This document shows positions 1 through 64,000 of a DNA stretch of 64,000 nt, one piece after another (positions within the stretch are counted from its first letter, which is position 1; the number at the start of each line of letters is the position of its first letter). Location of the stretch: the NCBI RefSeq assembly GCF_007475525.1, contig NZ_CP037899.1, positions 1,426,001 through 1,490,000 of the forward strand, in the 5' to 3' direction. The position numbers and the translations under genes are program-made. The notes below the pieces were generated by a model, which made no database searches, was not told where the DNA came from, and saw only the letters and a program-made list of their open reading frames with translations. This DNA is from Methylacidiphilum kamchatkense Kam1. GTDB lineage: Bacteria; Verrucomicrobiota; Verrucomicrobiia; Methylacidiphilales; Methylacidiphilaceae.

Positions 1-753
1 AATCCTATCCTCCCCTGAATGAAAGCTAATCACAGCTAATCTTCCTCCTTCCTTTAAAAGCCTTGCTCCTTCTTCAAGTCCTTTTTGAAGATGCTCGAGC
101 TCTTCATTGACAGCCATTCTTAAAGCAAGAAATGGTCGAGTGGCCACATGCCCTTTTGCCTTCGATAAGCGTGCTTTTAAAATAATTTCTAAAAAATCTT
201 TGACTCGCAGAATAGGCCGAATCGATCGAAATCGTTCCACCTCTTCGGCAAGCCTTTGGCTTTCATTTGGCTTGCAGCTTACCGAAAAAAGCCTTATCAA
301 TTGCTCTTTGCTGAAGTTGTTCAACAAAAAGGCGGCTGTTTTTTCTTTCGAACTATCCATTCTCATGTCCAAAGGAGCTTCAGGAAATTGAAAACTGAAC
401 CCTCTTTGTGGATCCTTCAATTGTCCTAACGAAACCCCAAGATCCAACAACACTCCATCGACCCGATCCCAACCGATTTGAGCGCAAGCTACCGCCATTT
501 CCGAAAAATTCTTTCGGAAAAAGTAAAAATGATGCCCTTTTTCTCTCAGCAACCCCGCTCTTTGCTGAGCTTGCTCATCCATATCCATTGCCAAGACCTT
601 ACATCCTTTTTCCAGAAGCGCGGTCGTGTGCCCCCCATACCCAAAAGTACCATCGATCCATTTTTCATTTTCTTGCGGCTGGCAAAGCTCCAAAAACTCC
701 TTGAGCATGACAGGAACATGGAGCAGTTGGCCTTCCTCTCTTTTCTTTTCCAT
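1..753 (-). CDS. rsmH: 16S rRNA (cytosine(1402)-N4)-methyltransferase RsmH, 5' part (runs off the left edge)
   Basis: SAM-dependent methyltransferase that modifies C1402 of 16S rRNA in the ribosomal P site. About 251 N-terminal codons are present; the family is about 300 long, so the last ~50 lie outside the window. Visible family motifs are HVPVMLKEFLEL near the start, the SAM-binding GTFGYGGHT (about residue 35), LLDLGVSLGQL, GFSFQF..PLDMRMD and, at the window edge, VISFHSGEDR. The ATG at 753 fits the usual MraW beginning. A GTG five bases upstream opens a different, spurious frame. It lies about 75 bp downstream of mraZ on the same strand, the normal head of a dcw (division and cell wall) cluster. 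Confidence 0.95.
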   Translation of the reverse strand, partial: MEKKREEGQLLHVPVMLKEFLELCQPQENEKWIDGTFGYGGHTTALLEKGCKVLAMDMDEQAQQRAGLLREKGHHFYFFRKNFSEMAVACAQIGWDRVDGVLLDLGVSLGQLKDPQRGFSFQFPEAPLDMRMDSSKEKTAAFLLNNFSKEQLIRLFSVSCKPNESQRLAEEVERFRSIRPILRVKDFLEIILKARLSKAKGHVATRPFLALRMAVNEELEHLQKGLEEGARLLKEGGRLAVISFHSGEDRI

Positions 754-828
754 GCCACCTTTTTCTTTTCCTAAATTTTAAGTTCTGCTAATCATCCTCC
801 TTCTTTTGTCCTCATTTTTCCTCTCCTC

Positions 829-1269
829 TCATAGTCCCATGCCCTCAATTGCTTCCTCAAAAGAAGTGCTTTTTCCAGCCGTTTCTTCTTGCCATTTCTT
901 TTGATCCCAAATTTCAAAATGATCTAAACGGCCCACCAATACTGCCTCTTTCCCAATCTGTGAATGTTTTCTTAGTCTTTCTTTGATTGATATCCTTCCC
1001 TGCTGATCCCAGCTCACTGCTTGAGAAATCTGAGCCAGGAGCTCTAGCTGTTGCCTGATCGGGTCTTGTAATCTTAAAGTTTCAATCTTTTGATGAATTT
1101 CTTCCATCCAGGACTCTGGATAGACTTTCAAGTGGTGAAATTTGGAAGGGAAAACAAAGAGCCGGCTATCATACCCTTCCTGCCTCCATTCGGAAGGAAC
1201 AGTTATTCTTCCTTTTTCGTCAAAGGCATGCTCAAAAATGTCAGTATAGGTAGCTCTTTTTTTCCCCAT
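829..1269 (-). CDS. mraZ: Transcriptional regulator MraZ
   Basis: 146 residues with two tandem MraZ/AbrB-like halves: FDEKGRITVPSEW near residue 15 and WDQQGRISIKERLRKHS near residue 87. In other bacteria MraZ forms a ring that binds tandem repeats upstream of its own gene and controls the mra/dcw operon; it sits in the cytoplasm on DNA. First gene of the cluster, followed by rsmH. An in-frame TAA just upstream fixes ATG 1269 as the first available start. A 10-bp tandem repeat begins 8 nt upstream of it (separate entry). Confidence 0.95.
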   Translation of the reverse strand: MGKKRATYTDIFEHAFDEKGRITVPSEWRQEGYDSRLFVFPSKFHHLKVYPESWMEEIHQKIETLRLQDPIRQQLELLAQISQAVSWDQQGRISIKERLRKHSQIGKEAVLVGRLDHFEIWDQKKWQEETAGKSTSFEEAIEGMGL

Positions 1270-1277
1270 AATTGGAT

Positions 1278-1317
1278 TTTATTCCATTTTTCTCTACTTT
1301 CTTCCATTTTTCACCAC
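1278..1317 (-). promoter_or_regulatory. Candidate MraZ operator: four tandem 10-bp units
   Basis: Read on the minus strand, the 40 bases ahead of mraZ split into four 10-mers: GTGGTGAAAA, ATGGAAGAAA, GTAGAGAAAA, ATGGAATAAA. Known MraZ operators are direct repeats of a short G-rich box with a 10-bp period, so period and place fit autoregulation. The array ends 8 nt before the mraZ start codon, so a bound ring would cover the leader and the ribosome entry region. Function is inferred. Confidence 0.55.
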
Positions 1318-1536
1318 TATTATTCATACTCAAATTTTTCTGCCCTGTCATTAAAAACTTTTGATTTTGAATAAAACTTTTTGCTTGAAATTTTGTTAAA
1401 TTTTTCTCTTGCTTTTAATCAAAGCTATCTCATCCATCCTTATCTAGAATTTTTTTTAAGTTACAAAAGGAACCCTATTGGTTGTTTTCCAAAAAAGTCT
1501 TTTCATCGAAAGGATTGCTACGTAATCATAAGGACT

Positions 1537-2226
1537 ATGGAAATCCCTCCGCTCCCTTCTTTTCATCCGGTTCAATTTTTCGATCTTTCTCAAACACGCC
1601 ATCAAAAATTGTTCCATACGATAGAAAAGATTTGGCAAGTCCTCCCCCGAATCGAAACGTATTTAGAAGAAATTCTATGTCCAGGTCTTCATGGAGAAAT
1701 TGCCCAGAGCTGTTACATCGGACCAAAAGTCTACGTGGGCAAGGGAACTATTATCTATCCTGGAGCAATGATCGAAGGTCCTGCCTGGATTGGAGAAAAT
1801 TGTCAAATACGAACAGGCTGCTTCATCAGAAAAAACGTTATCATCGAAGAGGGTTGCATTCTGGGTAATTCTTGCGAATTCAAAAATTCTTTTCTCTTTA
1901 AAAATTGCCAAGTGCCGCATTTCAATTATGTCGGAGATTCGATATTAGGAACAAAGGTCCATCTTGGAGCTGGAGTGATTTTATCTAATTTGAAACTCGA
2001 TGGATCCGAAATCAAAATAAAGTATAATGGGAACATTTATCCCACTGGTTTAAGAAAATTCGGTGCAATTCTGGGTGATGGGATCCAAATTGGATGCAAT
2101 GCAGTCCTTAATCCAGGTTCCATTCTGGGTAAAAAAACAGTGCTCTTTCCTGGAGTTATTTGGCATGGGGTTCTTCTGGAGGAAGGAAAAGTCATAAAGT
2201 ATAAGCAAAACGTAGAAATTACTTAA
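1537..2226 (+). CDS. Left-handed beta-helix (hexapeptide repeat) acyl/nucleotidyl transferase-like protein
   Basis: 229 residues from the chosen ATG; the frame stays open upstream to about 1381, but those codons do not look like protein of this family. From about residue 50 the chain is built of hexapeptide repeats typical of GlmU C-terminal and LpxA-type domains (for example IGPKVYVGKGTIIYPGAMIE, then LGTKVHLGAGVILSNLKL). The closest match in style is the acetyltransferase half of GlmU-like sugar-nucleotide enzymes; no pyrophosphorylase domain is present. Role probably in sugar-nucleotide or cell-envelope metabolism, which its place beside the dcw genes would suit. Substrate not determinable from sequence. 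Confidence 0.7.
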   Translation: MEIPPLPSFHPVQFFDLSQTRHQKLFHTIEKIWQVLPRIETYLEEILCPGLHGEIAQSCYIGPKVYVGKGTIIYPGAMIEGPAWIGENCQIRTGCFIRKNVIIEEGCILGNSCEFKNSFLFKNCQVPHFNYVGDSILGTKVHLGAGVILSNLKLDGSEIKIKYNGNIYPTGLRKFGAILGDGIQIGCNAVLNPGSILGKKTVLFPGVIWHGVLLEEGKVIKYKQNVEIT

Positions 2227-2240
2227 CACCAAAAAAGGCT

Positions 2241-3245
2241 TTAGATTCTTTTTGAGATAAGAAAAGCCAAAAACCAAAAGAACAGGCCCAAAACCAAAAA
2301 AATGGGAAAAAGCTCTTCTTTTTTTGTGACCACGATAGGTTCAAAAGGAATCTTTTTTTTGGCATCAATAGCCTGGAAAGCCGAAAGAATCGCATTACTA
2401 TCGGTTGCTCTAAAATATTCTCCACCAGTCAATTGAGCTATTTTCCGTAAGAGCTCTTCATCCACTTCCGAAATTACTGTTTGACTGCCGATCTTCCGTC
2501 TTTCTTCATCTAAGACTGGCATTGTTACCTCCCCACTTAATCCCGCCCCGATAGCAAACACAGGAATAGAACTTCGGGCCGCCAATTGGGCAGCCTCCAA
2601 AGGCAGGAGATTCCCACAATTATTTGCTCCATCAGTCAAGAGGATCAAGAAGGACCCAATTTTGTGTCGTGCCTCTGACTCTTTTTTGCCTTCAAGACGG
2701 CTTAAAGCCAGGCTTAAAGCATCTCCAATAGCCGTTCCATCTTCGATCGCTCCGGCCTGTAATTGATCAATCTTTCTTTTTATCCACTGATGATCAAAAG
2801 TCAAAGGACATACAGTATAAGCTCTTCCTGCAAAGGCTACTAATCCAATACGATCGTTGACTCTTTTATCTAAAAAGGCTTTCACCACATCTAAAACGAC
2901 GTCTAACCTGCTGACCATCTTTTGATCAATTTCATAATCTTCGGCAAGCATGCTCCCAGAAATATCAAGCACAAGAACGATATCGTAGCCTTCTTTCCTT
3001 ATGGGGATTTTACCTTTTTCTTCCTGTGGGCGAGCAAGGGCAATAATAAACAACACAAAAGCAAGGTAGCAACAGACCACAGGAAGCTTATTGATCGGTC
3101 CTTTTCTTTCGGTTCCTACCCATTGAGAGGCAAAGGGGAGAAAAAAAGGTTCTTCTTTTCTATACCTCCGAAAGAACCAAACAAGAGGTAAAAGCAAAAG
3201 TAAGAAAAAAAAGGAGGGATTTGCAAAAACAACCAGAGCTACCAT
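2241..3245 (-). CDS. BatA-like von Willebrand factor A membrane protein
   Basis: 334 residues: an N-terminal hydrophobic helix pair (about 5-25 and 55-72), a VWA domain from about 90 to 285, and a C-terminal membrane helix. The metal-ion-dependent adhesion site is intact (DISGSMLAED at about residue 94; LTDGANNCG later). Third gene of a MoxR-DUF58-VWA operon; its ATG overlaps the DUF58 stop region by 7 bp. Families of this type work with MoxR AAA ATPases as membrane-bound chaperone or maturation systems for periplasmic or metal-dependent enzymes. Target unknown here. Confidence 0.88.
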   Translation of the reverse strand: MVALVVFANPSFFFLLLLLPLVWFFRRYRKEEPFFLPFASQWVGTERKGPINKLPVVCCYLAFVLFIIALARPQEEKGKIPIRKEGYDIVLVLDISGSMLAEDYEIDQKMVSRLDVVLDVVKAFLDKRVNDRIGLVAFAGRAYTVCPLTFDHQWIKRKIDQLQAGAIEDGTAIGDALSLALSRLEGKKESEARHKIGSFLILLTDGANNCGNLLPLEAAQLAARSSIPVFAIGAGLSGEVTMPVLDEERRKIGSQTVISEVDEELLRKIAQLTGGEYFRATDSNAILSAFQAIDAKKKIPFEPIVVTKKEELFPIFLVLGLFFWFLAFLISKRI

Positions 3246-4180
3246 GGAATTATATTAATACAATTATTTAATGGTTGAGCGTTCAGCAAAAAATGCAATA
3301 GATCGGCAAAGATGGACTTGCCAACGGTAAAAGAGCATCTCGAAGACCGATTGGGAAAGAGGCTATTCCAACATTTATCTCTTTCTAGCCGCCACTGTTG
3401 CTGTCTTTTTTTTGTTTCTGGTTTGCTAGGATCGATTTTGACCACTTTGCCAGTAACCGGATCAAAAGCCAAAAAACTTTCTTTCATAGGTAGCGCTTGC
3501 TCCCAGGGATCCTCGACTCGAAAACCAAGAATTTCAAAACGCTGGGACAAAGCGAACCATTGTTGAGGGATCGGTCTGAGAGGGAAATCTCCAATCCAAA
3601 ACAATATGGTATTTCTCGGTAAGACCCTTTGGAGAAAAGCCCAAGGAATTTCCACTGGTTGTTCTAACAGCAGGGAAGGTGGAGCTAAGCTACAGATCTT
3701 TACCATGTTAGAGAAAACTTTTTTTCTTCCTTTGGCTGGAGGAATAAACAAATAATCACCAGGAAAAACATGGACTATGCCTAATCTATGTCTAAAACCG
3801 GTGGCCAGAATAGCTAAAATAGCTGCAATTTCCATAACCGTCTGTCTTTTGGTCATTGCTCCCGAACCAAATAACAATGAGGGACTATCTTCGATGACTA
3901 TGACAATGACCAACTCTCGCTCCTCAATATATTTTTTCCTGTAGAGTGCTCCAAGCCTGGCCGTGACATTCCAATCAATATCCCTAAAATCATCCCCAAA
4001 CTCATAGGCCACCACCTGGTCAAACTCCTTCCCTTTGCCTTTGAAAACCGATCGATACTCTCCTGAAAAAAGGTAGGTTGAAGTGGTTTTTATCGTCCAT
4101 TCAATACGACGCAGAAGCCGCAAGGCTTCCTTAACTTTTTCTTTTGAAAAAACGAAGGGTTCAGCCTCTTTCTTCGCCAT
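3239..4180 (-). CDS. DUF58 domain protein
   Basis: About 313 residues from the ATG at 4180 (MAKKEAEPF); a further upstream start would add 26 residues and overlap moxR by almost 100 bp, so the shorter form is preferred. It carries the DUF58 signature FGDDFRDIDWNVTARLG (about residue 67) and the degenerate VWA-like region EDSPSLLFGSG. No membrane helix is obvious. Middle gene of a MoxR-DUF58-VWA cassette, overlapping moxR by 20 bp and the VWA gene by 7 bp, so the three are probably translationally coupled. The family acts with MoxR; the exact client is unknown. Confidence 0.88.
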   Translation of the reverse strand: MAKKEAEPFVFSKEKVKEALRLLRRIEWTIKTTSTYLFSGEYRSVFKGKGKEFDQVVAYEFGDDFRDIDWNVTARLGALYRKKYIEERELVIVIVIEDSPSLLFGSGAMTKRQTVMEIAAILAILATGFRHRLGIVHVFPGDYLFIPPAKGRKKVFSNMVKICSLAPPSLLLEQPVEIPWAFLQRVLPRNTILFWIGDFPLRPIPQQWFALSQRFEILGFRVEDPWEQALPMKESFLAFDPVTGKVVKIDPSKPETKKRQQQWRLERDKCWNSLFPNRSSRCSFTVGKSIFADLLHFLLNAQPLNNCINIIPW

Positions 4181-5141
4181 ATTCTGTGGGAATGGAAACA
4201 GTTTTAAGAATTTCTTCAAGGATGCTTTCCACCGTCTTACCCTCGGCTTCCGATTCATAACTCAATCCAACTCTATGTCGTAAAGAATCGATATAGAGTT
4301 CCTGAATGAATGGAGGACTTAAAAAATCAGAACCTCTGATCCAGGCAAGAGCACGGCTTGCTTGGAAAAGGGCAAGAGAGGCTCTAGGAGAGGCTCCATA
4401 GCTCAACCTTTGAATGCCCTCTGAAGAATTTTTTACAGCCTCCCTAGTCGCTCGTACCAACGCCAGGATATAATGTTCAGCCATAGGACTGACAAAGACC
4501 TGATCAATTTCTTTTCTTATCTCCCGTATTTCCTCAGGGGAAGAAACCGGGTTTATTTCTGGCTCCTCCGTCAACTTCCCCCAAAGCCTAAGCATTTTCA
4601 TTTCCTCTTCTTCCGAAGGATACCCGATAATAAGCTTGAATAAGAACCGATCGGATTGTGCTTCAGGCAATGGATAGGTACCCTCCTGTTCGATTGGGTT
4701 TTGTGTCGCCATGACAAGAAAGGGATCAGGCAGGCGATGCGAAGTCCCCCCAATAGTCACCTGTTTTTCCTGCATGGCTTCCAATAAAGCACTTTGAACT
4801 TTGGCTGGAGCTCTGTTGATTTCGTCAGCTAAGACAAGGTTGGCAAAGATGGGGCCTAAATGTGGAAAAAAGCGACCCTCTTTGGGCTGAAAAATCATCG
4901 TTCCTACCACATCGCTTGGTAGAAGATCTGGAGTAAATTGAATCCGTTCAAACTTCAGACCAACCGCTTTAGCAAGCGTTTTGATAAGAAGGGTCTTAGC
5001 CAATCCAGGCATGCCTTCAATGAGAATATGCCCTCCAGTGAGCAATCCAATCAACAGTCTTTCAATGATTGTTTGGTGCCCAATAATCGCTTTTTTGATT
5101 TCAGATAACACTCTCTCCGACCATTCTTGACCTCTTGTCAT
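4161..5141 (-). CDS. MoxR-family AAA+ ATPase
   Basis: 326 residues, the usual MoxR length. Walker A is GMPGLAKTLL (about residue 40), Walker B LVLADEINRAP (about 107), sensor region MATQNPIEQEGTYPLPEAQ, with the C-terminal AAA lid after it. Cytoplasmic ATPase thought to remodel or insert cofactors into partner proteins together with the downstream DUF58 and VWA proteins. First gene of the three-gene operon; about 230 bp separate it from the divergent ctaA, which must hold both promoters. Confidence 0.93.
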   Translation of the reverse strand: MTRGQEWSERVLSEIKKAIIGHQTIIERLLIGLLTGGHILIEGMPGLAKTLLIKTLAKAVGLKFERIQFTPDLLPSDVVGTMIFQPKEGRFFPHLGPIFANLVLADEINRAPAKVQSALLEAMQEKQVTIGGTSHRLPDPFLVMATQNPIEQEGTYPLPEAQSDRFLFKLIIGYPSEEEEMKMLRLWGKLTEEPEINPVSSPEEIREIRKEIDQVFVSPMAEHYILALVRATREAVKNSSEGIQRLSYGASPRASLALFQASRALAWIRGSDFLSPPFIQELYIDSLRHRVGLSYESEAEGKTVESILEEILKTVSIPTEYGEERG

Positions 5142-5371
5142 AGGATTGCATTAAACTACTGGACTTTCCCGGCATAATCAAAGGAGTTTTTGGCTATTTG
5201 ATGACAAAACTTCTTGCCACTCCTCTTCTTACCGAGAAGGGTCCTAACTTTTTCTGTGGAAGAAAACATAAAAAGGCTATATTTAGAATAGGATTCTTCT
5301 TGAGAGAGAGTTTCGGAAAAAAAATTGATGAATTCCTTCTCATTCTAGGACATTAAAATAGGATAGGAAAA

Positions 5372-6421
5372 GTGAAAAATAGACTTATTAATGTTTTTTC
5401 AGCCATTCTTACTTTTTTTGTTTTTTTATTAATCGCTGTGGGAGCCATGGTGACCAGTACCAATTCTGGTATGGCTGTTCCGGATTGGCCAACAACTTTT
5501 GGCTACAATATGTTTAGCTTTCCTCTATCCCGATGGATTGGAGGAGTTTTCTACGAGCATAGTCATAGGCTTGTTGCTTCGGCTGTCGGTTTTTTAACCA
5601 TTATTCTTTTCTTTCTTCTTTTATTTAAAGAAAAACGCGCCTGGGTCAAATGGGCAGGCTGCTTTGCTCTTCTTCTTGTTATTTTTCAAGGCATCCTTGG
5701 AGGATTGCGAGTGGTGTGGATGAAAGATCAGATTGGGATTATTCATGCGGCACTGGCTCAAGCTTTTTTAGTGCTTGTGGGTATTATTTGGTTGGCCACT
5801 TCTAAGTATTGGATCACCGAGGATCAATTGCAGAAAGACAATTCGTATGTGGTAGGCACCAAAAGCCTGCCGCTTCTTTTTTTATCCCTTTCTCTCATTG
5901 TGTATATCCAGCTTCTTTTAGGAGCAGCTATGCGTCATGCACATTTAGGACTATCCATTACCGATTTTCCCCTTGCTTACGGACAAATTCTCCCCCGACT
6001 CACTCCTGAGGATCTAGCGAATATTAATGCAAGAAGGCAAGCCATGGGCTTGCCTCCAACAACCCTTGGACAGATTCATCTACAGCTTGTCCATCGATTT
6101 GTCGCTTTGATTATTTTCTTGCTTACTGTCTTTTCTTTTTTTGTCCTTAAAAAAAAGGCCCCCCGCTCCCCCATTCTGTCTATGGCTAGGCTCTTACACA
6201 GCCTTGTAGCTTTACAGATCCTCCTGGGAGCCTTCGTCATTTGGACAGGCAAAGAAAATATCATTACTACCGCTCATGTTCTTGTGGGTGCTGCCATCTT
6301 ATTCCTCTCTTCCCTCATAACAGTTATCCTTTACCGAGGAGAATGGTTGATCAAAACCAAGCAAAACGACTTAAGAGTGTTGTTCAATCCTTCTTCGACC
6401 TACTCTAACCCTGGACAATGA
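5372..6421 (+). CDS. ctaA: Heme A synthase (CtaA/COX15)
   Basis: Integral membrane monooxygenase that oxidises the C8 methyl of heme O to give heme A for cytochrome c oxidase. 349 residues with about eight membrane helices. Family histidines are visible in YEHSHRLVAS, IIHAALAQA, MRHAHLGLSITDFP and QIHLQLVHRFVAL, plus TAHVLVG near the end. The start is a GTG preceded by a purine-rich GGATAGGAAAA. Followed after 31 bp by ctaB on the same strand, so the two probably form a heme-maturation operon. No oxidase subunit genes lie in this window. Confidence 0.93.
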   Translation: MKNRLINVFSAILTFFVFLLIAVGAMVTSTNSGMAVPDWPTTFGYNMFSFPLSRWIGGVFYEHSHRLVASAVGFLTIILFFLLLFKEKRAWVKWAGCFALLLVIFQGILGGLRVVWMKDQIGIIHAALAQAFLVLVGIIWLATSKYWITEDQLQKDNSYVVGTKSLPLLFLSLSLIVYIQLLLGAAMRHAHLGLSITDFPLAYGQILPRLTPEDLANINARRQAMGLPPTTLGQIHLQLVHRFVALIIFLLTVFSFFVLKKKAPRSPILSMARLLHSLVALQILLGAFVIWTGKENIITTAHVLVGAAILFLSSLITVILYRGEWLIKTKQNDLRVLFNPSSTYSNPGQ

Positions 6422-6452
6422 TCCCTTTAGCAACCATTTCTGCTTTTTAGAT

Positions 6453-7403
6453 ATGAAAAGCTTTAAGATAGAAACTTCAAACCAACCTCAGAGAGAAAAT
6501 GGTTTACTGCAGAGTTCCCTGAAGCCCTCATTGGCGCGTCGTCGGTCTCTGTTAAAAGATATTGCTGAGCTCATCAAGTTCCGTCTTACCCTTTTGGTGC
6601 TAACTACCACTTTTTTCGGTTTTGTTTTAGCTTCAGGCAGTTCTTTGGATATAGGGAAAGCCCTTCATGTCGTGATCGGTACTGGACTGGTAGCTGCTTC
6701 GGCTGCTGTACTAAATGAAGTACTAGAAAGCCGTCAGGATAGCAAAATGTCAAGAACCAAAGACAGGCCCCTACCAGCGCATCGTCTTGACGCTATAGAG
6801 GCCACCATTACTGCCATTATTGGAGCCATTGTAGGATTTCTCTATCTGTGGAATTTTTCTAACCTTGTGGCTGCTGGACTTGCCCTTTTTAGCCTTATCA
6901 TTTATGTCGGAGTCTATACCCCTCTTAAACAGATAAGCCCGTGGAATACCTGGATTGGAGCTATATCTGGTGCTCTTCCTCCAGTCATTGGCTATGCTGC
7001 TCAAGAGGCAAACATCCTGCGCTTAACGCCTATCTTCCTTTTTTGCATTCTCTTTTTTTGGCAAATGCCACATTTCTATGCTATTGCATGGATTTACCGA
7101 AGCGATTACAAAAAAGCCGGTTTTAAAATGCTTGTCGTAGTAGATTCTAGTGGCAAAAAATTGACACTGCAGAGTCTTCTTTTCTGCTTTTTGTTGTTGA
7201 TGGCTTCTCTTTTGCCCTACTTCACCCATCAGGCAGGGCGTTTATATCTTTGGGGAGCGCTTCTGTTAGGCATGCTTTTCTTTTTATCCGCCCTTTTTTT
7301 ACACCTCAAAAGAACTTTAACAGCAGCCCGTCTTCTTTTCTTTGCTTCGATTGCCTACCTGCCGTTGCTCTTTACTCTTTTAGCCCTTTGCTGGAAAAAA
7401 TAG
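6453..7403 (+). CDS. ctaB: Protoheme IX farnesyltransferase (heme O synthase)
   Basis: UbiA-type prenyltransferase that adds farnesyl to heme B to give heme O, the substrate of CtaA. 316 residues, about nine membrane helices. The first Asp-rich motif is intact: NEVLESRQDSKMSRTKDRPLP begins near residue 88 (first 20: N to L). Also present are YTPLKQISPWNTWIGAISGA and FFWQMPHFYAIAW. The N-terminal ~30 residues are polar and variable. Gene order ctaA-ctaB is common where the two steps are co-expressed. Confidence 0.95.
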   Translation: MKSFKIETSNQPQRENGLLQSSLKPSLARRRSLLKDIAELIKFRLTLLVLTTTFFGFVLASGSSLDIGKALHVVIGTGLVAASAAVLNEVLESRQDSKMSRTKDRPLPAHRLDAIEATITAIIGAIVGFLYLWNFSNLVAAGLALFSLIIYVGVYTPLKQISPWNTWIGAISGALPPVIGYAAQEANILRLTPIFLFCILFFWQMPHFYAIAWIYRSDYKKAGFKMLVVVDSSGKKLTLQSLLFCFLLLMASLLPYFTHQAGRLYLWGALLLGMLFFLSALFLHLKRTLTAARLLFFASIAYLPLLFTLLALCWKK

Positions 7404-7424
7404 AGTGCTTTCTTATCCAATCAG

Positions 7425-8860
7425 TCAATTATCCGATTCGTTGATCCCAGTTGCAGTTCTATGAGATGCCAACGGGCTTGTGGGCAGTTGGTCGGTAGCA
7501 GTCGTTTTTTTGGATTGCAAGATCAATACCATATTCTGGAAATCAAAAGTAACAATAAAAGACTTCAAAAAGCTATTCCCCACAATCGCCCCAATGTGGA
7601 ATCCTTGCTTATGGTCAATAGCAGGTGGAAAATCATAGCTTTTTCCTATATCGGCCTTTACATTTTCCATGACAATATTGCCAATCTGTATTTTGGGAAC
7701 AATCGTGTAAATGGAAGGATATCTTCCACCTCTCCTTAAGCCGATCATCCACCCCCATACCGAGGCAAATGGAATTTCTCAAGCATCCATTCAGAAAAGG
7801 TAAAAGCTCTTCCCACATCCAGGCTATCCACCATAAAAAAGATTCCTTCTTGATCATTAATCTTTCCTTGAATCAGAATCTGTCCTCCAGGAGTTAAGTA
7901 AAAAGGAAGCTTCGTAACCGTCGATCCATCTTTTATCCCTAGAAAAGATCGTTCAGAAAAAGAGGCCTCTCTTTTTTGTAAGAAAAGCTCTTTCTTCGGA
8001 TAATCTATCGTTACATTAAATTGTCGCATCATATCTGTTCCTATCACTCCATGAACTATCTGTGGCACATGTTGAGGAAAAAGATAGGTGCCTTTCCATC
8101 GAGCTAAAAGGATGGGAATTCTTTCTATTTTCATATCTCCAATTTGTAGCGATTGGATAATCCCTGTTCTAGCTCGAATGGACCATTTGCCTGCAAAGTT
8201 GAACCAGAACTGTAGGGCAATGGTATCAAGAAGCCTAATATCTTTTATTTTTTCATAAAGAGCTCTATCCAGAGCAGTAAACGAACTGCGAGTATCCAGA
8301 AAAAACGAGACTTTTTTCCTGCATATTTTTACTGGAATACCCACAAAAGGATAGGACTCATCAAGTTTGATACTAGTCTGTGGTTCCAGCACATCGAATG
8401 CCTTCGGTTCCAGTTGAGTAAGAAGGTTGGCAGTCCACCCTTCTCTAATCTCAGTTAATAAGTCAGCCGATTGTTCAAGCTTTCCTTCTCTATAATAACA
8501 AATTGCCAATAGCCTCTTCATCTCGGTATCTTCAGGATTTAATGCCAATCCCTTTTGAAGAAACCTACTGGCATCTTCAAGTTGGTTTTTCATCAAAGCC
8601 ACCCACCCAAGGATCTTTAATGATTTCCAGTCCTTCGGATCCCGGAGGAAAGCTTCGAAGGCTACACGGGCCGCCGCCTCTATCCTCCCTTCATGAAAAA
8701 GGTGGCTTGGGTTTTGCCTATCTATTGCCTCAGGGATCGGCTCTGAAAATCCATGGGAAAAGAACAAGAAGCATAAAAGACTAGCAAGGTACCAGGAAAA
8801 ATTTTTTGTTCCCTCTTTATTGGGGGAAGAAAGAAGAGGATCGAAAAAACCTATGTCCAT
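7425..8860 (-). CDS. Exported TPR plus tandem retropepsin-like domain protein (frame interrupted)
   Basis: The first frame (stop at 7745) encodes 371 residues: a signal-type hydrophobic segment (about 22-40), TPR-like repeats (about 48-155) and two retropepsin-like domains (about 170-290 and 300 onward). The second frame (from 7748) encodes the rest of the last domain, ending FDFQNMVLILQ. Adding one base to the C5 run at 7752-7756 joins them as RYGGWMIGLRRGGRYPSIY. The catalytic DTG motif is degenerate: FFLDTRSSFTAL in domain one, MVDSLDVG in domain two, so protease activity is doubtful. The product is probably a periplasmic or membrane-anchored protein of about 478 residues. It follows the beta-barrel-like gene after 24 bp. 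Confidence 0.7.
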
Positions 8861-8884
8861 CTTTGTCTTTTTGATGCAGAATCC

Positions 8885-9886
8885 TTAAAAAAGCAAATGA
8901 AACTTCACTACAAAAGCATTCGAATATTCCTTTTCGACTGTCTTTTTATCAATGGCGATCTGATATCCAATACCAAAATAAAGTTTCCAATCATCTTTGA
9001 ATCGAAATCTTCCTACTAAAACTTCAGGGGTAATAAAAAGCCCAGGAGCTCCAATAAAGAAAAGCTGATCGATGCTTGAAGTAGAATTAATTTCGATTGT
9101 TGGGGTGACGTAGCCAATTTTATATTGCAAGGCAATGTTATAAAAGTAGGGAATACCGAAGGTTCTATTGGCTCCATCGGCCCATTGACTTCCTAAATTG
9201 ATCATAAAATCAAAATTTCCAAAGCCCTTGCCAAAGAGGACGATAGGATCCCAGATCCAGTGTGCAGGATAGTCTGGAAGAGTTTGTCCTAGAGGGGAGT
9301 GAGCAGCAAGCATGACCGAAAAGACATAATTTTTCTGTCCTTCAGGAGAAGCCATAATTCTGTTTTTAATTAAAAAACTTTCCCCTTGAAACCCATCGAG
9401 TCGGCCTTCTCCTGGGTAATAAATGTATTGTGGCAGAGAAAAAGCAAATTCTAGGGTCGGACCAACAATTAAATTGACTCCCTTGCCTGCACCCATATTC
9501 CATCTTTTATTCCCATTTGGTAATGTTTGATCGTAGACATCATACCGAATGCGTTGCTCCAATCTTGGAGTTTCAGTCACAAGCGGAGTAAGCCAGGATG
9601 TTTGTCGGTTTCTTGTCTCTTCGGTCATTTTCCTCCACTTGCCTATCCATCCTTTCCCGTAATCGGCTTGATTCATCGTTTCAACGATATCTTGCACAGC
9701 GATCTCTTCCCCAGGCCAGAATACTGTATCAGCCCATAGAATCTCTCTTGTAGAAAGAAGGACCATGGGGACTAAAAGAAACAAACAAAAAACTCCTATA
9801 GAAAGAGAGAAATGAGTGGGAGAGCATTTCTTAGCAAAGCAGAAAAAAAAATAGAAACAGTAAAAAAGATAAAAAAAATATAACAC
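8885..9886 (-). CDS. Outer-membrane beta-barrel-like protein, unknown
   Basis: Up to 333 residues from a GTG; the true start is uncertain because the first 25 residues are an odd Phe/Tyr-rich stretch before a better signal sequence (LSIGVFCLFLLVPMVLL). The mature part alternates aromatic and polar residues (for example IYYPGEGRLDGFQGESFLI, PYFYNIALQYKIGYVTPTIE) and ends in FHLLF, as outer-membrane barrels do with a terminal aromatic. Resembles the broad 'transporter-like' barrel proteins (MetA-pathway/phenol-degradation type). It is upstream of, and probably co-transcribed with, the TPR/retropepsin-like gene. No substrate can be named. Confidence 0.5.
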   Translation of the reverse strand: MLYFFYLFYCFYFFFCFAKKCSPTHFSLSIGVFCLFLLVPMVLLSTREILWADTVFWPGEEIAVQDIVETMNQADYGKGWIGKWRKMTEETRNRQTSWLTPLVTETPRLEQRIRYDVYDQTLPNGNKRWNMGAGKGVNLIVGPTLEFAFSLPQYIYYPGEGRLDGFQGESFLIKNRIMASPEGQKNYVFSVMLAAHSPLGQTLPDYPAHWIWDPIVLFGKGFGNFDFMINLGSQWADGANRTFGIPYFYNIALQYKIGYVTPTIEINSTSSIDQLFFIGAPGLFITPEVLVGRFRFKDDWKLYFGIGYQIAIDKKTVEKEYSNAFVVKFHLLF

Positions 9887-10036
9887 TGACTATAATTCAA
9901 AATAGATAGTTAGTTATAAAATTCTCTTTTATGTTTAAATTGATGAGATGAAGAAAAGTTTTATTTTTCATTCAGCTATTTGCCTTAATAATCCTTTTAT
10001 TACAAAGAGCAGGAAAGGATAAAGGAAATTATTGAT

Positions 10037-10579
10037 TCATTCTTTTTTCCAGTTTTCAATGATTGAGGATACCGTGGAGAGCTCTACAGCGTAAAATTTG
10101 TGAAGATATTCTAGCCCACTTTCCTGTTCTTGGGGACTAAAGGCACACACCCCATCTACTGGTACGATCGTATGATAGTTTAAAAAGAAGGCATCGGCAG
10201 CTGTATGCCTTATACACAGATGGGTATGCAGACCCACTAAGATAATGGTATCCACCTTCAAAGATCTTAGTACGAGGTCCAGTCCTGTTTCCCTAAACCC
10301 ACTATAAGTCCTTTTTTCAAGCACGATATCCGATGGGCTTGGGGCCAGTTCTTTGATAATAGAAGCTCCAGGGGAACCTTTCATGGCATGCTCCCCCCAG
10401 ATTGTTATTTCTGGATCACTAGGAAGATGGGCATCCCCAACATAAATAACCGGCTTTTTTTTAGCTCTAGCCGCGATACTTAATTTTCTGATCGGTTCTA
10501 TAATCTTCACTGCTTCTCTAGAAGCAAGCTTCCCACCAACGAAATCTTCAAGCATGTCAATAACAACTACAGCCTCCAT
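10037..10579 (-). CDS. Isochorismatase-like cysteine hydrolase (nicotinamidase family)
   Basis: 180 residues from the ATG at 10579 (MEAVVVIDML); 12 more codons are open upstream but are not conserved in style. The family triad is visible: Asp in VVVIDMLEDF, Lys in VLEKRTYSGF, Cys in GLHTHLCIRHTAADAFF. Such cytoplasmic enzymes hydrolyse amides or related substrates (nicotinamide, isochorismate, carbamoyl compounds). It carries DAHLPSDPEITIWGEHAMKG, which resembles nicotinamidases of the archaeal/bacterial PncA-like type, but substrate is not settled. About 48 bp downstream of typA on the same strand. Confidence 0.82.
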   Translation of the reverse strand: MEAVVVIDMLEDFVGGKLASREAVKIIEPIRKLSIAARAKKKPVIYVGDAHLPSDPEITIWGEHAMKGSPGASIIKELAPSPSDIVLEKRTYSGFRETGLDLVLRSLKVDTIILVGLHTHLCIRHTAADAFFLNYHTIVPVDGVCAFSPQEQESGLEYLHKFYAVELSTVSSIIENWKKE

Positions 10580-10627
10580 AGAGATTTTTATTGTTGAAGT
10601 TCCATTGGAAAACACCCTCAGTCTATC

Positions 10628-12460
10628 CTATGAACCTATTTTTATGGCAGCTTTTTTCCGGTCATTCGAATCTAATATTTTTTTTCGAATCCTAATCTTT
10701 GTTGGAGTGACCTCAACAAGTTCCTCACTACTAATGAATTCTATCGCTTCTTCAAGCCTAAAAATCTTCGGCGGTTCTAGTCCAATAGCTTTGCCTTCGC
10801 CTTGAGAACGAATATTCGTCAAATGCTTTGCTTTGCAAGGATTAACAAGAAGATCCCCAGGTCTTTTATGTTCCCCAACTACCATCCCTTCATATACTTC
10901 TTCACCCGGACCAATAAAAAGGATGCCTCTTTGTTGGAGATTTTCCAAAGCATAAGTTGTCGAAATACCTTTTGCAATTGAAACAAGAACCCCATTGCTC
11001 CTTATTTCAATTTCTCCCTGCTTAGGGCCATACGCATGAAAGAGATGACTCGCATAACCTTCCCCTCGGGTCAGATTAACAAATTCAGTTTCAAACCCAA
11101 TTAAGCCCCTGGTTGGAATTAACGCCTCCATAAAAACCCTCTGCTGACTATTTCTCATCATGCGAATATTGCCACCCCTTTTCGAAAGCATTTCCATTAC
11201 TGGCCCAAGGCATTCTTGTGGGATATCTACCGATAAGAGCTCATAAGGCTCGAAGAGGATACCAGAAGAATCAGCTTTGTAAATCACTTCTGGTCGACTA
11301 ACCATAAGCTCGAACCCTTCTCTGCGCATTTGTTCGACAAGAATAGCTATCTGCATGGTCCCTCTACCACTAATTTCAAAGGCGCCAGGTACGTCCGTTT
11401 CTTCAACTCTAAGCCCTACATTGGTTCTTACTTCTTTGAGAAGCCTTCCATAGATGTGTCTCGCTGTCAGAAGTTTCCCCTCTTTGCCTGCTAAAGGCGA
11501 ATCATTAACCAGGATCCGCATGCGAACCGTAGGCGGATCTACTTCTATTCGTGGCAGGGGAATAGTATCCTCGACATCTGATATCGTATCTCCAATATAA
11601 ACTTCTTCCAAACCAGCTATTCCGACTATATCCCCAGCAGAAGCTTCGGAAAGCTCTATCCGTTCCAATCCTTTAAAGCCTAAAATCGCTGTGACAGTTC
11701 CCCGACTCGTTTTCCCAGATTTTTGATAAGAAAAAAGGGGAGAACCCACTTTAATTGTACCAGAAAAAATTTTGCCAATCGCAATTCTGCCTAAATAATC
11801 GCTGTAATCCAAGTTGGCGACTAAAAGCTTAAAAACTGGGTCCTGAGAGATAGTCGGAGAAGGGATATGAGTCAAAATAGCTTCAAAAAGTGGCTTGAAG
11901 CCGTTCTTCTTATCTTCAACTGAGATTTCTTTTTTCCATTCTTTCAAAGCGATGCCTTCTTTAGCTGAAACATACAATACGGGAAAATCTAGCTGTTTGT
12001 CAGAAGCCTCTAATTCAAGAAAGAGTTCGAAAATCTGGTCTAGAACCTTAATAGGCTGGGCATTTGCCCTGTCAATCTTATTAATGAGCACCAGCGGACT
12101 GAGATTTTGGGATAAAGCTTTTTTCAATACAAACTTAGTTTGCGCTTGAGGCCCTTCTACAGCGTCTACCAATAGCAAAACGCCATCAACCATCCCTAGA
12201 CTTCTTTCTACCTCACTTCCAAAATCGGCATGTCCAGGTGTATCAATCAAATTGATCTTGTAATTCTCATACTGGAAAGAGGCATTCTTTGCTCGGATGG
12301 TGATCCCCTTTTCTCTTTCCAAGTCCATGCTATCCATTATTCTTTCGGTCAATTGTTGGTTTTGCCGAAAGGAGCCAGACTGTTTCAACAGTTGGTCTAC
12401 TAACGTTGTTTTTCCATGATCAACATGAGCAATAATCGCAATGTTTTTTATCTTTTCCAT
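10628..12460 (-). CDS. typA: Ribosome-associated GTPase TypA/BipA
   Basis: 610 residues, the normal family length. G-domain motifs are intact: [10 protein letters not shown] (G1, residue 11), REKGITI (switch I), DTPGHADFG (G3), [10 protein letters not shown] (G4). These are followed by domain II, the EF-G-like domain and the BipA C-terminal domain (for example [14 protein letters not shown]... and [20 protein letters not shown]). It binds the 70S ribosome and assists subunit assembly and stress or low-temperature growth in other bacteria. Start ATG is preceded by an AT-rich leader of about 50 bp. Confidence 0.96.
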
Positions 12461-12513
12461 AATCTAAACTTTATATATATACACTATTTATTTAATTCTT
12501 CGTTCATACATAG

Positions 12514-13440
12514 CTATGGGTGAAGTAACAGGGAGTTACCGGATTGCGCTTTGAGCAATTTCGCCGCTGATCCCTGACTTGATGAAATCTCTAAGTAGCC
12601 GCTGCTATTATATAATACGCCAACTTTTCCCAAAGGCAACTCACTATAGGTTTTTACACAGGGAGCTGCAAGCGTTATTTTCCCAATCTGCACTCGAACC
12701 AAATTCCCTTCTTTGATCCAGGAAGCCATTCCCATAGGGATATTGGTAATAATGTTACCAAAATGATCAATATAAAGGACCTGTCCGGAAACACTCTGTC
12801 CAATCGTCGACGGAGGAGAGAAATTCAACAAATGAAGATTTTCTTTTGGCATTCTAGAACCTGTATTCTGAGGTTTTCCCCCCTGACTTAGATAGGCCGC
12901 CACCGGACCAAAAATATCCCTTCCATGAAATGTATGACTTGGTTCTTCCCTTTTCCATATTTCTTTTTTATCCAGAGTCCATACTTCCGCTACCCCCTCT
13001 CTCTCTATGACAAGACTAAAAATCCCATTATCAGGACCGATATAAAACTTATGGGCTTTGGTTTCTAGGAGAATGCCCTTACGCTCCGTTCCTACTCCTG
13101 GATCCACTACGGCCACAAAAATAGAACCTGCAGGAAATTCCAAGGCTGATTGATCAATAAGAAAAGCCGCTTCGGTAAGATTATAAGGTTCAATTTCATG
13201 ATTGAGATCAATGACCCGAGCAAAAGGATCTATAGAGTAAATCACTCCTTTTAGTTGTGCTACATAATGATCTTTAGAACCAAAGTCGGTAATAAGTCCT
13301 ATAATCGGCCTTGAATCAAAAGCATGCTCCATATGAGACTTTTTGTTGCAGCCCGAATATACAATCATTATTCCAGTCAAAAAAAGCAAAAGAAAGCCTT
13401 TAGAAAGGAGAGATTTTAAAAATAAGGCTTTTTTCTCCAT
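12514..13440 (-). CDS. Lipoprotein with SAM hydroxide adenosyltransferase (DUF62) domain
   Basis: About 309 residues from the ATG at 13440 (MEKKALFLK); 28 codons further upstream are open but overlap the previous gene. The N-terminus is a lipoprotein signal with hydrophobic core LLLFLTGIMIVYSGC, Cys at residue 31. The rest is a full two-domain SAM-hydrolase/fluorinase-type protein: GLITDFGSKDHYVAQLKGV (about 47), VDPGVGTERKG (about 113), then the C-terminal beta-barrel with DHFGNIITNIP. The family splits S-adenosylmethionine to adenosine and methionine and is normally cytoplasmic; export to the envelope is unusual. Follows the UPF0104 gene after 16 bp. Confidence 0.85.
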   Translation of the reverse strand: MEKKALFLKSLLSKGFLLLFLTGIMIVYSGCNKKSHMEHAFDSRPIIGLITDFGSKDHYVAQLKGVIYSIDPFARVIDLNHEIEPYNLTEAAFLIDQSALEFPAGSIFVAVVDPGVGTERKGILLETKAHKFYIGPDNGIFSLVIEREGVAEVWTLDKKEIWKREEPSHTFHGRDIFGPVAAYLSQGGKPQNTGSRMPKENLHLLNFSPPSTIGQSVSGQVLYIDHFGNIITNIPMGMASWIKEGNLVRVQIGKITLAAPCVKTYSELPLGKVGVLYNSSGYLEISSSQGSAAKLLKAQSGNSLLLHP

Positions 13441-13456
13441 GTCAATCCCATTTTTT

Positions 13457-14605
13457 TTATTTGGTAGGAAGAGAAACGCTGTTGTTTTTATTTTTTTTCC
13501 AAGCCAAGAAAAATACTCCTCCAATTAAGCTCCAGAGTATTCCAACGCTGAAAGATAGTAATGAAAAACCCAAAGCAAGTTCTGGGCTGATGCCATAAGA
13601 ACCAAGCAATAGCACTACTGCTCCTTCTCTTACGCCTAGACCCGAGATGCTGATCGGAAGGAATACGATAAGGGTGATCTCAACCATCACCACCGCTAGA
13701 AGCCATAGAGGCAAGTGCATATGAAGGGAGGCAGCTACAAAAACAAACATTAGAATGGCCGATAGATGCACTCCTATAGAAAGAATACAAGCGGCCAAGA
13801 TTCGACCATAGCAATCCTTAAAGGCATCTAAAACATGGAGAATATCCTTAAGGACCTGTTCTAGCCTTTTCCATTTTTCCAGATATCTTTGCGATAACTG
13901 GATGCCAAATTTCAGAAGCATAGGAAGGGTAGCTAAAAATAAAAGAGTTAAAAGAGTGAGACCTAAAAGAAAAAGAACCGCTTTTTGAAGCAAAGGTTGA
14001 TCATTGAGTTGTCTATAAAACAATAGCCCAAAGAGAGATCCCAAGACAAGAAGCATCACCCCTTCAATCAGTCTATCAAAAAGGATGGAAACAGACACTG
14101 CCGTTTTGTTCCTCGGGAAAAGCTCCATAGCATAATAGATCCTCACAAAATCCCCGCTGGTTCCCCCTGGTAAGGCAGCGTTGAAAAATTTTCCAATCAT
14201 TGCTAGTTCAAAGGCTGTCCAACCCTTAATAGGAATGTTCAAAGCATAAAGCAGGATTTTCCAGCGCAGAGAAGAAAGAATAGTTTGTAAGGCACAAAAT
14301 ATGAAGGCAAAACTAAGCAGTATAAGATCGATCGATTGGCAATAAGCAAAAAATTTCTGCCAGTTGAGCTTTGAACCTAAATAAAAAAGAAGAGAAAAAG
14401 AAATGAGGGTTTTGAGTACAATCCCCCAAAAATTTTTACTTTCCTTTTTTCTCTCAATTGGCTTTTGTTGAAGATCACTGAAGTCGACTGCAGCTGCATG
14501 CAAAGATTCTTTTTCAGGGTTTATCGATTTTTTTTTCAACTCGCACTCCAATTGTTCTTCTCTAGCTTCTAATAAGAGCCTTCTATCATTACGATCGCTT
14601 TTCAA
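13457..14605 (-). CDS. UPF0104 / lysylphosphatidylglycerol synthase transmembrane-region protein
   Basis: 382 residues: a charged N-terminal ~65 residues, then eight or so membrane helices. Family features are NWQKFFAYCQSIDLILLSFA, FFNAALPGGTSGDFVRIYY (the conserved PGG.GGD motif), VSILFDRLIEGVML and LPISISGLGVREGAVVLLLG. Related to the flippase half of MprF and to aglycosyl lipid handling proteins; it has no aminoacyl transferase domain, so it probably moves or flips a lipid. Transcribed with the downstream lipoprotein gene. Confidence 0.82.
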   Translation of the reverse strand: MKSDRNDRRLLLEAREEQLECELKKKSINPEKESLHAAAVDFSDLQQKPIERKKESKNFWGIVLKTLISFSLLFYLGSKLNWQKFFAYCQSIDLILLSFAFIFCALQTILSSLRWKILLYALNIPIKGWTAFELAMIGKFFNAALPGGTSGDFVRIYYAMELFPRNKTAVSVSILFDRLIEGVMLLVLGSLFGLLFYRQLNDQPLLQKAVLFLLGLTLLTLLFLATLPMLLKFGIQLSQRYLEKWKRLEQVLKDILHVLDAFKDCYGRILAACILSIGVHLSAILMFVFVAASLHMHLPLWLLAVVMVEITLIVFLPISISGLGVREGAVVLLLGSYGISPELALGFSLLSFSVGILWSLIGGVFFLAWKKNKNNSVSLPTK

Positions 14606-14763
14606 AAGAAAAAAGCATAGATGACTTTTGCCTCCCTTTCTAACTTTTTCTACCTCTCTCTGTTGGGTCCACCTCTATGGTGTTTTAAAACATTATTCTA
14701 TAGGAAGAAAACTATTTACTTATCGCTCAAAAAAAGGACTGTATTGAAAGAAAAAAAATTAAA

Positions 14764-16061
14764 ATGAACAGCTTTTTCATCGTAGGCATTCTTGTTGGAG
14801 TGGGAATCGGGTTTCTTTTAGCGGTGCTGCTACTAAGACCCAGATACATTTTGCTTCAAAAAGATCTAGAAAGATATAAGAATGAAAACGAAAATTTGAT
14901 TAAATTACAGGCTCAAAATAAAGAGTTAGAGCTACAAATAGCCACTCTTGAAGCTCAAAAGCAGGCTGAACAAGAAAAATTCTCTGGGTCACAGCGGCTC
15001 AAGACACTCTCAAAACTATGTTTCAATCCCTCGCATTGCAGGTTTTAGAATCGAATTCCAAAAATATTCTGGAGCAGGCTACTTATCAATTTCATTCCCT
15101 CTTTGAGAGCATGAAAGCGGACTGGAATCTAAAAAAACAAGAATTCAAAGAAATAGTCTTACCGATTGAAAAAAGCCTGGAAGCCTTGGATCAACAGATA
15201 AAAACCTTGGAAAGCAAAAGGGAAGGAGCTTATAGCTCACTGAGCGCTCATTTAACCCATCTATCCGTGGCTTACAAAGAACTCCATGAATCAGCAATAA
15301 AACTGGAACAATCTTTAAAATCTCCTCTTGTAAGAGGATCATGGGGAGAATATCAACTCCAGCGTCTTGTAGAAATGGCCGGAATGAAAGAACACGTCTC
15401 CTATATTCCACAGCCTCCGGATGCAGACAAAAGAGCTGATATGATCATCTATATCCCTGGGAATAGAAAGATATATGTGGATGCAAAAACGCCGATGGGA
15501 GCCTATCTTGAGGCTATGACAGCGGATAACGAAACCACAAGAAAAATAAAATTAAAGGAGCATCTGGCAGCGGTCAAGGAAAGAATCAGAGACTTAGGGA
15601 AAAAAGACTATGGTCAGAATCAAACCGATGCATTTGAATATGTCATCATGTTCTTACCAAATGAAGGGCTTCTATCTGTTTCTTTTGAAGCAGATCCAGA
15701 AATATTTCAATATGCCCTAGAAAGAAAAGTCCTTCTTGCTTCACCGATCAATTTTCTTGCCTTGCTCAAAGCAATTGCTCTTGGCTGGCAACAACAACAA
15801 ATGACTGAAGAGGTCGAAAAAATTGCCCATGAAATCAAAGAGCTTTACAGTTCTTTTGTAGAGCTCATGGAACTATTAAACAGACTCCGCAAAGCATTGG
15901 GAAGCTCGATGGAGGCTTTCAACAAAATTGCAACCCTCTGCCAGGGAAAAATCATTCCTTCGACAAAAAAAATTAAAACGAGTGGAGCATTTTCCGAAGA
16001 GGTGGGTGATGTCCCTGAAATCGAATCCACTCTTAAGGACATACCGCCCCAGTCGTCCTAG
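14764..16061 (+). CDS. rmuC: DNA recombination protein RmuC (frame interrupted)
   Basis: Two frames overlap at 15018-15048. The first gives an N-terminal membrane anchor (IVGILVGVGIGFLLAVLLL) and coiled coil. The second gives the conserved RmuC nuclease-like domain: SPLVRGSWGEYQLQRLVEMA, then IYIPGNRKIYVDAKTPMGAY, and VIMFLPNEGLLSVSFE. Adding one A to the A5 run at 14975-14979 makes a continuous QEKILWVTAAQDTLKTMF, the expected family join. Full product about 432 residues. RmuC limits inversions and recombination at short repeats in E. coli. Start ATG follows an AT-rich leader. Confidence 0.85.
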
Positions 16062-16155
16062 AGTCATGAATGAAAAAAATGCCTTTTTGCTTTAAGAATT
16101 GTAGACAGTTTCTTGAAAGAAACAAACTTCAGAGTAGAGTTAAAAAACAAAAGGG

Positions 16156-18308
16156 ATGCTAGCAACTTTTAATAAGCCTGAATATTTTATTAACCGAGAG
16201 CTAAGCTGGCTTGAATTCAATGCGAGAGTTTTGGAAGAAGCTGCCGATCCAAAACAGCCTTTGCTTGAAAGACTTCGGTTCCTTTGTATCTTTAGCTCCA
16301 ATTTAGATGAATTTTTGAAATTCGAGTCGCAGGAATCAAACAGCAAATAGAAAACGGAAGTGAAGAACAGAGTGCTGATGGGTTGACTCCCCTTCAGGTT
16401 TTCGAAGGAATCGAAAAAAGGACACATGAACTCGTTGAAAAACAATACAAAATTTGGAACGAGGAGATTAAGCCAGCTTTAAAAAAGAATGGGATCTTTT
16501 TATGCACCCACAATGAATTGACAGAATCAGAGCTAGAATGGTGTAAAACCTATTTTGATAAAGAAATTTTTCCCGTTCTGACTCCTCTGGCAGTTGATTC
16601 GAGTCATCCTTTCCCTCAATTAGTCAACAAATGCCTTAATCTGATCTTGACTTTGAAACGGCCTAATGCCTCTCATATGCACAATTTTGGCATTGTTCAA
16701 ATTCCAAGGATTTTGCCACGCCTCATCACATTGCCTGGGAGTAATTCTAAATCGGGTTTTAGATTTATTCTTTTAAGTGATCTGGTCATAAACTTTCTAG
16801 ACACGCTTTTCCCTGGAGACGAAATTCAAGATGTCAATTCCTTCAGAATTACTCGGAACAGTGAGCTTTATATCGATGAAGAAGAAGCAGAGAACCTCTT
16901 ACAAACCGTTGAAGAGGAGTTAAAAAAGAGGAACAGAGGCAACGCTGTCAGGCTAGAAATAGAAGCCACATGTCCAAGAGAACTAGAAGAAATTCTGTTG
17001 AAAGCACTTCATCTTGATCATCGAGATTCCTATCGCAATCCTGATCCTTTGAACTTCCTTCATCTTTTACCTATCTGTAACCATGAAGCATTTCCACACC
17101 TAAGAGATAGGCCATGGACCCCTGTTATCCCTTTAGAACTAAGTGGAAAACCTGATCTTTTTGAAGTGATTCGCAAAACTGATGTGCTTCTCCACCATCC
17201 GTATGAAAGCTTTGGAATCATTGTCGATTTTTTACAGAAAGCAGCCATTGATCCTTCCGTCCTTGGAATAAGAATGACTCTCTATCGAACCAGTGGAGAT
17301 TCTCCGATCGTTCATGCTCTTATTCGAGCAGCCCAAAATGGCAAACAAGTCACGGCTTTGGTCGAAATTAAAGCCAGATTCGACGAAGAAAACAATATCC
17401 AATGGGCCAGGCGTATGGAAGAAGCTGGAGTACATGTTCTTTATGGTATTGTTGGATTGAAAACTCATTGTAAAATGCTTGAAATCATCCGGAGAGATCC
17501 AGATCAAATTAGGTTGTACGTTCACCTCGCTACAGGCAATTATCATCCAAGCACGGCAAGGTTGTACACTGATCTGAGCCTTTTAACCACCAATGAGGAG
17601 ATAACGAAAGAAGTAGCGACTCTTTTCAACATATTGACCGGGCTTTCTCGATTTCATGGCATCGAAAAACTTATCGTTTCTCCATTTAATATGGCCAGCA
17701 GACTAAAGGAGATGATCCAAAGAGAAATTAACAATGCCAAAGAAGGGAAAAAAGCTAGAATCATTGCAAAACTGAATGCCCTTGTTGATGAAGATATCAT
17801 TCAACATCTTTATGCTGCTTCTTCTGCTGGTGTTAAAATTGATCTTATAGTCAGGGGCATTTGCTGTTTAAGACCAGGGATTCCACAAGTCAGTGAAAAT
17901 ATTAGAGTCATTAGCATTGTAGGTAGGTTCTTGGAACATAGTCGGATCTTCTATTTTGAGAATGGCGGCAATCCTGAATATTATTCAGGGAGTGCGGATT
18001 GGATGCAAAGAAACTTTTATAGGAGAATCGAAGTTATTTTTCCTATAGAAAATCCCAAATTAAAAGAAAAGGTGCACGAAATTTTAGAGGCTTATCTAGC
18101 GGATAACGTCAAAGCCAGAGAACTTTTACCTAATGGTATTTATAGACGAATCAAACCAGAAAAAGAGCCTTTTCAGGCTCAACTCTACTTTAGAGAAAAA
18201 GCAAGAAAAGAACAACTAATCCAATCGAAAGGAAGGGAAGGAACGGAAATTCCCATCAAAGCTGTTCAACCACTGGCTATAGAAAACCAAAACCAAAATC
18301 TTCTCTAG
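16156..18308 (+). CDS. ppk: Polyphosphate kinase 1 (frame interrupted)
   Basis: Makes inorganic polyphosphate from ATP at the membrane. The first frame covers the N-terminal 64 residues ([20 protein letters not shown]), the second the remaining 641. One extra T in the T5 run at 16312-16316 joins them as [20 protein letters not shown], exactly the PPK1 sequence. The autophosphorylated His lies in [14 protein letters not shown], a second in [33 protein letters not shown] is also typical. Corrected length about 717 residues, as in the family. Lies 94 bp after rmuC. Confidence 0.9.
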
Positions 18309-18388
18309 CGATTCTTCTCATTTTTTAATTGGATAGAGTGGCTTTTCTAAAGAAAGAACCAGCGGCAAAAGATCCTTGGTTTAGGCAA

Positions 18389-18784
18389 TTAGGTTTTTTC
18401 GGGAGTCTTTTGGCTCGTTTCCACCACTTGACCTTCTGTCCATTCAATCAATGCCATTTCCGAAGCATCCGATAGTCTATTGCCTAGTTTCAAAATTCGT
18501 GTATAGCCGCCATTTCTGTTTTGCATCTGAGAAGCAATATCATTAAAAAGAATCCGAGCAGCTTTCTTATCATGGATTCTACTGACGACGAGTCGCCTAG
18601 CATGGAGTGTTCCCTTTTTTGCAAGGCTAACCAATTTTTCGGCAAATGGACGCAACGCTTTAGCCTTGGCTAAAGTCGTTTTTATTCTTTTATGCTCAAT
18701 AAGCTCTACGGCCAGATTAGCAAGTAACGCGGCCCTATGCTGAGAATCCCTACCTAATTTCTGTGTTCTTTTCTGATGTCGCAT
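18389..18784 (-). CDS. rplQ: 50S ribosomal protein L17
   Basis: 131 residues. Begins MRHQKRTQKLGRDSQHRAAL, the hallmark L17 start, and contains NLAVELIEHKRIKTTLAKAK. Sits at the polypeptide exit region of the large subunit. Last gene of the alpha operon (rpmJ-rpsM-rpsK-rpsD-rpoA-rplQ), 38 bp after rpoA. Converges on ppk across an 80-bp gap in which no clear terminator is visible. Confidence 0.98.
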   Translation of the reverse strand: MRHQKRTQKLGRDSQHRAALLANLAVELIEHKRIKTTLAKAKALRPFAEKLVSLAKKGTLHARRLVVSRIHDKKAARILFNDIASQMQNRNGGYTRILKLGNRLSDASEMALIEWTEGQVVETSQKTPEKT

Positions 18785-18822
18785 CTCATGCCTCCTCTAC
18801 CATACCCAGAGAAAGTCCCTGT

Positions 18823-19836
18823 TTACTCCCTGTATGTTTTCTCCTCTGGTTGTTCTAAGATACTCGGATCGAATTTCATTCCTAGGGAAAGACCAAGCGC
18901 GGCAAGCTTTTCTTTAATCTCATTCAAGGATTTCTTCCCAAAATTTCTATATTTCAGCATTTCCGCTTCCGTCTTCATAGCCAGCTGACCAACCGTAGTA
19001 ATATTGGCGTTGTTCAAGCAATTAGCTGCTCTGACTGAAAGTTCTATTTCATTGACGCTCATATTAAGAATCTTTCGAAGCCTATTTTCTTCTTCTTTAA
19101 CGGGTGGTTTTGGTTTTTCAAATTCCACCGGCTCTTTCCCGAATTGAACAAAAACATCAAGATGATGTTGGAGAATAGCGGCTGCTTGGACAATTGCCTC
19201 ATCAGGCCCTATTCTACCATCGGTCCATATTTCAAAAATGAGTCTATCGTAATCGGTCCTCTGTCCAACCCGAGTATTTTCCACCTCATATTTCACATGT
19301 CGTACTGGAGAAAAAAGACAATCGATAGGAATGACCCCAATGGATTGGTCGGGTTTCTTGTTGTATTCGCCTAATAGGAAACCTCTTCCAACCTTCACTT
19401 CTAGTTCCATCATTAAATGCTTTTTTTGGTCAAGCGTACAAATGAGCTGTTCTGGATTGACGATTTCCACCCCTGGGTCAACTTGAATATCTGCGGCAGT
19501 TACTGGGCCTTCTTTCAGGACATCGATGCGGAAAGTCCGAGTCTCTCTATCTGGCATTTTAATCAAGACTTTCTTCAGATTAAGAACGATGTCTATCACA
19601 TCTTCGACGACCCCAGGAATAGAGGTAAATTCGTGCATAACCCCATCGATTTTCACCGAGGCAATGGCCGCTCCCTCTAAAGATGACAAGAGGATACGGC
19701 GCAACGAATTACCTAAGGTATGACCATATCCCGACTCAAAGGGTTCAATGATATAACGACCAAAGGTCGCATTCGATACCGTTTCATCTTTGACGATGGA
19801 ACGGGGCATCTCAAATCTTCCTAAACGTATAGCCAT
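18823..19836 (-). CDS. rpoA: DNA-directed RNA polymerase subunit alpha
   Basis: 337 residues. N-terminal assembly domain with EPFESGYGHTLGNSLRRILL and GAAIASVKIDGV; acidic linker; C-terminal promoter-contact domain with ELSVRAANCLNNANI and KSLNEIKEKLAALGLSLGM. Dimerises to nucleate core RNA polymerase. Sits between rpsD and rplQ in the usual alpha-operon order. Confidence 0.98.
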   Translation of the reverse strand: MAIRLGRFEMPRSIVKDETVSNATFGRYIIEPFESGYGHTLGNSLRRILLSSLEGAAIASVKIDGVMHEFTSIPGVVEDVIDIVLNLKKVLIKMPDRETRTFRIDVLKEGPVTAADIQVDPGVEIVNPEQLICTLDQKKHLMMELEVKVGRGFLLGEYNKKPDQSIGVIPIDCLFSPVRHVKYEVENTRVGQRTDYDRLIFEIWTDGRIGPDEAIVQAAAILQHHLDVFVQFGKEPVEFEKPKPPVKEEENRLRKILNMSVNEIELSVRAANCLNNANITTVGQLAMKTEAEMLKYRNFGKKSLNEIKEKLAALGLSLGMKFDPSILEQPEEKTYRE

Positions 19837-19880
19837 AACACCCTACCACTCCTTCTATAAAGGATTTTGCATCCCAATGT

Positions 19881-20489
19881 TCATTTTGAATACAACTCCA
19901 CAACCAGTTGCTCGTTGACGATAGGTTGTATTTCTTCCCTGGTTGGAAGCCGATTCACCGTCCCCTTTAGATTATCTGCTTCTAGGGAGAGCCAATCGGG
20001 AATCCTTATACCTTTCATGGCTTCAAGATTGCGTAAGGCCAACTTTCTCGATTGAGGCTTAGGGCAAATTTCAATAACATCCCCCGGTTTAGTTCTATAA
20101 CTTGGTATATTCACCTTCTTGCCGTTGACATATATGTGACCATGGTTTACTAGTTGCCTAGCTTCCATTCTACTGGTTGCAAAACAAAGTCTATAGACGA
20201 CGTTGTCTAACCTTTGCTCAAGAAGCTGAAAGAGCACTTCTCCTGTTACTCCTTTCTTTTTATGAGCAATTTGGAAATACCTTCGAAATTGCTTTTCCAT
20301 GATCCCATACATAAACCTCAACTTTTGCTTCTCCGCCAAGGCTACCGCATAATCCGATTTCTTCTTTGTAGCCCGCTGTCCATGAACTCCTGGTGGATAA
20401 GGCTTCCGTTCTAAAGCCTTACTTGGGCCAAACAAAGCTACATTAAACCGTCTAGAAATCTTCGCTTTTGGACCAATATATTTTGCCAT
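19881..20489 (-). CDS. rpsD: 30S ribosomal protein S4
   Basis: 202 residues. Contains the S4 RNA-binding domain with RLDNVVYRLCFATSRMEARQ and LVNHGHIYVNGKKVNIPSYR. Primary 16S rRNA binder and, in many bacteria, translational repressor of the alpha operon. The N-terminal zinc cysteines of the C+ type are absent (ISRRFNVALFGPSKALERK), so this is the zinc-free form. Located between rpsK and rpoA. Confidence 0.98.
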   Translation of the reverse strand: MAKYIGPKAKISRRFNVALFGPSKALERKPYPPGVHGQRATKKKSDYAVALAEKQKLRFMYGIMEKQFRRYFQIAHKKKGVTGEVLFQLLEQRLDNVVYRLCFATSRMEARQLVNHGHIYVNGKKVNIPSYRTKPGDVIEICPKPQSRKLALRNLEAMKGIRIPDWLSLEADNLKGTVNRLPTREEIQPIVNEQLVVELYSK

Positions 20490-20517
20490 GATTTTGTTTC
20501 TCCCCCCTTTTCTTTAC

Positions 20518-21060
20518 TTAGACGCGACGCGGCTTCTTTGGTCGACACCCATTATGAGGTATTGGAGTCACATCTAAGATTGAGGTGACTTCCAATCCCA
20601 CCGCTTGCAAGGCCCTGATCGCCGATTCTCTTCCGGTTCCAGGCCCTTTGACTTTTACAATGACCTCTCTCATTCCATGTCCCATAGCTTGCCTAGCAGC
20701 ATCCTGTGCAACCAGCTGTGCCACATACGCCGTGGATTTTTTAGTCCCGCGAAACCCACACTTGCCGGCACTGGACCACGCCACCGTTTTCCCACTCATA
20801 TCGGTGATCGTCACAATAGTATTATTAAAGGTCGCCAAAATGTTCACTATTCCATTATAAATCGCCTTGCTTGCGCGAACTTTAGGTATCTTTATCTTTT
20901 CTTGCTCTTGTTCCAATGGCGTCGACAATAAATCTTCCCCCTGGTTTTCTTTCTTTTTTATGTTCTGAGCTTTTCCTGCCAACTCTGTAGTTGGCGCCAT
21001 CTGAGAATTGCCTTCCTCTTTTTTTACTTTCTGCTTTTTTTCTTGATTACCATCTGCCAT
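20518..21060 (-). CDS. rpsK: 30S ribosomal protein S11 with long N-terminal extension
   Basis: 180 residues from the ATG at 21060, which has a strong ribosome binding site (GGGAGG five bases upstream). The S11 core starts near residue 62 ([20 protein letters not shown]) and ends in the conserved [14 protein letters not shown]. Standard S11 is about 128 residues, so roughly 50 extra residues precede the core; they are rich in Lys, Glu and Gln and look disordered. Second ribosomal gene after rpsM in the alpha operon, gap about 58 bp. Confidence 0.95.
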
Positions 21061-21118
21061 TGTATCCTCCCTTTCCACACAATCACTAACTCTCCATGAA
21101 ACTTAAAACAGAACTCCC

Positions 21119-21514
21119 TTAAACCTTCCCCTTCTTAGCCTCTTTTCTTCTGACCACACCGATGGTTTTTCTAGGTCCTTTTCTTGTCCTAGCATTCGTA
21201 GAAGTTCTCTGTCCTCTTACAGGAAGCCCACGGATATGCCTTAATCCTCTATAACAACGGATGGACTGCAATCTTTTTATATTTTGTTGAACCTCTCGTC
21301 TGAGATCCCCTTCGATGACAAAACCATTTTCTTCGATTACCTGTATAATCCGATTAATCTGCTGGTTTGTCAGGTCCTTCGCTCTCATCTGAGGATTGAG
21401 TTCGGCCTGTTCACAAATGAGCTTTGCCCTCGATCTGCCAATGCCATAGATAACAGGCAATGCAGCAATCAAAGGCTTGTTACCTGGTATTTCTACACCT
21501 AAAATTCGAGCCAT
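21119..21514 (-). CDS. rpsM: 30S ribosomal protein S13
   Basis: 131 residues. Starts [20 protein letters not shown] and contains [31 protein letters not shown] and [13 protein letters not shown]. Binds the 30S head and contacts tRNA and L5. Begins 22 bp after rpmJ, as in most alpha operons. Confidence 0.98.
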
Positions 21515-21535
21515 TCTATCCTTTCAATTTAAAAA

Positions 21536-21652
21536 TTAACCCTGTCTTTGTTTCAAGCGAGGATTCTTTTTATTTATAATATAAATTCTTCCTTTTCTTC
21601 GAACGACTTGACAATTGGCTGTCCGTCTTTTTACTGAAGCTCTTACTTTCAT
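21536..21652 (-). CDS. rpmJ: 50S ribosomal protein L36, zinc-free form
   Basis: 38 residues, starting [20 protein letters not shown] and ending NPRLKQRQG. The frame [22 protein letters not shown] is unmistakable. The usual C+ form binds zinc with three Cys and one His; here only one Cys remains (NCQVV) and the His before KQRQG is Leu, so zinc cannot be bound in the normal way. Located between map and rpsM; infA, which commonly precedes rpmJ, is not here. Confidence 0.96.
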
Positions 21653-21730
21653 TGCTTCTCCTAGTGTTAATTAAAAAAGCAGAAGGTTTTTCAATAATCA
21701 AAAAAGAAAAAAAATCAAGATTTTTTTATC

Positions 21731-22513
21731 CTAAAAAGCGGTATGATACGCTAACTCTACATTATCTTCGGTTAAAGTCAAAATTTCCGGGCCATTCTTG
21801 GTAATCAAAACGGTATGCTCAAAATGAGCTGATCTTTGCCCATCTTCCGTAACAGCGGTCCAACCATCTGGCATCATGAGCACTTTTCCAGATCCTTTGT
21901 TAACCATTGGTTCGATGGCTATGATCATTCCTGCTTTTAACTTGGGTCCTTGACCTGGTTTTCCAAAATTCGGAACGTGAGGTTTTTCATGGAGTTTTCG
22001 ACCTACTCCATGGCCTACAAACTCCTTAACTACTTGATAGCCTTGCTCAAGAACATACCTTTCAATTGCCGAAGAAATATCCCCAATTCTATTCCCTTCT
22101 TGCGCCTGTGCGATGCCAAGCATAAGGGCTTTGTTGGTCACTTCAATTAACCGTAAATCCTCTACATCAACCGTTCCGACAGGATAAGTCTTGGCTGTAT
22201 CCCCTATCCACCCATCAAGAATAATACCTACATCTAACTTTACAAGGTCTCCATACTGGATTTTTCTCTTGCCTCCAATCCCATGGACCACTTCTTCATT
22301 GATCGATATACAGATATTTCCAGGAAAGCCTCTATAACCTAAAAACGCACTCTTTGCTCCATAGGATGCGATAAGATGGGCCGCATACTTATCCACTTCC
22401 TCCGTAGTGATCCCTGGAGCAAGAATAGGCCTTATTTTTTCTATTATTTCTGTGACGACTCTGCAGCTACGCCGCATCGCCTCAATTTCTTTGCCTCTTT
22501 TAATGGGTATCAC
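21731..22513 (-). CDS. map: Methionine aminopeptidase type I
   Basis: Removes the initiator Met from nascent proteins. About 260 residues from GTG 22513, which gives the family start (V/M)IPIKRGKEIEAMRRSC; a TTG 12 codons upstream is also open. Metal ligands are seen in VKLDVGIILDGWIGDTAKT (two Asp), EFVGHGVGRKLHEKPHVPN (His), AIEPMVN (Glu) and FEHTVLITKNG (Glu side of the C-terminal motif lies just before). Placed between rpsT and rpmJ, as is frequent near the spc/alpha junction, though secY, adk and infA are missing from this neighbourhood. Confidence 0.95.
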   Translation of the reverse strand: MIPIKRGKEIEAMRRSCRVVTEIIEKIRPILAPGITTEEVDKYAAHLIASYGAKSAFLGYRGFPGNICISINEEVVHGIGGKRKIQYGDLVKLDVGIILDGWIGDTAKTYPVGTVDVEDLRLIEVTNKALMLGIAQAQEGNRIGDISSAIERYVLEQGYQVVKEFVGHGVGRKLHEKPHVPNFGKPGQGPKLKAGMIIAIEPMVNKGSGKVLMMPDGWTAVTEDGQRSAHFEHTVLITKNGPEILTLTEDNVELAYHTAF

Positions 22514-22584
22514 TGGAACAGTAAAAGGTGAAAAAATTAGAAAAATCAAATTAAATATAATATAAACATAGCAGAGTTAGCGAT

Positions 22585-22854
22585 TCAAACAGAACTAATT
22601 TTCTCAATTTTTTTCAATAATCGTTTCTTCTTTCGATTCGCAGTATTGGCTACAAGCTTCTTTCTTTTAACCAATCGATCCAGTAAGGATTGAATGGTGG
22701 GGAAAAAAGACAGAGCTTCCTCTTTCTTTTTGGCATCAATCAATGCCTTGAGTTGTTTTAACTGCTCTTTTAATTCTTTCTTCGCTCTTAGATTAAAAAT
22801 GCGCTTTCTTTCGCTTTTCCGTTGGTTCTTTTCAGCCGATTTTGTATTAGGCAT
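22585..22854 (-). CDS. rpsT: 30S ribosomal protein S20
   Basis: 89 residues, very Lys-rich. Starts MPNTKSAEKNQRKSERKRIF and has the late motif LVANTANRKKKRLLKKI, as in S20. Binds 16S rRNA early in assembly. Stands 72 bp upstream of map on the same strand; S20 is usually a separate gene, so its place at the head of this cluster is a local arrangement. Divergent from argS. Confidence 0.95.
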   Translation of the reverse strand: MPNTKSAEKNQRKSERKRIFNLRAKKELKEQLKQLKALIDAKKKEEALSFFPTIQSLLDRLVKRKKLVANTANRKKKRLLKKIEKISSV

Positions 22855-22997
22855 AAGAAAAAGTAATTTCAGAACATTTGATGGAATGTCAAGTAAAAGA
22901 AAAATAATTTTAAAAACTTCTCTTCCTCACTATCTTCTTTTGGATCCTCCGAAGATGGGATAAAAAAAAATTTGTAAGAGCTCAGCTAAAAAGAACT

Positions 22998-24740
22998 ATG
23001 AAAATTCCTCAAGATTGGATTTTTGAAAAACTAAAAGCAGCCCTTTCTGAAAAATTTGGTCAAACCGACCATATTCCAATAGTCGAACCCTGTTCCAATC
23101 CTTCCTTTGGAGATTATCAAACCAATATCGCATTTCTAATGGCCAGTCAACTCAAAGAAAATCCAAGGAAATTAGCCGAAGAGTTTGCGAGGATCATTGG
23201 AGAAAACTCCGTAACTTTTTATCCTGAAGTCGGAGGCAATGGATTCATTAATTTTAAAGTAAAACCAAAGGCTTACCTGAATGCTTTCCTTGCAATCCGT
23301 TCCGACCCTCGACTTGGCATTGAACAGACTAAAGAGCCACAGACAATCGTGATCGATTTTTCAAGCCCAAATATCGCAAAAGAATTACATGTAGGCCATC
23401 TTCGCAGCACGATTCTTGGAGATGTCTTAAGAAGACTCAATCTTTTTTTAGGCCATCGTGTCATTGCGGACAATCATCTTGGAGATTGGGGAACACAGTT
23501 TGGAATGGTGCTTTTAGGATACAAAAAATACGGCAATCCGCTTGATTTAGCCGAAAAACCCTTGGAGTATCTGGAAGGACTCTATGTGAGAATCCAAAAA
23601 GAAGCAAAAGAATCTGAAAGCATTAAGGAAGAAGCAAAAAGAGAATTACAAAAATTACAGTCTGGTGACAGCGAAAACTTAAAACTTTGGGATGTCTTTG
23701 TCCATGCTTCCCTAAAAGAATTAGACAAAATTTATCAAAAGCTTAATGTAAAATTCGATTATTCCCTTGGAGAAAGCGTGTATAATCCTATGCTTCCAGG
23801 GGTTGTCGAAGCACTTCTTCAAAAAGGGATTGCTCGATACAGCGAAGGGGCCGTTTGTGTGTTTTTCAACAAAGACTTCCCAGAATTAGTTGATAAGCCC
23901 ATGCTCATCCAAAAAACTGATGGCGCCTATCTGTATGCCACAACGGATATTGCTACCCTTCTTTTCCGTTTGAGTAACTGGCAAGCCCATAAAATCATAT
24001 ATGTCACTGACTCAAGACAAAAACTGCACTTCCAGCAACTTTTTGCCCTTGCTCGACTACTCGGCATCAATATTCAGCTCGAACACGTTTATTTCGGATC
24101 GATCCTTGGAGAAGACAAAAAACCTCTCAAAACTAGGGAAGGAACATCAATAAAGCTAAGGGAGCTTTTAGAGGAAGCGGTCAATCGAGCCTACCAGATT
24201 ATAGATGAAAAAAGAAAGGATTTGTCTGAGGATAAAAAAAGAGAGATAGCCAATGCTGTCGGAATAGGGGCTTTGAAATACGCCGATCTTTCTCAAAATC
24301 GAATCCTCGATTATATTTTTAGCTGGGAAAAACTCCTTTCTCTTGAAGGGAATACCGCACCTTATCTTCTAAACGCCCATGTTCGAATTTGCTCTATTTT
24401 AAAAAAAGCTGCTTCCTCTAGTTGTGGTTCTACCCTAGGTTTTACCTCTTTAAAATTCGAAACCGACACCCTCCACCCTCAAGAAATAGAACTGATGAAA
24501 GCGGTTTTAAGCTTCAAATATTCCTTATTCCTTGCAGCCAAAGAAAATAGCCCGCACCATCTTTGTAACTATCTCTATCACCTGGCAAAAGTCTTTCACA
24601 AATTCTATGAACAATGCCCTGTCTTAGGTGCATCGACGGAATCCTCAAAGCAGCTACGCCTAGCCTTTTGCGACTTTACGCAACGCACCCTTTCTTTAGG
24701 ACTAGAGCTTTTAGGCATCGAGCCTTTGAAAGAAATGTAA
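22998..24740 (+). CDS. argS: Arginyl-tRNA synthetase
   Basis: 580 residues, class I synthetase charging tRNA-Arg. N-terminal Arg-S domain (PCSNPSFGDYQTNIAFLMAS), the HIGH box as LHVGHLRSTILGDVL (about residue 133), the ArgRS-specific KMSKS equivalent KPLKTREGTSIKLRELLEEA, and a C-terminal DALR anticodon-binding domain (FHKFYEQCPVL). Intact. Upstream is the divergent rpsT, with about 140 bp between. Confidence 0.97.
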   Translation: MKIPQDWIFEKLKAALSEKFGQTDHIPIVEPCSNPSFGDYQTNIAFLMASQLKENPRKLAEEFARIIGENSVTFYPEVGGNGFINFKVKPKAYLNAFLAIRSDPRLGIEQTKEPQTIVIDFSSPNIAKELHVGHLRSTILGDVLRRLNLFLGHRVIADNHLGDWGTQFGMVLLGYKKYGNPLDLAEKPLEYLEGLYVRIQKEAKESESIKEEAKRELQKLQSGDSENLKLWDVFVHASLKELDKIYQKLNVKFDYSLGESVYNPMLPGVVEALLQKGIARYSEGAVCVFFNKDFPELVDKPMLIQKTDGAYLYATTDIATLLFRLSNWQAHKIIYVTDSRQKLHFQQLFALARLLGINIQLEHVYFGSILGEDKKPLKTREGTSIKLRELLEEAVNRAYQIIDEKRKDLSEDKKREIANAVGIGALKYADLSQNRILDYIFSWEKLLSLEGNTAPYLLNAHVRICSILKKAASSSCGSTLGFTSLKFETDTLHPQEIELMKAVLSFKYSLFLAAKENSPHHLCNYLYHLAKVFHKFYEQCPVLGASTESSKQLRLAFCDFTQRTLSLGLELLGIEPLKEM

Positions 24741-24852
24741 TAGATTGGACAGACAAGCTTGCCAGTAAGAAGAAGGAATGCCAGAAAGATTAGAACTCCA
24801 GAGAAAAAATCAATTTCTATAATTTTTTTTATGGAATAATCATTTTATATTC

Positions 24853-24876
24853 ATACAATTATTGCCTATATTGTAT
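24853..24876. promoter_or_regulatory. Inverted repeat upstream of the sensor kinase gene
   Basis: A perfect 7-bp inverted repeat, ATACAAT - 10 nt - ATTGTAT, 40 bp upstream of the kinase start codon. Flanking AATAA and TTATT extend the dyad symmetry outward imperfectly. Spacing of one helical turn between half-site edges suits a dimeric HTH regulator, possibly the adjacent LuxR-type response regulator. Function is inferred from position only. Confidence 0.35.
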
Positions 24877-24915
24877 AAGGTTATTATTTAGAACGAAAAT
24901 ATTGTCTCTATTACG

Positions 24916-26007
24916 ATGGATAACGGATGGCTCGATGAAGAGAAAAGATGTACTTTTACTATTTCTCAATGTCTTCAAGGAGAAGTAGAACCTTCTTACT
25001 GTAGTATCGCTCAATGGATTTTTAATGTTATCCATAATATTGCCGAAGGGTTACTTGTTTTAGATAGTGAAGGGAACATTAAGCTTTCCAATAAGGCCGC
25101 TGAAGAGCTTTTCGGCTATTATAGAATGGAACTTTTTCGCAAACCCTTCGTCGAACTCCTTGCCCCTCCCTATCGCCAGAAGTGGATCCGAACCTTTTTA
25201 GCTAAAAAGAAAAAAAAACCAATCAACCAATATGAACTTTTAGGTCAAAAGAAAGACAAAACAACTTTTTTCATGGAGATCTCGGTGAGCGAAGTCTTCT
25301 TAAAGGAAGGAAAAGTTTTAAGCGTTCTTGTAAGGGATATTAGAGAAAGAAAAGCTCTAGAAAAGGCAGCCTTAGAAGCTAGCGAACACGAAAGACAAAG
25401 AATAGGCCAAGACATTCATGATAGTCTCTGCCAGTTATTGATTGGTATTGAGTTTAAAGCTCAGTTTTTATCCCAAGAACTTCGAGAAAAGTCAGCCGTA
25501 GGTCATGAGCTAGCCTCTGAAATCGCCAAGTTAGCTAGAGAAGCAGCAACTTCAGCTCGGGACATAGCTAAAGGACTAGCGCCACTGGCGATGTCTACCT
25601 CCGATCTGATTGCTTCCTTAATGGACTTGGCTCAAAATACGGGGAAAAACACCCCCATCACCTGTCAGTTTCATTTGATTGGAGAACCTGTTGTTCCCAA
25701 CCCTTCTTTTGCTATCCAACTTTATCGAATCGCCCAAGAAGCTGTTAATAACGTGATCAAACACTCCGGGGCCTCGCACGTCGACATCACTTTTGGGGAG
25801 ACATCCGGAACGGTTTTTCTTCAAGTGGAAGACAATGGCATTGGGATGAAAATGAAAGAGGGGATAAATAAAGGGTTAGGTTTCCGGTCGATGCTCTATC
25901 GTGCGGGAATGATCGGTGCTAATTTGAGTATCGATTCTCTGCCTGGAAAAGGGACAAAAATCATTTGCAGTTTGCCTTCTTTCCAAAATACTAAAACCAA
26001 TGGGTAA
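24916..26007 (+). CDS. PAS domain sensor histidine kinase, NarX/HisKA_3 type
   Basis: 363 residues without a membrane helix, so a cytoplasmic sensor. PAS domain about 35-150 (IAEGLLVLDSEGNIKLSNKA), the phosphoacceptor in ERQRIGQDIHDSLCQLLIGI (His about 175), and an HATPase domain with AQEAVNNVIKHSGASHV (N box), VEDNGIGM (G1) and LGFRSMLYRAGMIGA. Pairs with the response regulator that overlaps its 3' end by 8 bp. Signal unknown; PAS domains of this type often bind heme, flavin or small ligands, but no ligand residues are evident. Confidence 0.92.
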   Translation: MDNGWLDEEKRCTFTISQCLQGEVEPSYCSIAQWIFNVIHNIAEGLLVLDSEGNIKLSNKAAEELFGYYRMELFRKPFVELLAPPYRQKWIRTFLAKKKKKPINQYELLGQKKDKTTFFMEISVSEVFLKEGKVLSVLVRDIRERKALEKAALEASEHERQRIGQDIHDSLCQLLIGIEFKAQFLSQELREKSAVGHELASEIAKLAREAATSARDIAKGLAPLAMSTSDLIASLMDLAQNTGKNTPITCQFHLIGEPVVPNPSFAIQLYRIAQEAVNNVIKHSGASHVDITFGETSGTVFLQVEDNGIGMKMKEGINKGLGFRSMLYRAGMIGANLSIDSLPGKGTKIICSLPSFQNTKTNG

Positions 26008-26713
26008 GAATAATATGATGAAGGAACGATCTACCGAAACCAAAAAAAGAGGGGTGCTCATCGTTGACGATCATGCCGTACTCCGAGAGGGTTTAGCGCA
26101 TATTATTGGAACAGATCCATCCCTCTATGTATGCGGAATGGCTGAAAATGCGCAAAAGGGATTTGAACTTGTCGAAAAGTTAAAACCAGATATTGTTCTA
26201 GTTGATATTTCCTTACCAGGCAAAAGCGGTCTGGAGCTTGTCAAAGACATTCATGCTATTTACCCTGAAATTCCGATTCTGGTGCTCTCCATGCATGAAG
26301 AATCACTGTTTGCTGAAAGGCTGTTAAGAGCAGGTGCTAGAGGCTACTTAATGAAATCGGAAGGGGGTGAAAAACTACTGCAAGCTATCAACAGGATTCT
26401 AGAGGGCAACATTTTTGTTAGTGATGAAATTTCTTCCAGGATCCTAGAAGGCTTTACAGGGAAAAAAAGCTCACCTTTCAAGGCTAGCCCTTTAGGAAAA
26501 TTGAGCGATAGGGAACTGGAAGTCTTTCAATTGATCGGCAAAGGACTTAGCTCCAGACAGATTGCCGAACAGCTGCATTTAAGTATCAAAACTGTCGAGG
26601 CTTATAGAGCTAGTATCAAACAAAAATTAAAACTACAGAGTGGCACTGAGCTGGTTCATTATGCCATCTCATGGCATCAAACAAATATTTCTTCTGGGCA
26701 AACAGATTTTTAA
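26000..26713 (+). CDS. NarL/LuxR-family response regulator
   Basis: 237 residues. Receiver domain about 17-135 with acidic pocket in VLIVDDHAVLREGL, phosphoacceptor Asp in DIVLVDISLPGKSG, and Lys in GYLMKSEGG. C-terminal LuxR HTH (LSDRELEVFQLIGKGLSSRQ, then IAEQLHLSIKTVEAYR). DNA-binding partner of the overlapping kinase. The ATG at 26000 is used; a second ATG pair at 26015 is possible. Confidence 0.94.
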   Translation: MGKNNMMKERSTETKKRGVLIVDDHAVLREGLAHIIGTDPSLYVCGMAENAQKGFELVEKLKPDIVLVDISLPGKSGLELVKDIHAIYPEIPILVLSMHEESLFAERLLRAGARGYLMKSEGGEKLLQAINRILEGNIFVSDEISSRILEGFTGKKSSPFKASPLGKLSDRELEVFQLIGKGLSSRQIAEQLHLSIKTVEAYRASIKQKLKLQSGTELVHYAISWHQTNISSGQTDF

Positions 26714-26785
26714 CTGTTTTTTTTGCACATTTTTTTCTTTTTTAAGAAACCAAATGAATGCTTTTGTGCGTAAAACTTTTGCTGC

Positions 26786-28312
26786 ATGAATTCCTCTTAC
26801 CTCCACCACTCCAGTATTCTTCCTCCCTCTCTTTTTGATTCCTCAGCATTACAATCCTTTAGTTTCTTTTTAATCCTTCTGGGTTTCTCTTTATGTTGGG
26901 GAATATTTATAAATTTTTTTCTTCTTTTCCCCAAAATTTTGAAGATTCTCCAACCTTGTTCTCAGAGAAACTACCAGCCACTAAGAAAAAAGCTTTACTT
27001 TCTGGTATTTTTTTCTTTTGTTTGTCTTTCAGCAGGTTATGTATTTAAGCTGATTGTTCATCCCTCTCCTTTAATTGGACTAGGGATTTTCTATTTCCTT
27101 ATAGCCTTTTTCTTGCACAGCCTCCTACAGGCTAACCAATCGAGCCCTCCTCCATTCATTGGATTGGCCAGTGGGGTTTTCCTGCTCATCGGCGAAGTTT
27201 TCTATCTTAGAGAAGTGAAATCCTTCTCCACTTTCGGTTTTTTGACCTGTCTGGAAATAATTTGTTTAGAAATACTTTCTGGTAGTTCTCTGATTTTTCT
27301 TTTGAACGTGGTCCCCCTTGTGGAAGGACAAGGTATCAGAAGGGTGTTGAGTTTTTCCCTTGCTAGGCTAGGTAGCCTTCTGGATATTCCTATGGCGCTA
27401 TTTTTTTTAAGCCTGCTTTGGCTCTCCTTTGAAAGCTCCCTCTATACCACCAGTCCTTTTTTCCTTATTACTCCATGGTTTTGCATCCTTTGTAGTCTTT
27501 TGCTTTTATTCCGCATCTATCATCAACTTTTGGCAGAGCCGCGGTTTACCGGGATACTCATGAGATCTTTAGGGCCAAATCATTTCCAGTTTTCCTTTAG
27601 AAAACTCCCATTGCCAAGCAGCATAAAAATAACCTCCTTTTCTCTTCCTAGCTATGTTTTAGAATGCTGGACTTGCTGGATTCTTCTGCTATTGATAGCC
27701 TTCCGAGGCACTTCTCTTTTTTCTTCTGCCCTGCTGCCTTTCCAAGAGCATTTTGTCGGTAAAACCGGCATCTTTTCCTTCTCTTTCCATCCCCTTTCTC
27801 CTGCTCCCTTTAAACTACAACTTTCTAGTGTTGAAAATAATTCGCTGTCTTCTATACAAAGCCTCGTTCTTATCCTCAATGATCGCTCCAGTCCGTTTCA
27901 TGTCATTGCTCCTTCCTTGAAAAAGGAAAAGGAAGGGGCTTATTACTTTTCAGCAAAAAATTTTTCTCATCCAGGAAATTGGCAAATAAAGATCTTAACT
28001 AAGACAAAAGATGCCAGAGCTTTCCACACGGAAGGATCTTTTGAAATCCATATTCCTTCAGGATGGAATCCTAACCCTTTTCCCCTACGTCCTTTTGTTG
28101 TTTTTATGCTTTTAGTGATCTCCTTTACCATCCTTTTACTCTTTATTTCCCTCTATCGGTTTAGTGTCTCCTTCGCTACGGAAACGAAAATCTTGGCCAA
28201 TGACACCAATGGAGCTGAAATATTCGTTAACTATTTTGGCCCTAATGTCCGTTCTAAACTTGCCACTTTCTGTTCTGCCTTGATCCTTCTTGGAATAGCC
28301 TTCTTGTTTTAA
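26786..28312 (+). CDS. Large integral membrane protein, unknown (CopD-like architecture)
   Basis: 508 residues. About eight or nine hydrophobic helices to residue ~320 (FSFFLILLGFSLCWGIFINF, YFLVFFSFVCLSAGYVFKLI and others), then a soluble, beta-rich segment of about 100 residues (FKLQLSSVENNSLSSIQSLV, PGNWQIKILTKTKDA), and two final hydrophobic stretches. A many-helix membrane body followed by an Ig-like domain recalls CopD/YtkA-type proteins, but no clear Cu-binding His/Met set is visible in the soluble part. Starts 72 bp after the response regulator. Function not assigned. Confidence 0.6.
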   Translation: MNSSYLHHSSILPPSLFDSSALQSFSFFLILLGFSLCWGIFINFFLLFPKILKILQPCSQRNYQPLRKKLYFLVFFSFVCLSAGYVFKLIVHPSPLIGLGIFYFLIAFFLHSLLQANQSSPPPFIGLASGVFLLIGEVFYLREVKSFSTFGFLTCLEIICLEILSGSSLIFLLNVVPLVEGQGIRRVLSFSLARLGSLLDIPMALFFLSLLWLSFESSLYTTSPFFLITPWFCILCSLLLLFRIYHQLLAEPRFTGILMRSLGPNHFQFSFRKLPLPSSIKITSFSLPSYVLECWTCWILLLLIAFRGTSLFSSALLPFQEHFVGKTGIFSFSFHPLSPAPFKLQLSSVENNSLSSIQSLVLILNDRSSPFHVIAPSLKKEKEGAYYFSAKNFSHPGNWQIKILTKTKDARAFHTEGSFEIHIPSGWNPNPFPLRPFVVFMLLVISFTILLLFISLYRFSVSFATETKILANDTNGAEIFVNYFGPNVRSKLATFCSALILLGIAFLF

Positions 28313-28398
28313 GCTTGATTTTTTTTATGATCCAAGTAGCTTCTTTATTTTTCTTGCACCAATATGTTATGTCTGCTTTGCTAAATCTATAACTGGTT

Positions 28399-28470
28399 GA
28401 CCCCATGGTGTAGTGGTCAGCACTCCACCCTTTCACGGTGGCAGCACGGGTTCGAATCCCGTTGGGGTCG
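28399..28470 (+). tRNA. tRNA-Glu (UUC)
   Basis: Cloverleaf reads directly: acceptor GACCCCA pairs with TGGGGTC, D arm, anticodon stem CCACC/GGTGG around loop CTTTCAC (anticodon TTC), T arm ACGGG-TTCGAAT-CCCGT, discriminator G. The 3' CCA is not encoded. About 87 bp after the membrane protein gene and 18 bp before the DUF763 start codon. Confidence 0.95.
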
Positions 28471-28488
28471 ATTGTGGTGCTGCTTTTC

Positions 28489-29691
28489 ATGAAAAGAAAA
28501 ACGGCCTATCTTCCTTTACACTATGGGAAAGCCCCTAGTTATCTTTTTGAAAGGATGGTACGTCTGGCTGGGGCTATGACCCAGTTGATTGTCGAAGAGT
28601 ATGGCCCTGATGAAATGCTCCGAAGGCTTTCTGACCCTTGGTGGTTTCAAGCGTTCGGATGTGTTCTAGGTTTTGATTGGCATTCTTCGGGACTGACTAC
28701 GGTCTGCTGTGGTGCCTTAAAGGAAGCACAAAAGAGATATGGGGATATCGGTATCTTCGTGGCTGGTGGCAAAGGCGGAGAATCGAGAAAGACCCCAGAG
28801 GAAATCGCCAGGATTGCCGATCGCTTAGCAATTAATGCTGCAGAAAGTCTCATGCGTACCTCTAGGCTTGTCGCAAAAGTAGATTCTGCAGCCCTTCAAG
28901 ATGGATTTGCGCTCTATCATCACTGTTTTTTTTTCACCGCTTCTGGTTCCTGGTGTGTCATCCAACAAGGCATGAACGAAACGACGCGCTACGCACGTCG
29001 ATACCATTGGCTTGGAGAAAGCACTAAAAACTTTGTCTGTAACCCTCATGCAGCAATTGATGATTTATCTGAAGAGATGGAAGGTCACCTTTTGCAATCT
29101 GAAATCGACAAAAATAGGCAACCCCCCGCTAAAAGCATTCTTCTTAATATGATTGCTGGAGAAGCCGAGCAATCAAGACAAACTTGTAGTGAATTAGCTA
29201 GAGAAAATCCTCAAAAAACCTTCAATTTAATTTCTGAAATTCTTTGTGGCCCCACCCTTTTTGCCCCTGCCCGACATACTATTAGCAGCACTGATATCCG
29301 TTTAATAAACCTTAAAGCTCTTCATAAAGCTATCCTTTCAGCTTACGAAAGAGATCCAAAAGACTTCCAATCGCTTCTTGAAACCCCACAGGTTGGTCCA
29401 GCTACAATTCGGAGTCTTGCCCTTGTAGCAGAACTATTGTTTGGAGTCCCGATCTGCAGAAAGGATCCAATTGAAGACTTTCCAAAGCAGGTCAATGGTC
29501 GGCGTTGGGCCGATTATGCATTTGCTCATGGAGGCAAAGATGGGATCCCCTATCCTATTGATCGAGTTTCTTATGACCGGAACATTGGGATTCTAGAAGA
29601 AACGATAAGAAAAGCTAAATTAGGATATATAGAAAAAAAAGATGCCTTAAAAAGACTTGCTCGTATTGCCCAATCCTCCCTATCTACTTAA
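28489..29691 (+). CDS. DUF763 domain protein
   Basis: 400 residues from ATG 28489 (MKRKTAYLPLHYGKAPSYLF); a start further upstream would lie inside the tRNA. Family features are LPLHYGKAPSYLFERMV, GGKGGESRKTPEEI, QDGFALYHHCFFFTASGSW and the late QVGPATIRSLALVAELLFG helix-hairpin-helix-like stretch. DUF763 proteins are of unproven function; the HhH-like element and basic surface suggest nucleic-acid handling. Its last 8 bp overlap the end of the convergent antiporter gene. Confidence 0.85.
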   Translation: MKRKTAYLPLHYGKAPSYLFERMVRLAGAMTQLIVEEYGPDEMLRRLSDPWWFQAFGCVLGFDWHSSGLTTVCCGALKEAQKRYGDIGIFVAGGKGGESRKTPEEIARIADRLAINAAESLMRTSRLVAKVDSAALQDGFALYHHCFFFTASGSWCVIQQGMNETTRYARRYHWLGESTKNFVCNPHAAIDDLSEEMEGHLLQSEIDKNRQPPAKSILLNMIAGEAEQSRQTCSELARENPQKTFNLISEILCGPTLFAPARHTISSTDIRLINLKALHKAILSAYERDPKDFQSLLETPQVGPATIRSLALVAELLFGVPICRKDPIEDFPKQVNGRRWADYAFAHGGKDGIPYPIDRVSYDRNIGILEETIRKAKLGYIEKKDALKRLARIAQSSLST

Positions 29692-31038
29692 AGATCCATT
29701 CTTTAAGAATAAAAAGAATACCTACCAATATCGTTGGGACTAATGCCATTATAAAAAGCTTAGTGGAAGCAATACCCTCAGGAAAAAATTTTCTAAGAAG
29801 GGACAATCCTACTAAGTTTGGAGCATTCGCTATAATCGTTAAGCCACCAGCAGATAAAGCACCCCCAATAATAGCTCTTTTTTTCATTTCGTCTAATTCT
29901 GGCACAATTAATGTAGCTAAGTAGGATATAAGAGCATTATCATTAAAAGAACTCAGCGCAACAGAAACTACGTAGAGAGGCAAAAAAGACATGTGGCTTA
30001 ATAGCCGATTGATCCACCAAGACTGAAGATTCCCAAAGACTTCAAGAGAGGCCAAAAAGAATCCCACTAAAAAGGCTTTTTGCAGAGGGATTTCTCCTTG
30101 ATAAGGTTTTGTGGCGTCCACAAAAGACAGAAAAAAAACGAGGATTCCAAATAAAAGTAAAAAATAGTCTTTTATAATGACCGTAGAAACAAGGAACCCA
30201 ATATTGCCAATAACTATCCAAATAGGAATTTTTTCTCTCAGAGATTCAGCTTGCCCAGTTTCAGCCAAAAGACTTAGTCTTTCCTTTTCTAACCTTTTAA
30301 ATTCCTCCTGGAACACAAAATAATACAAGAGATTGGCAAGGACTATGCCACAGGCAAAGACAAACCCAAAATGTACAAGCATATAGAAGCTATCCCATTG
30401 CCATTTTTGAGAAACCAGCACAACCGGTGGAGCTGCATAATTCGTAAGAGTCCCTCCAATTGAAACATTGAAAAATAGGAGTCCTATCGTCCCATAAGCT
30501 AAAGACTGTTTTGGGTTTAAACAGAAAAACTTTTCTGCTAGCAATAGTGCACTGATTGTTATTGCCGAAGCTTCCGTGATGAAAGACCCAAAAATAGGGC
30601 CGAGTGTTAAGATCAAAAACCACCAACTGGTTACGCTGTCTTTTGTTATTCGAACCAAAAATCCTATAAGCCTCTGCGATATATAGAGAATTGGTTGAGC
30701 CGAAGAGATAGTCATTAAAACGGCAACAAATAAAGCTTCGGTATATTCCGTTTTCAATTTTAACTTATCAAAGGTTGCGTTCCAACCGAACCGATACAAA
30801 GAGACCATTAAAAGCGGCAAGAGCCATAATCCAAAAATGATTTCAACCTCACCTAGATAACGTACGAGTACCCCAAAGAAATAGAGCCAATGGCTCCTAG
30901 CCCTTTTCCCACCACTTCTCTGCCATGCATAATCGATCAACGTTTCTCCTTTGCGAAATAGCACAGGAGAAACCAACGTATGAAAAACGGCTAGAAAAAA
31001 AATCCAGTCGCTAAATAATCAAAAGGATCTAAAACCAT
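29684..31038 (-). CDS. Putative Na+/H+ antiporter (Na_H_antiport_3 family; frame interrupted near the start)
   Basis: 430 residues lie in the main frame, an integral membrane protein with about eleven helices (for example ITEASAITISALLLAEKFF, IGGTLTNYAAPPVVL, SAGGLTIIANAPNLVGLSLL). The natural start appears to be ATG 31038: its frame reads MVLDPFDYLATGFFF and then stops. One extra T in the T8 run (minus strand; 30995-31002) continues it as FFFLAVFHTLVSPVLFRKGE into the main frame. Corrected product about 451 residues. Likely role: cation/proton exchange at the inner membrane, useful in an acidophile, but ion specificity is inferred from the family only. Confidence 0.8.
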
Positions 31039-31047
31039 ACTTAAAAA

Positions 31048-31079
31048 TAAAAAAAATTATCCCCATTTTTTTCAATGGG
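31048..31079 (-). terminator. Possible intrinsic terminator downstream of bioA
   Basis: On the minus strand CCCATT - loop - AATGGG is followed by GATAATTTTTTTTA. The 6-bp stem and T tract fit a weak Rho-independent terminator, placed about 240 bp beyond the bioA stop and just ahead of the antiporter start. Confidence 0.4.
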
Positions 31080-31203
31080 AATTGATCCAATCAAAACAGG
31101 CACAAAAAAGCAGCACACCTGCTTGTTGCCTATCCAATAGATTATTATTACAGCAGTCCCATAGGGATTATCAAATCTATCCGACAGTCTTAGACCTCTT
31201 TAA

Positions 31204-31230
31204 ACCTGTCTGAACAGGTAGTCAGCTGAC
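31204..31230. repeat. Two adjacent short palindromes after bioA
   Basis: ACCTGT-CTGA-ACAGGT (31204-31219), a perfect 6-bp inverted repeat, is followed directly by the perfect 10-bp palindrome GTCAGCTGAC (31221-31230). They lie 90-115 bp downstream of the bioA stop in a GC-richer patch. They could be folded RNA in the bioA 3' end or a protein site. A 41-codon frame (31314 down to 31190, minus) spans them, but nothing supports it as a gene. Confidence 0.4.
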
Positions 31231-31319
31231 ATTCAGCTTTGCCAAGGAGCAAGGTTTCTGCGGCGTCTGACAGGCCCAAAGCTTTTTTGCTACCTCCAAT
31301 AGCAGTAGAAAACATTCCT

Positions 31320-32708
31320 TTATTTACCCACCGGTAGGATATCATTGAGAGCTTTATATAAGGCCCATACCATCCCTTCAATGTCCTCCAATGACGAACA
31401 ATAGGGCGGAACAAGAATAAGAACATCTTTGATAGGTCGAGTGACAAGACCATAGGCTTTTGCCTGTTCGCTGACAGCCCATCCTATATCAAGATTAGAA
31501 TCGATAAGCCCGTTTTTATTTTTGAGGATTTCTACAGCTAACACCGCTCCTTCTACCCTCACATCTCCCACTAAAGGATGCTGCCAAAAAATAGTAGAAG
31601 AAGATTTCAATTGGCTAGAAATCGCCTTGATCCATCGGAGCGTGTTTTCTTCTTCGAAAATTTTTAAATTTTCCAAAGCCGAAGCACAAGCTAGTGGATT
31701 AGCCGTATAACTATGTCCATGAAGAAAAGCTTCCTCATAGCCTCCTTTGAAGTCATCAAAGATCTCTTCCCTAATAAGGGTTGCGGCTATGGGCAAGGTA
31801 CCTCCCGACAAGCCTTTAGCCAAACAGATAAAGTCGGCATACACACCTTCTTTGTGTGATGCGATCAATTGGCCTGTCCTGCCCATGCCACTGAAAACTT
31901 CATCGACGATAAAAAAAGCACCAGCTTCCTTAGTTAACTTAAAGGCTTCTTTTAAATAACCTTCAGGATGCATCCACATTCCTGATGCTCCTTGAATTTT
32001 GGGTTCTATGATCATCGCTGCCAGTCTCTTTTTGTTTTTTTCGATTGCTTTTTTCAGTGCCTCAAGGCATTCCCAAGAACATATTTTCGATTCTCTTGCA
32101 TCGCTTCCTCTACTGCTTTTAGCCCTATTCCATCGGCAGTGGAAACAGGATGGGGCAGGCAGGCTTTCCGACTCAAAAAGCAACTCTTTAAATCGGCTCT
32201 GAAATGGGATAGAAGAAACACTCATGGCGCCTACTGTATCTCCATGATAACTGCCTTCTAAACAAAGAAATAAAGTCCTTTCCTTTTCCTTTCTTTGTTT
32301 CAAAGCCTGCCAAGCTATTTTAATTGCTGTTTCTACAGCGGTAGAACCATTATCAGAAAAAAAAACTCTGTATTTGTTTGCGCTACCTTGAGAAATAAGC
32401 AAAGAAAGTTTTTTTCCTAGATTAACCGCCCACTGATGAGTATTCCCTAAAAAGGAAACATGATCGATTTTTTCTAGACATGCTAATATCGCTTTAATAA
32501 TACGCGGATGACGATGCCCATGGGTGGTAGTCCAGATTGAGGAATTGCCATCCCAAAACCTATTATTCTTCTTATCAAAAAGATAACAACCCTCAGCCTT
32601 GTCTATAACAAGAGGTACATAGGGTGGATCGAACCATTTATTATAGGGAGTAAACGGATGCCAAAGGAATTGTTTATCAGCCGCAATAATCGAATTAACT
32701 TCAGACAT
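31320..32708 (-). CDS. bioA: Adenosylmethionine-8-amino-7-oxononanoate aminotransferase
   Basis: Transfers an amino group from SAM to KAPA to give DAPA in biotin synthesis. 462 residues, class-III PLP aminotransferase. Features: FLWHPFTPYNKWFDPP, SSIWTTTHGHRHPRI, SDNGSTAVETAIKIA, the Asp in FIVDEVFSGMGRTG and the PLP Lys in DFICLAKGLSGGTLPIAA. The middle has a Cys-containing segment (CFHCRW...CSWECL) typical of one BioA subgroup. Last gene of the amidohydrolase-bioF-bioA operon, 18 bp after bioF. Confidence 0.94.
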   Translation of the reverse strand: MSEVNSIIAADKQFLWHPFTPYNKWFDPPYVPLVIDKAEGCYLFDKKNNRFWDGNSSIWTTTHGHRHPRIIKAILACLEKIDHVSFLGNTHQWAVNLGKKLSLLISQGSANKYRVFFSDNGSTAVETAIKIAWQALKQRKEKERTLFLCLEGSYHGDTVGAMSVSSIPFQSRFKELLFESESLPAPSCFHCRWNRAKSSRGSDARESKICSWECLEALKKAIEKNKKRLAAMIIEPKIQGASGMWMHPEGYLKEAFKLTKEAGAFFIVDEVFSGMGRTGQLIASHKEGVYADFICLAKGLSGGTLPIAATLIREEIFDDFKGGYEEAFLHGHSYTANPLACASALENLKIFEEENTLRWIKAISSQLKSSSTIFWQHPLVGDVRVEGAVLAVEILKNKNGLIDSNLDIGWAVSEQAKAYGLVTRPIKDVLILVPPYCSSLEDIEGMVWALYKALNDILPVGK

Positions 32709-32726
32709 AAAAGCTTATAGATGTTA

Positions 32727-33902
32727 TTACTCCAAACATTTTTTCAGAGCGCCTTTCAAATAGTCGATTTGTTCGGTAGAATGGAGTGCTGTCAGCGAGA
32801 TTCTTAATCTTGCTGTCCCTTTAGGAACTGTGGGATAACGAATAGGAGGAAGATAAATCCCTATTTTTTCTAGCTCTTGGGATACTTGGATGGCTTTAGC
32901 TTCCTCTCCAATTAGTATGGGAATAAGGGGAGAAAAGAAAAGACGGCTATTAGGGCTTTCTTCCAAAAAATAAGCAACGTTGTCTTTTAGTTTCTTTCTT
33001 AGCTCTGTGCCACTTTCCGATTTAATGATATGGAGGGCAGAGCAAGCCGCTGCAATGGATGAAGGACTAAGAGCAGTAGAAAAAATAAACGATCTGCCTT
33101 TGTTGATTACCCAATCTATAAGCAGAGCTGACGAGGCGATATAGCCTCCCTGAGATCCTAACGCTTTAGAAAAAGTCCCCATGAAGACATCTACCTTATC
33201 CATTACCTGCAGGCAACTGGCTAGACCATTGCCCTCCTCCCCTACTATGCCTTCAGCATGGGCATCATCTAATAAAAGCAACCCTTCATACCTCTCTTTG
33301 AGTTCAATCATCTCTGCCAGTGGGGCTACATCCCCATCCATAGAAAAAATAGATTCACTAATTATCAATATCTTTTCGTAGCTTGCCGTATATCTATCCA
33401 AGATCTGTTTTAAGTTTTGGACATCATTATGCCCAAATACCCTAATTGTAGCCTGACTTAATCTGGCTCCATCCCATAATGAAGCATGGCAGTGCTTATC
33501 CATTAAAATCAAATCCGATTTGCCGACTAAAGCTGGTATAGTCCCAATGGCTGCACTATATCCCGTTGGAAAAATCAGGGCCTTTTCTTTCCCTTTCCAT
33601 TGTGCCAATGCTTTTTCAAAAGGAGAAAAAAGGGGATTGTTTCCTGATATCAACCGAGAAGCCGAACAACTGGCTCCATATTCCTGGATTGCCTGCTGCG
33701 CCTTCTCCTTGACTAGTGGATGTTGGGAAAGCCCAAGATAATCATTTGATGAAAAATTTATGATCTGTTTTCCTTCATATTCAGCCCGCATCCCTTCTAT
33801 CGGCCGAAAATCCTTTAGTCTTCGCAAGAGGTTTTTATTTTTAAGCTCATCAAGCCCCTTTGCTAACTTCTGAATGAATTTTTTTTCTCCTTCAACAATC
33901 AT
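32727..33902 (-). CDS. bioF: 8-amino-7-oxononanoate synthase
   Basis: PLP enzyme condensing pimeloyl thioester with alanine to form KAPA. 391 residues. Family features: INFSSNDYLGLSQHP, GASCSASRLISGNNPLF, LLDDAHAEGIVGEEGNGL and the PLP Lys in MGTFSKALGSQGGYIAS. It could in principle be a related alpha-oxoamine synthase, but the neighbouring bioA supports BioF. Start overlaps the upstream amidohydrolase stop (ATGA), so the two are coupled. Confidence 0.92.
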   Translation of the reverse strand: MIVEGEKKFIQKLAKGLDELKNKNLLRRLKDFRPIEGMRAEYEGKQIINFSSNDYLGLSQHPLVKEKAQQAIQEYGASCSASRLISGNNPLFSPFEKALAQWKGKEKALIFPTGYSAAIGTIPALVGKSDLILMDKHCHASLWDGARLSQATIRVFGHNDVQNLKQILDRYTASYEKILIISESIFSMDGDVAPLAEMIELKERYEGLLLLDDAHAEGIVGEEGNGLASCLQVMDKVDVFMGTFSKALGSQGGYIASSALLIDWVINKGRSFIFSTALSPSSIAAACSALHIIKSESGTELRKKLKDNVAYFLEESPNSRLFFSPLIPILIGEEAKAIQVSQELEKIGIYLPPIRYPTVPKGTARLRISLTALHSTEQIDYLKGALKKCLE

Positions 33903-35125
33903 AAAGCTTCTACAGAATGAACAATCTTTCCATTGATAATAACAATCGAAGGCTCTTTTTGTTCATAAAGGAGCGCTTCCAATAGATCAGAAGAAGAAGA
34001 AGAATTAAAAGGGATAGCCACTAGATCCGCATAGGCACCGACAGCAATTTCTCCTAGTTTGCCTTGCAGTCCCAAAGCCTTAGCAGGATTCACTGTCACC
34101 ATCTTCCACCAATCCTCTATGGATATTTCTGGGCAAGCTTGTCGAGCCTTCTGTATTTCTTTTCTCATATCTAAAGAGTCGTTGGAGGCCAGGCTGTCGG
34201 TTCCCAAAACGACATTGACTCCTCTAGATAAAAGCTGCCTTAAAGGAAAAGGATCATGACCAAAAAAGGCATGCGATTTAGGGCAATAAACAACATTCCA
34301 AGAATTTTTTTTAAACCAATCCCAATCAGTCTCGTCTAGATAATTAAGATGGACTAAAAAGGCATTTTTAGTTAACAGCTCATTTTCAGCAAGAAAACGG
34401 AGTGGGGTGGATTTTTTAAACCTTGCACTCCTTGGCTCTACCCGAGAGATAAAATCAAACAACCCTCCTTTTTTTTGCGTGAACATCTCATATTCTTCAT
34501 AAGATTCTGCCACATGAGTCATTAATAATCCATTTTCTTGAAGGCACCACCTCTTTGATAACGCGTATAATTCAGGGCTTGCCGTATAGGGAGAATGAGG
34601 AGATAGTCCGATAGCTGTCGAAGAAGCTCGGTTGCTAAAAAAAAGAAGAGAGCCAGCTAATTTTTCATCCGTCCAAGAAGAGCAGTTGACATCGATAAGT
34701 TCAAGAAAACTAAAGACCCGTAATGGATAAGGGGATTCAAAAAGAAAAACTTCTGGTATGGATACGACATCAAGGACACAGGTAGTGGCTGACTTCAAAA
34801 GTAAATCGATACCCATGCTATGGGCTTTGAGATAGTCAATTGCCGATAATGTTTTCTTAAATTGAATAATAGTCTGCAGCCAATCCACAAAAGATCCTTT
34901 GGAAGCTGACAATTTATCCTTCAAAAGCGTGTATTCTAAATGACAGTGTGAATTGATAAACCCAGGAAAAATTATGGAATTGCCTAATTCAAGGACTTTT
35001 TCTCCTTCGAGCGCTTCCAAAGAAGTCGCCACCTCGACTATTTTATTTCCTCTGATTCGAATTGCTCCAGGAGATAATATCAACCCCGGTTTACATACAA
35101 CATGGGAAGCTTTGAGAAGAAACAT
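33899..35125 (-). CDS. Amidohydrolase of the MtaD/TrzA/aminofutalosine deaminase type
   Basis: 408 residues, metal-dependent hydrolase with a TIM barrel. Metal ligands are seen in FINSHCHLEYTLL (H-C-H), SPHSPYTASPEL, MTHVAESYEEYEMF and VLGTDSLASNDSLDMRKE. The family deaminates purine-like or nucleoside substrates (S-adenosylhomocysteine, methylthioadenosine, guanine, aminofutalosine). The sequence style is close to the group including aminofutalosine deaminase of the menaquinone pathway, but substrate cannot be fixed here. It heads an operon with bioF and bioA; BioA releases the SAM keto analogue, so a link to SAM by-products is possible but speculative. Confidence 0.8.
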   Translation of the reverse strand: MFLLKASHVVCKPGLILSPGAIRIRGNKIVEVATSLEALEGEKVLELGNSIIFPGFINSHCHLEYTLLKDKLSASKGSFVDWLQTIIQFKKTLSAIDYLKAHSMGIDLLLKSATTCVLDVVSIPEVFLFESPYPLRVFSFLELIDVNCSSWTDEKLAGSLLFFSNRASSTAIGLSPHSPYTASPELYALSKRWCLQENGLLMTHVAESYEEYEMFTQKKGGLFDFISRVEPRSARFKKSTPLRFLAENELLTKNAFLVHLNYLDETDWDWFKKNSWNVVYCPKSHAFFGHDPFPLRQLLSRGVNVVLGTDSLASNDSLDMRKEIQKARQACPEISIEDWWKMVTVNPAKALGLQGKLGEIAVGAYADLVAIPFNSSSSSDLLEALLYEQKEPSIVIINGKIVHSVEAL

Positions 35126-35277
35126 TCAGTTTGAATTCTATTTGAAGGAAAATAAAAATAAAGGCAAAATTGTATGAATAAGACTCCTCACACACATCCA
35201 AAGATAAAAAGACTTTTCCCTTATATTTTTTTCCTTCAAATAGCTCCTCTCAAAAAGTGTTGAGCTAAACTCTAGTT

Positions 35278-35640
35278 TTGCAAATAGTGTTTATTGACTA
35301 CCTGGAGAGTCCTATTAGAACGGACAAAGCGGCAAAGCTGCTGAGGGGGGGATCAGTCAAGATGCTGCATCGATGGGAGTGCGAAGGTTGGTTCGTTCCG
35401 GTGGCGCGGAAGGACAGCCACCGACGCCTGTATACCGAAACACAAATCGATGAATTTATCGGCTTGCGAAATGCGGTATCCGAGCCGACACGAGCATTTT
35501 GCCAAGGTCAATGGCTGCGAATGGATGGTGCTCAATCAGGAACGGTTGTCAGCCAAACAGGAAATGGTGCAAGAGCGGATGACAATCCTACCTTGCTTTT
35601 CTTTTAGGTTGGATGGGTTAAGAAACTACAGAGATTAGCT
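35278..35640 (+). pseudogene. IS607-type resolvase remnant (internally deleted, frame-broken)
   Basis: The 5' frame has the MerR-like HTH of IS607 OrfA serine resolvases: RTDKAAKLLRGGSVKMLHRW then RKDSHRRLYTETQIDEF. A second frame carries the distinctive C-terminal end: NGCEWMVLNQERLSAKQEM, then GLRNYRD and a stop. The catalytic serine domain of about 100 residues between them is missing, so the element lost its core by deletion. Base composition is GC-richer than the flanks, in line with transfer. Lies between the amidohydrolase and PAP2 genes. Confidence 0.7.
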
Positions 35641-36000
35641 AAGCGAGGCGCTGAGGAAGGAGGCAACCCATGAAATACAGAATTGCATCGGATTATCCGT
35701 TGGAGAGCGATTGGCTGTCTGCCAAGGAATTCAAACAACATGACAAGAGCGATAGCGCAGCCATAGCGATTGCCATCCAGGGGGTAGACTTGTCAGATAC
35801 GAATGCGTCAGCAAGACGGGTCTGGGCAGGAAGAAAATTGTGCGCACGATTGTGTATGTTTTTGGCAGTCTAATATATATGTCTTTAGCTATAGGCTCAG
35901 ATAGACCTAAAAGAAGAAAAGAACAATCCCTTGGAAACAAGAGGATTGTTAGCCAATCAGTGCCGCGTGACCTTCAAAGAAAAATAAAAGAACATCTTTA
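35641..36000 (+). other. Continuation of the decayed mobile region
   Basis: Contains a short open frame (35670-35873, starting MKYRIASDYPLESDWLSAKE) and, in another frame, about 70 codons ending at 36000 with LGRKKIVRTIVYVFGSLIYM and a basic tail. Neither matches a protein I recognise; an intact IS607 element would have tnpB here, but no TnpB catalytic motif or zinc finger is visible. Probably debris of the element or of its insertion site. Confidence 0.35.
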
Positions 36001-36657
36001 AGAAAGCTCTTTTTTCCTTTCCTTTTTAATGAAAGGAAGATTAAGGGGTAAAGTAGGATATTGGGCGTAGAGTTTTGGAAAACATATTGGAGCATATTTC
36101 TTCCAAAGCCAATGCAAGCAATAAAGGAATGTGTAGGAATAAATTATGGAGATAATCCAACCAGCACAAATATCTGAAGGATAATGCACTCCCATGTATA
36201 TTCTTGAGTAGCTTACCATGAAAACCCATAACCAGAACCAAATAGCTGGCAATCCATATACGGCTGTAGCCATGACCGCAGCAGCTGTATTATTGGCTGC
36301 ATGTCCAGAAGGAAAAGACCTTCCCCTTGCCCGCTCTCCTGTCCTAGAAGGATTGGAATAGTAGATATGATTAGATTTTTCCACAACTCTAACATTGGGA
36401 AGCACCTGAAAAGGTCTTGGTCTATGGACCATTTCTTTGATTGAATCAATAATTAACCGATCACCAACTAGAACAGAAAAAAGCACTAAAATAACAAACA
36501 ACCGTTCTCTAAATTTTCCAAAATAAAGGAGGGAAATTCCAAGCAACCATAAAGGCAAACGAAAATTCCCCAAATCAGAAATAAACGGCATCAACTGATC
36601 CAGCCATGGCGTATGCGCTCCATTGATCCAATAAAAGACATAAAGATCCAGCGACAT
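35998..36657 (-). CDS. PAP2-family membrane phosphatase
   Basis: 219 residues, about five membrane helices. The three phosphatase signatures are intact: K-x6-RP as KEMVHRPRP, PSGH as SFPSGHAANN, and SR-x5-H-x3-D as SRIYMGVHYPSD. The family removes phosphate from phosphatidate, undecaprenyl pyrophosphate or other lipid phosphates at the inner membrane. Starts 20 bp after the copper ATPase gene. Confidence 0.92.
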   Translation of the reverse strand: MSLDLYVFYWINGAHTPWLDQLMPFISDLGNFRLPLWLLGISLLYFGKFRERLFVILVLFSVLVGDRLIIDSIKEMVHRPRPFQVLPNVRVVEKSNHIYYSNPSRTGERARGRSFPSGHAANNTAAAVMATAVYGLPAIWFWLWVFMVSYSRIYMGVHYPSDICAGWIISIIYSYTFLYCLHWLWKKYAPICFPKLYAQYPTLPLNLPFIKKERKKELS

Positions 36658-36677
36658 CGACGAAAAGACAGATAAAT

Positions 36678-38864
36678 TTATCGTTTATAAAGCCTCAAAG
36701 CATTCCCAATAACAAAAAGATCAGATAATCCCATAGCGGCCGCGCAAATCGAAGGAGACATTTTTCCCATCACCGCAAGAGGAATAGCTAAGGTATTATA
36801 CAAGAATGCCCAAAAAAGATTTTCTTTTATTGTTTTAAGGGTTTTATCACTGATTTCTAATAGGACTGGAATAATCTCTATATCCGCATTCAGCAAGACA
36901 ATATCAGCGGACTCCTTAGCAATATCACTGGCATTCAAAACGGCAATTCCCAAATCTGCTTGAGCTAAAGCGGGAGCATCATTTATCCCATCTCCAATAA
37001 AAGCAATCGATTTACCCTTTTCCTGAAGCCGCTTAACGACAGCGGCCTTCTCTTCAGGACGGACTTCAGCGATTATGTTTTCAGGGGGAATGCCTATTTC
37101 TGTTCCCAATTTCATGGCAATTTCCTTTTTATCTCCAGAAAGGATGTATACGGTATAGCCTCTAGCTAAGAGTTTTGCAATGACCGTTTTAGCATAAGGT
37201 TTAATAGGAGCATACACAGGATAAAAAGCCAACAGTTTCTCGTCCATAGATAATCCAATTCCAACAGCACTATTGACTTGTTGCTCCCAACCACTGACAC
37301 CTAGGCTTTTTAGCCATGAAACAGAACCCAACCTTACTATTCGATCTCCATAAATCGCTTGAATGCCCGCTCCTGGCTTTTCTTGCCACTGCATCAAAGG
37401 AACAGGTTGAGCACTTTTACACTTTTCTGCCAATGCACGACTTATCGGATGGAGACTTGATTTGCAAAGGGAATAAGCAAGCGCATCTGCAAAGGAAGGA
37501 TCTTGAAAGAAATAAGTTGGATCGTCTATACTTAATACAGGTTCAGTTAACGTTCCAGTTTTGTCGAAAATAACATCTTTAATTTTTCCACATTTTTCTA
37601 GGGCAGATCCGTCCCTGATCAGTACCCCTAAAGAAGCCAGTCGATTTGATGCCACCATAATTGCCGCAGGTGTCGCAAGCCCCATAGCGCAGGGACAGGC
37701 TACTACGAGAACAGAAGCCGCTCTAATTAGTGCCGTTTCCCATTTGGTCTTTCCTGACATTCCCCATCCCAAAGCTGTCACAATGGCTATAGCTATAACC
37801 ACAATCACAAAAATACTGCTTATCTTGTCCACAAAATTCTGAATGGAAGCCCGACTTTCTTGAGCTTTCAAAACAACTTCAGCAATATGGGCAAGAACCG
37901 TTTTTTCTCCTGAAGAAGTCACGCGGATCACAAGCCGAGCATTAAGGTTAAGGGTTCCTGCAAATACTTTTTTACCAGGAGTCTTATCAACTGGTCTACT
38001 TTCTCCTGTTAGCATGCTTTCATCTACAATGCCTTCTCCATCAATTACCTCTCCATCCACCGGGATCCGTTCACCCGGTTTCAAAACTACTCTTTGACCG
38101 ACAGAAAGGGTTTCAACTGGTACTTTTTTTTCTACATTATTGTCCAACAAAAGATTTGCATAAGGAGGGGCCAGCTCCAAAAGCTTCTTAAGAGTTCTAT
38201 TGGCTTTACTTGAGACCCTTGCCTCCAGCCAATGTCCGGCACTTACCAGAGTGATAATGGCTGCCGCTTCATCAAAGTAGTAATGTTCTATAATTCCAGG
38301 AAAGAGGAGACCCAAAGTGCTTAAAAGAAAAGCTGAAGAACTGCCCAGAGAAACAAGGGTGTCCATGTCCAATCTGCCACTACGAATCTGACGATAGGCT
38401 CCTATATAAAAGGAAGAGCCACTGATTATTTGAACAGGTAGCGCTAGCAAAAACAGATAAAGGCCAAAGAAGAAATTCCAATGCACATACAATGTCGTCA
38501 TCCACGAAGAGGGTACCGAAAGGCTAAAGAGGAAGTTCCCTAACCAGGAAGGAGGGGATCGTACGGTAAATTGGCTTATATAAAGGATAGTTGTCAGAGA
38601 GATACCCAACAAAAGAGATCGGGTCCAACGCCTGGAAGCCTCCTCTTCATCTTCTTCTTCCATCAACTTTGCCTCATAGCCAGCACTCTTAACCGCCTCC
38701 AGGAGCTGTGTCGGCTGACAGCCTTCTTCAGCATTTACTACCGCCCGAGATGTTTCCAGATCCACATGAGCCGACACTACCTTGGGAACTTGTGTGAGTG
38801 CGTTTCGAACATGCCTCACACAATTACTACATGTCATACCTTCGATTCGTAACTTTATTTTCAT
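36678..38864 (-). CDS. copA: Copper-translocating P1B-type ATPase
   Basis: 728 residues. One N-terminal heavy-metal domain with GMTCSNCVRHV; actuator TGES (DESMLTGESRPVDKTPG); the transmembrane metal site VVACPCAMGLATPAA (CPC); phosphorylated Asp in VIFDKTGTLTEP; HP motif LHPISRALAEK; hinge FIGDGINDAPALAQADLG. These mark a PIB-1 Cu(I) exporter that pumps copper from cytoplasm to periplasm, where the multicopper-oxidase operon 6-8 kb away could oxidise or bind it. Followed by the PAP2 gene, apparently by chance. Confidence 0.94.
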   Translation of the reverse strand: MKIKLRIEGMTCSNCVRHVRNALTQVPKVVSAHVDLETSRAVVNAEEGCQPTQLLEAVKSAGYEAKLMEEEDEEEASRRWTRSLLLGISLTTILYISQFTVRSPPSWLGNFLFSLSVPSSWMTTLYVHWNFFFGLYLFLLALPVQIISGSSFYIGAYRQIRSGRLDMDTLVSLGSSSAFLLSTLGLLFPGIIEHYYFDEAAAIITLVSAGHWLEARVSSKANRTLKKLLELAPPYANLLLDNNVEKKVPVETLSVGQRVVLKPGERIPVDGEVIDGEGIVDESMLTGESRPVDKTPGKKVFAGTLNLNARLVIRVTSSGEKTVLAHIAEVVLKAQESRASIQNFVDKISSIFVIVVIAIAIVTALGWGMSGKTKWETALIRAASVLVVACPCAMGLATPAAIMVASNRLASLGVLIRDGSALEKCGKIKDVIFDKTGTLTEPVLSIDDPTYFFQDPSFADALAYSLCKSSLHPISRALAEKCKSAQPVPLMQWQEKPGAGIQAIYGDRIVRLGSVSWLKSLGVSGWEQQVNSAVGIGLSMDEKLLAFYPVYAPIKPYAKTVIAKLLARGYTVYILSGDKKEIAMKLGTEIGIPPENIIAEVRPEEKAAVVKRLQEKGKSIAFIGDGINDAPALAQADLGIAVLNASDIAKESADIVLLNADIEIIPVLLEISDKTLKTIKENLFWAFLYNTLAIPLAVMGKMSPSICAAAMGLSDLFVIGNALRLYKR

Positions 38865-39055
38865 TTGAAAAATATATGCACAAGGCTTAACTGTTCCTAA
38901 AAAAATTCCCTTTTGATTCCCTAAAACCTATTAAAACTGATCATAAAGAGAGTTTGTCGGAATATAGCCAAAAACGATTGAAAACCACAGAAGCCCACAG
39001 CCTGACACAAGTTATTATCCTCTCTACTTTTTGTTAATAATTGTAAGTAACAGGC

Positions 39056-39119
39056 GAAGCTGGCTTTTAGCTTCCCACTGGGAAAGATCCTTTGTTTAAG
39101 AAACAGAGGCAAAACAAAG
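39056..39119 (-). terminator. Stem-loop pair just after asd
   Basis: On the minus strand, CTTTGTTT-14 nt-AAACAAAG (8-bp stem) begins 9 nt after the asd stop and is followed by GAAGCT-7 nt-AGCTTC. No strong T tract follows, so termination is only a possibility. The rest of the 260 bp between asd and copA shows nothing else. Confidence 0.3.
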
Positions 39120-39127
39120 CACAACAC

Positions 39128-40123
39128 CTAAAGAAGAGCTTGAAGAATTTGAACAGCATTCCAAGCTGCTCCTTTCAGCAGTTGATCTCCACTTAAGAAG
39201 AAGGCAATCCCACGAGGATGAGACAGGTCTTCTCTAATTCTTCCCACTAATACTTCTTTCTTTCCAGAAGCTTTAAGTGGTGTTGGAAAATATCCATTCT
39301 GAGGATCATCGACGACTAAAACTCCGGGAGCCTTAGAAAGTATACTTCTTGTTTGCTGCGCATCTAGTTTCTTAGCAGTTTCAATCACTACTGACTCAGA
39401 ATGCGCTCTAAAAACAGGAACTCGGATGCAAGTAGCACAGATGTTAAGATTTGGGTAATGGAAAATTTTCCGAATTTCTTGCATCACCTTGTTTTCTTCT
39501 CCATTATACCCGTTTTCGGTAACCGGGCTGTTATGAGAAAAAACATTAAAAGCGATTTGCTCTGGAAAAACTTCAGGAACAATCGGCTTTCCATAGACAA
39601 AATGACGTAGCTGAGTCTCCAATTCCAATATGGCTTTGGCGCCAGCTCCGCTGACCGCTTGATAAGTAGAGACAATCACTCGCTCAATCGTTGCCACCAG
39701 ATGAATTGGCCACAAAGCAACCGAGAGGATAGCCGCCGTACAGTTAGGATTGGCAATAATTCCTTTATGACTTTTTAGATCTTCTTTATTAACTTCTGGA
39801 ACAACCAAGGGAACATTGGGTTGGAGTCTAAAAAAAGAGGAATTGTCAATAACAATCGCCCCACTTTCTTTGGCAATCGGAGCAAACTGTTGTGAAACTG
39901 AACTGCCTGCACTAAAAATTACAAAATCAAGACCTTTGAAAGCATGAAAAGATAGTTCTGCAATTGGAAGCTCTTCTCCTAAAAACCCAATTTTTTTACC
40001 GACTGATCTGGACGATGCGAACAGGCGCAGCTCAGATATTGGCAGCTTGCTCTCTTCCAAAAGCTTAATTGCTTCTACACCAACAGCCCCTGTCGCCCCA
40101 ACAATTCCAATTTTTAATCCCAT
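39128..40123 (-). CDS. asd: Aspartate-semialdehyde dehydrogenase
   Basis: Reduces aspartyl phosphate to the semialdehyde for lysine/diaminopimelate, threonine and methionine synthesis. 331 residues: NADP-binding GIVGATGAVGVEAIKLLEE, active Cys in IIANPNCTAAILSVAL, QAVSGAGAKAILELE, and substrate/His region RVPVFRAHSESVVIET. Complete and typical length. Stands alone, with a 230-bp upstream gap that shows no recognisable site. Confidence 0.96.
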   Translation of the reverse strand: MGLKIGIVGATGAVGVEAIKLLEESKLPISELRLFASSRSVGKKIGFLGEELPIAELSFHAFKGLDFVIFSAGSSVSQQFAPIAKESGAIVIDNSSFFRLQPNVPLVVPEVNKEDLKSHKGIIANPNCTAAILSVALWPIHLVATIERVIVSTYQAVSGAGAKAILELETQLRHFVYGKPIVPEVFPEQIAFNVFSHNSPVTENGYNGEENKVMQEIRKIFHYPNLNICATCIRVPVFRAHSESVVIETAKKLDAQQTRSILSKAPGVLVVDDPQNGYFPTPLKASGKKEVLVGRIREDLSHPRGIAFFLSGDQLLKGAAWNAVQILQALL

Positions 40124-40351
40124 AGCCTCTATGATTCCTTCCTTTTAGTTGACTGTGGAAAAATCTAGAAGGTGAGTCTTCTGATTTTCGCTCGAGAATA
40201 ATACCAACTTCAATAGTAAATTCCTCTATCCATAATACAATACTGCTTTCTTCTTTTTCTCAATTTTTTTAATAAAAGAAACGAACAGACCATTCTGCTC
40301 CCATAACTTTTAAGCTTTTCAATAAAATACCAAAGTTTATAGACTCAGAAA

Positions 40352-40912
40352 CTACTTACCAGAGAGCGGCCTACTTTCTGGTTGGACCGATGGCTTCTGT
40401 TCGGAGGGCTTAGTTACTGGAGAAGGTTTCTGAGAGGAGGCTTCTTGTTGAACCACCGAAGCCTTTTTGGCCATCGGTTCATTTTTTGAGGCCGATAGAA
40501 TCTTAAAAAACGAAGAAAAATTCGGTTTCTCAATGCGATCTAATAGAAGGCTTTCTGACTTGCCCACGAAGATTGCCCCTGGCTCGATCAATAGAGAGGC
40601 GGTTTTAATATCGCCAAATACTTTGGAAGTATTGAGCAGTTCTAGTCTTTCTTTTGCAAAAAGGTTCCCTTCTACTTGTCCTCTGACAATAATTGTTTTT
40701 GCTTTTATTTCAGCTTTTACAATTGCATTAGGGCCTATCAGCAATACCCCATCCTCTGAATGGATATCCCCTTCGAGTTTGCCATTAAGTTGTAATTCAC
40801 CGCTAAAACCTACGGATCCTTGAAATTCGCTATGTTGATCCAGAATAGTTACCTTTGAGGATTCATCCATTGGTTTTTGGGATTCAGCTTTATCTAACTG
40901 ATGAAAATTCAC
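40352..40912 (-). CDS. Bactofilin-family cytoskeletal protein
   Basis: About 186 residues from GTG 40912, chosen because AGGAG lies 7 bases upstream; 28 more codons are open from a TTG. The central bactofilin (DUF583) beta-helix runs about 20-115: ILDQHSEFQGSVGFSGELQL, NGKLEGDIHSEDGVLLIG, KTIIVRGQVEGNLFAKERLE, GDIKTASLLIEPGAIFVG. A Lys/Pro/Ser-rich tail follows. Bactofilins polymerise without nucleotides at the membrane and position cell-wall enzymes. Single gene, divergent from the YdbH-like operon. Confidence 0.88.
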   Translation of the reverse strand: MNFHQLDKAESQKPMDESSKVTILDQHSEFQGSVGFSGELQLNGKLEGDIHSEDGVLLIGPNAIVKAEIKAKTIIVRGQVEGNLFAKERLELLNTSKVFGDIKTASLLIEPGAIFVGKSESLLLDRIEKPNFSSFFKILSASKNEPMAKKASVVQQEASSQKPSPVTKPSEQKPSVQPESRPLSGK

Positions 40913-41062
40913 TTTTGCACTCCTCTTTTCTTTCTTCTCTTTTACCTTAATTGATTGCAATACGCAAGGGTCGGAATTGATGAAAAAAGACAGCAAAATT
41001 TTCTTTTTCTTTTATTACACAACATAAAATGATAAGCCAAAGACAAAAAGGATTTTTTGAAA

Positions 41063-42835
41063 ATGCTAGGTATAGGAGTCGTTGAAAACAACCCTCAAAA
41101 AACTCCCTCTCCCAACCAAAGGCTCTTTCTAGAACTGATCTTCAATATCCTCCTATTTACCTCGCTGCTGATCTGCTTGTTACTGGCAATTGCCTATTAT
41201 CTCTACCATAATCCTAAGTCTATCCTCCTGAGCATTGCTCACCATTATCGTCTTCCTCTACAAATAGAAGAGGTCAAATGGGTGACGCCACATAGTCTAA
41301 AATTAGAGAAAATAGAACTTGGAGAAATGGCAAAAATAAAGGAGGCTCAGATCGAATGGGATTGGATGGAGTTGTTTAGCCGACAGCTAATAAAAAAACT
41401 AGCGGTGGATTCCCCAGAAATCTGGACAAGTGAAATGATTAAATTTTTAGAGGATAAAATAGGGAGCACCGAACCCTTCCAGCCTCCCTTACCGCCAACA
41501 TTGGATTTTTTGCTTTTTAAAATCCAATTCAACCCGATTGTTGAGAAGCTGGAGATAAAAAACGCTATTCTCAATATTGATAGAATCCATCCTCAATTAC
41601 CACCCATTCCCTTGCTTTTGGGTTCCAAGGGTAGCCCTTTTGTTCTATCCCACGTTCCTCTTTTAGGAATTACTGCTAATAACGAAATTTTAGAACAAGC
41701 TACTGGCAGCGACATTGTCTTATTGTCTCCCTATGATCCGCTTAGTAAAATTATCTCTATTGAATCCATAAGAGTCAAATTTTCCTGGACTGGGCTTGTT
41801 CATCATCGGGTAGAAGAACTCACCGTATTTCGGCCTACTATTTTCATTGGTCCCGATCTTTTTTGGTATGTAGACCAATTCCGTGAATTGCAACGTCAAT
41901 TGAAAATAAAAGCGAACAAACTCGATACTCTAGAAGATTGGCATATAAAAAAGCTCCACTTAAAGTATGGGAATCTCACTGTGACGGCTTTCGGAGAACC
42001 TAGTTTTGAACTTCCTTTCATCTTTGAAACAACTGCTCAGGATTTTCCTTTGAATAATTGGAAGGAAGTGAGCCTTAAGAATGTGCTTCGCATTATCCCT
42101 GGAAGAATAGATTATCCTCAGTATGGGCTTTCCATGGAAGTAACTGGAGGAGAAATAGCCTTCAATTTGCCTCCGGAAAGTAATACAGCTAATAACCTTG
42201 TCCACTCCATACGATTTAATGAATTAAATTGGAGAGGCTTTAAGGCAACCAATGGATGGATGTCTGTAACCTTCCAAAAGGAAGGAATCTATGGGTTTTA
42301 TGGTTTTTCTCTTTTTGATGGATATACCCATGGTGGATTCCAAGTAGGCTATGAAAGCGGATTTCCATGGGATGGATGGATGACGATTTCTGGAGCCAAA
42401 TTAAGTCCTTTAATAGAAAAGCTTTGTATGGGGAAAAAAGATGTTGTATTCAGAGGGAACATCGATGGAAGAATGCGAATGAAGGCTTTTGGATCCTACA
42501 TCGAAAATGTTGAAGGTTTTTTTCTACTCTCTGCCCCAGGATATTTGGATATAAAAGATGTAGATATGCTTCTAAAGAATATTCCTCCATCCTGGAAGGG
42601 TACTGCTAGCCAATTTTTTGCACTTCTTGTCGATTCGCTTCGAAATTATCGATATAAAAACGGTTTTATTAAATTAACTTATAGTTATCCTGATAGTAAT
42701 CTACTTATGGGACTCTATGGTCCTCAAGGGAAGAGGAATTTTTCTCTCCACTGGACACAGGACCCAAAATTAGGTCCCCCAATTGGACAAAATTTATTAA
42801 ATGCGAGTGAAAAAACAATTTCTTTCGAACATTAA
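41063..42835 (+). CDS. YdbH-like AsmA-related envelope protein
   Basis: About 590 residues from ATG 41063 (AAGGA upstream). One N-terminal membrane helix (LIFNILLFTSLLICLLLAIA), then a long repetitive beta-rich periplasmic part with KPSILLSIAHHYRLPLQIEE-like opening and late stretches such as GNIDGRMRMKAFGSYIENVE and GFFLLSAPGYLDIKDVDMLL, which fit the C-terminal domain of YdbH. YdbH in E. coli forms, with the lipoprotein YnbE, an inner-to-outer membrane bridge for phospholipids. Identity rests on this sequence style and on the adjacent YnbE-YdbL-like gene, which starts directly after its stop. Confidence 0.75.
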   Translation: MLGIGVVENNPQKTPSPNQRLFLELIFNILLFTSLLICLLLAIAYYLYHNPKSILLSIAHHYRLPLQIEEVKWVTPHSLKLEKIELGEMAKIKEAQIEWDWMELFSRQLIKKLAVDSPEIWTSEMIKFLEDKIGSTEPFQPPLPPTLDFLLFKIQFNPIVEKLEIKNAILNIDRIHPQLPPIPLLLGSKGSPFVLSHVPLLGITANNEILEQATGSDIVLLSPYDPLSKIISIESIRVKFSWTGLVHHRVEELTVFRPTIFIGPDLFWYVDQFRELQRQLKIKANKLDTLEDWHIKKLHLKYGNLTVTAFGEPSFELPFIFETTAQDFPLNNWKEVSLKNVLRIIPGRIDYPQYGLSMEVTGGEIAFNLPPESNTANNLVHSIRFNELNWRGFKATNGWMSVTFQKEGIYGFYGFSLFDGYTHGGFQVGYESGFPWDGWMTISGAKLSPLIEKLCMGKKDVVFRGNIDGRMRMKAFGSYIENVEGFFLLSAPGYLDIKDVDMLLKNIPPSWKGTASQFFALLVDSLRNYRYKNGFIKLTYSYPDSNLLMGLYGPQGKRNFSLHWTQDPKLGPPIGQNLLNASEKTISFEH

Positions 42836-43321
42836 TTGCTTATTTTTTTAAAAACATTAATAAAAAAGGAAAGGTTGTTCTTTCTCTTTTTTTGGCTATT
42901 TGGCTGCACTCCAACTGTCAAAGTAACCACCCCAGAACCTGTCAAGATTAATGTAAATATGGGCGTTGTCATTACTGAAAAAGAGTCCCCCACCCGGATC
43001 CGACTTGACCCCATGATTGCCGACCGAAGAAGGCTACGGTCTGGAGAGGTGCAAAGTCTAAAAAATGCCCGTGTCATCGGAGAAAATCGAGAGGGCTATT
43101 TGGAAATAATTAATCCTCCTAAAGAGGAAAATTACAGAAATTGGGCTAAAAAAGTAGTGGCTGAAGAAAATGAGGACAGAACACAACTCTACTTAACACA
43201 AGCTAAGATTCAGGCCAAACCCTTAGAAGAAATTGAAAAAGAGTACGCCAAAAAATGGCAAGAAATGAGTTTCCCTGGAGAGTATATTCAACAAGACAAT
43301 GGGAAATGGATTCAGAAATGA
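42836..43321 (+). CDS. YnbE-YdbL fusion lipoprotein
   Basis: 161 residues. The N-terminus is a lipoprotein signal with LFFLFFWLFGC (Cys about 24). Directly after it comes a YnbE-like stretch, CTPTVKVTTPEPVKINVNMG. From about residue 60 it is YdbL/DUF1318-like: RRRLRSGEVQSLKNARVIGE, NREGYLEI, and the end FPGEYIQQDNGKWIQK, the YdbL terminal signature. In E. coli these are two separate proteins encoded after ydbH. Here they form one lipid-anchored chain with no second signal peptide. The start is uncertain (TTG right after the ydbH-like stop). Its stop overlaps the next ATG. Confidence 0.8.
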   Translation: MLIFLKTLIKKERLFFLFFWLFGCTPTVKVTTPEPVKINVNMGVVITEKESPTRIRLDPMIADRRRLRSGEVQSLKNARVIGENREGYLEIINPPKEENYRNWAKKVVAEENEDRTQLYLTQAKIQAKPLEEIEKEYAKKWQEMSFPGEYIQQDNGKWIQK

Positions 43322-44004
43322 GACAAAAGAAAAACACGGTTTTTTTCTTTTTTCTCTTTAGCTTAACAAGTCTATCTTTCAGCTTTGCTCAACAACCCTT
43401 TCTTTCTCAAGATGCTTCCTCCTCCGATTCTCCGTATGATTATCCACTGCCCTCTAATCCTCAACCGCAAACACCTCTAAACCCCATACAATACCATTCC
43501 TCCTCTCCTCAGGAAAACTCAACAGGACAGAATCCTTCAAAGACCCAAGTTTATGGACAACAGCCAGCTAAAAAAAGCTCCCCCTCCAACAGAGCAGACG
43601 TTGAGTTTAGTGAAGAGTTACCTGATCCAACTAACGGCTTAAAACCATTTTTGGATTCTTTAAACGAAGAGCAAAGAAAAACTATCGAAAAGAAATTTCG
43701 TCGAGATGCCATCCATGCTTTTGTTGGAAGAACGGACACCCTAGATAAAAGCTATCTCCTTTTTGCTGAAAAAACACCAAAAAATAATGAAACGCTAATC
43801 CTCGTTTTCATTTCTAAAAAAAATAAAATCCACTATCTTTTTAGCAGTTTGCAACCTTTTTCTATCCCTCCTCAAATACGGCTCAATCCGTATGATAGGC
43901 TTTCCTTATCTTTGTCCGTCATAAGGTTTGAAATGTCACAAACCACCCCTGAAATTTTTACTCAAACGGCTGTTCAACAAAAAAAAGAGGCTAAAAAACA
44001 CTAA
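43318..44004 (+). CDS. Secreted protein of unknown function
   Basis: 228 residues from the ATG that overlaps the previous stop (ATGA). Signal peptide VFFFFLFSLTSLSFSFA, then about 90 residues rich in Pro, Ser and Gln that look disordered, then a globular part (KPFLDSLNEEQRKTIEKKFR ... RFEMSQTTPEIF). No domain recognised. Translational coupling to the YnbE-YdbL fusion suggests a third component of the same envelope operon. Its end abuts the convergent DUF3347-type gene (4-bp overlap). Confidence 0.65.
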   Translation: MRQKKNTVFFFFLFSLTSLSFSFAQQPFLSQDASSSDSPYDYPLPSNPQPQTPLNPIQYHSSSPQENSTGQNPSKTQVYGQQPAKKSSPSNRADVEFSEELPDPTNGLKPFLDSLNEEQRKTIEKKFRRDAIHAFVGRTDTLDKSYLLFAEKTPKNNETLILVFISKKNKIHYLFSSLQPFSIPPQIRLNPYDRLSLSLSVIRFEMSQTTPEIFTQTAVQQKKEAKKH

Positions 44005-44468
44005 AATTCCTCTGTCACATCCCCACAAAGAAGCATCGCTGAACCATAATAGGGATTCTTGACCTCTTTATCCGGTTGAATCCAACTAGCTTGAGCCATA
44101 GGACAGGTAAGAACAAAATATTTGCCAGTTTTGATTTGTTTTGATCTTAATACCCCAATCAAGACATCACTAATATCTTTAAATGCCAATCTTGCCGAAT
44201 CAAGATCCTTGGCTCCCATTAGAGTATCCACTTTACCCAAAAGCCCTTCAGGAAAAAGGGAAGGAGTATTTTTCTGAACAATTTCCTTCAAAGATTTTGC
44301 GGCTTCTGGTACTCCTTTCAAAGAGTCGTCAGATAATGATTTCCCTATTTTGAAATACTCCTGTAAAGCTGAATCCAAAGCAGGTGGAACCCCTTGAGCA
44401 ACTAATCGATAAGCAATTCCAAAACACAGGATTGACAGAAAAAGAGAGAGAGTAATGCATTTTTTCAT
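44001..44468 (-). CDS. DUF3347-like periplasmic protein of the copper operon
   Basis: 155 residues with a signal peptide (CITLSLFLSILCFGIAYRLVA). A helical middle (LKEIVQKNTPSLFPEGLLGK) is followed by LTCPMAQASWIQPDKEVKNP and YYGSAMLLCGDVTEEF. The Cys-Pro-Met and closing Cys-Gly pattern matches DUF3347 domains found with copper or cation efflux proteins, and suggests metal binding. Last gene of the four-gene copper operon. Confidence 0.75.
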   Translation of the reverse strand: MKKCITLSLFLSILCFGIAYRLVAQGVPPALDSALQEYFKIGKSLSDDSLKGVPEAAKSLKEIVQKNTPSLFPEGLLGKVDTLMGAKDLDSARLAFKDISDVLIGVLRSKQIKTGKYFVLTCPMAQASWIQPDKEVKNPYYGSAMLLCGDVTEEF

Positions 44469-44521
44469 AAATTTATCATTGTATCAATAGCCCAAGCTAT
44501 TGACTATTGGGTAATTAAAAC

Positions 44522-44920
44522 TCAGGGATTAGTAGATTCAAGTTCTTTTGCATATTTTTCGAGCACTTCGGCAACTGCTTTCATCAAATCAGCTTTCATT
44601 CTTAGCTTTCTTGCTGTTGCTTTCGGATTCTTTGTTCCTTCAACTTCTTTGAGCAGTTGATCGAAGTCCTGTGAACTACCACAACAAGCCATTCCCCCTT
44701 TCCCCCCCATCATACCGTGGCCCATTCCTCCCATCATGCCATGATCCATTCCTCCCATTTTGTGCCCTTCATGTTCCTCTTCCGATTGTTGCTCCATCTC
44801 CATCTTCTTATGTTTTTCGTGCTGATCATGTTGCGCATAAAGAGGAAAAATAGACAACGCACCAAATAAAAGAAAAAAGAAAAAAAAGCCAAATCCCTTG
44901 GAACAAAGATTCTTAGGCAT
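44522..44920 (-). CDS. Small secreted Met/His-rich copper-binding-type protein
   Basis: 132 residues. Signal peptide FGFFFFFLLFGALSIFPLYA, then a His/Met/Gly tract (HDQHEKHKKMEMEQQSEEEH, then GHKMGGMDHGMMGGMGHGMM, KGGMACCG) and a C-terminal amphipathic helix (KATARKLRMKADLMKAVAEV). The tract is the type that chelates Cu(I)/Cu(II) in periplasmic copper-storage or chaperone proteins; no named family fits the whole. Lies between the multicopper oxidase and the DUF3347-type gene. Confidence 0.75.
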   Translation of the reverse strand: MPKNLCSKGFGFFFFFLLFGALSIFPLYAQHDQHEKHKKMEMEQQSEEEHEGHKMGGMDHGMMGGMGHGMMGGKGGMACCGSSQDFDQLLKEVEGTKNPKATARKLRMKADLMKAVAEVLEKYAKELESTNP

Positions 44921-44963
44921 AAACTATTTTCCTCCTTATAAAAAATCAAAAGCTAACTGATTG

Positions 44964-46619
44964 TTATTCCACAGAATACATTGCCATCATCCCGCTATGC
45001 AAGTGTTCAAGAATATGGCAATGTAACATCCATTTGCCTGGATTAGACATTTCTAAAAGGATATCGACAACATCTCCAGCGCCTACCATAAAAGTGTCTT
45101 TCCAGACATGATTCGTTTCTTCCACATCGTTGACAGCAAGCACAAGAAACCTATTCCCATGAAAATGCATTGGGTGTTGCATTGGATGGAGTGAATGGAT
45201 GTCGTTAATAATCCGTATCTTGACATAATCCCCCTTTTTGTAATTCCAATCCATAATAGCCCCATTAGTTTTCATAGTGCCAAGATCGGTGATCTGCCAT
45301 GTAATTTCTTTGGAAGTCGACATCTTGTTTTGCAAATACATATGATCTTCCCATTCAACCTTCGCCCCTGTTTTTGCAAGCATGGTAATAAGACCAGGGA
45401 ACGCTGCAGATTGCGTTGGCGTCGAGCTTCCTGGTTCAGAAAATTTTGAAGCCTCTTTTTTGGAAACCGCCACCGACAGTCGAATTGTCCTGTCGGGCCT
45501 AGCGGATTTATACTTAGCCACCAACGGCTCGATCTCCTGAATAACTTCTTTGTTTTCCCTTAGCTGTTGGAATTCTTTTTCATAGGAGACCGCTACGGGC
45601 TGGTCGCCTACTCGAAACTTCGCTAGTTGGTAAGTGCGTGGGCCAACAAGAGGATCCACTGCATGATGGGTTAGGATGAACTCGCCCGTTGAAGGAAAGA
45701 ATACCTCTACAATTTGTCTTTCTGAAGGAGCGATAACAACCGCATCAACAAATTGTTCCTTTTCGACTCTCCCATTATCTCCTCCCACCAGTTTGATCTT
45801 TAATCCAGGAATAAATACCCGGAAAGGCCTCACACTGGAGGTGTTTGTTAGGTAGAAACGGATCACCTCGCCTTTTTGCACATCAAAAGTAGGTTGAACT
45901 TGTCCATTAATAAGAAAGGTATTCCCATAGCGACCCATAAAAACAAAATTGGAATAATCCTGAAAATACTCAGGTAGTTTGCCGTCTTTAATTAGAATAT
46001 CAGTTAATATCAGCGGCATTTCTCTATTGACTGGCCCCCAATAGGTTGGATCTTTAGGAATGACAATATAATTGCCATACAATCCAAGCTCTTGAGCATA
46101 ATCATCTCTATAATGGGGATGATACCAATAGACCCCCGGATCATCAAATTTAAGCTTATAGGTAAAACTTTTGCCGTTGGGTACAACCGGTTGGGTGACA
46201 TCAGGAACTCCGTCATAACGGTTATCTACTCGCACCCCATGATGATGAATAGTCGAAGGCAGCCCCGTTAGATTTTTAAACTCCAGGGTAATCTCATCTC
46301 CTTGATTTACATAAATAAAAGGCCCAGGAACTGACCCATTGTAACCAAGCATCTTAATTTCTGCATTGCCTATTTTAGTCCGAAGCTTTTGGGCAGTTAT
46401 CGAATAGGTATCCCCATTTTTCAGATGCACATACTGCGTTTCCTTGACAAGTGGATATTGATCCGGATCGACAGAAAAATCGTATTTAGGCTTAGCTCCT
46501 TTAAACCAAAAAAATAGCCCCCCTCCCATCAGAGCAACTAAAATCAACACTATAAAATAAGACAGCTTGGTCTTCCCTTTGGTTGTCTGCAACTCTATAA
46601 ACTTAAAAAATCCATTCAT
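44964..46619 (-). CDS. Multicopper oxidase (laccase/CueO-type)
   Basis: 551 residues with an N-terminal membrane anchor or uncleaved signal (FIVLILVALMGGGLFFWF). Three cupredoxin domains; copper ligands in TIHHHGVRVDNR, VYWYHPHYRDD, LHPMQHPMHFHGNRF and MLHCHILEHLHSGMMAMY, the last holding the type-1 Cys and the axial Met region. Such periplasmic enzymes oxidise Cu(I), Fe(II) or phenols with reduction of O2 to water. Its operon partners (Met/His-rich and DUF3347-type proteins) favour copper detoxification. Confidence 0.92.
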   Translation of the reverse strand: MNGFFKFIELQTTKGKTKLSYFIVLILVALMGGGLFFWFKGAKPKYDFSVDPDQYPLVKETQYVHLKNGDTYSITAQKLRTKIGNAEIKMLGYNGSVPGPFIYVNQGDEITLEFKNLTGLPSTIHHHGVRVDNRYDGVPDVTQPVVPNGKSFTYKLKFDDPGVYWYHPHYRDDYAQELGLYGNYIVIPKDPTYWGPVNREMPLILTDILIKDGKLPEYFQDYSNFVFMGRYGNTFLINGQVQPTFDVQKGEVIRFYLTNTSSVRPFRVFIPGLKIKLVGGDNGRVEKEQFVDAVVIAPSERQIVEVFFPSTGEFILTHHAVDPLVGPRTYQLAKFRVGDQPVAVSYEKEFQQLRENKEVIQEIEPLVAKYKSARPDRTIRLSVAVSKKEASKFSEPGSSTPTQSAAFPGLITMLAKTGAKVEWEDHMYLQNKMSTSKEITWQITDLGTMKTNGAIMDWNYKKGDYVKIRIINDIHSLHPMQHPMHFHGNRFLVLAVNDVEETNHVWKDTFMVGAGDVVDILLEMSNPGKWMLHCHILEHLHSGMMAMYSVE

Positions 46620-46677
46620 ATTTTACTCAATCATTAACACATGATATAACATATATTACCATTAAAATCATCTTTCT

Positions 46678-47373
46678 TCAAGCTTTACTTGAAGCAATAG
46701 AAGAAGCGGCTTCTCTCCTCCTTTTAGAGACGAAGAAGAAAATAAGCGCTCCCACTACAACAATCCCAAGGACAATACCCCCCATAACTATGGGACTGGT
46801 CAAAAAGCTAGAAAGCCCTACATTAATAGGAAACTTAAAGACAATTGGATTGGAGCCATCTCCTTTCACTAGGGTAATATGTGTCATATATTTCCCCGTT
46901 TTCTCAAAAGTCACATCAATGGAGGCAACCCCAGAAGAATAGAGCTTTGGAGGGACTTCTAATATCGGTTTACCTGTCGATTCGTCCACAACTTTAACCT
47001 CTAAGGGAATGGTTCTCAAATCAGGAGTAATCAAATCAAATACCATGGTCATTTTTCCAGTATTGGGAATATTTTGACAATAAGTCTTAAATTGCCCCAT
47101 CCTCCCATAAACATAGACATCTAGATGAATTGCATATCCACCCTGAGAAAGAATCCCACACTCCATTCCTCCATTATCGCTGCCTCCATGACCAAAGCAA
47201 AAAAGAGGAAAGCTAAGAAATGCAAAAATAAAAGCGATATTTTTCTTCACATTTTTCGATATCCAACTACCAAAACCTGTTCTCCTTTTCCTTATGAAAC
47301 AATCATCATTGCAATCGGTAGATTCCTTTTGTTTGCACAACCTTTTTAGTGCTAAAGGCAATGTAAAAATCAT
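46678..47373 (-). CDS. Periplasmic Ig-like protein with C-terminal membrane anchor, copper operon
   Basis: 231 residues from ATG 47373, which has a strong GGAG six bases upstream. That start gives a 41-residue basic leader before the signal-type helix (IAFIFAFLSFPLFCFGHGG); a GTG at 47250 would start directly at the signal. The exported part has HGGSDNGGMECG and a beta-sandwich (TGKMTMVFDLITPDLRTIPL, TFEKTGKYMTHITLVKGDGS), then helix IVMGGIVLGIVVVGALIFFF and a basic tail. First gene of the operon that includes the multicopper oxidase; metal handling is inferred from context. Confidence 0.65.
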   Translation of the reverse strand: MIFTLPLALKRLCKQKESTDCNDDCFIRKRRTGFGSWISKNVKKNIAFIFAFLSFPLFCFGHGGSDNGGMECGILSQGGYAIHLDVYVYGRMGQFKTYCQNIPNTGKMTMVFDLITPDLRTIPLEVKVVDESTGKPILEVPPKLYSSGVASIDVTFEKTGKYMTHITLVKGDGSNPIVFKFPINVGLSSFLTSPIVMGGIVLGIVVVGALIFFFVSKRRREAASSIASSKA

Positions 47374-47579
47374 TTATTTCTCCTTTCAAACTTCAATTGA
47401 TTCGAAAATACTAATTGAAAATTGTTAGTTACCTACCATTTAATAAACCTAAAATAGAAAGAAAAAACAATTGCAAAATATCTTTAGCAAAGAAAAAGTC
47501 CTAATTAAAAGTCAGATTTAATCTCTAGGGAAAAGAATGACTCCCTATACGGCTATTCCTGATGGTCCTCCTGTTAAGG

Positions 47580-48421
47580 TTATTTTTCTGGTTCTTCTTC
47601 TGTTTCATAGGGAGCCTGCAAAGCATCAATAAGGATTTTGGCACCGGGAGGGGGCTTAATGGCTCCGGAAAGAATTTCCGAAGGACTGACATCCCTGTGA
47701 TAATATTCTCTATTGGTATCAGGGCCTCCACAATTGCTGTTCCTTCTATGGATATGCCTCCAAAGATTCCTTGACTCTGACTGTAAGTATAGATAGCAGC
47801 CATTGGCATCACTCCTGCTTCGGCCGTTCTTCCGACGGGACCCGCCGTTGCACTAATACTACCTCCAATATTAAAATTCCCACCTTTTGCAAAAGCTTCG
47901 ACAGCTTCTGGAGTATTCAGGACAAGAATAAATTCCGTAGCATTGACTCCTATCTGGAAACCAAAGCCGATCCCTCCCACCGTAATCGCTGAAGGACCAG
48001 ACCAACCCTTTGGAGTCTTTGCAACTACTAAGCCCGTACCACCCCTACCACTAAAAATAAAACCTGCTTTAATGACTGTTAAAATTGCAAAACCCTTGGC
48101 ATCTTGAAAAACAGATCGAGGAATCGATTTTTCAGGCATGCTTTTAAACCGCCGAATTATGGAAGCTGCCTGATTAACTGTTTTTTGTAAATCCCAAGCA
48201 AAAGAAGACTGCAAAAAGCATAAAAAACTTAAGATAAAGACAAATTCATTTTTATACTTATTCCAATAAGAAGTTCGAAAGGGAACCTTCTCAGTAGTAT
48301 TCGCACCGAACTGTCGCCTCTTTCCCAAGCAAAGTAATTTTGCTCTTAGGCCTTCAAAGGAAAAATGATGAAGAGGAGTCAAAGAGAACTGGCAATTCTT
48401 AAAAAAATGGGTCATCATCAT
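47580..48421 (-). CDS. SYLF-domain (Ysc84-like) secreted protein (frame interrupted)
   Basis: SYLF lipid-binding domain: KSIPRSVFQDAKGFAILTVI, GFIFSGRGGTGLVVAK, GWSGPSAITVGGIGFGFQIG. The frame then diverges after GTAIVEALIP. Adding one base in GGGCC at 47722-47726 restores the family ending PDTNREYYHRDVSPSEILSG, then KPPPGAKILIDAL, with the stop at 47580. A signal peptide core (FVFILSFLCFLQSSFA) sits about 60 residues into the first frame, so the true start is uncertain; ATG near 48247, one base out of frame (possible second undercall), would give MKFVFILSFLC. Function in bacteria is unknown. Confidence 0.75.
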
Positions 48422-48453
48422 CGGCTATAGCCGCCTAAAAGCTTGCAAAGCTT

Positions 48454-50304
48454 CTACGAAGCGACTCCTTCCAATGTAGTGGCAATTCCTTGATGGAGAG
48501 CCATCGATCTAAAAAGACCTTCCTGAGCTAGCAACTCCCCGAAATTCCCTCTCTGCACAATCTCACCTTTGTCGAGCACAAGAATCTCATCACAATCTGC
48601 TAACGTCGACAGTCTGTGGGCAATAATGAGTACTGTCCGGCCTTTTTCTAACTGATAGATCGCCTGCTGTACAACCGATTCACTATGGGAATCAAGACTA
48701 GAGGTCGCTTCGTCTAGAATGAGAATTGGACTATTTCTAATAAAGGCTCTAGCTATGGAAAGCCTCTGCCGCTGCCCTCCAGAAAGTTTCACCCCTCTTT
48801 CACCAATAATCGTGTCATAACCCTGAGGCAGCTTTTCTATGAATTCATGCGCTCCAGCTTGCTTGGCAGCCTGCTCAATCTCCTCTCGGCTAGCTCCCGC
48901 TTTCCCAACAGCGATATTTTCAGCAATCGATCGATTGAAAATAACAACATCTTGACTCACCAACGAGAACATATTTCTAAGATCTTCAATTTTAAGATCT
49001 CTTAAATCTTCTCCATCTATCAAAATAGAACCAGAAACAGGATCATAAAATCTGAACAGAAGACTAGTCAATGTCGTTTTTCCTGCACCGCTTCTGCCAG
49101 CAATTCCCATTTTTTTCCCTTTGGGAATGATAAAGGAAAGATTTTTTATAACGGTTTCATGTCCATAATTGAAGGTCACATTCTGAAACTCTATCTGCTT
49201 TTTAAATGTTTTAATGGCTTTGGCATCAGGTTTTTCCTGGACAGTGGAAGGAGTATCCAACAGATCGGTTAGCCTTTTTGCACTGAATGCACCTTCTTGG
49301 ATCTTCACATTTGCATCAGCTAGCCTCTTTATCGGAGCAAAAAACAGGATAGCTCCATTAGCAATAGCCGCCATGTTCGCTATACTAATGTTTTGCCAAA
49401 TAACACATAAAATCAGCAGGGACAATGCAAAGCTAGCTACAACATCGATCATTGGACTAACCATGGTCCCTGCAATGGACATCTTGGCTGCATGTTTGGC
49501 TAATTCATTTGCCTGGTGCCTAAACGTTTCGACATTTTTCTTTTCTAAACAAAAAGCCTTAATTACCTGAATCCCCGATAGCGATTCGAACAATAGATTA
49601 CTTTGGGCAACCGAATATGAGATGATTCCCATGGAGGCTTCTCTAGCCTTTTTGGCTAAGGTAATAGCAGGAACAATACAGCCTGGCACCAAAAGTATGG
49701 CCACTATGGTTAGCCGCCAATCGATCAGAGCACAGGAAAAAAGGATAGCGATGATGGTTATGGGGTCTTTAGCAACATCGGTAAAAAGAACACTGACTGA
49801 GTCATAAAAGGCTTTCGTATCATTGAGGATACGAATTGCCAGATCCCCTGTAGTCGATTTATGAAAAAAATCCATCGATAGAGAATGCAACTTGGATAGT
49901 ATGGCTGATTGCAAATCTGCAACGATTTTGGCTGCTGCTAGAGTCATGAAATAAGAATTAAGCAGTCTTAACAAGCCTCTAAAGATGGCTATCAATGGTA
50001 AGATCAGAATGCCACCACAGATTCTTTTCCAGTCAAGTGGCTCGTTAGCTTTCGGAAGCCATCTGCCTAACTGTTCCATTACCTTTTGATAAAAATGCTT
50101 TTTGGCAATCTTCTCTGTTGAACTGATGACTTGTTGATGGGTAGCTGGAGCCGAAAAATTATCAATGGCCGCTTTTAGAATAAAAAGATAGGCTCCGTTA
50201 AAAGCCCCAAACAGAAAGCCGGAAATCAAACCTGCAAGGATCAAAGGCATCCGCCTTTTTAAAAAAGGCATGGAGAAAATAATAATTTTTTTAAGTTCTT
50301 GCAT
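48454..50304 (-). CDS. MsbA-like ABC exporter
   Basis: 616 residues, half-transporter. Six membrane helices (about 18-330) and one nucleotide-binding domain: Walker A GRSGAGKTTLTSLLF, signature LSGGQRQRLSIARAF, Walker B ILILDEATSSLDS, H-loop IIAHRLSTLAD. Type-IV exporters of this form flip lipid A or other lipids across the inner membrane, or expel drugs. The upstream segment carries a long polar loop (residues ~40-80) not usual in MsbA. Specificity is not settled. Confidence 0.88.
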   Translation of the reverse strand: MQELKKIIIFSMPFLKRRMPLILAGLISGFLFGAFNGAYLFILKAAIDNFSAPATHQQVISSTEKIAKKHFYQKVMEQLGRWLPKANEPLDWKRICGGILILPLIAIFRGLLRLLNSYFMTLAAAKIVADLQSAILSKLHSLSMDFFHKSTTGDLAIRILNDTKAFYDSVSVLFTDVAKDPITIIAILFSCALIDWRLTIVAILLVPGCIVPAITLAKKAREASMGIISYSVAQSNLLFESLSGIQVIKAFCLEKKNVETFRHQANELAKHAAKMSIAGTMVSPMIDVVASFALSLLILCVIWQNISIANMAAIANGAILFFAPIKRLADANVKIQEGAFSAKRLTDLLDTPSTVQEKPDAKAIKTFKKQIEFQNVTFNYGHETVIKNLSFIIPKGKKMGIAGRSGAGKTTLTSLLFRFYDPVSGSILIDGEDLRDLKIEDLRNMFSLVSQDVVIFNRSIAENIAVGKAGASREEIEQAAKQAGAHEFIEKLPQGYDTIIGERGVKLSGGQRQRLSIARAFIRNSPILILDEATSSLDSHSESVVQQAIYQLEKGRTVLIIAHRLSTLADCDEILVLDKGEIVQRGNFGELLAQEGLFRSMALHQGIATTLEGVAS

Positions 50305-50452
50305 GAGTCTTTTGCTGTTTTTTAATCCAACAACGGCAGGAATTCCAAAAAACCTTCTCCATTCCTTTTCTGTATACGATGCGACTATAAGCTATAAACA
50401 ATAGAGAACTTTTATACAATCACAAAGTGCTACGAGACAACAGCCAAAATTT

Positions 50453-51247
50453 TTAAATACTATTTTCTTTAAGAAAAGGAATCAACGCTTCTAGAAACTC
50501 TTTTGGTTTTTCAAAATGTACCCAATGGCCCGCATCCCTTATTTTTACAACAGTAGCCTTGGGAAAATAGAATGAGAGTTGGTGGAAGGAAGATGCTTCT
50601 AGATAATTCGATCTTTCTCCAGCAATGAAAAGAGTTCTTCCAGGAAAATAAGCATGGAGATCAGGAAATGCATTGAGTTTTTCAATCGATGCTCTAATCC
50701 CCTCTAGGTTTATTCTCCAGCCGTACCGTTCCGATTGATATTCTAGATTGGTCAAAAGGAATTGTACTATGGTTTTATTGTTGATCGTTTTTAACAAAAG
50801 CATTTCAGCTTCTTTTCTTGTTTTTAACTCTGAGAGAGGCAAATTTCTCATGGTTTCCAGTATTTTTAAGTGCTCTTGCAGGGCTTCCTTCCCATAATCG
50901 ACTGGCGCTATATCCACCACAACAAGACTCTTGACCCATTGTGGAAAAGATAAAGCAAAAACCATAGCTAGCTTCCCTCCCAATGAATGACCGACTAAAT
51001 GAACAGGAAAAAGCCCCAGCGGTTCAGTCGTTTGACAAATGTCCTCTGCCATTAGGAAATAATCCATGAAAGAAGAACTTGGGGAATGACCATGGTTCCT
51101 TAAGTCAAAAGAAAAAACTTGATAAAAGTTGCTTAATGATTGAGCGATGGAAGCCCAATTGAAACTGTTCCCATATAAGCCGTGGAGTAAAAATACGTTG
51201 GGGCCCCCAGAACCTATTTGTCTATAAAATAGCTTCATCTTCTCCAA
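50453..51247 (-). CDS. Alpha/beta hydrolase (YbfF-like esterase)
   Basis: 264 residues, cytoplasmic alpha/beta fold. Oxyanion region VFLLHGLYGNSFNW, nucleophile Ser in LVGHSLGGKLAM, acid in LFIAGERSNYLE region, His in IRDAGHWVHFEKPKEFLEAL. Resembles YbfF-type acyl esterases; substrate unknown. Stands between the ABC exporter and two secreted-protein genes, each about 90-150 bp apart, so operon membership is uncertain. Confidence 0.86.
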   Translation of the reverse strand: MEKMKLFYRQIGSGGPNVFLLHGLYGNSFNWASIAQSLSNFYQVFSFDLRNHGHSPSSSFMDYFLMAEDICQTTEPLGLFPVHLVGHSLGGKLAMVFALSFPQWVKSLVVVDIAPVDYGKEALQEHLKILETMRNLPLSELKTRKEAEMLLLKTINNKTIVQFLLTNLEYQSERYGWRINLEGIRASIEKLNAFPDLHAYFPGRTLFIAGERSNYLEASSFHQLSFYFPKATVVKIRDAGHWVHFEKPKEFLEALIPFLKENSI

Positions 51248-51334
51248 GGCCTTGGTAATAAAAAGGCCAATTCATTCTTCTAAAGGACTACTTTTTTTCC
51301 CCTTTAGGATTGTTTTTTACGGTTGCTCTGATTT

Positions 51335-52081
51335 TTACCTTTTCTTTTTTTTGCTCACTTTCATTAGCTTTTCGCTCCATTTCTCTTTTTTTATTACCGA
51401 ATAGAGAATTGCTTCCTCAAGATATTTTAACCACGGTCCTTGAGGTACTTCTTTTTCATCAACGAAGCGCCAGCTGACTTTATCGTATCCATTCAAGCCA
51501 AGGTATTCCTTCACTGCGGGTGAAACATCTAAACCCGATTTTGATTTTGGCCTGCATGCACCAAAGACATAACAGTAATCATCTGCCACATAGGGGCCTA
51601 CATCCATCCACTGGGCATAGGCTTCTTTCCCCCACTTATTTTTAATTTCTACCCAATGGCCTTTGCATTGAGATACTCCCTTGGGTACCGAAGGATCGAA
51701 CCACGGCATCCATTTCCTGGCAGTAACAGGATAAGCAATATCGTTGAAAGGGAGGGCCACGTAGAAGGGATTGAGAGTTGCTGCATGTGTTCCGGGTAGC
51801 AACCCAGCTCTAGCTTCTGGACTATCTTCTCCTCCATAGTTCCTAATCCAATGCTCATCCCATGAACTTCTAAAAATTCCCTTAGGGCTCCACTTGGTAA
51901 TGTCTGTCCCTATCCAAAATGTCGTGGTTGGAATATCCTTATGCCAGGATCCTAAGGGAAGCGGACCTTGGCAGCAAGTTCTTGCCGATACCTTTTCTTT
52001 TGCAGCCAAGCAGATCAATTTACCAAAGAAAAAAACAATACTAAAGCTGCACAACAAAAAGAAACGCACCCAGAAAGCCAT
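51335..52081 (-). CDS. Secreted protein, unknown (possible double-psi barrel)
   Basis: 248 residues with a signal peptide (FWVRFFLLCSFSIVFFFGKLI). The exported part has WVEIKNKWGKEAYAQWMDVG, PYVADDYCYVFGACRPKSKS and GLDVSPAVKEYLGLNG. The order of an Asp-rich turn and a final 'GLDVSPAVKEYLGL' recalls double-psi beta-barrel proteins, but this is weak. Ends in a Lys-rich tail. Starts 16 bp after the stop of the coiled-coil gene on the same strand, so the two are probably one transcript. Confidence 0.6.
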   Translation of the reverse strand: MAFWVRFFLLCSFSIVFFFGKLICLAAKEKVSARTCCQGPLPLGSWHKDIPTTTFWIGTDITKWSPKGIFRSSWDEHWIRNYGGEDSPEARAGLLPGTHAATLNPFYVALPFNDIAYPVTARKWMPWFDPSVPKGVSQCKGHWVEIKNKWGKEAYAQWMDVGPYVADDYCYVFGACRPKSKSGLDVSPAVKEYLGLNGYDKVSWRFVDEKEVPQGPWLKYLEEAILYSVIKKEKWSEKLMKVSKKKKR

Positions 52082-52096
52082 TATTGCATTTATATT

Positions 52097-53659
52097 TTAT
52101 CTAAAAAGAGAAAAGAATTCTCTTTTGACTTTTCTCCACGAATGCACAAGCTCCTCTTCGGCACTGCGGCTGTGGCGAGATCTTTTCTTTTGGACATGTT
52201 TCTGAGAAGAAGCACTTGGAAGCTCATTTTTTTGTTGCCCAGAGGACTCTTTTTGATTTTTTGCCAATTGCTTTTCTTGAGGACTGGAAGAATAAGTTTG
52301 TGATTGTTCAACAGGTTGGCTAGCGGGTGGCACAGTTGAAACAGCCCGGCTTTGATGGTCTAGTCCAAGAGGTGGACTACTTTGGGTCAACATTTTGCCT
52401 TTTTCTTTGGCTAGCTCCTGCTCTAATTCTTTAACTCTTTTTTGAAGTGTTACGTTTTGACTCGAAACTGAGCTTAATAATTGTTCTTCACGCTTACGGC
52501 TTTGAGCAAGTTCTGCTTCAAGTTTATTGACCCGACTTTTCAATGCTTCCATTTCTGTAGCATTTTCTGTAGTTCTGGTCTGGAGTCTCTTAAGTTCCCC
52601 TTTCTTAGAAAGTTCAGCCATCTGTTCTTCGATTTTCTGCATATGTTCTTTTAAAATATTCAGCTGTTGGTAATCGATAAGAGCAGGATTCAGTTGGGTC
52701 AACCGATATTGTTCCTGTCTGGCCTGAGCCAATTCTCCTTCTAGTTTCTGAACCCTTTGCTCCAAAAGAACAATCTGATTAGCCTTGGCACTCTGTTCGA
52801 TATTGTTTTGAGTAATTCGCAGTTGTTCTTCTTTTGTTCGTTGGAGAGCAGCTTCCAAGGATTTCACCTTTTCGGATAGCTCTCTCATTTTTGCAACCTC
52901 ACTTTCAACCTGCTTTGGAGTAGGTTTGAGGGCGTTTGCTTTTTTAAGTTCTTCTTCCAGAGCGCTCAGTTTTTTTTGCAGGTTTAGAACTTCGGTCTCA
53001 TTCCGATTTTGAGCTTTAGCAACGGCTAGCTCTTTCTGTAGAGAAGCTACCTGTGAAGAAAGGACATTGATTTTTTCTTCTTGAGCTTCCATCTGCTTTT
53101 TTCTTGCCATTTTAACTTGAATGAGTTCTTTCTGCAAATTTTGGAAAAGATTTTGCAATTCTTGGGCCTCTCTATTCTGCTCCGATTCAGAGGCAGGAAG
53201 GGATTTCGACTGTTCTAGCTTTGCTAGCTTTGCTTCTATTTCAGCAAGCCTGTTTTCCAAAGCTTTGCTTTCAGGAGATTCTTCAAGTGCAGGGGAAGGA
53301 CCTGTAGGCACAGGCAACCCGGCTAACCTGTTCTGCACTTCTGAGGCCTTTTCCTGGACATACTTTAATCGATAATCCACTAACCTCGGCTCCCATTTGG
53401 GATTGGTTTTCCTTAAGTCAAGGAGTTTGCTTTCGGCTTGTTTATATTTCTCAAGAGCCTCTCTAAAATCTTGTTTTTCAAAACTCCTATCTCCTTCTTG
53501 AATCGTAACATAAATGTCTAGAAACAAGTCTTGAGGAACTGGCTTATGGTCTTGATCTCCGGTCGAAGCAATAGATTTAGAGGCCGGGAATAAAAAAATC
53601 GATAAAAAAAATAGCAAGATAAAATAAAGTCTTTTCTTTTTGGCTCCATTCATAACCAC
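52097..53659 (-). CDS. Secreted long coiled-coil protein
   Basis: 520 residues. Signal peptide LYFILLFFLSIFLFPASKSIA; a TPR-like pair (about 45-95, SFEKQDFREALEKYKQAESK); a Pro/Ser linker; then about 280 residues of heptad-rich coiled coil (LENRLAEIEAKLAKLEQ, VNKLEAELAQSRKREEQLLS); then a Ser/Gln/Lys-rich tail. Likely periplasmic scaffold or spacer. No enzyme motif. Starts near a conserved small hydrolase/secreted gene group of unknown purpose. Confidence 0.75.
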   Translation of the reverse strand: MVMNGAKKKRLYFILLFFLSIFLFPASKSIASTGDQDHKPVPQDLFLDIYVTIQEGDRSFEKQDFREALEKYKQAESKLLDLRKTNPKWEPRLVDYRLKYVQEKASEVQNRLAGLPVPTGPSPALEESPESKALENRLAEIEAKLAKLEQSKSLPASESEQNREAQELQNLFQNLQKELIQVKMARKKQMEAQEEKINVLSSQVASLQKELAVAKAQNRNETEVLNLQKKLSALEEELKKANALKPTPKQVESEVAKMRELSEKVKSLEAALQRTKEEQLRITQNNIEQSAKANQIVLLEQRVQKLEGELAQARQEQYRLTQLNPALIDYQQLNILKEHMQKIEEQMAELSKKGELKRLQTRTTENATEMEALKSRVNKLEAELAQSRKREEQLLSSVSSQNVTLQKRVKELEQELAKEKGKMLTQSSPPLGLDHQSRAVSTVPPASQPVEQSQTYSSSPQEKQLAKNQKESSGQQKNELPSASSQKHVQKKRSRHSRSAEEELVHSWRKVKREFFSLFR

Positions 53660-53727
53660 GGAAGGATATGAATAAAGATAAAACTCTCATGCTCTCATGA
53701 CAATAACGATAAAATAGAAAAATTAAG

Positions 53728-53798
53728 AGCGGGTGAAGGGAATCGAACCCTCGCTTCAGGCTTGGGAAGCCCGTGTTCTACCATTGAACTACACCCGC
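53728..53798 (-). tRNA. tRNA-Gly (CCC)
   Basis: On the minus strand: acceptor GCGGGTG pairs with CACCCGC, D arm TAGTTCAATGGTAGAA, anticodon loop TTCCCAA (anticodon CCC) on stem CGGGC/GCCTG, T arm CGAGGG-TTCGATT-CCCTTC, discriminator T. CCA not encoded. Lies alone between the coiled-coil gene and the TonB receptor promoter region. Confidence 0.93.
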
Positions 53799-54071
53799 AG
53801 TCCCACCCATAGCAATCTTCTAATAAGTTTGCCAAAAGCTTGGACTTCTGTCAAAACCGTTTAGGGGATTCTCTTTTTCTATTTTTTCTATTTTAAAACG
53901 ATCTTATTTCCCAAAGTATTCACCCAATATTTGTGGCTCATCAAACAATCCTGCGGACTCGATAATCAATACAAGTTGGCATAATCATTGCTTATTTTTT
54001 ACAAAACTTATGTAATTTATAGTTTACATTTTTAATTTTTTTTTATTTCACAATCATTTAAAAAAAATTTT
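53799..54071. other. AT-rich intergenic region ahead of the TonB-dependent receptor
   Basis: About 270 bases with no gene. It holds the receptor promoter and 5' leader. A GCATAATCATTGC segment near 53979 is faintly Fur-box-like but too degenerate to call. No riboswitch or terminator structure recognised. Confidence 0.5.
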
Positions 54072-56675
54072 ATGAAACTCCTTCCAACCAAAGAAAATAG
54101 GAGCAAAAGCCCGTTGCAATCACCATCAATATTGATTATGATTCTGGTCTTTTTGGAGAGCTTTTTTTTCTCAGTCCATAGCCATGCAGAGAATGGAACT
54201 GCTTCCCAGCCACCTTACTCTACCACTACTAGAGAAAAAGAGAAGTTAATTCCAAAAGAGGCAAAAAAAACACAGTCCCCGACCAATCTCAGCACGGATA
54301 ACGCTAGCTCCAGTTCCTATGTCCTACCGGAAATAACTGTCGTTGGCGTTGGAGCCACCGAAAGTATGTTGCCTAATGCCAAATCGAACACCTCCGTCTA
54401 TGCTATCCCCCTGGATGTTATCGACATTCCTCGCAATGTCACTCCTATTTCTCATGGATTGGCTCAATCAGCAGGCATTGGTCAATTCGGCTATCTGGAT
54501 CCTCTTTCCACTGCTTATCTTGTGCCTGCGGCTTTGACTCAGATTAACTACGGAATAGCCAGTGCTCCCACGATAAGGGGTCGTAATGGACTGACCCTAA
54601 TTAATGGCATCGAGGAAACCTTGAATAACAATTCTGAGCAAAACATTCCTTGGAACTATAACATGGTCGAATCGATGGATATTGTCGAAGGACCATCCAA
54701 TGCGGTATTTGGAGCCACACAAGTCTCTGGTGGATATATCAATTATATTACAAAACAGCCCTATTTTGACAATTTCCGTGGTTATGTTTGGGATACGATT
54801 GGGATGTATGAAGAATACATGTGGGGAGCCGATATAGGGGGGCCAATAGACAAAGAAAAAAAATTGGCCTACCGATTCAGTTATATGGGGCAAGAAAACG
54901 GAAGCTATTATCAGTACCAAAGGAATGATCAGCAAAACTTTTATTTTGCTCTTGGCTATCATCCTTCGGAGTCTTACTCGATCGATCTCTACTCGGACTT
55001 AGGCACATACGACTTCACACCGATGTGGGGTATGATCAATAGACCAACTCAAGCATTGATCGACAACGGGCTTTATTTACCTGGAGCTCTTTCTCCCACC
55101 CTTGCAAACACTGGAGTTGTTAATAATCCGCCCGCTTCCTCCTACCTTGGAACTCCTGTAGGGATCAGTCGAAGAAATGTACTGCTCAATCCAACCGATG
55201 GAGGCTATGGGACAACTGGGTTAACCCAAGTCATCCAGAAGTTCACCCTCAACGAAAATTTTCAAGTCCTCAACAACACCTTTTTTTGGTACCACGACGA
55301 CCAATGGATCCTGCATCCTCTCTTTTATGATGAATCATGCCGAGGGGACTATGAAATTGACAACAGAACCGAATGCAGACTGAATTTTGAAACACCCCCA
55401 CCAGATAGCAACAATACCACCCCCATGCTTCGCTACCCTGTTCTTGGTAGTCTTCTTTTTTCTCATACAATCGACACAGGAGTCGAATTGCATTACCAAA
55501 AAAATCTGGATTACAATTCCGATTCCTTCATTGTCCTTAATAGCTACAGCCTTATAAACCAAAATCCCCTGCTTTGGAATGCAGAACTCTCTAAATATTT
55601 TCAAGCAAGAATCAGAAATCCTAAAGCTCCTTTTGGCGGGGAGTGGCCTATCCCTGGTGCTCCTCAAGGATATTATTTTGAACCAGCCAACTTAGCAGCT
55701 GGGAGTACCGATTGCCATTATGGTGCAGTCTCCCCCTTTTTTTTAGATAATATAAATATTTCTGATAGGCTTTCAGTCATTTTTGGAGCACGGGCAACCG
55801 GATATTTTGTTTCTGCTCAAACCCCACCAGGAACTCCCCCCATTCTCTTCCGCCAACTTTCTACCACCCAACTGACTCCCCTTATCGATATCGGTACCGT
55901 TTACAAAATTTTTCCATGGCTAAGTGCCTATTTTGACTTCAACTGGGGCTATGTGGTAAATGCAGCGGATATGGGTGGGTTTTCCCCTTTTTTCGAGTCC
56001 TCACAATTCCGTTTAACAAATGAGCTTTACGAAGGAGGATTTAAGATCGATCTTCTGCACCACTCTTTTTTTGCTACCCTCGATGCTTTTTCTCAATACA
56101 CCTACCTTAATAACCGCACAGGGCCAGCAACCCCCTCAACAGTCAATGGATTTGAGACAAGTCTAAACTACCAACCCAATCGTCACTTTTGGGCTAAATT
56201 AGGCTATGCCTATATGCATGGCACAGAAGACTGGACCACCATCGGCCACGGTCCTCCGATGTACCAAACCTATTCGACAGCTTTTGCCTTGCAACAACAA
56301 TTGCCACTCAATAACAATCAAATGTATCCGGTGGGAATCTATAACTTTCTGGGTTTTCCAGATCAAATTTTCAGTGGGCTTATTACCTACAGGCATGATA
56401 GTGGCGTAGGAATAACCATGGGAGCTTTGCTAATGAGTGAACAGTTCCTTGGATACAACTACACGACGCATATTCCCACACAATTTATTCTGAATGCCAC
56501 CTTGTTCTATGCAGGGCCTCGGTGGGAAGCAAGACTCTATTTTTATAATTTTACCAATGAACCCTATTGGCTTGCCTTTGGCATGGGGGCAAATGGCACC
56601 CGTACTTTTAATTTTGAAGACATCGTACCTGGAATGCCTTTTTGGATTCAAAGCACGGTTGTCTTTAAATTTTGA
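54072..56675 (+). CDS. TonB-dependent outer-membrane receptor
   Basis: 867 residues. Signal peptide ILIMILVFLESFFFSVHSHA; a polar Thr/Ser/Lys linker; TonB-box-like YVLPEITVVG (about 92); plug domain with APTIRGRNGLTLINGIEETL and VESMDIVEGPSNAVFGATQV; then a 22-strand-type barrel ending WIQSTVVFKF with a terminal Phe. Substrate unknown: it could be a siderophore, metal complex or lanthanide receptor. No ExbB/ExbD/TonB genes are in the window. The following small secreted protein may be a partner. Confidence 0.92.
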   Translation: MKLLPTKENRSKSPLQSPSILIMILVFLESFFFSVHSHAENGTASQPPYSTTTREKEKLIPKEAKKTQSPTNLSTDNASSSSYVLPEITVVGVGATESMLPNAKSNTSVYAIPLDVIDIPRNVTPISHGLAQSAGIGQFGYLDPLSTAYLVPAALTQINYGIASAPTIRGRNGLTLINGIEETLNNNSEQNIPWNYNMVESMDIVEGPSNAVFGATQVSGGYINYITKQPYFDNFRGYVWDTIGMYEEYMWGADIGGPIDKEKKLAYRFSYMGQENGSYYQYQRNDQQNFYFALGYHPSESYSIDLYSDLGTYDFTPMWGMINRPTQALIDNGLYLPGALSPTLANTGVVNNPPASSYLGTPVGISRRNVLLNPTDGGYGTTGLTQVIQKFTLNENFQVLNNTFFWYHDDQWILHPLFYDESCRGDYEIDNRTECRLNFETPPPDSNNTTPMLRYPVLGSLLFSHTIDTGVELHYQKNLDYNSDSFIVLNSYSLINQNPLLWNAELSKYFQARIRNPKAPFGGEWPIPGAPQGYYFEPANLAAGSTDCHYGAVSPFFLDNINISDRLSVIFGARATGYFVSAQTPPGTPPILFRQLSTTQLTPLIDIGTVYKIFPWLSAYFDFNWGYVVNAADMGGFSPFFESSQFRLTNELYEGGFKIDLLHHSFFATLDAFSQYTYLNNRTGPATPSTVNGFETSLNYQPNRHFWAKLGYAYMHGTEDWTTIGHGPPMYQTYSTAFALQQQLPLNNNQMYPVGIYNFLGFPDQIFSGLITYRHDSGVGITMGALLMSEQFLGYNYTTHIPTQFILNATLFYAGPRWEARLYFYNFTNEPYWLAFGMGANGTRTFNFEDIVPGMPFWIQSTVVFKF

Positions 56676-56734
56676 TTTTCTAAGGAGAACTCAATCTGAA
56701 ATAGATTTTAACTGGTTTCTGAATATATTAGATT

Positions 56735-57271
56735 GTGTATAGAATAAAGCAGTCTTGGATTTTTGCTTTGTTTTTAATTCTACAAGTTCATAATCTTCTT
56801 GGTCTTTCAAACCAAGAAGAGATCAAGCAAAAAATTGCCGCTATCCTTACTAAGGATCTTTATCCAGAAGCTGGCGAAAAATTGACTATTTTAAACATTG
56901 AATTTATCGGGAAAAAAAGACCCCCTATCGTTTCCGTCTCCTGGATAGCTCATCTTGTTGACGATGGGCAACATTATAAGCCCCTCTTTCATCCTCCTTC
57001 CACTTTAGATACAGAAGAAGTCTATGGGTTCGGGCAATTTCAGATAAAGGAGAATCGTTCTATTGATTTAAACAGTCCCCTCTCAAAACAAAGTTTGGAG
57101 AGATGGCGCAGCAAACTCATCACCATACGAGATCTCATGAGACAGGTGGTCATCCTGCGTTGTATGTATTTTTGCCGACATAATTATGGAAAAAATTCAG
57201 AATGGGACTTAAACCATGCCCTAGAACAACTCCATTTTCTTTCAAACAAAGAAAAACCGAAACTGCCTTAA
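56735..57271 (+). CDS. Small secreted protein of unknown function
   Basis: 178 residues from GTG 56735. Signal-type start (WIFALFLILQVHNLLG), then a mixed alpha/beta sequence (GEKLTILNIEFIGKKRPPIV; SVSWIAHLVDDGQHYKPLFH) and a helical C-terminal part (LITIRDLMRQVVILRCMYFC). No domain recognised. Starts 59 bp after the TonB receptor on the same strand, so perhaps co-transcribed. Confidence 0.6.
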   Translation: MYRIKQSWIFALFLILQVHNLLGLSNQEEIKQKIAAILTKDLYPEAGEKLTILNIEFIGKKRPPIVSVSWIAHLVDDGQHYKPLFHPPSTLDTEEVYGFGQFQIKENRSIDLNSPLSKQSLERWRSKLITIRDLMRQVVILRCMYFCRHNYGKNSEWDLNHALEQLHFLSNKEKPKLP

Positions 57272-57516
57272 TGCTTGTTTTTTCTTCCCTCTATTGCCTT
57301 AATAAAACTCTCCTCTGTTTTATACAGATAGTTTTTTCTTTTATTTTGAAACAAGATGTATTCTTGAGATACTATAAATTGCATCTTCCATTAAGTAACA
57401 GAAGCTAAAAGAAAAGTGGCGTCATAGCATGAAGAGAAAATTAAGTAAAAGCTTCTTGATTTCTTGTCGACAAAAGAATAGTTTCCTATTCTTTCTTTTA
57501 GGTTTGGAATAAAAAT
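57272..57516. other. Intergenic region before the transhydrogenase operon
   Basis: About 245 AT-rich bases carrying the operon's promoter. No gene, repeat or clear terminator seen. Confidence 0.5.
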
Positions 57517-58661
57517 ATGGCTACTCTTGGTGTTCTCAAAGAAAAGGTTCCGGGCGAAAATCGAGTTGCCATGGTCCCAGAAGTTTTACCTTCTATTCTG
57601 AAATATGGACTACAAGTTTGCGTCGAATCTGGGGCTGGTATCAATGCGGGTTACTTCGATGAGATGTACGATGATAAAGGAGCAAAAATTTTACCTACAG
57701 CTCACGAAGTCCTGAAAAACGCCCACATTGTTTGTCTCATTCATCCTCCAAGAAAGGAAGACATAGCCCATTTTGTTGAAAACTCCATACTAATTTCCCT
57801 CCTCTATCCACTCTTACATCTAGACTTAGTCAAAGAGCTTGCAGCCCAAAAGCTCACCGTTTTTTCCCTAGATCTTATCCCAAGAATTAGTAGGGCTCAG
57901 TCTATGGATCCTCTGAGTTCTCAAAGTACCGTTTCTGGATACAAGGCTTTAATCATGGCGGCCAATACCCTTCCTAAATTTTTACCCATGCTTACCACTC
58001 CCGCAGGCACCATTCCCCCTTGCAAAGTCTTCGTCATTGGTGCAGGGGTTGCTGGTTTGCAAGCTATCGCTACGGCCAGACGTTTAGGAGCACTCGTGGA
58101 AGCCTATGATATTAGACCAGTAGCTAAAGAACAGGTTGAAAGTCTGGGTGCTAAATTTGTCAATTTACCAATTACCGCTCAGGACGTTGAAGACCGATCC
58201 GGTTATGCCAAAGCCCAATCCGAAGAATTTTATTCAAAACAACGCCAACTTATTATCGACCAATGTAAAAAAGCTGACATCGTCATCACCACCGCCCTTG
58301 TTCCAGGCGTTAAAGCCCCAAAGCTTATTGCAAAGGAAGCTGTAGAAATGATGAAACCTGGTTCAGTCATTGTTGATCTGGCTGCAGAACAGGGGGGAAC
58401 TGTGAATTGACAGTACCAGGAAAAACTGTCGTCCAAAATCATGTGATTATCCATGGGCCACTCAACATAGCTTCGACTATGGCTCCACAAGCCAGTTTAT
58501 TTTATTCGAAAAATATCCAATCCTTTCTTTCTCTTTTCTTTAAAGAAAATAAATTATCTATTCAATGGGAAGATGAAATCATTCAAAAGACGTTGGTTAT
58601 TCGTGAGGGGAAAATAGTCAATGAAAAAGTTCTTAATGCTTTAAACCAACAACTATCTTAA
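57517..58661 (+). CDS. pntAA: NAD(P) transhydrogenase subunit alpha part 1 (frame interrupted)
   Basis: Soluble NAD(H)-binding domain I of the proton-pumping transhydrogenase that makes NADPH. First frame covers 297 residues: KEKVPGENRVAMVPEVLPSI, QSTVSGYKALIMAANTLPKF, VFVIGAGVAGLQAIATARRL, then stops soon after VDLAAEQGG. Adding one G to the G6 run at 58392-58397 gives AAEQGGNCELTVPGKTVVQN and reads to the stop at 58661. Corrected length about 381, as in split-type PntAA proteins. Confidence 0.88.
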
Positions 58662-58688
58662 AACTTTCCATTTTCTAGGAGGTTCACC

Positions 58689-58976
58689 ATGACACTGAGT
58701 GATTGGATTACTAATCTGTATGTCTTTGTCTTAGCATCCTTTTTAGGACTGGAATTAATTCGGAACGTCTCACGCTTATTACATACTCCTCTAATGTCCT
58801 TGACAAATGCTATCTCTTCGATCTCCCTGGTCGGTTCTCTAGCCCTTACAGGAGAAGGAGAGAAAACATGGGTCATTGTCCTTGGTACCATTGCCATCAT
58901 CGCCTCCTCCATTAACGCGGTTGGCGGCTTTTTAATTACCGATAGAATTTTGAAAATGTTCAGGAAAAGTAAATAA
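58689..58976 (+). CDS. pntAB: NAD(P) transhydrogenase subunit alpha part 2 (membrane)
   Basis: 95 residues, strong AGGAGG seven bases before the ATG. Three membrane helices: LYVFVLASFLGLELIRNV, LMSLTNAISSISLVGSLAL, WVIVLGTIAIIASSINAVGG. The HTPLMSLTNAISS stretch is the family hallmark. Forms half of the proton channel with PntB. Split from pntAA, as in many alphaproteobacteria and other three-gene versions. Confidence 0.95.
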   Translation: MTLSDWITNLYVFVLASFLGLELIRNVSRLLHTPLMSLTNAISSISLVGSLALTGEGEKTWVIVLGTIAIIASSINAVGGFLITDRILKMFRKSK

Positions 58977-58997
58977 TTTTTGGGGAAGTACGGCTCT

Positions 58998-60374
58998 ATG
59001 GAGAACATCATCCAATTTGTCTATATCGCTTCAGCGGCTCTCTTCATTCTTTCTTTAAAATGGATGAGTGAAATCAAAACTTCCAGATGGGGTAATTGGG
59101 CGGGGACAGCAGGTATGGCTCTGGCTATTGTCGCCACCCTGCTCAAACCCGAAATTCATGGTTATCTCTGGATCGCTATTGGTATAGTCATTGGAGCTTC
59201 TATAGGTACACCAATGGCTATGCTGATGCCAATGACAGCCGTGCCACAACGAACTGCTCTATCTCATGCTTTTGGTGCTTTAGCCGCTGGCATCGTAGGA
59301 AGTACAGAATATTTTCTGCACGGGACCAATCTTTCCATGCCTCAACTGATTGTTTTATGTATCGAAGTGCTTTTAGGTTTCTTAACTTTTACTGGTAGCC
59401 TATTGGCTTTCGGCAAACTTCAAGAAATTATTCCAACTAGACCCATTCTTTATCCAGGAAGAAATTTAGTAAGTCTTTCGGTTTTTGCTTTCAGCTTATT
59501 TTTAATCGCCTATTTAGTCATTAAAGGAGGCAGTCATCCTTTTCTTTTCGGTTTAATCGTCTGCCTTTCTTTGCTCTTTGGCATTCTTTTAGTCTTGCCG
59601 ATTGGCGGAGCAGATATGCCAACGGTAATCTCCATTCTTAACGCTTATGCAGGTCTTTCTTCTTCATTTATGGGCTTTTTGCTCAACAATAAGCTACTGA
59701 TCATTGCTGGAGCACTAGATGGGAGTTCCGGATTGATTCTTTCCATTCAGATGTGTAAAGCAATGAACCGTTCTTTTACTAACGTTCTTTTTGGAGGAGT
59801 CGGGCAGGTCCTTGAAGTAGCTGATCCCTCAAGAGATGGGAAAATCGTTAAAAGCCTATCCCCTAAAGAAGCTTCCATTTTATTTGAAGCAGCCAAAAAA
59901 GTCGTAATAGTGCCTGGATACGGTATGGCTGCGGCTCAAGCTCAGCATGTGGTAAAAGAACTAACAGATGTTCTAGAGAATAGAAATATTGAAGTAAAAT
60001 TTGCTATTCATCCAGTGGCTGGCAGAATGCCGGGACATATGAATGTGTTGCTGGCGGAAGCCGATGTACCCTACGATAAACTTGTCGAAATGGAAGAGAT
60101 TAATCCTCTTTTTCCTGAAACAGACATCGTTTTGGTCGTAGGAGCCAATGATATTACCAATCCAGCCGCTAGGAAAAATCCAGGTTCTCCTTTATACGGT
60201 ATGCCCATATTGGATGTCGATAAGGCCAAGCAGATTCTTTTCATCAAGCGTAGCATGTCCACAGGATTTGCAGGTATTGATAATGACCTCTTTTATTCGC
60301 CAAAGACGATCATGCTTTTTGGAGACGCGAAAAAGGTACTCAATGAACTGTTAATTTCCATTAATTCCAATTAA
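58998..60374 (+). CDS. pntB: NAD(P) transhydrogenase subunit beta
   Basis: 458 residues from ATG 58998 (GGGGAAG 9 bases upstream). Membrane domain of about nine helices (PLIGGADMPTVISILNAYAG-like: LPIGGADMPTVISILNAYAG), then the NADP(H)-binding domain III: VIVPGYGMAAAQAQHVVKEL, FAIHPVAGRMPGHMNVLLAE, VLVVGANDITNPAARKNPGS and KRSMSTGFAGIDNDLFY. Uses the proton gradient to push hydride from NADH to NADP+. Last gene of the operon. Confidence 0.97.
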   Translation: MENIIQFVYIASAALFILSLKWMSEIKTSRWGNWAGTAGMALAIVATLLKPEIHGYLWIAIGIVIGASIGTPMAMLMPMTAVPQRTALSHAFGALAAGIVGSTEYFLHGTNLSMPQLIVLCIEVLLGFLTFTGSLLAFGKLQEIIPTRPILYPGRNLVSLSVFAFSLFLIAYLVIKGGSHPFLFGLIVCLSLLFGILLVLPIGGADMPTVISILNAYAGLSSSFMGFLLNNKLLIIAGALDGSSGLILSIQMCKAMNRSFTNVLFGGVGQVLEVADPSRDGKIVKSLSPKEASILFEAAKKVVIVPGYGMAAAQAQHVVKELTDVLENRNIEVKFAIHPVAGRMPGHMNVLLAEADVPYDKLVEMEEINPLFPETDIVLVVGANDITNPAARKNPGSPLYGMPILDVDKAKQILFIKRSMSTGFAGIDNDLFYSPKTIMLFGDAKKVLNELLISINSN

Positions 60375-60479
60375 ATCAGGCTTTTCTTTTTGGCTCGGAT
60401 ATCTTTAGTTTTTTCTTAATCTTTTTCCTTGATCATCTCCCCTCTCTTTTCCTATTCTTCTTACATCCTTCTTCTTCCT

Positions 60480-61061
60480 ATGAAAACAAATATTAAAGAG
60501 TTAACCCAAACAATCATCGACATGATCCCCACCTCTCTAAGATTCAATGCTCATGACGAAGCCGTTTTTCAAAAATTTAAACCTTTTCATGAAAAACTTT
60601 CTGAAAAACTCGTCAAAGGTTTTTACGATATCTTGTTTGGCTATCCAACAACTCAAAGCATTTTTAAGCCAGATGAAAGACCTTTGCGAGAGCCCGATCT
60701 TCAGCGCTGGTGGCAAAGAACTATCACTGGACCTTTTGATATAAACTACTGGGCTTGGCAGTCAGCAGTCGGAGTCATTCATATCAAAAGGAAGGTCAAA
60801 AATCCCATGATGATTTCCATTTGGGGATGGATTCTACTTACCCTGCAAAAAGAGTTCTCCATGAATTACTCTCCCCAAGACACTTTCGAGGCTATGGATT
60901 CTTGGCATAGATTAGCCATTACGGTTCAGTCACTCATTGCCGAAAGCTATCTCCATAATTATATCGTTGCATTAGCCCAGTCGACTGGCACCGAGTTGGC
61001 CCTTCTCGATAGACTGGTAGCCATTGAGGTAGCGGATATTGACCCGAAGAGCCTGAGCTAA
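60480..61061 (+). CDS. Protoglobin (globin-coupled-sensor-like heme protein)
   Basis: 193 residues from ATG 60480. All-helical globin of the protoglobin/GCS type without a signalling domain: RFNAHDEAVFQKFKPFHEKL, FYDILFGYPTTQSIFKPDER, LQRWWQRTITGPFDINYWAW, then VGVIHIKRKVKNPMMISIW, in which the His is the expected proximal heme ligand. It would bind O2, NO or CO in the cytoplasm. It follows pntB after 105 bp on the same strand. Thermoacidophilic methanotrophs are known for unusual globins, but ligand and role are not shown here. Confidence 0.85.
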   Translation: MKTNIKELTQTIIDMIPTSLRFNAHDEAVFQKFKPFHEKLSEKLVKGFYDILFGYPTTQSIFKPDERPLREPDLQRWWQRTITGPFDINYWAWQSAVGVIHIKRKVKNPMMISIWGWILLTLQKEFSMNYSPQDTFEAMDSWHRLAITVQSLIAESYLHNYIVALAQSTGTELALLDRLVAIEVADIDPKSLS

Positions 61062-61068
61062 TTGGATC

Positions 61069-61785
61069 TCACGTTTGAATTTTAATATCCTTATACGCAG
61101 CGATTCCAATAAGAGTAAAGGGAATAGATTGTGTAAAAAGGAAAAGAACAACCAGTAGGACTCTAAAAAGAAAAGAAAGTCTTGGAGTTTGTTGATCCAA
61201 CGACCATATCAAATAGGAAGAAATTAATCCAATAGCTCTACGATCATCATAGGTTGTTCTTCCAATAGCAAAATATGCATCCATATCTTTCTTAGCGAGA
61301 GTTTCAGCTTTTGTAATATTTAAATCAAGGATCTTTCCTAAAAAGGGATGTATGGAAAGGAAGTTTTTTGTGGCATTAGTAACATAAATTGTCGCAACAG
61401 TTAATCGGCTTTGATAGGTTGTAGTCGGAATAAAATGAGGGCTGGTCCATTCATAGGCTGGTTCAATTCCTAAGTCCCAGACAGCTCTTCTTGCCTGCTC
61501 AAAAGTGCGATTTTCCCATTCCCCATTTTGGACCAATTCATAACCCCATCTGTTTATCTGATCTCTTCCAGCAGTCTTTGTAAAGCCTAGACAGAAAAAT
61601 GTGCTAACAAAAATAAAAGTCATCAAAGAGGCTATGCCACAAAAGAGATGATGGACCAATTTAACTTTGAATGTCCGATTCCACAACTGTGTATAGTGAC
61701 TTGCAAGCCACCAGCAGAAACCAGCAAGGAAGAAAGAAAACAACAAGGTTAACCAAAAATAAAGAGGTCTTTGATAGAGAAACAA
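61069..61785 (-). CDS. Integral membrane protein, unknown
   Basis: 238 residues: N-terminal helix pair (YFWLTLLFSFFLAGFCWWLA, FCGIASLMTFIFVSTFF), a soluble middle of about 120 residues (WDLGIEPAYEWTSPHFIPTT), and a C-terminal helix pair (LFRVLLVVLFLFTQSIPFTL). The start is doubtful: the first codon of this frame is a TTG in a T-rich stretch. An ATG at 61826 reads MIKDGLNLLKEAFF and would join after one extra T in the run at 61784-61790. No family recognised. Convergent with the protoglobin. Confidence 0.6.
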   Translation of the reverse strand: MFLYQRPLYFWLTLLFSFFLAGFCWWLASHYTQLWNRTFKVKLVHHLFCGIASLMTFIFVSTFFCLGFTKTAGRDQINRWGYELVQNGEWENRTFEQARRAVWDLGIEPAYEWTSPHFIPTTTYQSRLTVATIYVTNATKNFLSIHPFLGKILDLNITKAETLAKKDMDAYFAIGRTTYDDRRAIGLISSYLIWSLDQQTPRLSFLFRVLLVVLFLFTQSIPFTLIGIAAYKDIKIQT

Positions 61786-61994
61786 AAAAAGGCTTCTTTT
61801 AACAAATTCAATCCATCTTTGATCATGAACGCATTCTGGGATTACCCCATGGAATCATAAAAAGTTTAGACACACCAAATCTTAAATATTTTTCTTCATC
61901 TGACCTATCTCTTCTCCCTAGAACAAATGGGTTAAAGAGCAATCACCTTATGCCTCCAAAGGAACGAAATGACAACAAAAGTTGTAAACTTCCA
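61786..61994. other. Intergenic region with possible start of the membrane-protein gene
   Basis: About 210 bases. Nothing beyond the possible upstream start of the adjacent membrane-protein gene and the 3' end of the proline-rich gene transcript is visible. Confidence 0.4.
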
Positions 61995-63614
61995 TTAAGG
62001 CACCAGCGGAGGAGGGGAGGGAGGAGGAGCAAAAGGAGGCGGATAAGAAGATCCTTGAGGATAAGGCGGAGGGGGCAAAGGAGGAGCTCCAGGAGGAGGA
62101 CCATACCCTTCTGCAGGAGGAACAGAACCAGGAAACTGAGGATAGGAAGGAGAAGATGCTGGCGAATTGGATGGAAAAGGAGGAGGAGGAAGAGGTTGAG
62201 AAGAAGTGGTAGGCATATAGGGAGCAGGAGAAGCAGGGATTTGAGGGGATTGTGAAGACGGATTGGGAATTGGATTAACCCCTGATAATGCTAATCTCCT
62301 ATTCTCTGCCATTTGCCTTAGTTCTTGTGCATATTGCTCTAACAATCTTTCTTTTTCTTCCCTTGCTTTGGCAGCAGCCCTTCGAAGTGCTGCGTTATGG
62401 GCTGCTACTCTTGCACGCCAAGCTTTTTTCTCCTTTTCATACGAATACAAACCTCCTCCTAACCCTCCCAGTATTAGTCCACCAAGAGCTCCCCATCCGG
62501 CTCCAGCTCCTCCTCCAGCAAGCCCTCCGATAAGTGCTCCTCCAGCAGCCCCTATTCCCGCTCCCTCAGCAGCAGTCGTAGGTCCACCGGTTCCAGGCTG
62601 CAAATACTTAGGTTTTCGGCCAGGACTAGAAACCTCGGATTTCGCATCCATATAAACTTGAGCCGCTTGCTTATCTATTTCTTTAAGCCGATTGGCCAGA
62701 TCTACCCATTGACTATCTTCTTGCCTTAGGGCTGTAGCCAGATCATAAGCTGAATAGAGGACCGTTTTTTGTGTTCCTGGGATAGTTTGTTCTGGCATCG
62801 CAGCCCAAGGAAACTTATTCTCTTCATTCAAAAATTTCCATCCACCATCAGCTTGTTTTATCGCTTTTACCTTCCAATCTAAAGTAACAGGCTGATTAGC
62901 TTCAAAAGCCGTTCGTTTCTGATCCTGATAATAGACCATGCCGGGTTCTTGATCCAAGGTAAAGAGAAGATCTTTAATATGAGATTTTGCCCAAGGTTGA
63001 AGATCTTTAGGAACACCCTCCAATCGCTCCTTTCCAGGAAGCACAGGCCCTACGGGTACCCAAAAAAGCGTAAGCTGCGGTTGAACCGTAACCTCATAAT
63101 CCAAATTCCACTGTCCATTTTGATCTTTAACAGCGCTCTTTTCTTTGATATCAACAAAAGCAAATCCCTTAGGGATTTGGGCTTTAATAGCTTCTTCAGC
63201 CTGAAGTAACGATGGCTTAGACTCCAAAACTTTGAAAATCCCCTTTTGACCATTTATCATTCCATTAAATAGAGGAATAACAAAAAGAAGAGCCAAAACG
63301 GCGACTATCACCAGCCCAATCCCACCGATCAATGGGAACAAAGATCTAGAACTTCTAGCTGCATATCGTGTTACCTCTTCAAGAGGCTTTTTACAAGCTT
63401 TACAGACAAATTCAGCTCCCTCAGGGACTTCAGTGATTTTTCCCGCTTCCTCACATTCTCCAAAATTAATGCATTTGCCTTTCCTTATCCCTGTAGTTCT
63501 TGCCTTTGGAGCTTCCGTTTGTTCGACAAAAAGGCCTTCCGCCTCTCTGTCTTCTATCAATCCGTTTTTTCCTAAATCCTTCGAAATCTTTTCCTTTTTC
63601 AAATCAAATCTCAT
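61995..63614 (-). CDS. Zinc-ribbon, glycine-zipper, proline-rich membrane protein
   Basis: 539 residues. A zinc-ribbon-like motif near residue 48 (KCINFGECEEAGKITE ... FVCKACKKPLEEV), one membrane helix (LFPLIGGIGLVIVAVLALLF), a folded part (residues ~115-330), a glycine-zipper (GAGIGAAGGALIGGLAGGGA and more, about 350-385), a coiled coil (KAREEKERLLEQYAQELRQM), and a Pro/Ser/Gly-rich tail. Zinc ribbon inside and glycine zipper outside the membrane is an uncommon mix. It stands 105 bp after the OmpA-domain gene on the same strand, so they may act together. Function unknown. Confidence 0.75.
   Translation of the reverse strand: MRFDLKKEKISKDLGKNGLIEDREAEGLFVEQTEAPKARTTGIRKGKCINFGECEEAGKITEVPEGAEFVCKACKKPLEEVTRYAARSSRSLFPLIGGIGLVIVAVLALLFVIPLFNGMINGQKGIFKVLESKPSLLQAEEAIKAQIPKGFAFVDIKEKSAVKDQNGQWNLDYEVTVQPQLTLFWVPVGPVLPGKERLEGVPKDLQPWAKSHIKDLLFTLDQEPGMVYYQDQKRTAFEANQPVTLDWKVKAIKQADGGWKFLNEENKFPWAAMPEQTIPGTQKTVLYSAYDLATALRQEDSQWVDLANRLKEIDKQAAQVYMDAKSEVSSPGRKPKYLQPGTGGPTTAAEGAGIGAAGGALIGGLAGGGAGAGWGALGGLILGGLGGGLYSYEKEKKAWRARVAAHNAALRRAAAKAREEKERLLEQYAQELRQMAENRRLALSGVNPIPNPSSQSPQIPASPAPYMPTTSSQPLPPPPFPSNSPASSPSYPQFPGSVPPAEGYGPPPGAPPLPPPPYPQGSSYPPPFAPPPSPPPLVP
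61998..62260 (-). repeat. Low-complexity proline-rich coding repeat
   Basis: The 3' end of the zinc-ribbon gene is a purine-rich GGAGGA-type repeat on the plus strand, encoding PPPP/PPSPP/PPYP tracts (for example PPGAPPLPPPPYPQGSSYPP). No exact long unit, so it is compositional rather than a strict tandem repeat. Confidence 0.7.
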
Positions 63615-63720
63615 AAAGGAAATTAGTTTGTATTTAGTTTATTTGAAAATTTAATAAAAGTCACTAAAAATATTACCAATAAATCACACATTTTTTACTT
63701 TAATATTTTACTAAACCTCA

Positions 63721-64000
63721 CTATTTTTTCGCACAAAGCCAAACTTCCACTCGTCTGTTTTTTTCCCTTCCTGCTTCCGTATCGTTAGAAGCAACTGGCA
63801 TTTCCTCTCCTGCCCCAGCAACATTGACCACTGTTATTCCCTCTTTCTTCAAAGCGTTGGCAACGCTCTGTGCCCTTTCGAAGGAAAGCCCCAGATTATA
63901 AGTGTGGTTGCCTACGTTGTCCGTAAAACCAATCAACAGCACCCCCTTATCTTTATTCGCTGGTTCCAAAAGAAATTGCGCAAGCCTTTTGATATCGACA
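63721..64000 (-). CDS. OmpA-like C-terminal domain of a larger protein (runs off the right edge)
   Basis: About 92 C-terminal residues in view. OmpA peptidoglycan-binding fold with LLIGFTDNVGNHTYNLGLSF, then ERAQSVANALKKEG and EAGREKNRRVEVWLCAKK, the conserved ..GR..NRRVEVW end. The stretch DIKRLAQFLLEPANKDKGVL is like proteins that join a phosphate-binding-type periplasmic domain to OmpA, but the N-terminal part is outside the window. Would anchor to the cell wall in the periplasm. Confidence 0.85.
   Translation of the reverse strand, partial: VDIKRLAQFLLEPANKDKGVLLIGFTDNVGNHTYNLGLSFERAQSVANALKKEGITVVNVAGAGEEMPVASNDTEAGREKNRRVEVWLCAKK

Follow-up and report, generated by a model that had tools for sequence, protein, structure and literature searches.

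SAM hydroxide adenosyltransferases (SAM_HAT) split S-adenosylmethionine (SAM) and are best known inside cells. The phage T3 SAMase/SAM lyase presumably belongs to an unrelated family. It degrades SAM too, by another reaction, according to the accessible parts of PMC7877911 and PMC8406200. The closest described systems are the (R,S)-SAM hydrolases of the DUF62 family, represented by structures from T. maritima (2zbu) and of PH0463 (1wu8, 2wr8) and MJ1651 (2f4n, 22uy). PMC4859513 names D68-R75-H127 as the catalytic triad of PH0463 and describes two pocket motifs, PxNG and IDxxFGN. The SAM hydrolase triad is also described in PMC10491745, which reports, in its accessible text, that the halogenases of the same fold lack this triad and use other nucleophiles. 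For StDUF62, another member of the DUF62 family, PMC12120602 recounts hydrolysis of (R,S)-SAM and questions whether this is what the enzyme does physiologically. The word 'periplasm' is absent from the main texts of PMC12120602, PMC10491745 and PMC4859513, and no report of export in the SAM_HAT family was found among the literature matches listed, judged by titles and abstract openings and mostly from outside subscription journals.

Here we describe a SAM_HAT protein encoded in the window, i.e., the whole 64,000-nucleotide stretch of Methylacidiphilum kamchatkense Kam1 DNA that was analysed. Methylacidiphilum is placed in the order Methylacidiphilales and the phylum Verrucomicrobiota. The SAM_HAT/DUF62 enzyme family is already known; what appears to be new is a conserved, lipoprotein-type exported version of it. 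All readable members of one clade carry an export signal, and the same clade holds both intact and broken active sites, which makes for a testable question: if catalysis is the reason why an exported copy is kept, a SAM-like compound has to be present in the envelope. An exported SAM_HAT gene of E. coli, which has matches in 2374 of 5426 genomes and is open to study in laboratory strains, raises this question too.

Materials and methods

Export signals were called with our own simple hydropathy and lipobox script, which used a loose lipobox pattern and required an ATG, GTG or TTG start. Several rows were called by eye against the script: L007 and L011 were taken to have a signal (script 'none'), L005, L012, L026 and L043 to have the lipobox Cys (script 'SIG'), L080 and L096 to be Sec-type (script 'LIPO'), and L022 to be Cys-less, the script's lipobox falling within the hydrophobic core.

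N-termini were readable in 43 order homologues. The other five genomes hold contig-edge or partial copies and were left out (L015 of genome G009, at a contig end, and the partial copies of G012, G029, G049 and G058), as was G279, where a 63-residue match lies within a 2731-aa frame. The tree was built from 96 domains and from the domains alone. Duplicate loci were dropped (L001, L032, L049, L053, L057, L058 and L071), L101, which resembles L097, was kept out of the tree, and L103, which is partial, was kept out of both tree and counts.

Gene and domain layout

The original prediction placed a signal peptide with a lipobox on a SAM_HAT domain, and the open reading frame, the Pfam matches and the N-terminal sequence all bear this out (Table 1). 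In the N-terminus, MEKKALFLKSLLSKGFLLLFLTGIMIVYSGC, a basic n-region and a hydrophobic core precede Cys31, and the loose-pattern script finds in it the features of a bacterial lipoprotein (n-region, hydrophobic core and Cys lipobox). Between the end of the upstream gene and ATG 13440 there are 16 bases, which is consistent with this start. Calling the lipobox clear was slightly overstated: the box around Cys31 is in place, but it has Tyr at −3 (VYSGC), which is unusual, Tyr at this position being atypical of the lipobox consensus.

Table 1. Positions of the SAM_HAT gene, its parts and its neighbours in the window.
Feature	Position	Strand	Basis or remark
SAM_HAT protein gene, 308 aa, lipoprotein-type signal sequence	12514..13440	(-)	ORF (ATG at 13440, stop at 12514, exactly as originally located) and Pfam; sole genomic PF01887 match
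Signal sequence, residues 1-30, K-rich n-region and hydrophobic core	13351..13440	(-)	Sequence, hydropathy script
Cys31 (VYSG-C-NKK, with Asn at +2), where lipidation is predicted	13348..13350	(-)	Cys in 37/43 order relatives
SAM_HAT_N, residues 47-193	12862..13302	(-)	Pfam PF01887, E 3.3e-53; AF2 model/Foldseek to 2zbu
SAM_HAT_C, residues 219-303	12532..12786	(-)	Pfam PF20257, E 2.5e-21
Asp113, equivalent to D68 of PH0463 (catalytic)	13102..13104	(-)	Alignment; triad as in the available part of PMC4859513
Arg120, equivalent to R75 of PH0463	13081..13083	(-)	Alignment
His172, equivalent to H127 of PH0463	12925..12927	(-)	Alignment
Flippase-like membrane protein (LPG_synthase_TM), co-directional, ends 16 bases before the SAM_HAT ATG	13457..14605	(-)	Pfam
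TypA/BipA GTPase gene, downstream neighbour, not a shown partner	10628..12460	(-)	Profile match

Both domains score above their curated Pfam cut-offs (PF01887, 179.8 bits against 26.3; PF20257, 76.3 against 25.5). The models for (R)-SAM hydrolase equivalogs fell below theirs (NF058624, 177.7 against 350; NF053629, 166.2 against 470), and the cut-off of the fluorinase model TIGR04507 was not reached (84.4 bits against 400). A homologue in Methylacidiphilum sp. Yel is 93% identical.

Gene neighbourhood

Among the 30 order loci L002-L031, compared with flanks of 1.5 kb (L032, a second copy of the L004 locus, not included), the flippase-like gene adjoins SAM_HAT in 10. The TypA gene is adjacent in L002-L011, L015, L028 and L030, and one gene removed in L029. 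The whole block flippase-SAM_HAT-TypA occurs in L002-L011, and SAM_HAT with TypA in a few loci from other families. The chosen neighbours scanned in six further loci (L106-L111) are mostly unrelated and include a lytic transglycosylase domain, a PMI-like protein, an exosortase region, GDP-mannose dehydratase and YidC. We read the block as shared synteny and reject TypA and the flippase as functional partners; the loci examined show no conserved partner.

NAGPA was considered as a partner because the exported E. coli gene neighbours yigE, which is NAGPA-like, and was dropped: PF09992 occurs in 16 of 42 genomes searched, never within 40 kb of SAM_HAT on one contig, and is absent from the five Methylacidiphilum genomes. 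A plasmid or phage origin was rejected too. Positions 8000-18000 have no near match in plasmids, and the protein matches in 10 plasmid and 8 phage records are distant (37% identity at most).

Elsewhere in the window, 8885-9886 (-) encodes a 333-aa protein that has no Pfam or NCBIfam match at E 0.001 and is 95% identical in L032, and 7745-8860 (-) encodes a protein in which TPR repeats precede an aspartyl-protease-like domain that narrowly exceeds its Pfam cut-off.

Active site and fold

By alignment, D113-R120-H172 of the window protein corresponds to the triad D68-R75-H127 of PH0463. Both pocket motifs (PxNG, IDxxFGN) are kept, as is the equivalent of D16. The motifs GLITDFGSKDHY and VDPGVG were both found in the protein, and the catalytic domain is intact, as had been proposed. 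The AF2 monomer model has a mean pLDDT of 87.4, and a Foldseek search matched it to 2zbu with an E of 2.2e-34, 37% identity and a TM score of 0.92 by target length. Forty chains lay below E 0.001, all of the SAM hydrolase/halogenase fold, with 2wr8 being a SAH complex.

The window protein is alike to the DUF62 hydrolases compared (T. maritima, PH0463 and MJ1651) in both domains (PF01887 and PF20257), fold, triad and pocket motifs. The difference lies at the N-terminus: the match starts at residue 2-12 of the DUF62 chains, which thus have no preceding signal, whereas in the window protein the domains follow a lipobox signal sequence. The fluorinase FlA and the chlorinase SalL are alike in fold and weakly in sequence, but the triad that the window protein has is absent from them (PMC10491745, available text).

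Over four genus pairs the dN/dS of the domain is about 0.07-0.13: comparison with the two nearest relatives gives 0.083 and 0.13, and two wider pairs give 0.113 and 0.068. The window domain is under strong purifying selection. The N-terminus changes faster than the domain (0.32-0.76 in the three computable pairs), and signal sequences are known to evolve fast.

Export signal and lipobox across the order

The gene is present in 48 of 60 genomes, comprising the window's own and its relatives, with a single PF01887 match in 45 of the 48 and two partial matches each in the other three. On the tree the order rows (n = 43) form one side of a branch with a support of 98/91. An export signal is present in all 43 readable order homologues (41 by script; in L007 and L011 it was recognised by eye, with AUC as the start), and a relative without the signal was not seen among them. 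Across the order the type of the signal sequence is conserved and its letters are not, and many relatives have canonical-looking lipoboxes, e.g., LAGC, LTGC, MLGC and FLGC. The lipobox Cys is conserved in 37 of the 43 (L026 from script output by eye), which is no independent count as the six Cys-less rows were picked by eye beforehand. These six all belong to genus g13, which has two further members with the Cys; they keep a Sec-like signal, and the Cys-less label requires two changes on the tree. The window genome encodes the signal peptidase II LspA (PF01252, E 2.4e-34).

Domains without any Cys make up 23 of the 43 order rows versus 6 of the 37 rows of the 'cytosolic' group (Mann-Whitney p 2e-7, uncorrected for relatedness), a group that is defined by its absent signal, so that this absence is no separate test, and that was placed on a tree made from domains only. 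The low Cys count of the exported domains may be an indirect sign of export. As predicted from these features, export of the window protein is well supported and lipidation at Cys31 is likely.

In genus g3 (L007-L011) no ATG, GTG or TTG start is common to the five genomes. The five do share the position of an AUC codon (AUA in L010), which fits a conserved non-standard start, and this putative start has GGAG 8 bases upstream in four genomes and GGGGGA in L009. Read by hand, the start region of the L007 gene (about 1478-1500) has the AUC overlapping the final bases of the flippase frame.

Exported copies outside the order

PF01887 occurs in 51 of 387 genomes of the phylum sample. Among 45 copies examined there outside the order, 31 lack a signal, 13 have one of mostly Sec type, and L087, from another family of the phylum, has a lipobox; the place of L087 next to the order clade is not firmly supported (72/60). 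A second clade (100/100) unites 13 genomes of the window's class (unnamed families f12 and f21), E. coli, Aeromonas and a signal-less Enterococcus copy (L102 1977-2816, on a plasmid and adjacent to an ECF-type transporter gene). Apart from the Enterococcus copy, 13 of its 15 rows have a Sec-like signal lacking a lipobox by script, and all 15 have an intact triad. Most show the motif QTDF..KDGAV, whose Ala takes the place of the Tyr common in other rows. Exported SAM_HAT thus recurs, and the single stray exported copy implied by the original prediction is not supported.

In E. coli AR_0077 the exported gene (L104 7923-8825) sits between yigE and uvrD. RefSeq gives it a family name only ('SAM hydrolase/SAM-dependent halogenase family protein' in 7 of 8 E. 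coli rows listed). K-12 MG1655 has no gene annotated at this site, yigE and uvrD being 146 bases apart, and with its matches in 2374 of 5426 genomes the gene resembles a presence/absence polymorphism. A record labelled Helicobacter phage Pt11444_1 encodes a signal-bearing SAM_HAT protein (L101 1923-2825) with 88% identity to that of E. coli; according to PMC11321410, nine H. pylori genomes have prophages bordered by a gene of the SAM hydroxide adenosyltransferase family.

Candidate function of the window protein

The sequence and the model support the export signal, both domains, the fold and the intactness of the active site, and from these features the window protein may be catalytically active. 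We tentatively read it as a hydrolase of SAM or (R,S)-SAM that is tethered in the envelope, i.e., a lipoprotein with a working periplasmic domain, although we would stop short of calling this probable. The protein would be exported by Sec and lipidated at Cys31 after export. By the E. coli rule, lipoproteins without Asp at +2 are sorted to the outer membrane; the window protein has no Asp at +2 and would probably go there. The Asp-Arg-His triad would then activate water against C5' of S-adenosylmethionine, the substrate most likely being the (R,S) epimer of SAM, or SAM from lysed neighbours, and adenosine and methionine would be released outside the cytoplasm. The purpose may be the clearing or scavenging of SAM in the envelope. 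Scavenging taken by itself, in which exogenous SAM would be degraded to supply the cell with adenosine and methionine in the manner of periplasmic nucleotidases, is unlikely. The chemistry of the family and the exported homologues of E. coli and Aeromonas speak for it; the autotrophic methanotroph lifestyle speaks against it, and simple salvage is weakened because the two product-import families searched, CNT nucleoside transporters (PF07662) and MetQ (PF03180), have no match in the genome.

The order-wide signal, the low Cys content, LspA, the intact site, the fold match and the low dN/dS all speak for the hydrolase reading. So does the separately branching, mostly exported second clade, whose triad is intact in 15 of 15 rows, which suggests that extracytoplasmic catalysis is maintained elsewhere as well. 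It is favoured for the window protein because the triad and pocket motifs are intact and purifying selection is strong, and to this extent the envelope SAM-like substrate offered by the original prediction is the preferred of its two suggestions. No evidence was found for a source of SAM outside the cytoplasm, which counts against this reading, as do the atypical Tyr at −3 and the scores below the (R)-SAM hydrolase equivalog cut-offs. Methylacidiphilum lives near pH 2, and a periplasmic catalytic His would be protonated at about this pH, so a His-based mechanism in situ is disfavoured by the acid outside the cell. SAM itself is more stable in acid.

Loss of the triad and alternative readings

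The triad is whole in 35 of the 43 order rows and broken in eight, versus 1 of the 53 other rows (Fisher p 0.0098, uncorrected for relatedness). It is wholly lost in L043, L044 and L046, Arg and His are lost in L045, His in L011, L027 and L031, and Arg in L028, which amounts to at least five changes on the tree, with L095 left out. L095, a second copy in G216 with a motif lacking Asp-Pro, is the sole broken row among the 53. The Asp aligned with fluorinase D21, which we take to be a methionine contact, is kept in 42 of the 43 order rows. In genus g5 the dN/dS is 0.05-0.07 with His replaced in two of three genomes, the synonymous change being near saturation in two of three pairs. L043, L044, L045 and L046 are lipoprotein-type proteins in which the triad is wholly or largely lost and the C-terminal domain is kept.

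Since the triad is lost in 8 of 43 and selection persists in g5, canonical-triad hydrolysis cannot be essential everywhere. Some members of the clade thus keep the exported protein after losing canonical water activation, and the other or non-catalytic use that had been offered as the second suggestion gains weight for these clade members, which keep the signal, while it is less favoured for the window protein. Drift of the lineage in places towards non-catalytic use is our best reading of the pattern.

Taken further, the exported clade could be becoming, or already be, a non-catalytic binder of an adenosine- or SAM-like envelope ligand, with the window protein keeping ancestral residues. We regard this as unlikely, yet as deserving real weight. 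Besides the repeated breakage of the triad, selection in g5 is strong despite the replaced His, and the fold is preserved in the L046 model (mean pLDDT 81.2; 2zbu is the top PDB hit, E 7e-23). Against such a binder stand the whole triads of the large majority of rows, the five Methylacidiphilum rows (L002-L006) among them; moreover, some of the single substitutions could be assembly errors in draft genomes, and in L043-L046 the pocket is also changed in part, so that the ligand may be lost too. A broader scenario, which is speculative and doubtful, would have an order-wide lipoprotein family arise from a cytoplasmic SAM hydrolase, act first on SAM-like sulfonium substrates in the periplasm and then, through repeated loss of catalysis, yield a lipoprotein that binds or senses an adenosine-type ligand; if that happened, these bacteria must have a SAM or adenosyl signal outside the cytoplasm.

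It is very unlikely that the protein stays in the cytoplasm, through translation from Met37 or an unused hydrophobic stretch. Met37 is present in the window protein and close relatives, and the Tyr at −3 is unusual. Against this, a start downstream of the lipobox is not conserved among the N-termini seen, the signal persists across the order despite divergent letters, the g13 members lacking the Cys have a Sec-like signal in its stead, and the exported domains are poor in Cys.

There is a rather small chance that the protein is an active hydrolase of another adenosyl compound (another 5'-activated nucleoside) and that SAM is not its substrate in vivo. Against this, the conserved Asp aligned with fluorinase D21 is consistent with a methionine-bearing substrate, and no candidate pathway gene adjoins SAM_HAT in the loci examined. 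No extracellular pool of SAM is known, and this counts for another substrate, as do the halogenases of the same fold with their other nucleophiles (PMC10491745) and the doubts over the role of (R,S)-SAM hydrolysis by DUF62 proteins (PMC12120602).
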